Below are positions 1-64,000 of a stretch of 64,000 bases of DNA, piece by piece (position 1 is the first letter of the stretch; every line of letters begins with the position of its first letter). The stretch is from Medicago truncatula (taxonomy: Eukaryota; Streptophyta; Magnoliopsida; Fabales; Fabaceae): positions 41,377,832 through 41,441,831 of the forward strand of contig NC_053046.1 in NCBI RefSeq assembly GCF_003473485.1, in the 5' to 3' direction. The notes beneath the pieces are model-generated. The model saw only the letters and a program-made list of their open reading frames with translations. It did no database searches and was not told the DNA's origin. A program made the position numbers and the translations under genes.

Positions 1-573
1 AAAATAACCACTGCAATTTCTTCCAGTTTATTTTATTATCTAACATAAATAATATTTTTCGTGAACAGCATATTATATAATGTAGATAGAGTATACATAG
101 GGCAAGTATTTCCCCTTTTCCTACTTGTAAATCATGTAATCAAATCCTTTTCAAATTATTTCCTTTTTCTAATAACAAGACAAAAAATATACTACTAATA
201 AACTAGACTACGGAAAGAACCAAATATTATGTAATCTTGTTCCTTTTCTCTTCCTTTCCTTTAGGATAATTTATGAACATATTTATCTCACAACACATGT
301 ACAAAATACCAAAATACACGTGGCTTTGGCCTCACCCAACTAAGGAAATTATACCAATGACACCAAAAAAATGAGCCACACTATTCATGTTCTCATCACC
401 CTCTAAAATGTAGTCAAAATGGCCTAAAATAACACGTAGATTAGGTACCTTCCTAGCAAGTCAATATGAAAAGAAAGACTCGTTTTCTTTCTTTTTTCCA
501 ATTTTGTTTCTTCTTCTTATTTTCCTCTCTTATTTTATATGTACTAGACAAAGGAATTAGCGTAAAGAACAAT

Positions 574-3054
574 TTAGAAGTCAATTATGGGTTCTCCAAC
601 TTTCAAATTTCTTTCTATCGTCCAAGGCAAGTTAAAGAGCTTTGCCATGATAAACTTGAAAATTTTGTTCACATTTATATTGTGTGTTGCACTTGAAAAG
701 AATAGGGTTGCCTTCATTGCCCTTGCATAAGCCCTTGCCTATATATGAAAGGTACAAGATAATTATTAATTTTGAAAGAAAAAAAAAGCCAAAGAATATG
801 GTAAAAAGTAACACTATTTAAAGGCATGAACTGTGAATTTGTACCCTCAAAAAGAAAAGTAAGAACTGTGATTGTGAACATGACTAATCTAACTTTAATC
901 AACATGCATGTAGGCCCAAAATTTTAGATGCTAAATACGGAAATAAGAAAGTTAAATCCACTTAAAATTTAAGTTGATTATGTAATTATTATTCAATTAC
1001 CTGTGTTACAATTGTCCATTGTAAATCTGGGGGAAGTCTAACAAAATCATCAAACTTGGTTCCTATTAGAATGGGAATTGCAGTCTGCAATTGAATGTAA
1101 CATTGGTCATCACAAATTCCATATAACATAATAATACATCTAATTAGGGATAATATTTGTAAGCATACATCAACTTATAAATTTAATGAGCTCCTATCTC
1201 TATCACATGTTCCTGAAAAATTAATGTCACTTACCACTTATCAGCCATAAAAGCTACTAAAGTTTCATCACTATAATAACGTACTAGTAACTCTAACCAT
1301 TTCTATTTTAACTACCTCAACTTTTTCTTACTATAATAGTTCAAAAGATTTTCGTGTGAAAATGAAAAGCATTTGGAAGTTGGAACTACACTTTACTTGG
1401 TGGCATTTACTTTACCAAAGAAATTTAATTTCAGTGACACAAAAAGTAAGAAATCGTACCTGATTCCACTTTCTTGCTTCACTGTACCATCCAACAACAC
1501 TGCAAAAACACAGGAAGTGCAAACACACAAATAATTATTTCTACCATTATATTCCTAACCTATAGAACTTGCATAAAAGAAAAATATAGTAATATTTCGG
1601 CATACTTATTTCTTGGTCCTTTAACTAAATTTTGAGGTTCAAATTGGTGGCTCCACCCAAATTGGTCCCATATTAGTCCTTTTTCTCGAATACATATAAT
1701 CGGTGTTAGTGAAAGTTGATGCGATATCTCACATGACCTTCACTATAAACTAGTAGTTGAAATGCATCACAAAAACCTTCTTCTCCAAAAGCATAGATTT
1801 TAAGATATAATTCTTCTTCATATTTTCTTTAAATTTATGCATCTAAACTAATATATATTCTATTTAAAATGTTTCCTTACCATGTTAACTCCATGTTAGA
1901 GCCACAAATAAACTAAAAATGTTAAGTTAAAAGGATCAAAGTGACACTTTTTAAAATTATAGGATCAACTTAACCTCAAAATTAAGTTAAGGGCAAAAAA
2001 GAAGGTAATTAAGCTTAATAATATTTCAGAACTTACTTGTTTAGTGTAGAACGACTAGTGAGATCAAACATAATCAGTAGAGCAACTGCATCTTTACAAG
2101 CCATGGGAATTTGATCCAAGGACTTTTTGTCACCTACTCAAACCCCGCATAATAATTTTTCATCAATAACTAACTCAAAAAAGAAAAGGTAAAAATATTT
2201 TAAAAATAAATAAATAAACCTAATGAGGTAAATCTAAAATTTAAATGCAGAACATGGAACAGAGCTCATGAAAATTAAATTAAATTAAACAAAATTAAAT
2301 CACCTGCAACATCCCATATACAAAATGAAATACGAGCTCCTTGAACATACAAAGTTTTGTCCATTAAATTCAATCCTTCCATTTGCAAACTCCTCTTCTC
2401 TACCTCATTTCCTACATACTTGATCTGAAAAAGAAAAAAATTCATTCACATAAAAACCTATGAAACACATACACCTGACACAAACACCGAGCCATCAACA
2501 TCGATCATAATTTGAGAAAATCGCATATTTCAATCCAAAGTAATCACATGTCTCAGTACCAAACACTAACACATGTCAGAAGTGTCGGTGCTTCAAATAT
2601 AAAAAACAACCAACATAGCTAGTTAACACTAAAATGAAAATCTACACATGACCCATTTCAACATTTAAGGTAAAGTAAAAAACTTGCTTACCAAAAAAGT
2701 AGTTTTCCCAATATGACAATCACCCAACAAACTAATCTTAAGGTTCACCAAATCAGAATCTGACTCATACCCATTATTGGTATGCTGTTGTTCTCGTGTG
2801 AAACCATCATCAACGGTGGCAGGAGACGGCGACAACGAAGAAGAAGAAGAAGCAGAAGAATGATTAAGAGATAATCTTCTATATTGAGCTGGTGATCTTC
2901 CAACAGAACAAACCATAAGTTTATTCCAAATGAACCTAAAAAACTGACCAACAAAAGATACCCTTTGAAGCATACCATATTTAACGTCAACCTGAACAAT
3001 TTTCCTGCAGAGTTGTGTCATCTTCTTGGTTGTTTCTTGAATCACTTTTGCCAT
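574..3054 (-). CDS. SGP: Septum-promoting-GTPase-like (SGP) Ras-type small GTPase
   Basis: Six exons on the minus strand: 3054-2692, 2424-2304, 2133-2037, 1499-1460, 1084-1001 and 738-574, all with GT-AG junctions and matching phases, giving 289 residues. The protein has an N-terminal extension of about 105 residues rich in Ser, then a Ras fold: P-loop GDCHIGKT at about 111-118, WDVAG as the G3 motif, GTKFDD as the G4 motif and SSAT as G5. It ends in GEPIIDF, with no C-terminal prenylation cysteine. This layout matches plant homologues of yeast Tem1 and fission yeast Spg1, which bind and hydrolyse GTP and act in cytokinesis signalling in fungi; the plant role is poorly known. The extension and absent CAAX box suggest it is not a classic membrane-anchored Rab or Rop. 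Family call is firm; cellular role is inferred. Confidence 0.91.
2470..2595. repeat. Copy of a GTGTC-rich dispersed repeat inside SGP intron 1
   Basis: A patch rich in alternating ACAC, TGTCGG and CCGAC words (for example ACACATGTCAGAAGTGTCGG) lies in the first intron. Similar patches sit at about 16275-16380 and 22640-22785, so this looks like a MITE-type family dispersed in this genome. Ends are not defined. Confidence 0.4.
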
Positions 3055-3306
3055 TGAGATATGGCTATGTTCTTAGACATTGACAAAGAAGTTGTATTCT
3101 ATTCTATTCTATTGAAACCTCTCTTCTTGTTCTTCTTGTTTGTGCATATGATATTTTTTAATGAATTTTCTTTGTTTCTTTATTCTTTCTTGTTGTTGGT
3201 GTTGTTGATGATGGGGCGTTTGGTTTTTGGGTCCCACCAAGTGTATTTCTATTTCACACAGAAACAGAGGACCAAACTAAAGTAGAGAAGTACATGAGAT
3301 GTTGCT

Positions 3307-3317
3307 TTTTTATATAA
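3307..3317 (-). promoter_or_regulatory. Candidate TATA box of the SGP-like GTPase gene
   Basis: On the minus strand the bases read TTATATAAAA, about 255 bases upstream of the ATG at 3054, leaving room for a 5'UTR of roughly 225 bases. This is the only strong TATA-like match close to the gene, but the DNA is AT-rich, so chance is possible. Confidence 0.35.
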
Positions 3318-3639
3318 GGGACAGTTTACCGGTTTTTTTCAATTTTGTTTCCTATAATATCCTTTATAGCCGCCTTCTTCATTACTACATTTGGAATGGG
3401 TACTTTGGTAATTCCTCTACTCTAAAAGAAAATATAGTTAAGAGGCTTAGAGCATTATAATGGGAAAATAAAAATAATATCAACAATGATAACAGGACAC
3501 AGAAAAACTAACACAATACGGACACCGTATGTCTATACGGGTATTTTTCCTTTTTCTTTTTTTCTTTCTCTTTCCCTGTTACTCTCCTTCTCTCACTCCT
3601 CGAATGTTTTCTTTCTCATGTCATAGCTCACAACCACAG

Positions 3640-4110
3640 CTATTACACATTCTCATCCCTCCACAACTCTCCACCAGCGACCGCCGTCGCTGTCCTCCGA
3701 TCTAATTTCTCTGCAAAAACGAACCTAAACAAAACAGATATGAAACAACATAAATACAACAACGCCGCAGCCGGAGAGAGGCGACGGCCGGTGAGAGGAC
3801 GATGAAGGTCCTGGTCGGCATGAGGGAGAAGAGGAGGTCGCGATGGATTGAGCAAGATTTGGAAGATGGTGGTGATGAGGACGGTGATGGTGGTGTTTCC
3901 ACCTCTTCGCCGGAGTTCTCTCTTGTCTGGTCACTCTCACCGGTGGTGATGATGGAAGAGTCGGAGAAGATGAGTTTTCGTTTCAGTGGTGGGTTAGGAC
4001 GGCGGAGTTGTGACCGGCGATGGTGGGGGAAGGTCTGAACCGTGTTTATAGAGAAGGAGAAAGGAAGAAGAGGATGATGATCAGAGAGAAGTTGCAGCTG
4101 AAAACTCAAT
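3640..4110. other. GC- and CpG-rich island with weak overlapping ORFs
   Basis: This stretch is strikingly richer in G+C than its surroundings and has many CG dinucleotides. It holds short open frames on both strands: a plus frame from an ATG at 3802 to 4038 (78 aa, acidic Gly/Asp runs) and low-complexity minus frames rich in Ser, Pro and Arg. None resembles a family I know, and frames open on both strands are expected in GC-rich DNA. It could be a promoter or 5' exon of an unseen transcript, or a decayed gene. Confidence 0.3.
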
Positions 4111-5977
4111 TATACCCCTGCTTTTTAATGGAAATTCCAAAATTGTCCCTGCTGTCGTATTTGTGTTTGAAAATGTATGTTCAGTTATCATTATTCAAAT
4201 AATATTTGCTCAAAAATGATTTATATTGAGACACATGAAATATTATGTTGGTTTGATTGCAATGATCGTTGAGTATGACTCATATATGCGGATATGTGAG
4301 AAGATGTTCGGTTTAAGAATAAACATGTAAATTCAGTTACAATCTAAGTAACCTTAATTCATAAATAACATAGAAGAAAAGTAAAACATTCGCTCTTGTG
4401 TAAGAAATGCTAGCATAATTGATCGGTCGATCTGTTCTTATGGGTTGATCTTCTTACTTAAGTTTCAAATTGTTAATCTAACAATATTAAACTTGTTCTT
4501 TTTGAGAGTGAGATATTAGGCTTAAGTCTTGTGGATGAAAAAATTGATTAAGATTATAACCTCACAACAAAGTGATTAAGGATTTGTTTGATAAAAATAT
4601 AGATAACTAAAAAGTTAGTTGATAATAGATAAGTTTATAATTGATCGCGAATAAATTAGCTGACCATCGATAATGAATAAACTAGTTGATTGAGTTTAAA
4701 ATGTTATGTAAAATTGGCTTCTTTTTTTTTTCAACTGATACCAAGGGAAGAATTGAATAAAAAATGATAAGAGGTAAGCCCAAACATCATTTGAAGTAGT
4801 AGTTTATCAAAAAATATTATTAGCTAATAAAAAAAATATAAGCTCGCGAGAAAAAATTGTCACCAAATATATTTATTTTGATAACCTATACTTATAAGCT
4901 ATAAGTATAAGTTTAGTCTTCCCTAAAAAAAAAGTTATAAGTTTAATCTATCAAAAAATTTACTCTCATTATGAACTACTAATTGATTATATAGTTTTGT
5001 GAATAGTGAAGGAGGATGCTTACTAGACATTAGAGGGTTTTTATTGTGTGGGATTAGGAGAGCAAAGCATGTAAGTACGCATTATGTATATAGAAAAAGA
5101 TTAAGAAAAAGGTATTGTCAAGATGGACTGAGCATCTTATGAGATTTATGGAATTTTCAGAAAAACAAAGGAAAGTGATGTCATGATTTGTTAGTGGGTG
5201 TGACCGTGTGGCATAATCCTTGTGTCACTAATAATATATGTGACTCAGAATATTATGAATTGAGATATATTATGTGTTGTTGATTAGTCCTATCATTTGA
5301 TTATTAGTTTATGGATAAAAAAGAAGAACAAAGAAACTGATTATAATTAAGATTGGAGTGTTGTATGTGATTGTGAATAAAAAACTAAACGCATATACTT
5401 GGTCGTTTACTCGTTTTGATTGATGACATATTTTCATATTTGATATTCCATATTTAGTTTACGATAAAAGTTGGGTAAAATTGTTTAGGTCTTATTGGTT
5501 ATGTTTATTTCTAAAATTAGTGTTAAAATACTAGTAAAAAACTATTTAAGAAACACACTCCTAAAAATAGGTCATTGTGATGATCAGATTGTTAGTAGAT
5601 AATATATAAATATATTTGTCAATACTCTCAATTATTGAGATTTTTCTTTGCATTGGTGAGTATCGCAACTCATCTACTCCTTTAAAACATAACACTCCGA
5701 TAAAAACTAACATAATTGATGGTTTGACATAAATTAAGAAGTCATAAGCAGTAGAAAGGGAATGTTATTTATTTTATTTTATTTTTAAATTAACCTCGTC
5801 AATTTTTGGTTGATTCTCATTATTATAGATGCAAAATTAAAAATAATAACGTGAAAATGTTGTATATTAATTAGAAGACATAGTTTACAATTGAGATCCA
5901 CGGGACAAACTCCTCCTTATTTAATGAACATTTTCAATTTAAGCGAAATAGATTCATAAAATAAAATAAAAAGTACT
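4111..5977. other. AT-rich intergenic DNA without recognisable gene
   Basis: No coding frame or RNA gene stands out. About 4570-4920 holds short repeated words of the 'ataagtttataa' kind typical of decayed MITEs. Confidence 0.5.
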
Positions 5978-5986
5978 TTTATTTTA

Positions 5987-6828
5987 GAGTAAATAGTCAA
6001 TTTCCTCCCTGAAATTGTAAATTTCATCAATTACCCTCCTAAAATTTCACAACGTTAGTCAATTTACCCCCTCCCTCAAATTTTTCTGTTAGTGAACATG
6101 ACGTTTTGCAAATACTCCCCCTGAAGTTTTGCACTTATGTGCAAAATGCCCCTCAAACTTAAAAATTTATATTATTTTTTTCTTAAAAACAAACAATTAA
6201 TAGTTAAATATTAAAGCTAACTATTAATTTTGGAGTTTGGAAAAACTACATACATATATACATCAAAATAGGAAAAAATGTGTATTTTTAAAGTGACAAT
6301 AATGGTTATTTCTAATAGACAAATTATTATTTTTAGAGGTTTATAAACAAATTAATAATCAGATTTAAATTTATATTTTCTCCTTCACCATCTTAGTCTT
6401 TTAACTCCTTCAACAATTTGCTCAAACCATTTAAACTACACAACCCCCAATATTAATCCACATATCATCCCATTATTGTCACTTTAAAAAATACATATTT
6501 TTCCCCATTTTGGAGTCTATTTTGATGTATATATGCATGTAGTTTTCCCAAATTCTAAAATTAATAGTTAGTTTTAATATTTAACTATTAATTGTTTGTT
6601 TTTAAGAAAAAAATAATATAAATTTTTAAGTTTGGGGGGCATTTTGCACATAAGTGCAAAACTTCAGGGGGGTATTTGCAAAACGTCATGTTCACTAACA
6701 GAAAAATTTGACGGAGGGGTAAATTGACTAACGTTGTGAAATTTCAGAGGGGTAATTGAAGTTTTGTTAATTTTAGGGAGGTAATTGATGAAACTTATAA
6801 TTTCATGGGAGAAATTGACTATTTACTC
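5987..6828. mobile_element. Foldback/Mutator-like MITE with long terminal inverted repeats and 9-bp TSD
   Basis: The 842-bp element begins GAGTAAATAGTCAATTTC and ends in the inverse complement of the same sequence. The two arms stay complementary for more than 300 bases each, with a unique centre near 6320-6470. Both sides carry the same 9-bp flank, TTTATTTTA, at 5978-5986 and 6829-6837. A 9-bp duplication and very long TIRs are the signature of Mutator-like foldback elements. It has no coding frame and is non-autonomous. Arm identity is high but not perfect and the TSD is intact, so it is moderately young. Confidence 0.88.
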
Positions 6829-6837
6829 TTTATTTTA

Positions 6838-9480
6838 AGAATATATCTCTCTTTAAAGTTTAAACATTCCTTCAAAATAATCTCTCTAAATAGAAGTGTT
6901 CAATGAACGGAGGGGTCTTAATCCGTCCACACCCTGGATTGGACGTCGATGCAGTCAACGAGCTTTAGACTCTCTGATCAAGCTCAAAATTCTATATCAA
7001 ATAAAAATTTAAAATTGTATTGATATCTGAATCGTCTAATTTTGATCGAACGGTCCTCTGATACTGCCTGCATACATCCTTGACCGCTTCAGATCCAATT
7101 CTCTCCATCCCTAATTAATGACGAATAATTGAATCTGATTGGTGGATCTAAATCAAGTTAGCATAATCTAATTTATTGGATAAAGGAAAAAGCCTGCTGC
7201 GGCGTGCAAGCATGCCCCCTTGCACCAAACGGGATGATTAAAATACACACAACAACATTGTTATAAAATCCATTCAAAAAAAACATGGTTTTTATTTTTA
7301 TAAAATAAACTTAATTAATCACAACACATATGTAAAAAAAAAATAAAAAATGAGGGATATGTATTATTTATGAATTACATTATCAAACACCTGCATGCAA
7401 CAATCGGGATCTGGGTTATTTCCTTTTAAATAGTCTCTACATGCTTAATTTCCAATTTTCATCATTTTCTTATATTTTTTCTCATTGATCTTTTCACCAT
7501 TCTTCTCTCTATCTCATTTCTATAAAACATTTTGTTTTTTTATGCATAAAATGAGACAATCCAAACCTGTAATATCTTTATTGTACAAAATATTAATGTC
7601 ACACTCCATGGGGTGTGAAAATATTATGAAAAAAGGGACATAAAAATGGATATTATTCTGACCAAAAAAGGGAAAACGTTGATAAAAAAAATTTAAGGAT
7701 TTTTTTAATAAATATTGAGAAGCATGGTAAAATTCAACGAAGAGAAGATAAGAATGAATGAAAGAAATATTGATTTTGGAGGTTTTTTTTTTTTTTACCC
7801 AAGTCCAACTTGATTTTGGAGGATTTGATAGAATGAAATTGATGAATAATTACAATGTGTGTAAAACGTGGCTATAAAATAACTAAAATAACAAACTAAC
7901 AATTAATCATAACCAATTTCCGATTAAATTTAAAAATAAATACATTTAAGAATATAGTGTGGAACGAGTATAACAAATATATATAAAAAAGATTTAGTCC
8001 TCTAAAATGAATAAAGTATAAAATAATAAAATTAAATATTGTAATTTTAATAGAACTTACAATTTATGCATCTACGATATCTACTTTTGATATTACTCAC
8101 CATGGACAAGTTCATTTTCTACCACCATGAATTTGGCGCTATTGTTTGATGCACCAACCTGGTGCTTGTCTTAGTAACATTGACTAGGACAAAAGATTAA
8201 TAAAAGAAAACGTTAAAAATAAAATTATTAAAGGAAAGGAGAAAAAACCTCAAAGTTCCATTCTAGTTCAACAAGAGGAAAAATCAAAACTGCCACGAAA
8301 AGTTATGTTTGTATATTTTGTTTGGATTTTGCTAAGGGCAATGATTAAGAATGTCAAAAATTAAATTAAATTTATTAAAAACAACGATTTTTTTATTTTT
8401 ATAAAATTAAACATTCCACTTTTCACTAATTTCCAATGCATAATTTCTATATTAATCTTCTTAACTAGTGTTTTAAGTTAGCATTTTCCATTTTGTTTAT
8501 GTGAATTATTATTTGCATCTTTAAAAAATATATATTTGCACACATCTCTTCGAAGTGTTTGAGTTAGTCTTGTTTTCCCCAACTATATAGCAAGCCTTAA
8601 TACGGAATAAGTTTGTGGAAACCAACTTTACTTTCTCCTCACACCATTCATGATAGAGATCAACGAAGGGAATAATGTTTCATAGACATCTATCACTCCA
8701 CTGACAAAGAAATAAAAAATACAATATGGTACGTTGATAATGTGATAAAAATAACTCCTCACTGAGGTTTCAGGTTCGATTCTTTTCGATGTCAATTTAG
8801 GTGGTTTAATTTAGCTTTTTTTTTAAAAAAATGTGATGAAAATAAAGAAATAAAGAGAAAATGAGACGTTGAATAAGTGTATGAAAATAATGTTGATGTA
8901 ATTATGTAAAAAAAAATACTATTGATATAATTAAAATACTGCATCAGATCTCAAAACCCATATTGTGATGCACTAGTTTATTGTGGAATCTTAATAGTTC
9001 CAAATGTTTCCCTGTAAGAACCTATACCAAATTTTAATTTGGGATGCCCTTTTTTATTAGTATTTTTGGTGCAACCTTATCTAAGAAAGGAGTAAGATTT
9101 GTATCCTCACAAACAAAAATAATTTGAATTTAAGCACACATAGATGATGAAAAGTAGAAAAAATAATAAACATAAACTAATTATTTCTTCTTCTACTTTT
9201 TATCTTTTGTGTGTGGATAAATGTAAATCATTTGTGTTTATAATCATACGATCTTGCTTCTAAGAATGACATTATGTGTCAAAGTCTTGAATTTTTATTG
9301 GATGTCATTTACCTAATGTCGTTAATGTATTTATACGATAGATAATTATTGGTTAAGAAAGAGATAAAAACAAAGCCATCAAAAATATCAAAGACCAATA
9401 AGACCCAAGTGAAATTTCAAATCCTCATGAAGGTATAATAAGCTCTACTCTGCTATTTTTTTCTTCCGAGAGTTCTAATA
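6838..9480. other. AT-rich intergenic DNA
   Basis: No gene recognised. Poly-A/T tracts are frequent. A short B-box-like word near 8770-8780 (GGTTCGATTC) may mark a decayed SINE, but no A box or flanking duplication is clear. Confidence 0.5.
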
Positions 9481-9758
9481 TACTTCCTCTGTTCCTTTTT
9501 AAGTGTCTCTTTTGGAGAAATTTTTTGTTACTATTTAACTGTCACTTTCAAAGTTCAATACAACATTAAATGTTGTTTTACCAATATTATCCGTAGTTAT
9601 TTATTGCGGAGAGAGAAATAAATGAAATGAGATGTTAAATGAATAAGGTCATTATAGTAAAAGTATAACTTATTGCATCAAAAGTAGTAACAATTGTTGA
9701 TTGTCTTGATCTGTGTAAAATATCAAAAAGTAACAATTAAAAAAGAACGGAGATAGTA
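9481..9758. mobile_element. Stowaway-type MITE, copy 1
   Basis: About 278 bp bounded by TA and carrying imperfect terminal repeats (left CTTCCTCTGTTCC, right the inverse complement CTATCTCCGTTC). The body matches the element at 19686-19954 in opposite orientation almost throughout, including AACTGTCACTTTCAAA and AAATGTTGTTTTACCAA. TIRs of the CTCCCTCCGTTCC kind with a TA target are typical of Stowaway (Tc1/mariner) MITEs. Confidence 0.82.
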
Positions 9759-9824
9759 TTAAATAAGGCCATCAACCTAACCACAATAATATTTAAAGGG
9801 TCTTTCAAAAATAAATCTTATGGG

Positions 9825-9966
9825 TTTTTTTTTTTTAGATAGACGAAATGGCAAAACCATTATAAACTCACATACATAAGTGGAGGTACCGGGGTTCGAA
9901 CTTCGATCATGACATCCAGCCTAACAATTTCGGCATTTTATCAGTTGAGCTAGGATTTCTAGATTA
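9825..9966 (-). mobile_element. tRNA-derived SINE, old copy
   Basis: Read on the minus strand it has an A-box-like CCTAGCTCAACTGAT, a B-box AGTTCGAACCCCGG about 45 bases on, and a 3' poly-A run seen as poly-T at about 9825-9836. Flanking sequences AAATCTTATGGG and AAACCTGATGG look like a diverged target duplication. It is related in design to the SINE at 60868-61006. Confidence 0.6.
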
Positions 9967-11746
9967 AACCTGATGGTTTTATGATATGATTTTATGTTGT
10001 TAGTTACATAGATCGTGGGTTGTTTGGATAATGAGAATTGTGGAAAAAAAAGTGTAGCCACAAACTGTGCCGGATGTCAATGCCTAAATTTTATTGATTA
10101 AAATTATAGGTCCATGATACACGTGTAATATTGAATATTGGATGATGAATTGAGGATCAAGTTGTAATATTGAATATTGGTTAATTTAATAATGTATAAC
10201 TCTTCACAATAATTGGAGGAGTTCAACTCCTTCTCTCAAAAAAAATTGGAGTTCAACTTCTAATTCAAATAACTTTTACTAACTAATAGTAGTATTAATC
10301 TTCCTATCAATCTCCAAAATGTCAATGTCCTAATCCCCCAAGCAAGATCGTTAAGACAAGAAAAATAAAATATTACTATCATATCATGATTCACGATAAC
10401 TCATTAACATGCTCAATTAATACTTAGGGTTTACTAACAAGTATGAGTGATAAGAACCCTAAAACACGTGTTGGCAAAGGGTGATGAAATGAAAGTAAAA
10501 AGCACACGACTTTGAATGATGCTAACTACACGACGTGTACTTGAGAGTGATGGGGTCTTATACAATATGATTATGTGATTATTTAATCGTGGAAGTTTGG
10601 TAAAGTTTCAAAATGGGTTTTGTAAAGTGTTGAAGTTTGTCTTTCCAAAATTCAATAATGCGTGTATTATACGTGAAATACTTTTGGTAGTTTCACACAA
10701 TTTTTATACTCCTACAATTGAACAATTTTACTAGCTTAATTGTGTTGGAAGGAAAGCATATGGATATCCATTTGTTTCGATTAAACCCGGTTATTTCACC
10801 ATCTTGAATTTTCAATCTAATGTACAAAAATTTGAGTGTGAGTCTGTTTTATGCGAGGACGTAGCATTTTGAATATCTTTCTCAAAATAATTGATTCTTC
10901 ATTTCCATCAAAGTTCAAAACAAGTGTATTTAGGGGTTAAAGAATTAAATCAATGACTTATTTTTTGAAGGAAGAAATTCATCGCATTTCATTAGCTATA
11001 ATGTTTCAAATACATAAGGGAGCATCATCTATAATATGGGAGCTGTCTGCACTAACTCATAAGCAACCTCGTTAACGTGCCTCCTATTTTGTAACAAACG
11101 TCTACAAGCAGAAATAATAGAACCAAACTCACTAATATGGTATAAAAAACTATATATGAACATGGAAGAGGAAGAAAGTTTTTTCTATTTGAGTCTAGTG
11201 TTAAAACTCAAACATACTAAATGTTGAGTAATGAAAAATTGCAGATTTGTAACCATGCCCCATCATATTAAATATCTCGACAATTATCATCTGAGTTGAA
11301 CTTGACAACAAAAGATAATTTAACTTTTTCTATTTCCTATAAATATGAGTAGGTCAATTCATCTGCTGGCTGTGAAGGATGCAATTTAAAACAAACATGG
11401 TCATAATACTAGAGGCATAATGTGACTGAAAAAACTTTTGGAGTGGCAAATGAAGCAATGTGATAGCAACAAAAAAGTAGCAGTGAAAATAGAAACTTAG
11501 CACACCGTTAAACGGACAATAAAAATATATGGAGATGCCAATTTCCCTTTAGTTAATAATGATTATCTATATTTAGTTTTTGTCATGTTCCAAAAATGCA
11601 ACTTCATTGGAAGAAAAAAAAAAAGGGCAAAACGCATAAAATAATTTCTCTTGAAGCGACCACACTACTAAAAATACACCTTGTGCATGGGATGATAGTA
11701 GAGTTGACTGGAGAAGATACTTTAACTAGCATATTGACGAGAATAG
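9967..11746. other. AT-rich intergenic DNA
   Basis: No gene, RNA gene or clear element is visible. Short open frames show no family resemblance. Confidence 0.5.
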
Positions 11747-11904
11747 TGTATTTGAACAATTTTTTTGTACAACTTTTGTGACAACCTTGTTATTCTTTCT
11801 TCTCATTGGTCAATAACAATGAAGAGAGGAAAATAAAGAGAGAGAATAAGAAGATAATGTGACTATGAGAGAGAATATTGTACAAAAATGGTTGTATAAA
11901 TATC
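11747..11904. mobile_element. Short TIR MITE, family shared with 34411-34578, copy A
   Basis: About 158 bp. Its left end reads TGTATTTGAACAATTTTTTT and its right end reads GTTGTATAAATATCA, roughly inverse complementary. The interior has a GAGAGA-rich patch followed by AATGTGACTATGAGAGAGA. The copy at 34411-34578 has the same order of words. Confidence 0.65.
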
Positions 11905-11939
11905 ATTTCTCTATCGACAATGACTTTGTCTAATGTGCA

Positions 11940-12095
11940 AAAGTAAATTAGTTATGAATCATACACAAATTTATTTCTCACTTTTGGATCAATAAGTCGC
12001 ATCACATCTCATTTGATCTAACGATGAGACTTATTGATCCAATGTTGAAAATAAATTTGCGTATTGTGCAAGATTTGTCTCACTTGCACACCATG
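11940..12095. repeat. Imperfect palindrome, probable MITE
   Basis: CAAATTTATTTCTCACTTTTGG followed by ATCAATAAGTC at about 11966-11998 is matched on the opposite strand by GACTTATTGATCCAATGTTG and AAATAAATTTGCG at about 12028-12061, giving stems of about 33 bases around a 30-base loop. Confidence 0.55.
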
Positions 12096-12221
12096 TCTTA
12101 ACCGTTGACGATATATTGATGACTCGTCAGTATTTTTATTATTATTCTTTTGTTAGACGATGTTGTTTGGAGTATCTATAATTAGCATGTATTGCTTGGA
12201 TTAATAACCAATTATTCTCTA

Positions 12222-12862
12222 TAGGGATGGGAATAAATCAGGCCGGCCTACAGGAGCCTACGGTCTAGCCTACGACAGGTCAGGTTAGACCAGACTTTTT
12301 TCTTAATTAACAGAGAAGGCCTGGGCTTTTTTAGAAGTCTATTTAGCTTAAAAGGCTAGGCCACATACCATTCAAAAAGTCTCTATTAGGCCGACCTATT
12401 TAAGTAACTATGAATAATATTATTTATAATTATATTATATTTTGTACTTTGAATTAAAATAAAAGTTTGTTAACTTTTTCGGTAATTTAAGCTTATTAGT
12501 ATACATTATTATTTTTTGAATATTTAAATGTATTATTATAAACTAGAATTGAAATATGATACAATATATAGTCAAATTCCCTAAAGACTTATCTTGATTA
12601 TCAAAAGAGAGTTCAATCTAATTGATATATTAGTTTGCTAGTCTATTTAAACTTAGATCACATTGCTTATTAAAAGATGTTGAAATGAAATAGACTTTTA
12701 AACAGACTAGCATACCGTATCAGACTTTCAGAAGGCCAGACTCAGGCCTAAAAAGTAAGTCTATGACAGGCCGCAGGCCAAGCTTAAACCTTCAAAAAAT
12801 ATGGTAGGGCAGACTCAGGCCTTGCAAAGCCTAGCTCGACCTATCCTATTCCTATCCCTCCA
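12222..12862. mobile_element. hAT-like non-autonomous element with AGGGATRGGAATA ends
   Basis: The left end reads AGGGATGGGAATAAATCAGG and the right end, inverted, reads AGGGATAGGAATAGG. Both ends carry many AGGCC/GGCCT words (subterminal repeats), while the centre is AT-rich. No coding frame. GGGATGG-type ends with GC-rich subterminal repeats are common among non-autonomous hAT elements; I cannot see a clear 8-bp target duplication. A shorter relative lies at about 38088-38260. Confidence 0.6.
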
Positions 12863-13256
12863 TGACCTCAAGATAACCAAATATATTTTCATAATTTAAT
12901 TTCATCGTCACAAACACGATAATCACTAAAGTTACATTAAAAAAATTAATACTCAAACAAATAAGAAAAATTGTATTTTTTTTTTTTAAAGATCCATCAC
13001 TTGAATAAGAAAAATTAAGGGTGTTATAGCAAAAGAAAAAACAGAGGGGGTGTGGATAGGAAAATCTTAGTGTTTAGGTAGCATCATTATCCTTTGAGAA
13101 ATAAATATCTGTACAGTGAGACAGGTCCAATTTCATTCATGGGACCGTTGGACGATGATGATGTTTCAGGAAGATCTTTTGCTACAGAAACCAGAATTAC
13201 CTATTATAGAAAGATGAGAATGAGCAACAGTAGAAAATTGTTGAGAAAGCAAAGTC

Positions 13257-14370
13257 ATGGTAGATATTTTTCTAAGAGCATCACCTAAGCTACTTCACTG
13301 TACTTCTTCTTATCCTCTCATTCATCATAGGTAACTCTATCTCTCTTTATTTTCTCTTTTTCATTTCCATTATCAATTATTGTTAGTAACTTTTGTTTCT
13401 AGACAATGCAGGGGAGTGTCAAGAAAAACACAGTTGAAGTGCTCACTTGATCTTCCTAGTAAGGTTTTGACCAAGCATGTTTTATCTGGCCTTGCTGCTT
13501 CCTTGCTATTTATTTCTCCAGCAAATCAGGTTTGTATTGTGTAGTTATTAAAATTATTAGAAATATTCCACAACTCAAGAATTTTACTATTTCATGTTTC
13601 AGATAGTGTATACAGATTTTAATCATTTTTTATGATTCCAAAATCACATGGACATTAGCTAGAGGAAAATTCAATAATTATTGTAGTTTGTAAATATTAG
13701 TAAATTAGTGAATAAACGTACTTGAATATGTCAAACTTGTCGCCATAGTCCATAAATGTATTAAAATTACAAAAACATCTTTGTATGCGTCTTTCTCTAG
13801 TCGGTTTGATACCCAAAGGCGTCTTCTTTTTGTCATTTTGGCCCATAAAACTACAAACATAAGACACGCTCAGGAATGTTTTTGAAGTTTCAATACATTC
13901 AAGGATTTTAATGTATCGTCTCACACATTTAGGGTCAAAATTACGGTTTACTCTTGTATTATTGGGTGCCCTTACGTTTTTCTGTGGTTTTCTTTGCTAG
14001 ATACCTCCTCAGAAATGAATTATAAGCAAATTTTACTTCATCTATTTTGGAATAAAATTATAAGCAAATTTTACCTCATCTATTTTGGAATGAATTATAA
14101 GCAAATGTTAACTTTTTCAATTAATCAATGTATTAGTTATGAAGGTTAATTTAGGCAATAATTTTTTTTTATTGGGTTGCATAGATTAAATGTAATCAAC
14201 TACTTTTCTTAACATATGTAATTTTATTCATTTTTGCTTATATTTCATTCTAGGGGAAGTAGATATTTTGGGTGTATTCACTCTTTAATATGACCATATG
14301 GATGTTCTTACAAATGCTGGATGTTGCTATAGATAAAGTTTTTGATTGATAAAAAATCTAGTAAATATGC

Positions 14371-14432
<62 letters not shown>

Positions 14433-16706
14433 ATGAGCTGTTTCAAATTTTGACGCCTTTTTCGTCAACAGTCTATAGCAGCAGATATATATTCTCAACA
14501 ACAAAACATATGCCAGCTTGCTACTGCCAGTGAAAATGCAGTTAGTTCGCCATTTGAGAACGAGTCCAATGAAAATAGTGAAAATCTTATGATGATGAGA
14601 GGTATGACAGCCAAGAATTTTGACCCTATCAGATATTCAGGAAGATGGTTTGAAGTTGCTTCACTCAAACGCGGTTTTGCTGGAGCAGGCCAAGAAGACT
14701 GTCATTGCACTCAGGCAGGTGAATGCTAAAATAAATATAGTCTGCATTTAGGTTTTGCCAACTTATTTCCCTTGTCAACTTCACATTATTCACAACTAAT
14801 TGTTGAAGGGGGAAGCATAGACAAACCATAGATTTTCTTTTTTGTGTATATGAACCATATGTGGTTTTTTTTTTTTTTCATTCATTAGAATAATCTAGTG
14901 GTTCTTGGAGATAAAAGGTGTTACTCACTTGGTCGCCATTGATAAGCACCCAAGTGCTTGGGGAACCCTCCCTTAAAACCAAGCTATCGAGGGAGAATAA
15001 CTTAGTACTTAAGTAATCCACCTAGCATCCCATATTAGTCAATATGAGACAACCGAAGTCTGTATCATGCGCCATCTCTAGGAGTAAGGTTCCAACAACT
15101 AAACTCTACAACCTTTCTGGCCAGTCCCTCTGTAGGTAACCCTTTCTGATAAGCACTAACACACTTGGAGAACCCTCCCTTGAAGTCTACTTATCAAGGG
15201 GAAAGCCCAAGCCACTTAATACTCTGCTGGTCATCCTATACTACTACTCGATATGATACATCATAATACCCAAGTCCCACCCACCCCCATAAAAAAATAA
15301 ACTCACAAAACCACATGTGCATAGAATCTATTTTTTTCATCCGTGACCATGCTTCTTGATATTAATTTGAGTATATAAATGACATTTCAGGGTGTGTATA
15401 CATTTGATAGGGAAAAACCAGCTATCCAAGTTGATACGTTTTGTGTTCATGGGGGCCCTAATGGGTATATAACTGGCATTAGGGGAAGGGTTCAATGTCT
15501 TTCACAAGAAGATTTGGTGAATAATGAGACACAACTTGAGACGCAGGAGATGATAAAAGGAAAATGCTTTCTCCGCTTTCCAACATTGCCGTTCATTCCC
15601 AAGGAGCCTTATGATGTGATTGCTACTGATTATGACAATTATGCTCTTGTTTCTGGAGCTAAGGACACAAGTTTTGTTCAGGTATGAAACTTTTTAAGCA
15701 CTTGATCAAGCATTTTAAGCGACTATTTTGATTGAGTTATTAGAGCTTATCTATTGACATAAGCCATGTGAGATTGTTTGAGAAGTTTATATAAACAGCT
15801 TATAACATGTCCATAATCTGTTTTCAGCTTATTTCTATAAGCTCTCCAGGATAGCTTATGAAAACAACTTAGTTTATATGAAAACTATCTGACTCAATTT
15901 TACCTTTTGTTATAGAAGTATCTTATACATGAGCACTTATATAATAAACACTTATGTTATAAGCATGTAAATAAGTTGTTTATTAAACATCATATGAAAT
16001 AATTCTTCTAAATTTTAATTGATGGCAATGGCACTTATGTTATCATGTGTTAGTCAAGCACTCTAACTCTGCTGCATCAACATTTCTTTAATTAATAGCT
16101 ATCAATTAGCAAGGCAGTATTTGATTCTATTTTTACTTTTAGTGTTGAATCATGTCTTGATAATTTTGTGGTCCATGAAAGAGTTGATGAACTTGACAGA
16201 CAACTTGATTTTTCAGCAATCCAAGATAACACATATACTAGCTTATTATGACGTTTGTAGCAAAAAATATACACCTGGTTGGTGGCGTGTCGGGTGTCTC
16301 ACACATGTCAGTGTCCGACATGACACCAACACATGTTACATTCAATTACTTACATTTTCTTAATTTATTAGTGGTGCCTATGTGTGAGTCACACTTATAA
16401 TACATTTTCCCTTGATTAATATTACAGATATACTCAAGGACACCTAACCCTGGACCTGAATTTATAGAGAAATACAAAACTTACCTTTCAGATTATGGCT
16501 ATAATCCAAGCGAAATTAAAGACACACCTCAAGATTGTGAAGTAATGTCCAATAGTAAACTGGAAGCTATGATGTCCATGTCAGGGATGCAGCAGGCACT
16601 AACAAACCAATTTCCTGACCTTGAACTGAAGGGCTCTGTTGCATTTGATCCACTAACAAGTGTATTTGGAACTCTGAAGAAGCTTGTTGAGCTTTATTTT
16701 AAGTAG
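13257..16706 (+). CDS. LCNP: Chloroplast (plastid lumen) lipocalin
   Basis: Five exons: 13257-13330, 13403-13529, 14472-14714, 15391-15681 and 16428-16706, giving 337 residues. The start at 13257 (MVDIFLRASPK) is the one whose frame and phase fit exon 2. Residues 1 to about 65 form a transit peptide rich in Ser, Arg and Lys followed by a hydrophobic stretch (SGLAASLLFISPA) that would direct lumen transfer. The lipocalin fold starts with NFDPIRYSGRWFEVASLKRG, which holds the GxW motif, and has paired cysteines in EDCHCTQ, KGKCFLRF and QDCEV. The family protects thylakoid lipids against photo-oxidative damage and is needed for qH photoprotection in Arabidopsis. Introns 2 to 4 carry a MITE, a TA microsatellite and repeats. 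Intron 3 appears to use a GC donor (CAG|GCAGGT at 14714/14715). Confidence 0.95.
14002..14261. mobile_element. Stowaway-like MITE in lipocalin intron 2
   Basis: Bounded by TA; left end CCTCCTCAGAAATG and right end, inverted, CTTCCCCTAGAATG. The left half contains about two copies of a unit of about 48 bp holding AATTATAAGCAAATTTTAC and TCATCTATTTTGGAAT. Its ATAAGCAAATTTTAC motif is also found in the element at 19202-19350. Confidence 0.6.
14373..14432. repeat. (TA)n microsatellite followed by (TG)n
   Basis: About 24 or more TA units run directly into GTGTGTGTG, 40 bases upstream of lipocalin exon 3. Confidence 0.95.
14930..15215. repeat. Direct repeat in lipocalin intron 3
   Basis: The phrase GATAAGCACCCAAGTGCTTG followed by GGGAACCCTCCCTT at about 14940-14975 recurs diverged as GATAAGCACTAACACACTTG and GAGAACCCTCCCTT at about 15149-15182, roughly 208 bases on, each followed by a GAGGGAGAA- or CAAGGGGAAA-type segment. 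It appears to be a diverged tandem unit of a dispersed repeat. Confidence 0.5.
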
Positions 16707-17720
16707 TAACTATTAACTCCAACTCAATTAAGTTTCATAATGGTTTGTGTTAAAATACAGTGAGAATGCAATCTGAAGTATTGTGATTGCAAAATTATTA
16801 CCAATTGTTGCAAATGAAACCTCGAATGATTGTGTTTTGGTAGTATCATGTCTTGCTAAATTTTGTGTTAAGGAGGTCATGAAACCTTGATTAACTTGAG
16901 AGTATTAAATTAAATGTTTCTCATTCAATTTTTAGGATTTGGTGTTTAATGCTTTTGTTTTTTTTTTTTTCTCAATGAATATGATCATCAAATCTTAGAT
17001 GATGGCTTCTGTCAAATTTTCACATATTGACAGTGTAATTGAACTTCCTTTTCTTTGGTGGATGTCAAGTCACCTAAACAACATAAGCCTATTATTATAT
17101 TAAGTCCTCAACAATTTTTAGAGGCATATCCTGTCTACCAAAGGAAATCATAAGGTGAAGTTTTTTTTTTTTTTTTTTTTTTTGTCAAACATCATTAGGT
17201 GAAGTTAAAAAAAACTTGAAAAAGAAATCTTGAGAATATGGCAAGGAGAAGTAGGTTTCATTGTTTTAACTAGTTTTTTCATGAGAAAAAAGTTCAGAAG
17301 AGTTAGATACCAGGACTCACTAGGGCCTAGAAAAAGTTCCAAGATACATAAAACACAATTACTTACAAAGTTACATATTATTATTCACTAATAAGGTCCT
17401 CGCATCGATTACATGATCCAAAAGAACACTTCTGTGAAACATGATATGAAATTATGAATCATTCAAACTTGACCAACCTTTGTTGCTTATGTTTGTTCAA
17501 CTTTCAAATACTGTTAATGGCATTGGGTATCTCATGTTAACGTATAATATGAATATGAATGCTATGCAGAACAGGATCAAAAAGAGTTTCTCACCCTTCA
17601 AAAATACAACGACAAATTATTGAAAATAACATTCAAATTTTACTACTGTTTTTTGTGGCCGATGCTAATCAGTTGTGAAGAGGGTTTGATTACGCCATCA
17701 TGACTCACGGTCAGTCTTCA
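16707..17720. other. Lipocalin 3' flank and intergenic DNA
   Basis: The first 200 bases probably hold the lipocalin 3'UTR. Poly-T tracts lie at about 16959-16970 and 17161-17183. No gene recognised. Confidence 0.5.
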
Positions 17721-17847
17721 CCTCGCTATGGAATTTGTTAGCTCCCTGGCCAAATCGAACATCGTATTTGAGACTGAAGTGAAATTGGTCAAGAAGAACA
17801 TTTTCTCTCGTACTGGCGAAGCATTGTTTGTCACACTTAGCTTATAA
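17721..17847 (+). pseudogene. Coding-like fragment, unassigned
   Basis: A short open frame with an ATG at 17728 reads MEFVSSLAKSNIVFETEVKL and continues VKKNIFSRTGEALFVTLSL before TAA. Codon usage and composition look like coding DNA and unlike the AT-rich surroundings, and the patch is locally more GC-rich. I do not recognise the family. It may be a leftover exon of a decayed gene or a captured fragment; no partner exons are visible. Confidence 0.25.
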
Positions 17848-18828
17848 TGCGGGCTAATTTTTTCATCTAATTATATTTAGTTTGTATTCAAAACTTAGAA
17901 AACCATGTCTAGCGCATGCATAAAATTGGTTATCTTGATTTGAAGTCATATGAGCAACTATGTTATCCACTTACCAATGTTGTCCTAATCTATTACTATG
18001 TTTGATTAAAATTTATGCTATATGTATTTATTTGTCAAGTGGTGTATGCTATATATTCGTGAATGAGAAAGGGCACTCCTTAGCTTTGACTATTCTTAGT
18101 TTACTTATATTATTTTTTTAGCTTGTGATGTGAAATGGATGACCAAGTACAAGTAAATGTATTACCCGTGAGTGACTCCACAACAAAAACCGTGATGAGG
18201 GGCCACAAATAGGTGCGTTTTGAAGAGTGTTACAATCACATGCTCCTTAAACTTAATCCATCTCTTTTTGGTAGTAAAGTTTTGCACCAATAAATTCACA
18301 CACTCGACAGTGAATTAAATAAAGAGAAGAAATAGGTTGGTAATATATGATATTTTCTTACAAGTTTGGACAAACTTAAATTAAGAGTTGTGTTATTTTG
18401 ACACAAAATTTAGTTATGTGGTCAACTACGTTTAGTGGATAGTTAATTAATATAATGAGGTGTCAAAACTTATTAACCATCTACCAAAATATATTAAATG
18501 TCATTATCTACGCCGTAAAAAAAAACGTCATTATCTACGATTTTTAAATGTATATTTGAATAGAAAATCATGATTAACCAATATTATGTATATTTAAACA
18601 TATAAAAATCATGTATATTTAAACACAATTTGGAGAATTAATAAATATGTATACATATATATTTTGTTTAATGGAAATGGATATGTTTAATTGATAACCA
18701 AAAGATTGTAGCTAACAACATTCAAAATGATGATTAATTGTGTTCTGTTGATTTTTAATGAGTTGTGTTATTTTATTATATTCATTAATCAACAACTCAT
18801 TAATCAAAATGTATTAATTATCTAACAA

Positions 18829-18907
18829 TTTGAGCTCAATTGGTTTAAGTTAAAGGATAAGAAGTTGAAGATCTTCGATTTAAACTCAGACAATGAAGAA
18901 AAAAAAA
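18829..18907 (+). mobile_element. Short tRNA-derived SINE with target-site duplication
   Basis: It starts TTTGAGCTCAATTGG (A-box-like), has a weak B box TTCGATTTAAACTC, and ends in a run of A. It is flanked by ATTATCTAACAA at 18817-18828 and ATTAATCTAACAA at 18908-18920, a near-perfect target duplication as made by LINE-driven insertion. Confidence 0.7.
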
Positions 18908-19201
18908 ATTAATCTAACAACTAACTACTAATATTTATCATTCAAAAAAAAAAATCTAATTTGATGTCAATTTTGTATGTCAAAATATCATTTCTCAACT
19001 CATTAAGAGGTACTAATGAAAAATGAAATACTGAATCAACTATAAATTTTTTAAATAACAAGTTGACATTAGCTTTCTCATTGAATTATTTTTTTAGAAA
19101 TCCACTCATTTGAATTCTCTATAAACATCTATTAATTTTTAGAGACTTTTCACATCAGTGAAAAATCATAATTTTATTTTAATTAAGACGTCCATATAAG
19201 G

Positions 19202-19350
19202 TACTTCCACTGTTTCTAAACATAAGCAAATTTTACTTTTTAAGTTCATTCAATTAATGATATATGTGATTCATATTATAAACCACATATATCATTAATT
19301 GAATAAACTTAAAAAGTAAAATTTACTTATATTTAGAAATGGAGGGAGTA
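19202..19350. mobile_element. Palindromic Stowaway-type MITE
   Basis: About 149 bp bounded by TA. The element is almost fully self-complementary: CTTCCACTGTTTCTAAACAT at the left pairs with AAATGGAGGGAG at the right, and TAAGTTCATTCAATTAATGA pairs with TCATTAATTGAATAAACTTA in the centre. Confidence 0.85.
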
Positions 19351-19685
19351 AGACTTACAAGCTAACTAAAACTGGTCACAGACAAAAGGGTGATTCAGAT
19401 AGAGAGCATAATACAAATACAAAACAACAAATTTTAAGTGTAGTCCATCAAGGTTTTTGTCTAATTGCAGAATTAAAGTTCAACTCATTGATAAATATAG
19501 ATTTCGTAAATGATGTTATATCTTTACACATTTCCCCATATAAAACCAAATTACAAAATAGATAGAGCCAGCTGAAATAAAACCATGCATAATGTACTTC
19601 CCTAAACCTGAAAAGCACTCAATAATTAAACTGTTTTCCTTGCCTTGCCTAGTTATCAACTTAGCATACTATTATTGTCAATTAT

Positions 19686-19954
19686 TACCTCCGTTCCTTT
19701 TTAACCGTCAGTTTTTGACATTTTACATAAACTAAGACACTCAATAAATATTACTTTTTCTTATGCAATAATTTATACTTTTACTATAATAGTCATTTAA
19801 TATCATATTTCCTATATTTCTCTATCCACAATAAATAACTAAGGGTAATGTTGGTAAAACAACATTTATTGTTGCATTGAATTTTGAAAGTGACAGTTAA
19901 ATAGGAACAAAAAATTTCTCCAGAAGTGACACTTAATAAAAAACGGAGGGAGTA
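19686..19954. mobile_element. Stowaway-type MITE, copy 2, inverted relative to copy 1
   Basis: About 269 bp, bounded by TA, ends ACCTCCGTTCCTTTTTAA and AAAAAACGGAGGGAGTA. On the opposite strand its body matches the element at 9481-9758 nearly base for base. Confidence 0.85.
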
Positions 19955-20057
19955 ATACACAAAAATACAAAATCAATTTACTTAAAAAGCCAATGAAAGA
20001 TATTGTCCTATTTTACCTTTAACATGAATCTCATTAGATCCAGTTCATTTCACACCA

Positions 20058-20258
20058 GTTTTAAAACCGAACCGGAGATCAAATAAGTGAGACCTCAAGA
20101 TCACAATTTATTGGGTTCAATATGAAAACCAGTTGAACCAACTGCAGTTGACCCGGTTCAACCAGGTTGTAATGTAACCGCAATCAAACCAACCAAAAAA
20201 CTAGCCCATTCTCGGTTCAACTGGTTGAACCGTCCGGTTCAGTCTGGTTTTTAAAAAC
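20058..20258. mobile_element. CCGGTT-rich TIR repeat, copy 1
   Basis: Ends GTTTTAAAACCGAACCGGA and TCCGGTTCAGTCTGGTTTTT are inverted repeats. The interior has many GGTTCAACC/GGTTGAACC words in both orientations. A related element lies at 36717-36873. Composition and TIRs suggest a MITE; the superfamily is uncertain. Confidence 0.6.
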
Positions 20259-20439
20259 ATTGCTTCATACTGACATGTAGTCCCAAATAATGAGCTAGCA
20301 TGTACCTAGGAAAATGATGTAACTTAAAAAGAAGTTAAAAAGGGTAGTTTAGTAGTTAGAAATCTGAGTGTTTTAACTACAAGCACATGAATGCAGTGAC
20401 CATAATGTCATCAACCAATCTACCAATTACACAAACTTT

Positions 20440-20967
20440 ATGCCATGCATTTCAGATATAGAACATAAGATGAAGAAAAAAATGCCACAAAGTATCTGCA
20501 TTTTCCCCACTAGAACAAAACCAGAAGTAGCAGTTCTTAGAACAGAAGATTTAGCTACCTCCTCAGCACCAACCAAAGAAAGCATGCATAATAGATCCAT
20601 TACCCTTGACGCAAGTGACACAAAAGAGATGGCTGAATTTCCTCCAGTAGACATAGGCACTCGAGGCACGGTGGCATCCCTCATAATGCAGGAAATTGAA
20701 TACTTCAGCCGGATCGAATCAAATTCCCAAGACAGGTCACAGAGGAACAAGTCTCATCAAATCACAGATGTAGGTTCCTCCCTTAGCACAAATTCCAGAA
20801 GCACGATTGTATCCACAGTTGAAAGTACAAAGAAAAAGCGAGTAAGTAGCAAGCTCCTACCAAGTATGTGCTCTATGGTTGATGTATCAGAAAACTGTAG
20901 GCCTAACAGAACCTCGGTTTTCGGTTATAAAAACCTAAGGTCCGACAAGAAAAAATTTCAGTTTTAG
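20440..20967 (+). CDS. Uncharacterised basic Ser/Thr-rich plant protein, convergent partner of the gene at 20964-21479
   Basis: An open frame of 175 codons from an ATG at 20440; ATGs at 20470 (MKKKMPQ) and 20482 are alternative starts, and a TTTCAG acceptor just before 20455 would favour 20470 if there is a 5'UTR intron. The protein is basic, rich in Ser and Thr and likely disordered, with one compact motif, IGTRGTVASLIMQEIEYFSR, at about residues 73-92. The gene at 20964-21479 has a matching motif (LGTTGTIGSLMTRELDRVSS) and a second weaker match (MVDVSEN here, VVDIKCG there). I do not recognise a function. The last bases, including the TAG, overlap the stop of the other gene. The shared motif in the sense frame argues for a real gene. 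Confidence 0.6.
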   Translation: MPCISDIEHKMKKKMPQSICIFPTRTKPEVAVLRTEDLATSSAPTKESMHNRSITLDASDTKEMAEFPPVDIGTRGTVASLIMQEIEYFSRIESNSQDRSQRNKSHQITDVGSSLSTNSRSTIVSTVESTKKKRVSSKLLPSMCSMVDVSENCRPNRTSVFGYKNLRSDKKKFQF

Positions 20968-21479
20968 ATGATGCTCTCAGAGAGCTTCGAGAAACCAAGT
21001 TTCTTAAGACGACTCGCTAATGGTGTAGCCCAAGTCTTCTCGGCACTCCCACATTTTATATCCACAACTTCAACAATGTTAGGTTTCTTTTTATCATTTT
21101 TTTTCTCTCTGACTGGAGTTCTGTCCACTGAAAAGTTATCAGCAGAACCTAACATTGGTATTCTATGAGTATTCCTTCTAGTACTATTAGCTTTTGTTCT
21201 ATTATTTGTAATTTTACTGCTTCCACTGCCACTAGCCTCATCTGATGATTTTCTTGGTTGTAGTCTTCTAGGGGTTGCACTTGTACCAGTACTACTACTA
21301 CTACTACATGGAACAGAAACAGGAAGTGTCCTAGGTTTAGTTCTTGAAGATACATGCTGTTTGTGTGTTACAGAAGAGACACGATCCAATTCTCTTGTCA
21401 TTAAGGAGCCAATTGTTCCAGTGGTCCCTAACTTGATTGAACCTCCTTTGCCCTTAATACTTTCAAGTGTTTGAGCCAT
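20964..21479 (-). CDS. Uncharacterised Ser-rich basic plant protein, paralogue-like partner of the gene at 20440-20967
   Basis: An open frame of 171 codons starting MAQTLESIKGKGG on the minus strand. It carries KLGTTGTIGSLMTRELDRVS at about residues 17-36, a Ser-rich middle (SSSSSTGTS) and a basic C-terminal part that ends GFSKLSESII. The DNA upstream (about 21480-22390) probably holds the 5'UTR, perhaps with an intron, since no coding exon is visible there. It reads toward the plus-strand gene at 20440-20967 and the two stop codons share bases 20965-20966. The protein is probably nuclear or cytosolic, with no signal peptide or membrane span; the function is unknown. Confidence 0.72.
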   Translation of the reverse strand: MAQTLESIKGKGGSIKLGTTGTIGSLMTRELDRVSSVTHKQHVSSRTKPRTLPVSVPCSSSSSTGTSATPRRLQPRKSSDEASGSGSSKITNNRTKANSTRRNTHRIPMLGSADNFSVDRTPVREKKNDKKKPNIVEVVDIKCGSAEKTWATPLASRLKKLGFSKLSESII

Positions 21480-22639
21480 GTTCCTATGATCCTATTTTCT
21501 CCAATTAATGGTCCAAATATTCTAGTCTTTGAGATGGAAACTCCTTGCAGATTTAATCAACTATCTGTTGCACATAAGTGTCACCCAGTTAGAATAGCAA
21601 TTCTAGTTCAAAAGCAAACATACATGAAAAACACACATGATTGATCAGAGAGTTCGGTCGATTGTGCCTATGTCTCCAACCGCAGAGTGGTTACAATATC
21701 TTTCTATTATTCAAGCTTAGGGTTTACATATTACAGCTTGTGTATAAATACTCGTCAGCTCGAGCGACTTACCCGCGTATGAGTAAACTATGAGCCACAC
21801 CTAAGACACGCAATGTTTTGAAATGTAAAGTAATAATTTTCTTAAAAAACTAATTGGTAGTTTAGTTGAACAACATAAGAAACATAGCTTCAAGTTCAAT
21901 TGAACAACAGAATAACACCAATTTTGAAAAGTAGTCCAAAATAGTAAATCCCCAATTAGCTTCGAGAAATTTTAGGAATACAAACAAAGAAACATTTCTT
22001 CTCAAGAATGACCAAAACTTGGTTCAAATTGATCTCATTAGTAAAATCAATGCAGGTCAAATAGTTTAAGTTTAACCATTAAACTGTGAATCATGATATC
22101 TCAGCAAAACCACACATCATGAAACAGAATCAAATCCAAAACACTATCCACATTCAAGATGGAAAAAGGAATTAACTTTGAATTCAACAGAATTACCCTT
22201 CACATTCATATAATACTAAAACCAAACACATTATAGATCCATAAAGAAAAAGATTAAAATAGATTTTGGGTATCTTACTCACATGTTAGAAATTGCAGAT
22301 TTGAAACAGACCCAACAAAGAAAGCAACCTTTTTACAATCCTGAGCTAAAATTTCACATGAAAATGAAACTTTGGGAAATTGTTCTTGTGTTCTAGAAAA
22401 AACACAGTTTGTTGTGTATGTCTTGTTATTTTAGTCTTAGAGCGTGCGGATCCACTTTCATTGATTTGACTTTTATTTTCATTTTCACATCAATGTAGTT
22501 GTAGTACGAAGGAAAAACTGAAAATGTTAATAAATGTTTCTACCAAATATTCACTACTACTAATTATCAAGAAATCAATTCATTGTCATCAACCTCAACA
22601 TTACTTTAATACCACTAAGTAGCGTGCTTAACATTCTTT

Positions 22640-22785
22640 CATAGATACTGACACCATACACGATACAGACACTAACATGTTGACACCGATGATAATAAAT
22701 TGAGAAAATTACATAATTCAATATAATCATATGTATCGGTGTCGTGTCGATGTTGAACACAATCCGTATTCGACACCAAGACATA
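22640..22785. repeat. GTGTC-rich dispersed repeat, another copy
   Basis: Words such as GACACCATACACGATACAGA and GTATCGGTGTCGTGTCGATG resemble the patches at 2470-2595 and 16275-16380. An open frame on the minus strand here is a by-product of the repeat. Confidence 0.45.
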
Positions 22786-24273
22786 CCTTATCCAAGGAGT
22801 GTGTTTCATACTAAAAGATTTAGATGTAGCAAATAATTAGGAGTTTGATTTCAGACAATAATGTATGAAGAAAATTATGTTGAAAAGTGAAAATTCACCT
22901 TTTGTTTTTAACTAAGATTAATCGTCTTTAAACACTTAAAAAAAATGTTTGTTAAAGAATTTTTTTTTTTTTACTCATTAAATAATTCTATATAGAAATG
23001 TTAGTAGTATTGTATATGCAAAAAGAAAAGTTTTTCTTATTTGTAAATATTAGTATGTTACTCCAAATTTTTTTTTTTTAGGGATACTCCAATTTATTTA
23101 AGATTCTTTAACTTCTCAATTTATTTAATGAAATCAATTGAACTAACCAACATTTTATTGAATGCATGTTTTTTTTTTTTTTGAATGGCAAAATAATATT
23201 GTATGCATGTAAGTGTGACCAAATGCGATAAATTAATTACTTTTTTTTTGTTACAATAAGTTAATTACTTAGGTGCACATGATTTGATAAATTAATCTCT
23301 TTTTATTTAAATAAAAAAATTACTAGTATACTATATAGATTTAGGTGTGACCAATTGTGATAAATTTTGGGTGCCAAAATAAGTTATAGAAAATGAGGCT
23401 CATCATACGAGTTTGGCTAGAAAGCAGCCACGGTGAGTCGGTGACAATGGGAATACACACAGACACACGTTCTACATGTCTTCCAATAGTCCACGTACCC
23501 TTCTGAATGGATGAGTGTATATGTGATTAGCAAATCCTTGTGTTATTTAAAGGGAAAAATGCCAAAGTAGGCCGGCCTCTTTTTTTGGTAAAAATCTATG
23601 TCAATCTATAGGGTGGTCATGATCTACAAGCTGGGGTCCAATACGATCACAATGTGCTCCACGTCAAAAATAGAATAAAGTTACCTAATTTGTTGATGTA
23701 AGCTGAAAACAACTTATAAATTTGCCGCCAAGTTGTTTTTATAAGTAAGTGTGTTAAAAAATTACTAACAGTGCTTATATAATGAAATTGGTTTAAATAA
23801 ACTCTTCCAAACACTCTAAATAGTCACTAGTTACTAATCAATATGTATGTGCAAAGTGCTGCAACAAAATGTTATACATGTTTTCAACCAAGAGTCATAC
23901 TTACATACTTTGCATCAAGCAAAAAGACCATATCGGTACATGATGCAAGACATGAAAATTAGATACACATTCAAAAAAGGAACCCTATCATCTAAATCAG
24001 TAAAAAGCCTAGGCCACTGGTTTTCGCCTTTTGCTTCGTCCTAAGTTAAAGAGTGATAGGCTTTAATATTACCAAAACATAGCAGTGCAAAAACTACAAG
24101 GACATCCCAAACCTCTATAGAAATAATACAATTTAAGGCATTGATATTTTTTTCTGCCTTAAAAATAGAAGCACCAGAGTAGCAGCCTCTTGTGATTGCA
24201 ATCACGAACGGAACCGTGCATCCAAAGCTATCTGAATGTATAAACATCTACCAAATGCAGTTATGTAGTATAC
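22786..24273. other. Intergenic DNA between the convergent pair and the DNA polymerase
   Basis: Several long T runs (22958-22971, 23068-23079, 23170-23182). About 23695-23815 resembles the ACAACTTATAA / AGTGCTTATATAA repeat also present in lipocalin intron 4 (15740-16000). About 24050-24250 probably holds the 3'UTR of the polymerase. Confidence 0.45.
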
Positions 24274-27200
24274 CTATTTTGCAGAGTACCAATTTTGAGC
24301 ACACTTAGCATCAACAGAGAGATCAACTTTAAGAATATTCTTGCCATAAAAGGGTTTGGACATGCACTCAACAACTATGGACTTTGCAACCTCAGCCGAC
24401 TCTGTCGGTCCTTCCAATATGACTTCATCATGAACCTGCTTTGCCATATATTCAAAAACCTTAGCAAAAAGTAACAAGGTAGCTTGTGAACAGATATCTA
24501 AAAACATTCAAGCAAAACTAATCTTGACCATGCATGTGTGGTTGTCAATCGCATATTGTGGAAAATAGTGGTTTGTTTAAATTTTGCTACGCAACAGTGC
24601 TATAGCACCAATATAGCTACCATTTGACAACATTTTGTACTACATAGCGTATTGCGAACAATAGTGATTTGTTCAATTTTCGCTCGCTAAGTTGTGGTGG
24701 TATAGCACCACAACTTATACATACCAATATTGGTGGTTGTATGGCCAACTTCTCTTATCTTTCAATTGATACACAATTTATACATACCAATAAAATTGAG
24801 CAAGAAAAATGAGCAACAAGGAAATAAGAGCATGAAATTACCTGTAGAAGTAACTTCCACCCAAGCTCCTTCAACTTTTTATTATTTGAAATTTGTATCA
24901 TAGCACACATGGCAACATCAGCAGCACTACCCTGTTGCATTTAACAAATAAAAAACCCATAGAGAAAGATCTGTATCATGAATGTGCTATTGTAATGTTA
25001 AATACAATTAAACGGTAATAGTTTCTATAAAGCACTAGTTGAACCATCACTTTGATACAAACTTTGAATATGCTAGATTTATAAGTGGGTTTTGAAAACA
25101 TTATTTCATTATTAATTGTTTTCTTAAAGGGATAATTTCAAAAGATGTAACTGATTTTATTGTAGACCTAGTCTAGTAAGAAATAGTCTGTTTTTCTTCT
25201 GGTTTGATGAACAATTTACATATTAGATTCACCATAATGTGATTGCCAATCTTGAGAGTATGTATTGGATTAGTCTATTCAAAAGAAGTAAGGACCTGCA
25301 CTGGAGTATTAATAGCAGCTCGTTCAATGTGACCTTTCTGGTAAGTATTAGCTTGGGCCATCAAAGGGAACCGCCGGGCTCGCCCTAGTAATGTGTAGAC
25401 ACAATGGTACTCACGGGCCTCTTTTTTACGCTCCTCTTGCCATTGCAAAACTTCTTTTCTATCGTTGTACCAAAGGTCAACTGTTTTCTTAGCTTCTTTC
25501 ACAGTAACCTAAAAGAAAAAACATGTGAACTTTTCTTGACAACGAAATAATAAAGCATGGACACTCGTCAGCATTACAAATCTCTCATAATAAGTAATAG
25601 AACTCAACGTACCCTCCAATCCTTAGAAAGTCCTACTGGTGTCTTCCCATATGCAATTGAGAAGTTAAGCATTTTAGCTTTTCGCCTTTCAGAACCAAAT
25701 GCATCCTAAAATGGAGGGACAAGATACAAAGAGTCATGATCAAATTATGGAAAAGATAGTTGCAATGCTAAACAGATAATTCAAGCTTCTATACCTTCAA
25801 TAGAGGCACTGGGGGTTTATCTTCTCCAGGCTGAGGGTGCCACTCAAGAAGCACTTCCTTTTTCTCAACTGCTTCACGAATATATGGATACATATTCATT
25901 GCAGTCCTTGAATGGAAATCTCCACCGGCTTTAAAAGCTTCCATCATGCTCTTACAGTTGGCAAGATGCGCCAGAATCCTAAGTTCAAGCTGTAACAAAT
26001 CACAAGTACATAACATCGTCAACAGAATGAGAATTGTAGAAAACATTTCAAACAGATACACGATATGAACTATACTAACCTGTCCATAATCAGCAACTAT
26101 AAGAGAATTCCCAGGCGCAGCGATGAATGCTTGACGGATTTTGTATCGGTCTTTTTCCAAAGCAGGTTGATTCTAATTCATGAATTGCTATGTATTAGAT
26201 TAAGTCTCTATCCTTTTGAAAATCAATTATTAATCTAGTACACGTAATAATAAGAATATCAGAATTCAAATTAAAACCATTGGGATTGCATAATGCAGCC
26301 CAACTTTATGGTCCAATCCAAATGATTGTGTGTTTAACAAAGTGGTAACAAGACTAAGTAGAAATCATTCAATTACGTAATTAAAAGAGTATGTAAAATT
26401 GTATGAAGAGGCTTTAGTTAGTACAAAACCAAACAAACCAAGTTTGATTAAATGTTTGTTGATAAATGAATATATTAAATGAAAGAAAGGAGACATTGTA
26501 CATTTGAGAGGAGGTTTCCAGAATCAACTGTTGAGTTGAAATGTTACATGGAGGCCTAAAAATAGTTTTATATCTTTGACAACCTCAGTCACCAAAGAGC
26601 ACTTCAAAGTTGAAGCATGGACAATCCATATAACTATTCGACCTTCTGTCTTTTTATTTTACGCAGTTGCCAAACTTTGATTTTAAAGAACAAGGGAAAA
26701 AAGAATGGAGTGGAGGCCCATGAATGGATTTACATGTCTAATAGGAACAAGTCCTACTAAAAGGAGATATTACATTTTAGGTCAAAAGAGAATTATAAAG
26801 CCACCAATTAAGAATTTAGCATCAACAAAATCTTATGACACCAATTAAACATACACGCACAAAAATGAAGGTCAATGATCAAATAAATAGTGCTTATAAA
26901 ATTTCAGGTTCGCAACTACCATCATTAAAATGAAATATCCTAATCAAAATCCCAATAAACCATGCAATTTAGAATTACCTGCAGATTTGGCCGTCTAGCT
27001 GACAAGCGTCCTGTCTCTGTGTTGATATTTAAGGAGCAGTGAACACGGTTATCCTTTCCTGATATATTATGTCCCTGACATAAAGAAACCATGAAGCTAC
27101 GTAGAACAGGTATAAAGAACTTCAGAGTTAAAAAAAAGACATACTGGATCAAAATTTTAATAGATAAGTGATGGCACATGGAAGCAAGCATTCATGGTCA

Positions 27201-30200
27201 GGTTCTCAAATATCATTCAGATAAGCTGTTTGCCACAAGGGTAGCATATATTAAATCAAATCAACCAATTCCAGAAATGAAAATAAAACTAATAGAACAT
27301 TACAAAATGAAAATAAAACTTAATAGAACATTACACAAGAAGAAATAGACAGAAACTTGAAGTCTCTGAATGGTTTCAGTTCTATATCTTATATATTTCA
27401 ATTCAATATTGCAGAACAACAAATACTTCTAGACAACAACAAAATACAACAACAACACGTATTTAAAAAAGAATATGGCCTTCAGTAAAACATAACAGGT
27501 AAACAAGAAAATATCATCAATTTCCTGTGGACAAGATATATGGAAGTTGTTGCTTGTACTAGTTTCAACAAAAAAAGCTTGATCAAAAGCTTTAAAATAA
27601 GATCACCAAACTTCAAATGGCAGACCCCTTCACAAATTATAGATGTGCGATGTTACTGCTTAAACACATTATCGACTCTTTATTTTCACTACAAGGAACA
27701 GGACAGCCATAATGAAATAGACCAAAAACACTTAAAAATACATACCTGCAGGGGTAGAATGAAATTCGAAATCAGAGAGTTGATTGAACTGACTTCACAT
27801 AAAGCAGCAATTGCATGGCAAGCTTCTCTCCCTTCTTTCTCCGTTGGAAAAGCAGAAAAGGCTGTTCCATATGCAGAATTATCAACTTTTGAAACCTCAA
27901 TATGATTTTGAGAAAGATTTCCATGTTCATCGCCGTCATCATGATCATCATCTAAGTTATAAATCTCATCAGTAAAGTCAAAATCAGACGAAATGTTTCC
28001 AGCCAGAACCTTTAAAGCATCACCACTAACTGATGGCCAACCACTGGCTGTGTACATTTCTGTCTTCAAGGTATAACCTAGGCTCTTCACCTTCATATCA
28101 CGAAATTTTTTGGGAGCCTTCTTTCCTTCTTCAATCACTTCATCAACATTGGGAACTTTGAATATTCTCTCAGTTGGAAGTGCTAGATTGGAGTCTTTTC
28201 TGCAATGAGAACAATATCTTTCAGCTACTTTGTCATAAACAGCACAATTCATAAAAAATTGTGACCTTTTCTCCTTGATGAGCTCAATCAACACACATGC
28301 AAAAATATCAAAGTAGATACTAACATTCACGAATACATTAAAATTACAATAATCAGACTGTTTGCTTGATAAATATTTCAGGCTTCAACTATGAATCAAT
28401 TCATTTAAGATTTAATTAAGTAGTCCATGTAAGTCATAAGATTAAAAACAAAAAAGGTGTACCTGTTCAAGGTACCGCCAAAAAGCAGCTGGCGCAACTG
28501 TAAATCGCTTCCGACATTCATATACTTGGCATCGGGACAATACCTACATGCCCATTTCCGGAATCTATCAACAGCTACCTCTTGCTCTACTTTGGCAACC
28601 TTTTCTATGCCTTCAAGATATTCCCGATCAACTAGCATTCCCTCAGATTCCATTCGGACTAGAATCTCCCCAAATGGGCGCCAATATTCATTGTAGAAGT
28701 CATACATGGTTTTCCCAGAAACTGGTACACCATCAAAATTCCACGGCATGTCTAACAGATAGCTCTTTAGGCTCTCATACAAATTCAAAGTGCTTTTAGC
28801 ATCTAAAGCAGAATAACATATCCAAGGTATGCGCTCATCTCTCTGCAGATCTTCAACAGGAGCAATGGTAATAATTTTACCCTCGGATCCATCTTTTTTC
28901 ACCTTTTTCTTACCAAATAGCGTTTTCATTGACACTTTACCGATCAAATCCTCTTCATGGTTAAACTGAGACCTTGACATGACCTTTTTGTCGCCTGATA
29001 GTTTTTCAAGAGAATAACCCCCATTTAATTGTCTTGATGAATCCCATAACCGTGCCATGTGCATTGTATCAGCATGAAAACCAGAAACCTTGAATCCATA
29101 GTTCTCTATAACATGACAGTCAAAGCTATAATTATGCCAGACCTACACAATGCATCAGTGACTCAGTTATTTCAAATATTACTTGTAATCCAAAGCCATA
29201 TCATTCATACAGCAGAAACCAAAGAATTACTGCACGAGCAGTGCTGCATTTTGAGGTGAGTGATAGGATTAAGAATGTACAAGGGATAGAAGAAGAAAGA
29301 AAAGTTCACCTTCATGATCGAAGGATCGCTGAAAAAGTTAGCAAATTTTTCTAAAATCTCTTTGCCTCCACCATCAAGCACATCTACCCAGATACAAGAT
29401 TTTCCACCTCCAAAATCTGCGTCTGGACCACCATAAATGCTGAAGCATGTTATCTCCCCATGATCTACAGGTGTTTCTTGTTTGACATCTATCTTGGCTA
29501 CCTTTGAAGAGAATGAGATCAGCAGAAAATATATGTTCGTCATTCATACAAATTAGTTGAACTAGTGATCAAAGTACGCATACACCGACAGACAAGTGAA
29601 AATAGTCAAAATAATTATACCTCGGTATCACATGCATAAATAAGATGCCGGTATTTTACAGTGATCATCTTAACAACCTCCTCTGCGAGAGGAATATTAT
29701 CAACCACCAGAATATCTTCATAGATACGACAGAGTCTGTCCCGAAGTTTTGACTGGTCGGTACGACGAGCCTTTCTATCAAACGTCACATCAGTTGAGTC
29801 CATTGCAGTTTCCTCCGAAACATCATCACCGTTAACTTTAGTAATTTTCTCTTCACTGATCTCCAATGCAGATTCGTTAAACTGATGGACCACAGTTTCA
29901 GAATCTGTAAACATCTTTGAATTGTTTAATACAGAATATTGAACAGAAGATGAGACATGTTCACCATGACCTTGCCGTACAAGATTGCTAACAACATCCG
30001 TAGAAGAACCTTGTCTCCGACCAATGGAAGCAAATCTATTAGACACATGAGAGCCGTTACTTTTCCTCTCGTATCTGTTTGTGCCGTTCATTTCCTTCTT
30101 ACCTTCAGCTAACTTATTTTTTGCTAAAGTCCATCCTCTATTATCACCACCAGCCAATTTTCTTTCAGTGGCTGTTGTGGAAAGTTCAGGATTACAAGGA

Positions 30201-31863
30201 GCGACATCCACCTTCCTAACTTGCATTTCAGAGGAATGCGAAGAATTCACCTCTTCCTCCACCATCATTTCCTCTAACATGCTAGCTGATGCATTTGAAA
30301 ACTTCATAAGTGTAACGCGAACCGGATTCTTGTATGGGAAATTATGTTTATATCCAGTGTTACTGTGTTCATTTAACCCCAAAGATGTCAACTTTGTACA
30401 CAATAAATCTGCTCTAACACAATTACTATGCATAGTGCTATTTCGAAGGCCATTGCTAGCAATCTGAATTGCCTTGATTTTTCTTCTGCAGTTCATATCA
30501 TACAATGAAAATAAAGGTGTCAATTGAATGAAAACTAATAGCATATTATTATACCGCAATGCACCAGATAAGAAAAACTCCATCTATAACTGTGTACGTG
30601 TGGTAAAATAATACAGGGTTCCACGTGTACCAGAGATATAACAATAAAAAATGGAGGAAACTGTCACTTTGCCTCTTCTCTTAATGTGTGAGGTATAGTC
30701 GTTATAGTCATTGAAAGTGTCAGAACTTCAAAAACACCTCAGAGTGTGTCTTGTGTTAGTAACTTCATGAACTAAACTCACAATCAGAAGATACATTCGA
30801 GAACCAAACTAACTAACCAAAGATACATTTTAGGACCAAAGTGACTAACAAAAGACACATCCAATGATATTTTTTGTACTGTGGAAAATTTTGCTTATCA
30901 CAAACATCAATTTCGTGAAAGATAACTTAGGTTGTAACATTTCTCAACTCCACCTCTACCCGTCCTGAGTTTTCTGGCAAACAGAGGTTGAAAATTTGAC
31001 CAATGTTTTTTAAAAAAAACATGTAAACATTCGTGATATATAGCAATACTCTTTCGTAATGAGGGTCATGCTAACAAGCATCCTAAGGGCATTGTTTAAG
31101 GAACCTTAAAAAGGAAATTTTGTCTTGAAAATACAAGTCAAATACTTGTCAAAGTCATAAACACACTTCACTATACAAAAATTACTTTTTTTTTTTTATT
31201 CATTGAACAATGCCCTAAATTCACTTGTTAGCATTCTCCTTATAATTATAATACATTCAGGAACTACAATGACGGTATAACATATTCAACTACCTAAATG
31301 GTTATTTACTCATAAAAATCTCCACTATCCATTAAATAATTTGCTCAATATTTCCACATTAACAATAGTATATCATCCCTAATAACAAGTTTTACACTAT
31401 TTTTTGATCACATGTACTTACTAGTTACATTACTGAATTAAAAAATTTGAAACGTAATCCTCAAACTTTCAAAACAAGAGAGGAAACAACAACCACTACA
31501 ACCCATTAAACTCAGCATTATGTTCAAGTACAAAACAAAACATAAAAAACAACACTTTCAGCATGTTTTTTCTATGACTAACATGAAGTAAAAAAAAATT
31601 GACTTATTTTAAAAGAATTTTGAAACAGAAATTCGAAGACCCAATGAAGAAAAGATGCAAAATTTGGAGTTAAGAAAGAATTTGAAGACATGGGCAAGTA
31701 AAGTTGAAAGAAAGTGAAAAGGAGAAGGAGAGAGAGTGAACCTGTGGGGAGTAAGGGAAACAAGAGAAGAGCATGAAGATAAGGAGAGGGAGAAGGGGCG
31801 TGAGAGTCGGCAGCATAAAGGGCAATATGGTCTTAACGAAGTGGATTGTGTAGTAGCCTCCAT
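24274..31863 (-). CDS. POP: Plant organellar DNA polymerase (family A, POLI type)
   Basis: Twelve exons on the minus strand: 31863-31742, 30485-29621, 29501-29310, 29142-28463, 28199-27746, 27074-26979, 26172-26080, 25989-25795, 25705-25613, 25508-25296, 24931-24842 and 24435-24274. Phases agree throughout and give 1084 residues. Exon 1 encodes a Ser/Arg/Leu-rich targeting peptide (MEATTQSTSLRPYCPLCCRL). A poorly conserved linker fills residues 41 to about 300. The 3'-5' exonuclease shows DTE at 327-329, NYSFD just after 394 and YSALDA. The polymerase has motif A (VADYGQLELRI, catalytic Asp 831), motif B (RRKAKMLNFSIAYG, about 906-919) and motif C (VHDE, 1032-1035). This family replicates and repairs mitochondrial and plastid DNA. 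All key residues are present, so it looks active. Intron 1 is about 1.25 kb. Confidence 0.97.
24530..24730. repeat. Diverged direct repeat in polymerase intron 11
   Basis: Two segments with the words ATTGTGGAAAATAGTGGTTTG / ATTGCGAACAATAGTGATTTG, each followed by TTTTGCT/TTTCGCT and TATAGCACCA, lie about 120 bases apart. It resembles a decayed transposon end pair, but no boundaries can be set. Confidence 0.4.
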
Positions 31864-32139
31864 TGTTGCGTCTTCTGCAACTTCAATGGCTTACTCGCTT
31901 CTTCTATTCTATTCTATTCTATCATCAAACCTTGCTGATTAAATATTTAATTTAAGAGAATAAAAAATACTACGATTTTTTTTATTATCCTAAAAAATAT
32001 AAAATTATATATGTTGTAGTATGACTCAAAATTTAATTGATGAAGAATATTGTTGCTAAAAATATAAAAGATTTGTTTCAAATATATTTTGAAAAGGAAT
32101 ATTATATTTTTGATGCAAATATTCTTTCACTGCAGGAGA
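31864..32139. other. Promoter side of the organellar DNA polymerase gene
   Basis: Less than 300 bases separate the polymerase ATG from the retroelement fragment that follows. No TATA box convincingly placed. Confidence 0.4.
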
Positions 32140-33824
32140 AGGAAAAAACAAAAAACGTATCTTCAGTGTGATATCCGTTCTAAATTTATGAGTTACTTTT
32201 ACTATAAATATAGACATTGACTCAGAGTAAACCTTGAGATAGAGGGGGCTGAAACAAGGGTTTAGAATGGCAACAACAAAACTAGGGTTTGTATAGAGTT
32301 TGTCTCTTTGGAACAAACACTAGGATTTGAGGGTTGATTCACCTTGGAAAACACTATTAGGATTGAGTCTCTTGGTTACAGGAAGAGATTGGGACTTTTG
32401 GTAGAATTAGGCGGAAGACTTATTCTTGTAACCCATTGATATCTCTTTTGTAAAGTTACTCATCATTATAGTGGAACGGATGGCTGCTCTCTCCCCCAGA
32501 CTAGGTCAATTTGGACCGAACTGGGTCAACAAATTATTTTGTGCTCTCTCTTCCTTTCTCTCTCTCTCTCGCTGTTTTCTACTTTTGGCTTGTGTTTATA
32601 ATTGTTCCATACACTTTGTTTTGGTTGCTTGACTATCCTTTGCTCCACACATCAAGTTTGTTATTGGTGTGATTTTTCATCAAATTTACAACAATTGTCG
32701 CCCACTGTGGGGCCCGAACCCACAACCACAAGGTTAGAGAGAGCAGAGTACATAGCCCTTGTTGAAGGGGTCAAGGAAGCCATATGGTTGAAAGGTATGA
32801 TTGGAGAAATGGGGATTAGTCAAGGGTGTGTGAAGATACATTGTGATAGTCAAAGTGCCATTCATTTGACAAATCATCAGGTATATCATGAAAGAACAAA
32901 ACACATTGACATTCGTTTGCATTTCGTCAGAGACATGATTGAGACAAAGGAGATCATGGTGGAGAAAGTGGCAACGGAAGAAAATCCAGCAGACATGTTC
33001 ACCAAATCATTACCAAGATCAAGGTTCAAGCATTGCTTGGACTTGATTAACTTCATTGAAGCATAGATGAAGGTTGGAGAGAGCAGCAAAGTGATTGATG
33101 GTTATATTGGCATCATCACTGATTTGAAGTCAAGGTGGAGAATTGTGAGAGTTAACTTAAAATCAGAAATCTGGAGAATCGTGCCACGATGGAGAAGCAA
33201 CGTGCCACGATTGTTGAAGCAAGATTCTGAAGCAGTCACAGGAAAAATCGTGCCACGATGAAATCGCAACGTGGCACGATGGTACGATTGAGGATAAAAT
33301 AAAAACGTGTTTTCAGTGAAAATTTGTTTCAATTTTTTAAAGGATTACTTTCACTATAAATATAAGCCTTGTATCAGATGATAAAGTGTGTAGAAAAACA
33401 AGGTTTAGAAGCCAACATACAAACTAGGGTTTATAGAGAATTTCTCTTGGCAACAACACTAGGGTTGAGATTGTTTTGATTCACCTTGAACAAAGTATTA
33501 TTAGGATTGAGTCTCTTGATCACGGGAAGAGGCTGGAACTTGGGTAGAATTATGTTTGAAGACTGATTCTTGTAACTCAATATCTCTTTGTAAAGAAACT
33601 CATATCATTATAGTGGAACGGAGAGCTGCTCTCTCCCCCCCATACTAGGTCATCATTAGACCGAACTAGGTAAACAAATTATTGTGTTCTCTTTCTTCCT
33701 TTTATCTCTTGTTGTTCATTCCTTTTGTTTGGATTATTTGCTACCCTCTTGATTTGATTACTTGGTATTAATTTACTCCACGCATCAAATTTTTATTGGT
33801 GTGGTTTTTTACAACGAATTCACA
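32140..33824 (+). mobile_element. Broken Copia-type LTR retroelement (fossil)
   Basis: Two LTR-like repeats in the same orientation, about 32140-32692 and about 33145-33824, share long runs including ACTATAAATATA, GAACAAA..TAGGATTGAGTCTCTTG, ATTATAGTGGAACGGA and the ending TTTATTGGTGTGGTTTTTTAC. Between them, 32735-33066 keeps the end of a Copia-type RNase H: EYIALVEGVKEAIWLKGMI at its start, the KIHCDSQSAIHL and HERTKHIDIRLHFVRD segments, and ENPADMFTKSLP. These are hallmarks of Ty1/Copia pol. A purine-rich run lies just before the second LTR. Only a small part of the interior is present, and the LTRs have clearly diverged, so it is an old, broken copy that cannot move by itself. Confidence 0.8.
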
Positions 33825-34410
33825 ACAATATAGTAGTTTTTTTTTTTTTTTTTTTTTTGAGAAAACAACAATATAGTAGTTGCCATGTAAATATACAATT
33901 ATCCCCTACAAAAATGTAAATATACAATTATATTGTCGACCCATTTGTTTTAAGGTAAAAGAAAAATCACAAATACATGATTTTTACTTTACACCTCCAA
34001 AAAATAGAATTTTTGTTTTTGATATTTCTTTAATAATTGTGTACTGCAAAGATATTTCGAACTCATATGTTATAGTTTAAAATAATATTATTAATTTTAT
34101 AAATAAAATGTTTTTACTATATAATAAAAATTATATATTTTTTAAGAATATGTCTCTTAAAACAACTTATCATTTTAATGTAAAAATTGTCATTTTTGTT
34201 TGTTTAACTAATATTTTGGAAATATTGGTTAGCATGATCTATAAATTTGTAACTCATTTTAGTATTCACACCTACGAATCATCGGTTTACATTTTTCAAT
34301 CTATAAATTGAATAAGTTCATCGATTTGATTTGGATTTTGTAATCATTGAACTATGAACCCACAAATTGTTTGAATTTGTAAATTGCACTATCAATTTAT
34401 TATGAGTAGT
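33825..34410. other. Very AT-rich spacer
   Basis: A poly-T run of about 22 lies at 33838-33859. No gene recognised. Confidence 0.5.
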
Positions 34411-34578
34411 GATATTTGAACAACCATTTCATACAATTTTTGGTGACAACTTTTTTCTTTGTCTTTTCATTGGATAAAAACAATGGAGAGAGAAAAAGAA
34501 AGAGAGAGAATAAGAGGATAATGTGAGTATGAGAGAGAAAGTTGTCAAAAAGTTGTCACAAAGTGGTTGTACAAATAT
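34411..34578. mobile_element. Short TIR MITE, copy B of the family at 11747-11904
   Basis: About 168 bp with ends GATATTTGAACAACCATTTC and GTGGTTGTACAAATATAA in inverted orientation. Interior AATGTGAGTATGAGAGAGA matches copy A. Confidence 0.7.
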
Positions 34579-35075
34579 AATTTCTCATTTATTATTGATG
34601 AACTATAAAGGTGTATCATAAGAGAGGGCTTCAAATAAAAAAATAAAAAAAAAAGGAGAACGAGATAAACATACTTTTCATTATGTTAGAGCGACAATAT
34701 AAATAAGAATTCAATGGTTGAAGTTAAAAAATTGAAAATAAATGTTTTTTTTGTTGTTTTAGACAGTGTGAACTTTTTTTTCCCGTTTTGTTACAAGCCG
34801 TGAGTCTATTGTAACAAGTTTTATTGAAGAACTTAGTGAGTAAAATTATAAACTAGATAGAAATCATATTTTTATCATCAAAATCTAATCTAATATACTA
34901 CTAATAAAAAGAGTAAACATTGAACATAGAAAAATATAGTAATGGTTTTGATCTTCAAATGACACACTATTGGCAACACAACAAAATGTAGTAAAATACA
35001 TCACAAAACTTAACATTTGCCTTTTCATATTCACTATCCCTCTAAGAAAGACCACTATTCTATGAAATTCATTTG

Positions 35076-37485
35076 TCAACTGCATTCTCCTTTCTCAATA
35101 GAAGTTTCTTTTGTATGTTTTTGTTTACCCACTTGTACATGCCTCATTGCTAAAACTTCAAGAGCTGTAACTACATCACCAATCAAAGGTCGAGCATTAG
35201 CATCCTCCAATAGACACATTGCTGCAATTGCTAGTGCTTGGAATAGACCCCTCATTGGATAGTTCCCTTTTAGCAATGGATCAACCATTGATGTATATTT
35301 TCTTTTGTTTTTGAGTAGTGGTAGTGCCTGAAAACAAAAAATGTTATGAATGTCAATGACTCGTGACGTCTGTGGTTGTGCGATCAAGTGTCTTAAGGTG
35401 CATCTTAGGAACCAAATATAAGATTTTTTTTTTTTATACAAAGAACCAAACAAAAATATTATATTGAAAAGGTCAATTTTTAACTTTCAATAATTAAATA
35501 CACCACTTTTAAGATATAATTTCTAATTTTTATTCTTTAAGTGCGTGTTTAGAATTACTGTGAATCTCGCAAAATCATGGTGACACCTTAGTTTTGTTGA
35601 AGCTCCAAAAAATAGTTTTTGCGGAATCGCGGTTTGGCCAACTCACCGCAAATTCAAACATGCACTTATTTGTTCCCTTAGCGAGTTGTTAACCTTGATT
35701 GACTTGTAAAACATTATAGTTTATGTTAGAGAAAATATATGCACACAAAAGAGTGACATGACATACCCAAATGACCAAGTTTTCTTCTTCAGGCGATCTT
35801 GAAGAATCAAGTACTCTTCTCCCAGTAATCATCTCTAGAAACACCACTCCAAAGCTATAAACATCTGACCTTGTAGTCAATTGACCTGTTGAGGCATACT
35901 CAGGTGCACAATAGCCATAAGTTCCCATCACCCTAGTGGACACGTGTGTTTTATCTCCAGTTGGACCAAGCTTTGCAAGTCCAAAATCAGAGAGTTTTGG
36001 ATTGAAATTTTCATCCAAGAGTATGTTTGATGCTTTGAAATCACGATATATCACCGGTGGCTTTGCTTCTGCGTGTAAGTATTCAAGTCCTTTCGCCGCA
36101 CCTTCTGCAATTTTCATTCTAGTGTGCCAATCCAAAGGCTTTTTGCCCGGAGGTAACTCTGAAAATCATTTAACAACTTTTATTGGAAAGGGAACATTTT
36201 ATGGTGCAATCTTTGCATGTGATTATACTGGGAAGGATATAGACCTTCATTTTTCAATTTATTTTGATGTTACAGATTTTTTTATTTTTAAATTTCATGT
36301 ATGATTTGGTTGTCACACAAATGTAAAGGTAAACAAAACAGCTATGAGAAATTTAAGAAGCTATAAAATGTGCTTTATTTTGTGGCCGTAGTTGTACTAT
36401 ACAATTTTCATACTGGAATTGGTTGATTTTAGATTTTCAGGCAAGAAGACATTGTGCAAGATGTGCATTTTCTTACCAAAAAGGTGATCTTCTAACGAAC
36501 CATTCGCCATATATTCATATACCAAAATCCTTTGATCACCTTCTGCACAATACCCTACCAAATTGACAAGGTTAGAGTGGTGCAAGAAACTCAAAATCAT
36601 AACCTCTGCAAGAAATTCCCTGCTTCCTTGAAATCCATCCTTGTTAAGTTTCTTAACAGCAACAACCTGCATATAGTATAAGTAACACAACATTGACAAG
36701 TTCGCTTACTATATGCGTTTTAAAAATTGAACAAGACGGTTTAACCGGTTGAACCTTGAATTGGCACTTTGATCAAAGTTTTATCCCCATTCAAACCAAA
36801 CCGTTTAAGACGGTTGAAATATGATCCAGAAGTCTTGCCGGTTTGATGTTCAATTTGGTTCAATTTTTAAAACATTGCTTACAAATTGAATAACTTTGTT
36901 AGCATAATATTCAAATAACTCCTAGCATAAGTAATATTATACCTTATTATTTATGCTTTTAATGCGCCCTTTGTATACTCTCCCAAAGCCTCCTTCACCA
37001 ATCATATTGTTGATATGAAAATTCTTAGTTGCAACACATAGCTCATGGTAAGAAAATATCTTAGAGGTAATATTTCCTTTTCCATTTCTTGTGTTTTCTT
37101 CCTCTGCTATGTACTTCCGTTTGCCACCATCTACAATATAAATTTTTACAATTAAAGAAAACAACATTGATGTGCTAACATTTCATAAAGAAAACAACAA
37201 TAATATCTAGACATGAGACATTAAATTGAACCTCTTTAACATGAAAATCAATACCCTTTGCAAAAAAAAATAAAAAAATGAATACAATATTTGATGTGAA
37301 ACCAGAAATTCAGAACCTTGCAATTGAAAAAAGTAATTAAATAATTGGGACAATGTGGAAGATTAACATTGAAGGGTAAAAAACTTACCAGATTTAGAAC
37401 AAATGTTATGATAGTCCTTAATGCTTTTCTTCAATGTGTTCTTGGTGTTCTTCTCTTGTGACTTACAACATGCAAAAAAGCTCAT
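35076..37485 (-). CDS. Receptor-like cytoplasmic kinase, RLCK-VII (PBL27-like)
   Basis: Five exons on the minus strand: 37485-37389, 37130-36943, 36666-36477, 36158-35767 and 35327-35076, phases consistent, 372 residues. The kinase domain has the glycine loop [11 protein letters not shown] at 77-87, VAVKK with Lys 100, [10 protein letters not shown] with catalytic Asp 198, DFG at 216-218 and an APE motif in YCAPEYA. Intact catalytic residues suggest an active Ser/Thr kinase of the PBS1-like class that relays signals from surface receptors in immunity and growth. There is no receptor ectodomain or membrane span. Unusually, the N-terminus reads MSFFACC, so the Gly-2 needed for N-myristoylation is absent although the neighbouring cysteines could be S-acylated. 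Intron 2 contains a CCGGTT-type repeat at 36717-36873. Confidence 0.93.
36717..36873. mobile_element. CCGGTT-rich TIR repeat, copy 2, in kinase intron 2
   Basis: Starts GTTTTAAAAATTGAACAAG and ends CTTGCCGGTTTG...GGTTCAATTTTTAAAAC. Inverted ends and GGTTTAACCGGTTGAACC words tie it to 20058-20258. Confidence 0.55.
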
Positions 37486-38085
37486 TTTCCACCCCCTAAA
37501 TATTTGATCTGACCAAAACCACATTTATAAAATTACAAAGTTCTTGCATCACCTTTTCAAAACAATGTAACCTTTGGACACATAAGGAGCTTATAATTCA
37601 AAATCAATTCTAGATGTTTTCAATTCAAACCTTTGCCCATCATAAAAACAAAATTGATCCTATGAATTTTGGCTTGAAAGAATTTTTGCCACATTGGCAA
37701 TGTTTCATTGTTCTTCAAAGGCCATAGTTAGGAAAAGAAATTATGACTTTGTCAAACATCCTAATTGTGTCATTATATAAAGTTGTTTCCTCAATATAGG
37801 ATTTTAGGTGGTTTTTCTTAGGTTCCAATTTATCATGCCAGCTAACAGAAGGAGAACTCTTTTATGGATTCATAATAGTAAATAATGACAACTATTAATT
37901 TTTCATGGACCATTTTTAACGTTGGATCCTTCCCATCTACCTCAATTATGTTTTGTTTCATTAAGGGGCGTACCTAATTTTACCTATATTAATAATATTT
38001 TTCGGCTTTAAACCTTTTAATGTCAATAAACTCTCCTTTTTCTTTGACAGATTGTCAGTAAACTCAATTAAAATGATACATTGGA
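37486..38085. other. Kinase promoter side and intergenic DNA
   Basis: No gene seen. It holds the presumed promoter and 5'UTR of the kinase. Confidence 0.45.
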
Positions 38086-38087
38086 AT

Positions 38088-38260
38088 TAGGGGTGGAAAT
38101 GAGCTACGTCAAGCTATCTTTTATAAGGCATAAATCTGGTCTGTCAAAGTCTCAAAGACTTACTTCTTAGGCATAAGTTCTGAAAGCCTTATATGATTAG
38201 CTAGCCTTCTTAAATATGGTCTGCTAACCACAAACCCCTTTTATAACCTAGCATTAATGT
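38088..38260. repeat. Short relative of the hAT-like element at 12222-12862
   Basis: AGGGGTGGAAATGAG at the left followed by AAAGGCATAAATCTGG-type and GTCTGCTAACC words recalls the subterminal parts of the 12222-12862 element. No right boundary. Confidence 0.35.
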
Positions 38261-38445
38261 CGCCTCAGGAATCCCGCTAGCCTCGACAGTGATTGGTGGC
38301 ACGTGGCATAAAACGCCACGATTTCGACGGGTCAACACAAACGAAAGGTCGTCAAATCTGGACCATTGAATCACGTCGAGATAAAAAGACCTCGCCTGTG
38401 GATCCCCCTTGAAGAGAATGAGCTCGCCAGTAGAAAGATAGAAGT

Positions 38446-40320
38446 GTTCCTGCCCTTAAGTCAAGTCCATCACTTCGCCTTGTTCCAAGACTCGTGCTTG
38501 GGGGACTGTGGACCGTCAATCTATCCCTAAGGGCACAGATTGAAGGTGAGAAAAAACACAAGAAGGGGGGGTTGAATTGTGTTTTCTTTTTCTCAAAAAT
38601 GAATCTTCTTCTGATATCACTTCAGAAGCTGTTTAAGAGTGCTTCTGATGTAATAATACTTCAGATGCAATTAAATTGTTTCTGATGTGTTGTTCAGAAT
38701 CGGATACGCAGCGGAGTAAAAACAGAGAAGAGAGAAGAAAGAAAGACACAAGCAATTATACTGGTTCCTTCCACAAACTAGAAGTAGTCCAGTCCCCCTT
38801 GCACTTCCAAGGAGATTTCCACTAAGTAATAATCACACAGATTACAACTGCTCAATACTACACCTAGTATGAGACTTCACAAATGCTCAAGCACGCAGGC
38901 AAGAGACTCCCTTTGCTCAAGCACTAAAGCAAGAGACTTCCTATGCTCAAGCACTAAAGCAAGAGACTTCTATTCAAACAGAATTACACAGAAAATTGTT
39001 TGAGTTTGAACACTTGATATACAATCAGTGGTGTTCACAATATAATGCAAATGAAAGACTCTCTAGACTTAAGAATTTCTAAGATATATCAAATGAACAC
39101 AGAAATTCAAAGTGCTTTGTGTGAAACAAATTTGGCAGAGTTTTGGCGCTTTTAACTTGTTGTCTTGTCTCTACTGATCTTCAAGTCTTCACTCCTTTAT
39201 ATAGAGATGTGTAGAGAGACGTTGAGATCTTTAAGCACGTCAAAAGAGTCGTTGAGAAACCTTGATCAAATACCAATGGTCTTTTGCCTGATTTGGATGT
39301 TGTCCTATGAAGGATCACGTTCAAATCCATTCCTATCTTGAAGGAACATTTCTGCAGGCAGAGCTGTTATCTTGTCTTGTAGCGTAGACACAAGCAGAGT
39401 CATGGAGGTAGTGGTTGTACACTTGTACTTTGTCAGCTCTCAATGAAGGACAATCACCCAATGCTTTTCAAACGAACGTTGGCACCTTCCCTTTAGTCTT
39501 TCGCTTTCTTAGACGAGGTTGAATCCAATAGACAGCTGTTTGAAACTTCAGATTGAATCTCCTGATCAACTTCAGTTTCTGGTGTTTATATAGCTTCTGA
39601 ACAATTAGCTTCTGAAGGTCTTGCTTCTGATAGATTTGCTTCTGATGACGTCATCAGATGCATTTTGGCTTCAGACGCACTTTCAACTTCAGAGGCAGAT
39701 TTCTTCAGATGCTTCTAGGTTTCTCTTCTTGTTGATTCCTTTGCTCTCTTTTGTTCTTCCAAGACCTATTAAATTGATTAACTTTGTCTATGGTCCTGTA
39801 CACTTGAACAAATATTAGCAATATCCAATTGACAATTTTTTATACCTTGTTATCATCAAAACTCATTAAGGTTTATTGTAAAACATATTTTGTTCCAACA
39901 CAGATAATCTACAGAAAAGGCTCAGGAGCTCTCCAGTAGAGCTCCTGAAACCTAGGCGCGTTCCCTCAAGGGCGCCGCCTAAACAGGCTTCTAGAAGCAT
40001 CTAGAGCACTATAAAATAAATTATACGAACCATCGACCTTATAGATTCATCACTTCGCCTTGTCTCAAGACTCATGTTTTGGGGGATGTGGACTGTCAAC
40101 CTATCCCTAAGGATACATATGCCCTCCATAAAGGCTTAGGCACCCTCTAGAAGGGCTTTTGAAGTCTAGGCGCGTTCCCCTAGGGGCGCCGCCTCAATAG
40201 GTTTCTAGAAGCATCTACCGCACTGTAAAATGACTTAAGGCCCAAGTTGCTTGAGACTTAAGTCACGAGAATACAAGTTCACAAATGGCTATAAATATCC
40301 CTCTTGAAAACATTATCAAG
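38446..40320. mobile_element. Old LTR-type repeat with tandem sub-units, split by a solo LTR (fossil)
   Basis: The flanks of the inserted solo LTR (38446-38540 and 39901-40320) carry the same words twice: CATCACTTCGCCTTGT...AAGACTC..G, GGGG..TGTGGAC.GTCAA.CTATCCCTAAGG and GGGCGCCGCCT...TTCTAGAAGCATCTA. The sequence ends near 40320 with GGCTATAAATATCCCTCTTG, a TATA-like word. GC content is above the surroundings. The upstream part (38261-38445) has a CACGTGGC word and may belong to the same element. It looks like part of a Gypsy-type LTR; broken, no coding part seen. Confidence 0.5.
38541..39900. mobile_element. Solo LTR nested in an older repeat, 5-bp TSD (fossil)
   Basis: A 1,360-bp block starts TGAAGGTGAGAAAAAACAC and ends TTTTGTTCCAACA, so it has the TG...CA ends of an LTR. 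It is flanked on both sides by CAGAT (38536-38540 and 39901-39905). It has no coding region, internal domain or second LTR, which is the structure left by recombination between two LTRs. The intact 5-bp duplication argues for a younger insertion than the repeat it interrupts. The length would fit a Copia/SIRE-type LTR, but the family is a guess. Confidence 0.85.
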
Positions 40321-40740
40321 GCACGACAAAAAGTGGTTAAATTGTAGTTTCATATATAGTGCAAGTACACAAACTAAACGGGTTGTCATCCCTATTTATT
40401 GACTTCCATAAGCCAAAATTCATCGAAGCTTATGAATATGGAAATCTAAAACATGGGGTTCATCGGTGTGTTTGTTTCAATGTTTTAAAAAAAACTAGTG
40501 ATAAAAAAAAAGTCTGGAGATTAATATTTATGGATTTAAAAAAATAAAAAATTATCTTTTTTCCTTCAAAAAAAATCATATATTTTTTTTAAAAAAAGAT
40601 TTCTAACTTTTTCACGTGTTACCTTCTTTTTAAAGTCAATTTTTTTTTATAAAATAATTTTTTAAAATTCTTAAACAAATGGTAAAAATAAAAATAAAAA
40701 AATCACTTTTATCATTTTGAAAAGTGTTTTTTTTTTTCTT
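40321..40740. other. AT-rich spacer upstream of KIN17
   Basis: Long A and T runs; short chance frames. The promoter of the KIN17 gene probably lies here. Confidence 0.4.
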
Positions 40741-40845
40741 TTCTAAAAAATCTGAAAACACTTTGCGAATTGTAGAAATCAGAATCTTCTTGCTCCGATC
40801 TATCATCAAACCAGAAGCAATCCTAGGGTTTTGCTGTTCAGGTCT

Positions 40846-40847
<2 letters not shown>

Positions 40848-40877
<30 letters not shown>
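40848..40877. repeat. (CT)n tract in the KIN17 leader region
   Basis: About 15 CT units start six bases after the probable 5'UTR donor (TTCAG|GTCTGT at 40841/40842). CT-rich leaders and first introns are common in plant housekeeping genes. Confidence 0.9.
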
Positions 40878-40880
<3 letters not shown>

Positions 40881-41514
40881 TGTTTTCTTTCTCCGTTCTC
40901 ATTTTTCCATTTCGGATTTTACTTGTTACTGCATCTCCTAATTTGTGAATTTTGCTTCCTCAATATCAACGGAATTTATATTCCACTTTCGATTACCTTA
41001 GCACAACCATGTTTTCTCGATTCCTTATAATTTCAACTTCGAATCAAGAAATTATAATGAAATAACAATGTTTTATTTGTAATTATTGGATTGTTTAACT
41101 GGGAGAAAACAATCTATTAGGATTTAGTGCTAGGGTTCTGATTCATCTCTCTTGCTCCTGCTATAGCTTATTGGAACTATTCAATTATGGAGATTTCGAT
41201 TTTTAGCGTGTCTGATATCTGAATGAGGGAAGGGTCTCCCATTTACATGTATTTCGTTGTGCTTGGGTTTGAGTGTGCTTGATAAATTTAGACTTTTTCA
41301 AAAATAAAAATAAAAAATTGCTTTTGGTTGTCGATCTTCATAGTTTTTTTTGTTATTGATGTTGCTAGATTCTTCTAATTGTCTCTATCACTTCCTACTT
41401 TGGTACTTCCTTTTTCTCTGCATTTGACTATCATAAATTTCAGTTTTGCTGCAGGGGCAACAAAAACATGTTAGGTAACCCCACCCAATTAGTTCGTAAT
41501 TTAGTAGATTCAAG

Positions 41515-41960
41515 TGGTTAGAGAGGTTAGGGTATCACAATGTATGTTTTTAAGTAAATAATTAATGAGAAGAGAAGAAAAGGCATGTTGTCCTTTTTAG
41601 AGGAAATTTGTGCCTTTCATATTGTGAGGTTTTTGTTATTCTTATTGAGACTAGAACTCATCGGGAAGAAAATAGATTTGTGAGTTCAATGAAATATGTG
41701 GTATTTTATAGACAAAAGTATTTGGTTATTGGGAAAAAAATCAATACACTTTTAACGTCGAATCAAAGATCAACTGGAATGCCTTTAACAAATGGAGCAA
41801 TAGTTAATTTTGAACATGTTAGCAATAGTAGCCTCCAGTAGTTAGAGAGAGTAGATTATCAAAGTGTATGTAAGTGAATAATAAAAAATTGAAGAGAGGA
41901 GAGGAAGGGGAGAGGAGAGGAAAAGGGTCTTGTCCTTTTAAGAGGAAATTTGTGCCTTTC
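41515..41960. repeat. Duplicated segment in the KIN17 leader intron
   Basis: GTGGTTAGAGAGGTTAGGGT...CAATGTATGTTTTTAAGTAA...GAAGAGAAGAAAAGG...TTGTCCTTTTTAGAGGAAA and TTTGTGCCTTTCAT recur about 330 bases downstream with a GAGAGGAGAGG expansion. A diverged direct duplication. Confidence 0.6.
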
Positions 41961-42918
41961 ATCTTAGTAGCAGATTCATAGGTTTTCTTTTCTTCATCCT
42001 TTCCACATAACCCTCTCCTCAGTCAACGCCGCTCTCTTTCTCATCTCTGTTAGCCATACTTTGTCTATTTTTTTTGGTTTTTAGTTTAGATTACTACTTT
42101 TTTTCAATAGTAGATTCATAGTTTTCCTAAATGAAATGATTGGTTCAGATGTATTGGTGTGTGTCAATGTCTTGTGTTGGTTTATTTGTGAAATAGAACT
42201 TTTTGTAGCTCTTCACTGCAAATTTACTGTAACTGTAACTTAGAACAAGGCTTGCTTCTAATTTGTAATTTAGAACCCTCAGATTAATTTTGTTTATTAA
42301 CTCTGTTTCATCTTCACTGCAAATTTACTGATGATGTCCTATTTGGACTTAAGATATGTAATTGTCACTTGTTTTGCTCATTTTGAGTAATGTGAACGTT
42401 AATTTATTATCATTATCAATTTTAGTTCTGTTTACATATTGTGCATTTGTATATTTTATTATAAATTTTTTTTTTTTATTAAAGTATCCTTGCAGCCGTA
42501 TCGTATTTTGAATTTTAAAATTTTCTCGTATCTGTATTGTGTCAAGTATTTGGGCTTCTTACTTTTCTTGTTCTGAATTTATGATTGTTGGAGTGAGAAT
42601 CATATCTCAAGTTTTAATTAGCATTCATGTGCACAAGTAAATGTTTACGTTGATCAATGATCTGCTTGTCATAATTATATGCCAGTATCTTATTGATCAC
42701 AGTGTTAGCTTGGATCCTTGCTTCAAAATACTATTGCTTCAAGTTCTAAAGCATTAAGAATTTTAGCTGTTGTTACAATGCCGTATTTTTTTTTTTGACG
42801 ATATTGTCTTTTTTATTTATTTGAGACAAACATAATTTCAGCTGTCTTAAGAAGGAAGTGTCAGACAGGATTACTAACATCATTTTGTTTGATCTGAAAC
42901 AGTTTATCCAGATTGCCA

Positions 42919-44115
42919 ATGGGGAAAAACGACTTTCTCACACCTAAGGCAATTGCCAATCGAATTAAAGCAAAAGGACTGCAGAAGCTTCGGTGGTATT
43001 GTCAGATGTGCCAGAAGCAGTGTCGTGATGAGAATGGTTTCAAATGCCACTGCATGAGTGAAGGGCACCAGCGTCAAATGCAAATATTTGGTCAAAACCC
43101 AACCCGCATAATTGAGGGCTATACCGAAGAGTTTGAGACAACTTTTCTTGAGCACATGAAGCGCAGCCATCGATTCAGCCGCGTGGCTGCAACTGTAGTT
43201 TATAATGAATACATAAATGATAGAAACCATGTTCATATGAACTCCACAGAGTGGGCTACACTTACCGAGTTTGTTAAGTATTTGGGTCGAACTGGAAAGT
43301 GTAAGGTTGAAGAAACGCCCAAGGGATGGTTCATTACATATATAGATAGAGATTCAGAAACTCTTTTCAAGGAGAAGATGAAGAATAAGAGAATCAAGGC
43401 AGATTTGGTAGATGAAGAAAAGCAAGAGAAGGAGATTCAGAAACAGATTGAAAGGGCTGAGCAGATGATGCAGCAGTCTAATCCCGAGTCTGATCAGCCT
43501 TCTTCACAGGTACAGACCACAAAGGAACTAAATGTAGAAGATGGAACTAAGATAGGATTTTCTCTTGGATCATCAGCTAAACCTGTGACCAAGGAAACAG
43601 GTGATGCATCAAGGATAGTGTTTGATGAGGTTGATGAAGAGAAATATGAGGAAAGGAATCCCAAGAACAATTTGAAGAGGAAAGAAAGTGGTGGTGGAAA
43701 ATCAGCTTTGGAAGAAATGATCAGGGAGGAAGAGAGAATAAAAGAAAAAAACAACAGGAAGGATTATTGGTTGCATGAGGGAATTGTTGTTAAGGTTATG
43801 AGCAAAGTCTTGGCTGAGAAGGGGTACTACAAGCAAAAGGGTGTTGTGAAAAAAGTGATTGACAAGTATGTAGGGGAAATAGAAATGCTAGAAAGCAAGC
43901 ATGTGCTTAGAGTTGATCAGGAAGAGCTTGAAACTGTGATACCACAGGTTGGGGGCCGTGTAAAAATAGTCAACGGGGCTTATCGCGGATCACTTGCTAG
44001 GCTGCTGGGGGTGGATACAGATCGTTTTTGTGCTAAGGTGCAGATAGAGAAAGGTGCCTATGATGGTAGGGTGCTTAAAGCCGTGGAATATGAAGACATT
44101 TGTAAAGTAGCCTAG
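42919..44115 (+). CDS. KIN17: KIN17 nucleic-acid-binding protein
   Basis: An uninterrupted coding region of 398 residues from the ATG at 42919 (MGKNDFLTPKAIAN). It shows the KIN17 order: a C2H2-type zinc finger (WYCQMCQKQCRDENGFKCH, with a later His), the winged-helix KIN17 domain around SHRFSRVAATVVYNEYI, a coiled, acidic/basic middle with KRKES-type nuclear localisation signals, and a C-terminal tandem SH3-like region ending in a KOW motif (GGRVKIVNGAYRGSLARLLG). In animals KIN17 binds curved DNA and RNA and takes part in DNA replication, repair and mRNA processing; it is a spliceosome-associated protein. Length matches the family. The leader probably contains one long intron. Confidence 0.97.
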   Translation: MGKNDFLTPKAIANRIKAKGLQKLRWYCQMCQKQCRDENGFKCHCMSEGHQRQMQIFGQNPTRIIEGYTEEFETTFLEHMKRSHRFSRVAATVVYNEYINDRNHVHMNSTEWATLTEFVKYLGRTGKCKVEETPKGWFITYIDRDSETLFKEKMKNKRIKADLVDEEKQEKEIQKQIERAEQMMQQSNPESDQPSSQVQTTKELNVEDGTKIGFSLGSSAKPVTKETGDASRIVFDEVDEEKYEERNPKNNLKRKESGGGKSALEEMIREEERIKEKNNRKDYWLHEGIVVKVMSKVLAEKGYYKQKGVVKKVIDKYVGEIEMLESKHVLRVDQEELETVIPQVGGRVKIVNGAYRGSLARLLGVDTDRFCAKVQIEKGAYDGRVLKAVEYEDICKVA

Positions 44116-44911
44116 TGAGTTTGATGGAATGATGATTTTTGTGATTCTGTTAAGTTTCAGGAGTTGGAAAGTCTGTTGTTATGTATCATGTAAAAGCACT
44201 AGACTTTAGTGTCATCTTTATTATAGCATAAATTAAATCATGACAATTATCTTTTCTTCTATTGGATAGAATTCTTGCTTGAAAATTTAAAATTTTGATT
44301 TATGTGATTATAGTTTTGAGCAAGGAAAGTGCAGAAAAGGATGATTGTGACTGTGAAACTTAGCATGTTTGTATTCAGCTTTATTCTAAAATTTACTGGT
44401 GAACTAAATTGAGTTCTTATATGGGTATGGGCACCTTGTTATGTGGTGACCACTGATCAGTGTTGTTCTTTTTTGTGATTGAGTGGCTAGTGTACTTGTT
44501 GTTTTAATTGTTAACTTGGTAGATATATACAAAAAAAGCACGATATTTAAAATGTGAATAATGATTATGGATTATTTTCTATTATTTCATCCTTTGTAGA
44601 AGGCTAATCTAAGTTTTAGCTTATGTTTGATTTAGCTTTTTCAAAGACTAAAGCTGCTTCCAAATGCATATTTGATCATGATTTTCACAAGCTACAATTT
44701 GTTTCAACTGTGATGAGCGTTAGACATTAGGTTTCACTCCATAAACAAACAGTCACTTGGTACGAATTTGGTTCTATGGTTACAAAAGTTGATTTTTAAT
44801 AAATTAATTTTCATCACGACGCTGTTGGATTCACGTAACTAACCATACTTAGTGGAATAAAACTTCATTGTTGTTGTTGATTTTATAAAATTGTATGTTA
44901 GCAACTCCTAT
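44116..44911. other. KIN17 3' flank and intergenic DNA
   Basis: The first 200 or so bases are probably 3'UTR. No gene recognised after that. Confidence 0.45.
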
Positions 44912-45042
44912 AGGCATTTGCTAGGATACACCCACTTATGTTTTAGCAAGTTATAACTAAAAAGTAGTTAAATACACTTTAAGGTGTAGTTTGCTAAAAC
45001 ACTCCCACATAAAAACTAGTGGGTGTGTTCTAGCAAATCCCA
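44912..45042. mobile_element. Small palindromic MITE
   Basis: Left arm GGCATTTGCTAGGATACACC followed by CACTTATGTTTTAGCAA is inverse complementary to the right arm TTGCTAAAACACTCCCACAT ... ACTAGTGGGTGTGTTCTAGC AAATCCC. TA lies next to both ends, though the right side is a TA microsatellite. Confidence 0.65.
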
Positions 45043-45734
45043 TATATATATATATATGTAAATGAGAATTGAACATAACTTTATGTGCGAAAATCATGTT
45101 TAGACTTGTAAACTACACATCAAAGCGTCAAGTTAAAATATATTATGGAGACAATCAATTTTACTCGAGAACAACCAAACATGTAAAAATTAAATTTTTA
45201 CTTCAATAATTACTTAAGACTCTGCTCCAATAATTTTACTCTTTGCTTATGATGTTTCAGCCTCTCTGAACTTTGTCATCTGGTTGTGCTATTTGTTTAC
45301 TTTCGGTTGCTGTCATGAATCATGATCAAGGAACCAAAATTCAGTTACTCTGTACAATGACATCAAGAAAAACATGCTTTCTTATTAATTTGACGAGTTT
45401 ATGCATAACTTAGGCAAATAATATTGGAATCCATTTATTCATCAAACTAAACAAGCATTTTGGAACACTTAATTGAGTGAACTTTTATGAAAAAACATAA
45501 AAAATTAGTTCAGAAAAGCAAAAACAACCAGCACAGTTAAAATAAAACATTTTCAACAGAGTTAATATCATTTAAAAATGAAAGTGATAGTGAAATGTTT
45601 GAATTTGATTTGTGATTTAGTAGAAGTATAAGATATAGTATAGAATTCATTTGAATTCTGAAAATATATTAATCAACGGTAGCTAAGTTTTTTCAGAAAA
45701 TACAACAAAAACAGGAAAATAAAAAAAGCATTTT

Positions 45735-45806
45735 TATCAGAGCCTGGTTTCGATCCAGGGACCTGTGGGTTATGGGCCCACCACGCTTCCGCTGCGCCAC
45801 TCTGAT
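45735..45806 (-). tRNA. Initiator tRNA-Met (CAU)
   Basis: The 72 bases on the minus strand fold as a tRNA without an intron. The acceptor ATCAGAG pairs with CTCTGAT; the anticodon loop is CCCATAA (CAT) on a GTGGG/CCCAC stem; the T arm is CCTGG-ATCGAAA-CCAGG. An A1:U72 first pair and an AUCGAAA T loop (A54 and A60 instead of T54 and a pyrimidine) are marks of eukaryotic initiator tRNA rather than elongator Met. A run of T/A follows the 3' end (TAAAAATGC on the transcript strand), so the Pol III stop is weak or farther on. CCA is not encoded, as expected for nuclear genes. Confidence 0.97.
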
Positions 45807-47401
45807 TTATAGATATAAATGTTTCTAATTATGTATAAGACCGTATTCATTTGCACTGGTTATTCTTTTCAGATTTAAACTTTAAAGATGCAAATGTTGC
45901 GAGAAAGTTGAAGTAGCAAACGTTAGGACTTAGGAATAATCGAATAAAAATATTAGAATTTTACAAAAGTTAATATGACTTAGGAATGCGGTTTTTAAAA
46001 AATTATGGCAAACTCACTAGTATAATACTCCACATTAACTTTAATACTCCAAATTATGGCAAACTCACTGTAATACTCCAAATTATGCTAGCTCAACAAT
46101 GATTGAATATATACTAAATATAATAATTAGATCAAAGGTTTTTGTCTAAATATGGTTCCAAGATGTCGTATCTTTGCTAAATGTATATCTGTTGTTTGAT
46201 TGTAAGGTTAAGTTGATGGTCCATTATGTGGATCCTTTCTTCACTTGTGGTTGACTTTGGGGAAAGTATATTCTGTTGCATATTTGTATTATGCTGAGGA
46301 CGTGTGCATGCTATTCTTGTTTTGTCATACATATTTTATTCCAACAACAAGAAAAGAAAAAAGAGTCTAACATTTTGTAGACACTTGTAATTTCTTGTCT
46401 AATCTTTGCTCACCTTATGTCTAGGACCAGTGAAAAGGAAATGGAACATAAGAGAATGAAAGTGTAGTCAAGTAGCATTTACTCTTGGTAGTGGTGCAAA
46501 ATTATTATCGCACACATTAAATTTTAATTACCTCTACAACTTAAAAAAAGTATATAAGTGAGCTCTATTAGTTTTGATGTTGAGAATGATGAACATAATT
46601 CTCTCATTTTAAATTTAAATATGAGAGAATCTAAATCTGATAAAAAAATCCCGTTATAAATGCTATGTATCACTGTATAATCAATTTAACTAGAATATCG
46701 TGTATAGATGATATAAATATTGTTTACGCAAACAATAAATTATATTTTATCAGTATATCATTGTTATGTTATTTTTAAAAAATCTTCTCAAATGTTTAAA
46801 TGATTGGATGCATATGGTAGTCATCTTAAGTGTTTGCTTTCTATATAATGCTCTTAAAAATCATTTTGCATTTCAATTTAAAAGATAACCTAAAAAGAGC
46901 TAAAGTCTCCTTAAATTTGTAAAACTAGTTTACACTCAATCAAAAGTGCATGTCACTTTTCTTCATAAAGCCTAATTTTTGTTTAAAACTAAAAATGAAA
47001 CTCGTGTTATTACCAAAACAACATAAGAAAAGAAATAAATTAGAGGTTGTTGACTCCATTTATACATACCAAGCTTGAACCTTAATTTTTTTGAGAAGTT
47101 ATACTTACATCTTACAAAGTTTTGCTCATCCTAATCTATTCACACCTTTAAGCTCAACAAACCATTAGTGGATCGATGCATCAATTTTTGGTTGCTTGCT
47201 TAAACAAAGAGTTTAAGCAAGATATATTGTTGATATAGAATAATTAGAACTCGTGATATTGCCACATAATTAACAATGCCACTTTAAAATCACAATCTAA
47301 AGACAACTTCAAAAATACTCTATGTCCGAGTGCATATTTAATTTTGCTATGATAAAAATTAATTTTGAATGAACTGATTTGTAAAATTGATTTTAATTAA
47401 A
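45807..47401. other. AT-rich intergenic DNA
   Basis: No gene recognised. Short repeats of AATACTCCAAATTATGGCAAACTCACT at about 46000-46085. Confidence 0.45.
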
Positions 47402-47770
47402 AAATAGTTAAATATGTGTTAATTTATGTTTGAATACATAACAATACATTTTAACGTAAAAATCACGTTTATACTTTAAAGTTAAAATCTTAGCTCAATT
47501 TTCACCTTCACATGCATCTTCACCATGAAAAAATTAAATATGTGTTAATTTATGTTTGGATACATAACAATACATTTCAACGTAAAAATCACGTTTATAC
47601 TCTAAAGTTAAAATCTTAGCTCAATTCTCACATTCACATGCATCTTCACCATGAAAAAACTAAATATGTGTTAATTTATGTTTGAATACATAACATACAT
47701 TTTAACGACGTTTATACTCTAAAGTTAAAATCTTAGCTCAATTCTCACCTTCACATGCATCTTCACCATG
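47402..47770. repeat. Tandem repeat, three units of about 117-126 bp
   Basis: Each unit runs from AAATATGTGTTAATTTATG through ACGTTTATACT(C/T)TAAAGTTAAAA to CACATGCATCTTCACCATG. Unit ends fall at 47527, 47653 and 47770. The third lacks about 9 bases. Units differ at few positions, so the array is recent. It lies about 415 bases upstream of the gene at 48186. Confidence 0.93.
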
Positions 47771-48185
47771 AAAAAACTAAAACTATATGTAGTAGCTTTT
47801 AGTAGGCACATTTAAAGGAAATGTCACAACGTTTTTAAACATTGGCTAAATTGGAATCAATATTGTAGCCAACAGAGCCACGTGTATCTAAATATATTAA
47901 AATCAATTTAACATCTTCAAAATCAATTATATCTTACTCTAAGCGTGAATCCAAATATAAATTTAACTTATAAAATTAGTTATACTCAAAATGCATTTCC
48001 CTTTTCTCCATAAAACCTAACTTTTTTAAAACTAAAAATGAAACTCGTGTCATTACAAAATCAACAAAAAATATAATTCTAAGAAAAGAAATAAATTATA
48101 GGTTGTTGACTCCATTTATGCACAAACCCAAAACATTCAAAAAAAGAGTTCCATTTTACCACTCCTCTTTCTTCCCCTTCCATCC

Positions 48186-51100
48186 ATGGCTTCTTCTTCG
48201 AAGGTAGCAGCATGTGCAATAACCACGCTTCTCATCTTCCTCACATGCCTTCAATTCTCTACCTTCAAATCACCATTTCACCCACGAGACTTGCTTCCAT
48301 TGATGCCCAAACAAATTTCATGGCCAATCATCAACTCCCTCCATAGCGCTGTTGATATTCTCCCTGTCTTCGTTGCTGCTGCTTCTTCCCCTAACAACAC
48401 CCCTGAGTGGAAAGGTGCTTGCTTTTACAAGAATCAAGCTTGGATGGAGTTTCATAATAAAACTGGTTCCCAATTTGGTGGTGGTACCCTTCACTTAAAG
48501 GTCGTTTTTTTTATTACTTCTTTGTCTTAATTTCATGGTTTTGAAATCTGGGTTGCTGTTATTTTTGTTAAATATGTCTATATTTTATGTTGGGACTTGT
48601 TGTATTGAACTTTTGTTTCTTAATTTTTTTCCTTTGATTTTAGTTTCTCTGTCTTAATTTCAAAGTTTTGAAATCTGGGTCGCTGTTGTTTTTGTATAAT
48701 ATTATGTTATTCAGAATCAGATTTTATGTTAAGACTTGTTGTATTGAAGTTTTTGTTTACTGATTAAACTAATTAGCATGAAGATGAAGAACTAATTAAA
48801 CTTGTTTACTGCTGTTATCGGTCTGAAAGATAGTTAAGACTTAATCCTCTGAAAGGCATGAAGTGTTAACAGAAATTTGTCATATTCATGAATCATGATA
48901 TATTTGTAGTTTTTACTTTACTTATGATATATTTGTAGTTTTTACTTTATCCACGTAACATAATAGATAGTAGAAATTCTTAGGGGAGTTGGTGTGTGTA
49001 ACATAATTATCTGAGTGATAGGATATGCTTATATGAAAAGAGCTTATATTATATATTTTATCCACGTAATATAATCTTCCATTAGATCTAGATTAAGATA
49101 TGTGTAGGAGTTGTAGTTTGGTATGTGTGTTAAGATATGAGTCGGAGTTGTAGTTTGGTAGATTTGGTTGGACCAACACGTTGTAATTTGAAATGTTCAG
49201 AAACCTAAATTTGGTGGTAACCTAGTTAGACCAGCCAAAGGGCAAGGCAATTAAAGCCCTAGACTATATTTCATTAGAGGAGATCAAGTTCACTGTACAT
49301 TGAACGGCATTCAATGTTTTGCATAAGTCAGTATTATTGTATGCATTATGCAGTTCTATTATTGTATTACTATTACCCTCTCCTCTGTAAACATTGATAT
49401 TTGGATTCAAAGGAAACTGATTGGTTATTATTATCTATTTGCTCTGATCTAGGTTAGCAATGCTCATAGTTACACATGTATGGATATTTATATTTTTGCA
49501 ACCCCATATCGTGTAACATGGGATTATTATTTTCTGTCCCGGGAGCATACACTCGAGATCAAGGAATGGGATGGAAGAGCTGAGTACGAGTATGTAAGTA
49601 ACCATTTTTCTTTACTACACCATCACAAAGTAAAGTGTTGAAAGTAGAAACACACCTTTTTCTTTTAGGGATCCTTACCCTTTTTGCAATCAGGTGAAAA
49701 ATCACGGGTTATCAATTTTCCTAATGAAAGCTGGAATGTTGGGGACCCTTCAAGCACTTTGGGAGGTCTTCCCTTTATTTACCAATACTGGATGGGGTGA
49801 GAAGTCCAATATTGGGTTTATGGAGAAACATATGGGAGCCTCTTTTGAAACACGTTCTCAGCCTTGGGTTACAAATATCAGTGTTGATGACATTCACTCT
49901 GGAGATTTCCTTGCTGTTTCAAAAATTCGAGGTCGCTGGGGTGCTTTTGAGACTCTAGAAAAATGGGTTAGTGGAGCTTATGCCGGTCACACTGCTGTTT
50001 GCTTAAGAGATTCAGATGGAAAGCTTTGGGTTGGGGAGTCAGGACATGAAAATGAAAAGGTAAATTATTTAATTTGCATTTTGTCTATTGGTTCAAGCAT
50101 GATATAATATATTAAATTGTTATTTCTTCTTAATTTCATAATACTTATATAATTATCCTTTCAAGAATCAAACATTTCTTGAATCCGATAAAAATTTATG
50201 TTTATAAAGCATTACTGTAAACTTTCCTTAATCTTGCAGCATCAGAGTAGGTAAGATATATTTTCTCAGTTTTAGTTGAAATTGTGATTTAAAATTTGTG
50301 AATCGCAATACTGATTTTAATATAATCTAGATTTCTTTCGTGGCATATGATTCATCATGGTTGTTGACTTTGAGCTATTGATGGTAAATGGCATGGTAAT
50401 TTCTGAACTCCGTGATTATCAAACTCTTGAGTTAACTCATATTTGTGCAGGTTTACAACTCTCGGTATCAAAATTAAGTTAACATCTTAACACACTTAGG
50501 AAAATTGTTTACTACTTAGAATTTTGAATGTTAACTGCACGCCAAGTATACTCTTGCAAGTGCATGAGTCGAGCCTATGGAGATTTCATAAGTTTACATA
50601 GATTCGTGTGTCTAACAACCTTGGTGAAACTCTCCGGCATAATTTCGAGTCTGATAGTGTTTCATTCCTTCCTCTCTCTTTTGTTTGCAGGGAGAAGATA
50701 TAATTGCTATGATAGCGTGGGACGAGTGGTGGGACTTTGAACTGAATAAAGATGATTCTAATCCCCATATTGCACTGCTTCCTTTACACCCTGACATGCG
50801 TGCCAGGTTTAATGAGACGGCCGCGTGGGAGTATGCACTAAGTATGGATGGACAACCATATGGTTACCATAACATGATTTTCAGTTGGATAGACACTTTA
50901 AGTGGGAACTATCCACCTCCCTTAGATGCTAATGTGGTAAGAATTTAATCAGCTGTTCATTTAAAAAAAAAATCAGTTAATCTGTGGTGCCATATGATGC
51001 AGCGATCTTGAGTTCTTTGCTCTCTAAATTCTATGGTTGAGAATTTTTTACTTCCCTTTCCCAAGTCCTAAAAATATTATGAATTGTTCCAAACCGAGAA

Positions 51101-52807
51101 TCAATAAACCATAGTCTTGATCTCGCGATTTTGCAGAAATTCAACATAAGCTTTCTACGCAAGTTTGGAAATTCTAAAAAATTAGTTCAAAATTTTGAAT
51201 TACAGTATAAGATCTTTCAGTTTTACTTATAATTGCTTGTGTTGCCACCCAATAAGACCATTTGTATCGAATTTTTTTTTCTCAGTTTAAAAAAAGTAAT
51301 AAATAATATTAAAATATGTGGCATCAAGTATCAACTATTGTCGATGTTGCTTTTCTGTCTTCTCATTTCTGTGTCTTTTGCATGTTTAAGCCACACAATA
51401 CATATATCTTATTTTTTATTTTTTTTACGAATCTTAGCATTTACTCTGCCGCTTTTCAGGTTGCATGTGTTATGACAATTTGGAGTCAACTCCAACCTGC
51501 ATATGCTGCAAATATGTGGAATGAAGCCTTGAACAAACGACTTGGAACTAAAGTATGCTGCAACCTTTACTTGTCTCGTGCTCCAATATGTGTGTGTGTG
51601 TCATTATGATTTAATTTATTTTGGCTTTTGACTATAAATTGAACCAATACCTTCAACCTTCTAATATAAATCATAAGATGCCTGTGATGTGATCTACTAT
51701 ATAGATTAGCAATCTATCAGTACTTGGAACTCTCATATATGCAATATAATATTTTGTGCTCTTTGATCTATTACATGTAACTTCTTTGTGATAATCTCGA
51801 ACTTCCCTATTAACTTAAGTAAACAATATAGCCTTTCTGTGTTTCTTCTTTCTGCAGGGGCTTGACCTTCCAGAAGTTTTAGTGGAAGTTGAAAAGCGTG
51901 GATCATCTTTTGCTGAACTACTGACAATTCCAGAACAGGATGACTGGACCTACAGTGATGGCAAGTCGACTTCTTGTGTTGCTTTTATACTTGCAATGTA
52001 CAAGGAAGCAGGATTGTTTGATCCAATTGCTAGTTCTATCCAAGTGACTGAATTTACGGTGAGTTTGTCCTAGATTCTGGTTTCTATGTTTTGTATTGCA
52101 ATATTGTCATAATTTTAAAATTTCACCCTGCACTAAATTAATAGGAACCATTGAGCATATACAATTTGTTACCTTGGCTGTACATTTTCTTTTGTGTGCT
52201 CTAAAGCTCTTACAGTAGTTAAAATTAAAAAGTTAATAGTTTAGGACATATCCAGAAGTTTCATTATTGTGTTGTTTGAGGAATGAATTCACACCTCAAC
52301 TAAAATATGTGTCTTCCAGGACTTGTTCAGGAAATGTGTTTTGCTCGTTATAGTGTTTTAACTCTTGATGCTGTCCATTACTAAGTCGGAGCCATTTGTG
52401 CTAACGATACTGTTGACTACTATTCATCTCATCCTTAAATAAATTAACAAAATGAGATCAGATTGTTTGAGCATGGCTGATATCAATTCACAATCTATAT
52501 TATTTTTGTAACTTCATAAGTTAATGAACTATTTTTTGTAAAATTTTCTTGACCTGGTTCTTATGGCCTTGTTTTTGTGCAATAAGTGCAGATAAAAGAT
52601 GCCTACCTTCTCAATTTTTTCGAGAATAATTCAAGTCGCTTGCCAACATGGTGCAACGATGGAGACACCGTGAAGCTTCCTTATTGTCAGATTAAAGGGA
52701 AGTATCGAATGGAGTTACCTGGATACAATACCATGCAACCATATCCCCACATGAATGAAAGGTGCCCATCTCTTCCCACAAAGTACTCCAGAACCAAGAA
52801 TTGCTAG
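48186..52807 (+). CDS. Secretory-type plant protein with a permuted papain-like (NlpC/P60-YiiX type) residue pattern
   Basis: Seven exons: 48186-48500, 49453-49593, 49694-50059, 50691-50936, 51460-51552, 51858-52058 and 52592-52807, all GT-AG with phase 0, giving 525 residues. Residues 1-30 form a signal peptide or signal anchor (VAACAITTLLIFLTCLQF). Residues 222-270 contain SGDFLAV, AGHTAVCLRD (His 251) and LWVGESGHE (Glu 267); residues 424-430 contain TSCVAFI (Cys 427). His and acidic residues ahead of a later Cys, after a GD motif, is the order of circularly permuted NlpC/P60-like enzymes such as YiiX. NNTPEWK and FNET are possible N-glycosylation contexts. Homologues seem conserved among plants but lack a known function; hydrolase activity is my inference. 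The tandem array lies upstream, and P450 follows convergently. Confidence 0.9.
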
Positions 52808-53380
52808 TAGCAGTCTACAATTCTTTCCTTCTATTCATGGGCAGATTGCTTCACAAGATTATTTCTTCCAATAGATTTGGAATTATTTATGACATTCCAA
52901 ATCAATAATTTATGTTGTTTGTATCCATTTGATCTCATAAAAAAAGTACAACAGACTCACCATTGTATATATCCTCACAATCACAGCTTAGATGATTCAT
53001 GTAATTTGGATTACATTTCTAGCTAGATTAAAGATTATGTAAATAGATGGATGTATATCATACAATATATGTTCCTAGTGGTACATCTTTATTTGTCTTC
53101 AAAATATTTAGTCCATCAACATTCAAATGAAAGTTATTGTACCGTGATTTGTGAAAGTTGCACGTTTGTTGTTCTCCAATTCTGCAGTACACATTTATTA
53201 TTATAGTATTATAGTATTACATGCTTACCCATTTATAGAGCATTTACATTAGAGGGATGTGTGTGAGCCTTTGTAAATTCTAGAGTATTGAGTTCGATTC
53301 TGACTTATTAAAGATTTCATATTTGAATTTGCATTACTTTTCCCTTCCAAGTCCTAATAAGATTTTAACTATAATGAGAG
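52808..53380. other. Shared 3' flank of two convergent genes
   Basis: The 573 bases between the stop codons of the papain-like gene (+) and the P450 (-) must hold both 3'UTRs. A B-box-like GAGTTCGATTC near 53290 hints at a decayed SINE but is not supported otherwise. Confidence 0.5.
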
Positions 53381-54413
53381 CTAAGATAGTTTCCTTGGGC
53401 AAAGTTCGATCAGTAAGCCTTGACTTGGGGTTGGCATTGGATCCCTGCTGAAAGAATTCTCTGAAAGTAGCTTCCAACTGAACTTGGTCACAAGGTAATG
53501 AATTGCCACAAGAGTTTCAACCCTAGCAAACTCATATCCTGGACATATTCTTGCTCCCCCTCCAAATGGAACAAAGCAATAGGGTGGGGTAGATGCTAGG
53601 TTTTCAAATCTACTTGGATCAAACTTTGATGGTTCTGGGAAAATGTTGTTGTCCATGTGAGTCATTGATGTAACCCAAAAGATCTATAAAAAGACAAGTT
53701 TTATGTTAATTAGATTGCATGTTGAGAAGTTCATCAATGACATACACTAGAGTTTCATTTACCTGCCACCCTTTGGGTATAATATATCCACCATATTCAA
53801 TATCTGTTGCAGTTTTTCTGAATCCACCAAAGATGGGAGAAAACCTTCTGAGAGTTTCCATTGCTACTCTCCAAGTAAACTTCATCTTTGAAAGGTCTTC
53901 CCATGTTAGAGTCTCTCCCAAGAGCTTGCCTTTAGCTATCTCTTCCTGTTCTGCAACCATAAAATCAAATACACAGATTTCTTTGCCTTAATTTTAAAGA
54001 AAAAGAATCACAAGTATTCTCAATTGAATAATTCTTGCACACCATGCTTATTAGGCACAAGTATAACCAATCAAAAGATAAAGATAGTATTAAAATAAAA
54101 TTAGAACTTCGATCGTTGCTTGCAGCCCCTCTAGACAAATCTCAACTGTTAGACTAATCTGACAGTCGAGATTTTGCAAGAGGTTTGGGGAAAATGCAAA
54201 GATTCGACTGTAGAGTTACCATCTACATCTGTTTGTATGTCTCTCCTAAATTTGGATCCTCTGCAATACAGCCTCCTTTACATCCCCAATAACTTCTTCA
54301 TATCTCCCAGGATCTCTATCTATATAATTTTTTCGTTTTCCCTTTATCTTGTCTATCCTCCCACCCTCATTTTTCCTTCTGTTGGCCGCATGGAAAAAGA
54401 GGATCCTAGCTGG

Positions 54414-54449
<36 letters not shown>

Positions 54450-55852
54450 CTCACACACACACACATTCACACACGCAAGTCTATGCATACCTTGAAGAAC
54501 AGCTGCACATATAGCTGGTTCATTTGCCAAGAGCCGGATAATGAAAGTGATTAGAATAGATGATGTATCATGTCCTGCAACCATGACAAGCATAGCATTA
54601 TGGATAATTTCATTCTCAGTTAAAACTTGTTTTCCATCTTCAACCATACTAAGCAAGCTACTGATTAAGTCTTGGCGGGAATTGACGCCATTTTTCTCGT
54701 ATTCAACTTTCTTCTGGTGCACAATTTCCTTTAACATGTTTTGGATCCTTGCACTTGCCTTGAGGCTGCGGTTGTAGTGTGTGAAGGGTGCATTAATCGG
54801 GACCGACCACATTCCTTTAATCATTGATTGGAAGGGATTCATGAATTGATCTCTTTGTTTTCCACGCTCAAGACCAAACAATAGAGAACAAATTATGTTG
54901 AAAGTGAGAGTCTTCATTAGGGGCAATACCTATCAGAAAAAAAATAGTGGTATAATTTTTTTTCCTACTTCAGTTTTCATTTGCTTAACCCAAAAAGAAT
55001 ATGTAATCAAGTATTTATTTTGTACAGAAATCATATAAATTAGTCTAACCAATCAAGACACTTAATACTACTAATCTCCTATTCAAGTAAATCAAGTCAT
55101 TTTCCCTCGGAATCAGATCTCTGTCTACAATTTGATCATGTTTATATCAAATTCTATTTTCTCATACAATTTATTGTACATTTATACTAATGAATATTTT
55201 TACTTGGTCATTTTAGAAAAATCCGGTACCACCCGTGTCGATACCACATAGATTGTGCATTCACTGGAGAGGATCCGATCCTATAGATTACCACAAGTTA
55301 ACACTAACATGTATTTTTATTTGGTTTTGATTTTGTTAAAGATTTGTAACAACATACCTTGAGCTGCTGTTTCCCTTCCCAATGTATCTGAATGTGCCTC
55401 CTAACTTCTTCATCAATTTTACCAACATATTGCTTCAAAGACTCTGGCTTCAAGAATGGAACAAGTGCACCTCTGACTCTGCTATGATCTTTGCCACTCA
55501 GTTCAAGCAAGTTCCTATCACCTAATATCATCTTAATGGACTGTGTTTGCTGATTAACAAGAGCGTCACCGCCATTGGCGAATATAAACTTATTCGCAGC
55601 CTGTCCATGAATCAAAACAGTTGGTGTTCCAAACAGGCTTAGCTTTGAAATAGGACCATACTTGTTGATTCTGTCTTCAATCCATTTTTCTGCTGTATTG
55701 GCACGCATAGCACGAAGAAGGCCAAGGCTTTGACCAATAATGGGAATTCCAAGTGAACCTGGAGGGACCCTTTTGGATGGTTTGGTTCTTCTTAGCAGAA
55801 AGAGAATTGGAATGAGTAAGAGTAGGGCAACAAGAAGAACACTAGCCATCAT
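53381..55852 (-). CDS. Cytochrome P450, CYP85 clan (CYP716/CYP728-like)
   Basis: Four exons on the minus strand: 55852-55358, 54929-54491, 53950-53763 and 53683-53381, giving 474 residues. An N-terminal membrane anchor (VLLVALLLLIPILFLL) and a proline hinge (RVPPGSLGIPIIGQS) precede the catalytic domain. The oxygen-binding I-helix motif AGHDTS is at 283-288, ExxR (ETLR) at 343-346, FDPSRF as the PERF motif, and the heme loop PFGGGARICPG places the heme-ligand Cys at 421. The overall sequence is closest to what I remember of CYP716/CYP728 enzymes; some CYP716s oxidise beta-amyrin-type triterpenes. The substrate here is unknown. ATG at 55849 is a second possible start. Intron 2 holds CT and CA microsatellites. 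Confidence 0.94.
54418..54475. repeat. (CT)n and (CA)n microsatellites in P450 intron 2
   Basis: About 13 CT units are followed by CACACACACACACA, next to the splice donor of exon 2. Confidence 0.9.
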
Positions 55853-56977
55853 TGTTCAAGACTTTGTTTTTCAGGTTCTGGAATATCCTGATATGATCAC
55901 ATGAGAGTGTTTTATTGATGCTTGTATAAGAGGGTCTGTCCTTTTCTTTGATTCCTTAGTTGGAGTTTTCAAATAAAAACAAGCCGGCTGTGTACATTAT
56001 TAAAACATTTTTCATATATAATATCCATTTATCTATATTAAATCCAGTGGCAAGATAGAAGCTGACACTCATTTTGCCAGTTGACAAATGCTAAAGAGTA
56101 TCTAAAACATTGTTTAACACGTCTAAAAATGTAAATAAGCATATAAAGTTGTGAGTTAGGATCTGCTCTAGTTCTTTCATATGTTAAAGTTGTGTATCCT
56201 CTATGTCGCACAGGATGTCAATGAAGTATTAACGTTTCTTTTATGTTATATTATTTATTACTCTATTTTTTTTTTTTAAATTTTTTTTTTATTTTTCTCG
56301 TATTATTAACGAAGGGTGATTTTATAAAGTGAGTCATAATTGCTCTTTATTTTTCTCGCACAATTTATTACCTTGCAAAATTACAGTGATACTCTTATAT
56401 ATGAATAGTTAATGCATTCAAGTGAGTCATAAGCATCTTTCATTCAAAAAAATATGTGTTATACAACTACCAGAAGAGGCAGAAGTGATGCACTACTAAA
56501 GAACCAGAAATGGCACGAGAATATCAGAAGTTGGGATTGGAATACACAAAACATAGAAGATTAAAGAACACTTCTGTCTAAAACATCGAATATGCGTGCG
56601 TCAGAACCTAAGCTAAATGTTGACAATGTAATTCATGTCAGAGTTCAAATAAAAGGTAGAATTACACAAGGAAATGGAAATTTGCACAATAGTCAAGTAA
56701 CAGGTCACAATACATTTCATTTGGAATTTTCATCTAATTTGTGAATCATGTAACAAATAAGCGTCTATTTTGCATTTAGGAAGACCCCAATGCTTAATGA
56801 AGAAAAAGAGGAAAGGATTAACAATAGGAGCTGCTTACAGAATAATGCAGTCATGTCCAATTCTCTTATATATAAAACAACAACAACAACAACTATTTGT
56901 TCCAAACTCACTAAGTACAATAATACATGCACCATCTAACATATACGTATTATAGTATATGATGAATCACTTTATCA
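55853..56977. other. P450 promoter side and FAX 3' flank
   Basis: No gene recognised. A (CAA)n run lies at about 56876-56893. The P450 promoter and the FAX 3'UTR should both lie here. Confidence 0.45.
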
Positions 56978-58744
56978 TCAGTCAGCCTTAGCAGTAGCAG
57001 GTATATGATTGCCACCAGTTGCTAGTTTGTACAGATAAAACAGAGTCATGAGAGCACTGCATAAAAAGAAAAGGCAAATGTTTTCAACTCCCATGTACAA
57101 AAATGTAGATTGCTCTTCTAAGAAAATGAAATCAATGCACATTCATAAGTAGCGGTTTAGAAATACTAACAAACAACCAAACTTGCATAATAATGTTTAC
57201 AAATGCATATATTAAGTCAAGAGAAGAGACCATTAAGACTAGCAGACTAACAAAAATCTGTTAAGTATAGTAGTGCTTGATTTCTGAAATAATATTTGGA
57301 AAATTATATATAGATCTTCAAATCAACAACAAGATATTAAAGCAAATAAAAAAGAACTTGCACTAAACAAGGGCAGGATTCATAGATTTGTGTCGAATTG
57401 TAAAGTGAGGATTGCCAAAACTTTATAAACATTGATTAGGGCTGTGTGGAGTGCCCAGACAATTCAAGTGACCCAACAACACATTTAGAATAAGTTCAGA
57501 TAGTATATTAGATTATGAACTTAATTCAAGTATTCAACCCCGAAAATCAACTTGTAAGGCGCGATAACTGCCCAAACTTTATAAATTCTATCTAAGTCGT
57601 ATCCCTGACCAATTTAAGACTTGAGTTTTTCTCCTAAGGGATGATATCGCAAACTAGAGTTTTTCTTTTATTCTGAAAGTAAATGGTATGGTGAAGTCTT
57701 CATTAGTTAGAAAAATATTAAAAAGAACAAATTACGTCCGCAAATGCATTAACTATTCATAAAGGACAAGTTCATAGATTTACAATCTACAATACAACAG
57801 CTTATCCAACAATAAAATCCCTTTTTTATTGACAGAATCCAATAATTAAATCTTGTATTGACTCAAATTTAATTCCTATAGTAAAACTAAGTACATAATC
57901 AGTCCTTTTAATTACCTGAGTCCTGCAATCATACCAGCAGGCATAATCTTAGATGTTTGCAAGTAACGCTGTCCCATGATCCATGTTAGTACACCTGCGC
58001 AAACTGTTTTGCAAGACACAAATTAGTACTAAGTTTATGATTGGTCCCACTTTTGCTGAAGCCAAAATTGATTCAAGATGCGTAAAATTGATTTTGACAC
58101 ATTTGGTTCCTCTAGAATAGAAATGATTTTCCTCCAAAATTAATTCTAACTTGAAGCTAAAATTGATATTCAAACTCAAATTCCTTGTTCAACTCACTTT
58201 TACATCCAAACAAACATAGATCACTTTACTTCAACTCAATTTTAATCAGAATCAATCTTTCAAAGTAAATTCAGTCAAAAACAATTTTTGTCAGAACCAA
58301 ACAAACACTAAGAAATATTACTTTGTAAACATATGCACATTAACTAAAAATGCAGCAAAACATAAGGTTGATTTTTTAACGCATTAATTATAAGGTTAAA
58401 ATCCAAAATTTCAAACACAATCTATACAAAAATAAAATCCACAAAATACGAATAAAAAACATAAAGAAAACACTAATTACAACAATTTCACGATATATGA
58501 ATGATAAAACAATAATAAGAAAAATGAAATGAAAAAAGAGCATACGGATCTCGATGGCGAGAGCTAGGTAAGAGTTTTTCCGCTTCCCAAAGGCATTGAG
58601 ACTGAGATAACCGGCGAGGATGAGAAGCAACCCGGTTCCGACACCCCCGGCGAGAGAAGCGGTACTTCCTTTATGGATGAAACCGAATAATCCTCCACCG
58701 ACCAATACCAACCCGTACGGAATTGTGAAACAGAAATCGTGCAT
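56978..58744 (-). CDS. TMEM14/FAX-family small membrane protein
   Basis: Three exons on the minus strand: 58744-58546, 58003-57916 and 57056-56978, with matching phases and 121 residues. The start at 58744 (MHDFCFTIPYGLVLVGGGLF) puts the conserved Gly-rich first helix at the N-terminus. Four hydrophobic, glycine-rich segments follow (GLVLVGGGLFGFI; SLAGGVGTGLLLILAGYLSL; NSYLALAIE through CAGVLTWIMG; PAGMIAGLSALMTLFYLYKL), the TMEM14 (Tmemb_14) pattern. Arabidopsis FAX1 of this family moves fatty acids out of plastids; short members without a transit peptide, like this one (FAX5-7 type), sit in the secretory membranes. No plastid transit peptide is visible. The C-terminus is short and polar (GGNHIPATAKAD). 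Confidence 0.92.
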
Positions 58745-60478
58745 TTTTTTTCTTTTTCTTTCTCTCACTTGAAATTGAAATGAAGTTTGAATTGGTGAGA
58801 AAATTTGGATGAATTTGAAGTGAATTGGGACAACGATGGAGAAAAAGTCTTGCAAAGATTTCAGAGAATGTGTATACTTTGAGGCGTGTGGAATACACAG
58901 GTCAACGAACTGAATGCATACAGTTTAATTACGAAATTGTCCTTGATCAACAAAAAATGGGAGGATTTAATAAATCTGCAATTTTAGTCCCTCAATTTTT
59001 TAAAACTCAAACATTTGGTCCCTCTCATTAATTTAATTTGATACTCGATTTTAATGATGTGGCAATGGTGGCTTAGTTATGTGGAAGTCATTTCATAAAT
59101 TTGTTCATTTTATATTAAATACAAAATTTATTTCTGAAATTAGTAAAAACATAAAAAACAATTTTAAAAACAAAAAATTAAAAGTAAGTCGTGGATGTCA
59201 TTGGACTCTAGGAAGGATTATAAATATACCAACTTTTTATTTTAATTTCTTTAAAAAAAAACTTATTTGACATGTAAGTCAACTCATTTGTAACCTTCAT
59301 ATTTTTTTAATGAAATTTTGCTTAATTGTTTAGAATATAGTAAGAATATGTAAGAAAAAAAAAGATTCTTTTAACACAATATGCATTAGTTATGAATTTT
59401 TAAGCATAAAAAACATAAAAAATTCTTATTTAATTCATGTTTTGTTAAAATAAAAAATAAAAAATATGGAGAAATTCGTGTAATATTTTAACCAATCCTG
59501 CATAATTTCATTTAAAAATATAAATGGTACACATGAGTTGACTCAAAATTAGAAATTAAAAGCGTTAATGAAAAACTTTCAGGTGACCAAAAGTTTAAGA
59601 AAATTTCTAAGCGACTAAAACGAAATGTTGATACATTCATATAACTAAAAATATATTTAACCAAAAAAACTATTATTTGAATTACAATATTATTTTATAT
59701 TTAATTTTCCTCAAGTTGTTTTTTTTTAACTCTTTTCCCCAAGCAGTTGATGACAAGGTTATCCGATTTCTTGATAACATTGATTGATTGGCTGCTCGCA
59801 CAACTTTCTATTCAAAGCATCAGGCTTTTCCAATATAATTGGAGGCTCGGCTCTAATATTAAAAATGACCCCTAATAAAAATAATTAATAATAATTTAAA
59901 TAATTTTAAATTAACAATAAGCATTATTTTGATTTTAATTTGTTTTTGTTGAATTTTTGTTGTTGATAGATGTATGGGTTTGACCTAACTTGTCCATTTA
60001 CTCTTTATTTTTGTCAAATAATAAGAGTTTGATTTAGACTAACATAACAAAATAAAATATTATCCTACATCCGAACAATTATACTCATACCCCTATAAAT
60101 AATTGAGGCCCTCATAAATTGGAGGCTCGGCTCCGTAGAACTACTTGCGCATGGCATGGAACGGCCCTGACAAGCATACATAATGGGGTGTTTTCATTCT
60201 AGGCTCGAGAGATTGAGAGAAATACACATTTAGAAAATTTTATACATTTGATTTTGAGTACTCCGGCTTCTTTTAATTCTTCAATACTTTTAGAAAATTT
60301 TACACATTTGAATTGAAGGTGTATAATTCTTCAATACTCCAACTTTTAATCAAACAGCAAATTTTAACACATTTGAGTCGTACAATTTGAAAAATCCAAA
60401 TGTGTAAAAGATCATGAAAATGTCTAGACAAAGGTATTAATATAACTTCCTACCAAAATTATGTTTGGCTCAGCTTAT
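58745..60478. other. FAX promoter side and AT-rich intergenic DNA
   Basis: No gene recognised. At 60220-60400 the words AGAAAATTTTA(T/C)ACATTTGA and TTAATTCTTCAATACT recur two or three times in a small irregular direct repeat. Confidence 0.45.
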
Positions 60479-60479
60479 T

Positions 60480-61440
60480 TTGGGTTTTTCTACTCAATAA
60501 GAAAACTCTTAATAAACAAAAGTAGCTTAATAAATAAGAAAACTCTTTTTTGTGTAAATTAGTCATGACATTTACATTTACCAATTTAGTATAGCATATA
60601 TTTTTGTCTGGCCTTTTTTTTAATAAATAAGGAATATCATTTGTTGACTATGAATGCATTAAGCTAGACCGAACAATAAAACTAGGAAATAAATTAAAGC
60701 AATAGCAGTTAAAGAAGGAGAAGATAAGTAAACAACACTAAGAATTAACATGGTTTTTTCTACATGGAAAATGAGGAGTAGGTTGAATTTGAACTAATTC
60801 TAATTTTATTTTTGTGATTTGACTATTTGAGTAAATTCAACCCAAAACTATTGGTTAACTTACTGTGTTTTTTTTTTTGTCAGGTAGCCTAGTGATTAGA
60901 ATTCTCTTTTTTCAATGAGAATAAGTAGGGTGTTCGAGGTTCGAACCCCGACTCCTGCATATAACAATGCATGTTACTGCCAACTGAGCTATGCTCACGG
61001 GGACAATTAACTTACGGTGTTATTTGAACTAATTCTAATGTTATTTTTTAGGGGATTAAAAGTTATTTTTACTTTTTGCATAGATTAAAAGTTGCTTAAT
61101 AAATAAGAAAACTCTTTTTTGTGTACATTTACCAATTATAGCATATGTTTTTGTCTGGGCTTTTTTTGATTAAAATGTATCAAATTTCATTTCTATGGTG
61201 GACTCATTGTGCCTATATAATGAACAAAGAGTAATTTGATAATAGCAACATATAATTATAATAAATTTATTACTTAGAACACTTTTCTTAATACCCACCA
61301 TTTTGTAAACTATTTATAACGGGTGCAACTTTACACAACCCAATACACAAAAGCAGTAGAAACTTAAGTTCCACCACTTCAACTTCTGCTGTGCTTTTCT
61401 ACTCAATAAAAAAACTCTTAATAAGGCGAAAAGATTCATT
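60480..61440. repeat. Patchwork of local duplications
   Basis: TTAATAAATAAGAAAACTCTTTTTTGTGTA is present near 60530 and 61095; GTATAGCATATATTTTTGTCTGG near 60590 and TATAGCATATGTTTTTGTCTGG near 61136; TTTCTACTCAATAA(G/A)AAAACTCTTAATAA near 60487 and 61397. AATTCTAATTTTATTTTTGTGATTTGAC at about 60797 recurs at about 62440. These are diverged direct repeats of nearby DNA, broken by the SINE at 60868-61006. Confidence 0.7.
60868..61006 (-). mobile_element. tRNA-derived SINE with target-site duplication
   Basis: Read on the minus strand it begins GTCCCCGTGAGCATAGCTC with the A box TAGCTCAGTTGGCAG, has a B box GGGGTTCGAACC about 40 bases on, and ends CTAGGCTACCTGAC followed by poly-A. The flanks TTAACTTACTGTG (60855-60867) and TTAACTTACGGTG (61007-61019) form a 13-bp target duplication with one difference. 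This is a full-length, fairly young copy. Confidence 0.9.
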
Positions 61441-61597
61441 CAAAAGAAGAAGAAAAAAAGTAAAAAACTTAAAAAATAATTAAACTATAAAAAGTTGAAG
61501 CGACATTAATCATTCATTATTGAAGTTCTTTATAATATATATTTTTTTCTTTATTACATTAATTTTTTTCTTTATTACAAATATTAAAAAAAATAAC

Positions 61598-61967
61598 CTA
61601 ACTACTAGACCTATCCTCCGAAACTTCCTCTGGAACGTCCACCACTTGATGTGGTGTCGGAGTAGCCTCGATTGCTAGTGCTGGTGCTGGTCGAGCATGA
61701 AAGCATCTTCTGAATATGTTGGGGCAGAAAATGATCACCAGCACTCCCGTGATGAAGAAGAAGACGAGCCGGGTGACCCTCGTAGTTATCTCTAACTCTA
61801 TCACCAGGAGGAATCATGAAATGAGGGTATTTTGAGACTGGTGCTGGAGAACTTTCATCTGCACAACACATGAAAAGCATACATTTTTTTATTTTTATAG
61901 ATGCATATAAAAACCAAGTTAAAATTCCTAATAGACTAACAACAAATAAAACAGCAAATATAATCAA
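61598..61967 (-). pseudogene. Possible decayed gene for a small membrane protein
   Basis: Two overlapping minus frames both look protein-like. One (61967-61611) begins with a hydrophobic segment, LIIFAVLFVVSLLGILTWFL, then KIKKCMLFMCC, but has no ATG before codon 30. The other (ending 61598) has a span LVFFFITGVLVIIFCPNIF, then a Pro/Ala/Glu tail (RPAPALAIEATPTPH and DVPEEVSEDRSSS) and also lacks an ATG. A frame change between the two would give a protein with two spans, so this may be a frameshifted pseudogene or a gene with an unseen first exon. GC content is above its surroundings. I do not recognise the family. Confidence 0.35.
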
Positions 61968-62900
61968 AATATAAAGGGGTATTTATCACATCTTCATATG
62001 GAGAAAATATTTGGTCATAGCCCATTTCCTGCATTAGTAGTTGATATTTCTTTTAATTTGGTTTTCTTGTAATTTCGTATGACTTGTTCTCCTTTTATAA
62101 AAAGAGAATCTAGGAAAGGTTATTCAATTAAATGAACTGTATTTGCTTAATGATTAGGTTGATGCACGGGAATTCGTCATGAGTACATGCATGCAACACG
62201 ATGTTTAGCCATATTTATCAATTGAGTAATGCTTGGTGGTGTGAAACCGCTTACAACGAAATATGACATGAACAATAGTGTATATTACACCAGAAGCTAC
62301 AAACTCAATTCCAGGCTTAACATAATAGGAATTAACATCAACCAATCAAAATTACTCAGGGACTAATTATTATTACTCATATAACATGCTTGACCAACAA
62401 AAAAAAAAGATAGTAGTAGTAAAGGATTTGCAATCTCACTAATTCTAATTTTATTTTTGTGATTTGACTATTTGAGTAAATTCAAACCAAAACTATTTTT
62501 AGTTGCTGAACAATGTTTACAATTTCTGTTGTTTAAAAGAAAAAATGTTTTGATAAATTAGATTTTCCTTTCTCTCATCTCTTTTTACTCCACCTTAAAA
62601 CCAGTTTACTTACAACCCATATTTTTTCCTTTTTTATTTTGTTACACCTCCAACAAAAACTAATAATAATCATTGCAGATACTAGAAATGGCAGAGTCAC
62701 CCGAAGCGAGGCGAATTGCAGCAGCGGACACAATGTGACAAAGCTAGTAGATAATAATAAAAATAGTTTTCTCTCAAAAAAAAAAAAAGTTTGTTTTTCT
62801 TAAACTCAAATTATCCGGTGTTCTTTTGAAAAGAAAAAAATAGTTTGGTGCGCAAGATAGGATAAAAGACACAATATGATTAGAAACTAGTAGATAATAA
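61968..62900. other. AT-rich intergenic DNA
   Basis: No gene recognised. A GC-richer patch with GAAGCGAGGCGAATTGCAGC at 62704-62740 is too short to assign. Confidence 0.4.
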
Positions 62901-63010
62901 TAACATGATATACATTTATTATATCACGTGTCTGATGCACACATAATAACAAATATGATATGATTACTTTATTAATTATATCACGTGTTCGGTACACATT
63001 TGTTGTTGAC
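62900..63010. repeat. Duplicated unit carrying two CACGTG (G-box) words
   Basis: AACATGATATACATTTATTA followed by TATCACGTGTCTGATGCACA is repeated about 56 bases on as AATATGATATGATTACTTT ... TTATATCACGTGTTCGGTAC. CACGTG lies at 62926-62931 and 62982-62987. Confidence 0.6.
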
Positions 63011-64000
63011 ATTGACATGATAAGAAATATATTATATTTAAATGACAAAATTATCTTTGTGCAACAAAAACATATTTTAAGAAAAAAAATTAATATTCAT
63101 ATTATAAATTGACAATAAAAATAATAAGGATTCTTAGAGCAAACAAGAATAGCAGAAGCAGAAATGAAAAGAAGCATATAAATGAAACATAAAAAAGGAA
63201 AAAACTGAAGAACGTAGAAGCAGGTAAAACTTAGGAGAAAAATGAAACATGATTATGGAATAGAATCATTGGAGAGGGTGTGGAAGTGGAAGGAGCTCTT
63301 AAAGGAGTTTGATGTCAAGAGATAAAGAAGCAATAAGAAAAAAATACTGAAGCTATCAAAGGGTACATGCCAGTAACTTTTTTATGAGGAGCAAGAAATA
63401 CCAAAGCATTGGAAACACCAGAGTATAATGCTCGAGGTGATATAACTTTGCGTGGAAAGTCGAATACTAGAATGTCTCATCTTAAATATGAATCACAAGA
63501 AGATGACGAATCTTATAACAAACTATAAACAAACTTATTTCCAACACTTCGTTTTCTTCTTCTTTCCAAACCATCCTTAGCCTCCATTTGTACAATTAGC
63601 GCTATCATGGGAATTGCTCAAGCGTTATCATTGATTTTATAAGAAGCGTGAATAACTAACTAGCCCCATCGTCACATGTCACAAATTTACAATATAATTT
63701 TCTCAAATATCCTTGATGTACATTAATATTTTAGAAACATACATTATAATTTTTCACTTTATATCTTTCTAAATATTGTATATACACGTACTGCAAAGCC
63801 ATCAAGCAAACTGATTTCTGGTAAATATTGATCACATGCTCCTTATGAAGGTTATAGGGAGATGTATTAAGTGTACTCCTCAACTTGTTTCTTAGTTTCA
63901 TGTCCTTTTAATTCCATAATAATAAAAATATTTTCTCTGGAAAGTTAGCAAGTAATAATTAAAAAAACTAGTTTCACGAAGAAATAGTTGATCCAAATGC
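63011..64000. other. Right-hand end of window, no gene seen
   Basis: The stretch 63150-63480 is purine-rich and less AT-extreme, but its frames are broken and I see no family resemblance. It could hold part of a gene that continues outside the window. Confidence 0.35.

Follow-up and report, generated by a model that had tools for sequence, protein, structure and literature searches.

In Medicago truncatula, 1014 gene pairs display antisense poly(A) clusters in the 3′ UTR of the convergent neighbour, and 282 pairs display them in its coding sequence or 5′ UTR (PMC4117952). Arabidopsis was credited with 956 convergent overlapping pairs, among which the open reading frames (ORFs) themselves overlap in 13 (PMC1175971); a later count, made from annotated genes, gave 1,485 convergent pairs (PMC4463847). 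Small RNAs match at least one of the genes in 646 of 1008 Arabidopsis pairs (PMC2262095). The view that RNA degradation is the main effect of convergent overlap has been argued against (PMC1175971). A further system, PAI1-PAI4 of Arabidopsis Ws, associates related genes placed tail to tail, in a repeat that is methylated along stretches of shared identity (PMC3203196).

The pair of genes considered here is a rare form of this common kind. It lies in contig C5 (44.8 Mb) of the 430 Mb, 42-contig genome of M. truncatula, within a stretch of 64,000 nucleotides that was analysed as a whole, and that we name the window. A plus-strand ORF (20440-20967, 175 aa) faces a minus-strand ORF (20964-21479, 171 aa). 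They overlap by four bases and nowhere else. The features of the pair are as follows:

20377-20628, plus strand: in-frame stretch of 84 open codons preceding the plus gene, either 5′ UTR or extra N-terminus
20629-20967, plus strand: probable coding sequence of the plus gene, 112 aa, one exon, stop TAG; both paralogs start here within two residues
20653-20700, plus strand: plus motif IGTRGTVASLIMQEIE, seen by BLASTP, shuffles and codon pattern
20964-20967, both strands: TTAG common to both stops, read as TAG at 20965-20967 (plus) and as TAA at 20964-20966 (minus)
20964-21479, minus strand: coding sequence of the minus gene, 171 aa, one exon, stop TAA; start context GGAACATGGC
21384-21431, minus strand: minus motif LGTTGTIGSLMTRELD, seen by BLASTP, shuffles and codon pattern

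The preliminary description of this DNA, made from its letters, had reported a convergent pair with overlapping stop codons. This is exactly what is found, as a single TTAG ends both ORFs, the stop codons themselves having two bases in common. As in the COPs and cis-NATs described in Arabidopsis and M. truncatula, protein genes on opposite strands face each other by their 3′ ends, with little or no spacer and with 3′ ends able to overlap. Unlike most COPs, the ORFs overlap and the partners share a motif; transcript overlap is here a prediction from the ORFs. To call the arrangement unusual in plants, as had been done, is wrong for overlapping convergent transcripts, witness the 1014 and 282 pairs of M. 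truncatula and the 956 of Arabidopsis, but it is justified where the ORFs overlap (13 of 956 in PMC1175971). We favour, with moderate confidence, the view that these are two real genes, with coding sequences overlapping by four bases, which would derive from a single ancestor through local inverted duplication in the remote past. Jointly with this goes the view that both ORFs would be real single-exon protein genes of a small plant family endowed with an N-terminal motif.

Long open frames are rare by chance in DNA of this composition. When the 1300-base region was resampled 3000 times with a Markov model, 3 of the resamples contained a frame open over 175 codons or more, and none contained one of 196 or more. 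Codon usage has little power here: against a background of -0.134 (sd 0.151; n = 116, some true exons included), the minus gene scores +0.094, the core of the plus gene -0.057, and its upstream extension, taken over 63 codons from 20440, +0.126. The plus core is thus not favoured: the antisense frame of the same gene scores higher, at +0.024.

Much more is learned from comparison within the genome. With the plus protein as a query and E values up to 10, four places come up: the gene itself, two paralogs and one insignificant match (E 3.5). The paralogs are these:

C2:8013529-8013849: C2 paralog, E 4e-9 to the plus protein
C4:63223954-63224202: C4 paralog, E 3e-8 to the plus protein

Their homology with the plus gene begins at or beside the internal methionine at 20629, making a start at 20440 doubtful, and the genome search finds in the 20377-20628 extension no similarity to the paralogs. 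The plus gene therefore probably starts near 20629 rather than at 20440, as judged from this alignment. At the other end, the plus gene and the C2 paralog stop at one and the same alignment column, four columns beyond the end of the C4 paralog, so that the position of the plus stop is probably ancestral. All three share a CS...R...Y..L C-terminus. A partial second copy of this C-terminus (VTENNDFNRVPGYSYRIM, 21.2 bits) is present at L012:9730-9795, approximately 1 kb downstream of the C4 paralog. Purifying selection acts on the C2 and C4 paralogs, with dS 1.02 and dN 0.21 between them, and dS 0.74 and dN 0.03 over their first 30 codons. Between the plus gene and either paralog, over the full length, synonymous sites are saturated (pS 0.76-0.78). 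The split of the plus gene is thus older than that of C2 and C4.

The minus gene is more isolated. Its product is basic (pI 10.8) and comprises 27% serine and threonine; a short ACT/TAC microsatellite within the gene (21290-21308) codes for its serine run. No other copy was found in the genome, whether with the whole protein (E up to 0.001) or with its N-terminal 58, C-terminal 40 or motif 26 residues (E up to 10). These queries are blind to relatives as distant as the plus gene, which they missed too; conversely, when 33 motif residues of the C2 paralog served as the query (E up to 10), the plus gene and its C4 paralog came up and the minus gene did not. A PDB sequence search with the minus protein gave no match. 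Pfam matched neither protein at E values up to 10, and Rfam gave no match over 19000-23000 at gathering scores. A scan of prokaryote genomes with the alignment of the plus family produced 61 pattern matches, none of which was confirmed, and the motif strings of the gene family had no match in the literature searched.

Could just one of the two ORFs be a gene, the other having stayed open by chance or being the remains of a gene in decay? The lack of a further copy of the minus gene among the genome matches would fit this account, as would the codon score of the plus core, lower than that of its own antisense frame, and the silence of Pfam about both proteins. We nevertheless deem it very improbable, because the plus gene has two paralogs under selection, one of which ends at the same alignment column, while a frame as long as the minus one came in 3 of 3000 resamples and this frame carries at its N-terminus the motif of the family.

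This motif, GTxGT[IV][GA]SL...E, is N-terminal and is followed by a basic stretch rich in serine and threonine. The plus and minus genes and the C2 and C4 paralogs all carry near the N-terminus GTxGT[IV][GA]SL and then an acidic E, invariant in the alignment of the four, and we name them here the GTxGT-motif family. That both genes of the pair carry a similar motif at a similar place had been noticed early on, and it is well founded: BLASTP aligns the two proteins with 12 identities over 35 residues (24.6 bits, E 4e-4 for one comparison), and the N-terminal 45 residues score 49, where shuffled sequences average 19.3 and none of 5000 does as well. Comparing the whole plus, C2 and C4 proteins each with the minus protein, and shuffling either side, the score is reached by 0 or 1 of 2000 shuffles. 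A hidden Markov model built from the three members of the plus family gives the minus protein 18.5 bits, versus 12.7 for the best of 5000 shuffles, and ranks the minus ORF second among the 537 ORFs of at least 40 aa in the window, behind the plus gene only. Weaker is the tblastn comparison of the minus protein with the C2 and C4 stretches, in which the motif comes up with E values no better than 0.033 and 0.012.

Past the motif, the likeness fades. The score of the plus-minus comparison for everything beyond it is reached by 56 of 5000 shuffles, and for the C-terminal halves 369 of 5000 are as good; the minus gene shows no significant likeness to the plus gene in the half that bears the CS...R...Y..L C-terminus. 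A second, weaker match (MVDVSEN and VVDIKCG) had been proposed. It must be abandoned: the windows were picked by hand, 237 of 5000 shuffles equal them, and the best alignment of the C-terminal halves avoids these residues. The proposal that the two genes are related holds, then, via one N-terminal motif, but not through a second match or through the C-terminal halves, which are unlike. As for the role of the products, a guess from their composition, by which disorder was judged, would be a basic protein of small size, probably disordered, whose motif would serve as a short helix for binding.

At the DNA level the two motifs have 23 of 45 bases identical. Over the 15 motif codons, the first, second and third positions are identical in 10, 11 and 2 cases respectively, which is the mark of an old divergence under protein constraint. 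The motif likeness is best read as homology kept by that constraint, convergence being less likely. Searching the genome for the motif as a codon pattern, in a looser form, yields exactly four exact matches, namely C2, C4, plus and minus; the reversed pattern, used as a control, has two, so that this count by itself is no proof of homology. A stricter pattern has three genome matches and no control match, and leaves out the GTG codon of the plus gene. Because the patterns are exact, drifted or intron-split motifs are missed, and four is a lower bound.

Two of the four matches are 0.75 kb apart, which favours a local inverted duplication. Were placement random, the chance of falling within 750 bp of one of the three others would be approximately 1e-5, a figure reckoned after the pair was picked. 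An inverted duplication followed by divergence, as suggested at the outset, is thus favoured by adjacency, but it is unproven, with no DNA trace and with unlike lengths and C-terminal halves. No inverted repeat longer than 18 nt is found in 20300-21700, so that the duplication, if it happened, is old. One ancestral gene would then have been duplicated in place, in inverted orientation and very long ago, and all but the motif would have diverged.

A possible, distinctly less probable account is that the two genes belong to different families that share a short motif, by descent or by convergence, and were made neighbours by a deletion or some other rearrangement, their adjacency being a coincidence. 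It would explain why lengths and C-terminal halves differ and why the DNA has no inverted repeat beyond 18 nt, and the two control matches of the looser pattern go in the same direction. So do the paralogous loci: beside the C2 and C4 paralogs we found no minus-type gene, nor any convergent ORF of at least 60 codons ending within 400 bases of the stop. Yet of the four exact pattern matches in the whole 430 Mb, two fall here, each in frame and N-terminal in one of two abutting genes, and the small chance of such neighbours weighs against coincidence. As to a recent inverted repeat, producing hairpin RNA and silencing itself in the manner of PAI1-PAI4, its probability is next to nil. The tail-to-tail orientation of relatives is indeed that of the PAI genes; however, the DNA comparison led us to reject it, as the two arms lack the high identity of a PAI-type silencing repeat (nothing beyond 18 nt, and the divergent motif DNA just described). 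On these grounds the present pair should not form a matching hairpin.

The neighbourhood bears on the history of the locus. Moving upstream from the minus gene, and on its strand, one meets first a polymerase, including its 3′-5′ exonuclease exon, and then a kinase:

24274-30583, minus strand: family-A DNA polymerase gene (Pfam DNA_pol_A and DNA_pol_A_exo1), outer ORF limits, approximate
35076-37182, minus strand: protein kinase gene (Pfam Pkinase), approximate

We take the polymerase to be of the organellar type, and the kinase to be a receptor-like cytoplasmic kinase. Copies of a polymerase exon, 76% identical, are found at C3:22954619 and C3:22975130. The family-A DNA polymerase is thus present twice in tandem on C3, approximately 20 kb apart. 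The best relative of the kinase among the matches listed (84% identical) is at C3:23212966, approximately 240 kb from these polymerases. C3 therefore probably holds a duplicate segment. A further match to C3, near 22.998 Mb, involves pieces of the window at 38.3-40.1 kb. In eleven stretches of 10 kb (nine on C3, two on C4), neither gene of the pair was found beside the C3 polymerases, nor any convincing remnant, the best matches being E 0.64 for the plus gene (on C4), E 0.68 for the minus gene and one 27-base DNA match at E 0.037.

The plus family is also accompanied elsewhere by kinases of the window kinase's group. They lie 1.3 and 16.4 kb from its genes on C2 and C4, while the plus gene of the window is 14.7 kb from its own kinase; in the window and on C2, the plus-family gene and the kinase point towards each other, and on C4 both occupy one strand. 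Each of the three distances has a chance between 0.0001 and 0.0016, reckoned with at least 21 places in the genome for such kinases, at E 1e-45 or better with 150 of 1888 candidates scored, a cut chosen after listing. The C2- and C4-side kinases rank 13th and 8th among the matches listed, the window's own copy being first, and are not the closest relatives. Since kinases of one group are near plus-family genes in the window, on C2 and on C4, the plus gene probably belongs to old duplicated segments.

Several other elements surround the pair. Upstream of the plus gene, an element at 19685-19952 has ends CCTCCGTTCC and GGAGGGAGTA in inverted orientation, and is presumably MITE-like. Between it and the plus ORF, 20046-20260 is rich in words resembling AACCGG and GGTTCAAC, and looks repeat-like by eye. 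Farther away, an ORF at 32602-33066, with no Pfam match and 30% identical to L028:8063-8407, resembles in our opinion the end of a copia-type polyprotein.

Going back to the pair as the product of an old local inverted duplication, what would its layout imply for expression? From the arrangement of the ORFs we infer transcript overlap, antisense transcription and possibly some regulation. With no spacer, each messenger must draw its 3′ UTR from the coding stretch of its partner. If both genes are transcribed, the overlap would comprise at least the four bases of coding sequence, and natural antisense RNA is plausible, as neither gene has a spacer for a 3′ UTR. The 3′ ends of the two mRNAs would be complementary, making this an ordinary convergent cis-natural-antisense pair, with collision of polymerases, shared 3′-end processing and small RNAs as possible mutual effects. 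Plant poly(A) signals are loose, and a scan for hexamers therefore says little: beyond the plus stop, 20968-21600 contains no canonical poly(A)-like hexamer, and beyond the minus stop there is a single one, CATAAA at 20442. A bolder proposal, which we regard as unlikely, would have an old inverted-duplicate pair with interlocked stops, each 3′ UTR being the coding sequence of the partner, held by selection as a mutual antisense switch.

In Arabidopsis, tail-to-tail pairs with overlapping coding sequences make up a small minority of the convergent pairs (13 of 956, PMC1175971), and those with related partners are presumably fewer still. The locus of M. truncatula provides a compact case in which to ask whether antisense control is what maintains such pairs, or whether their partners simply happen to be adjacent.
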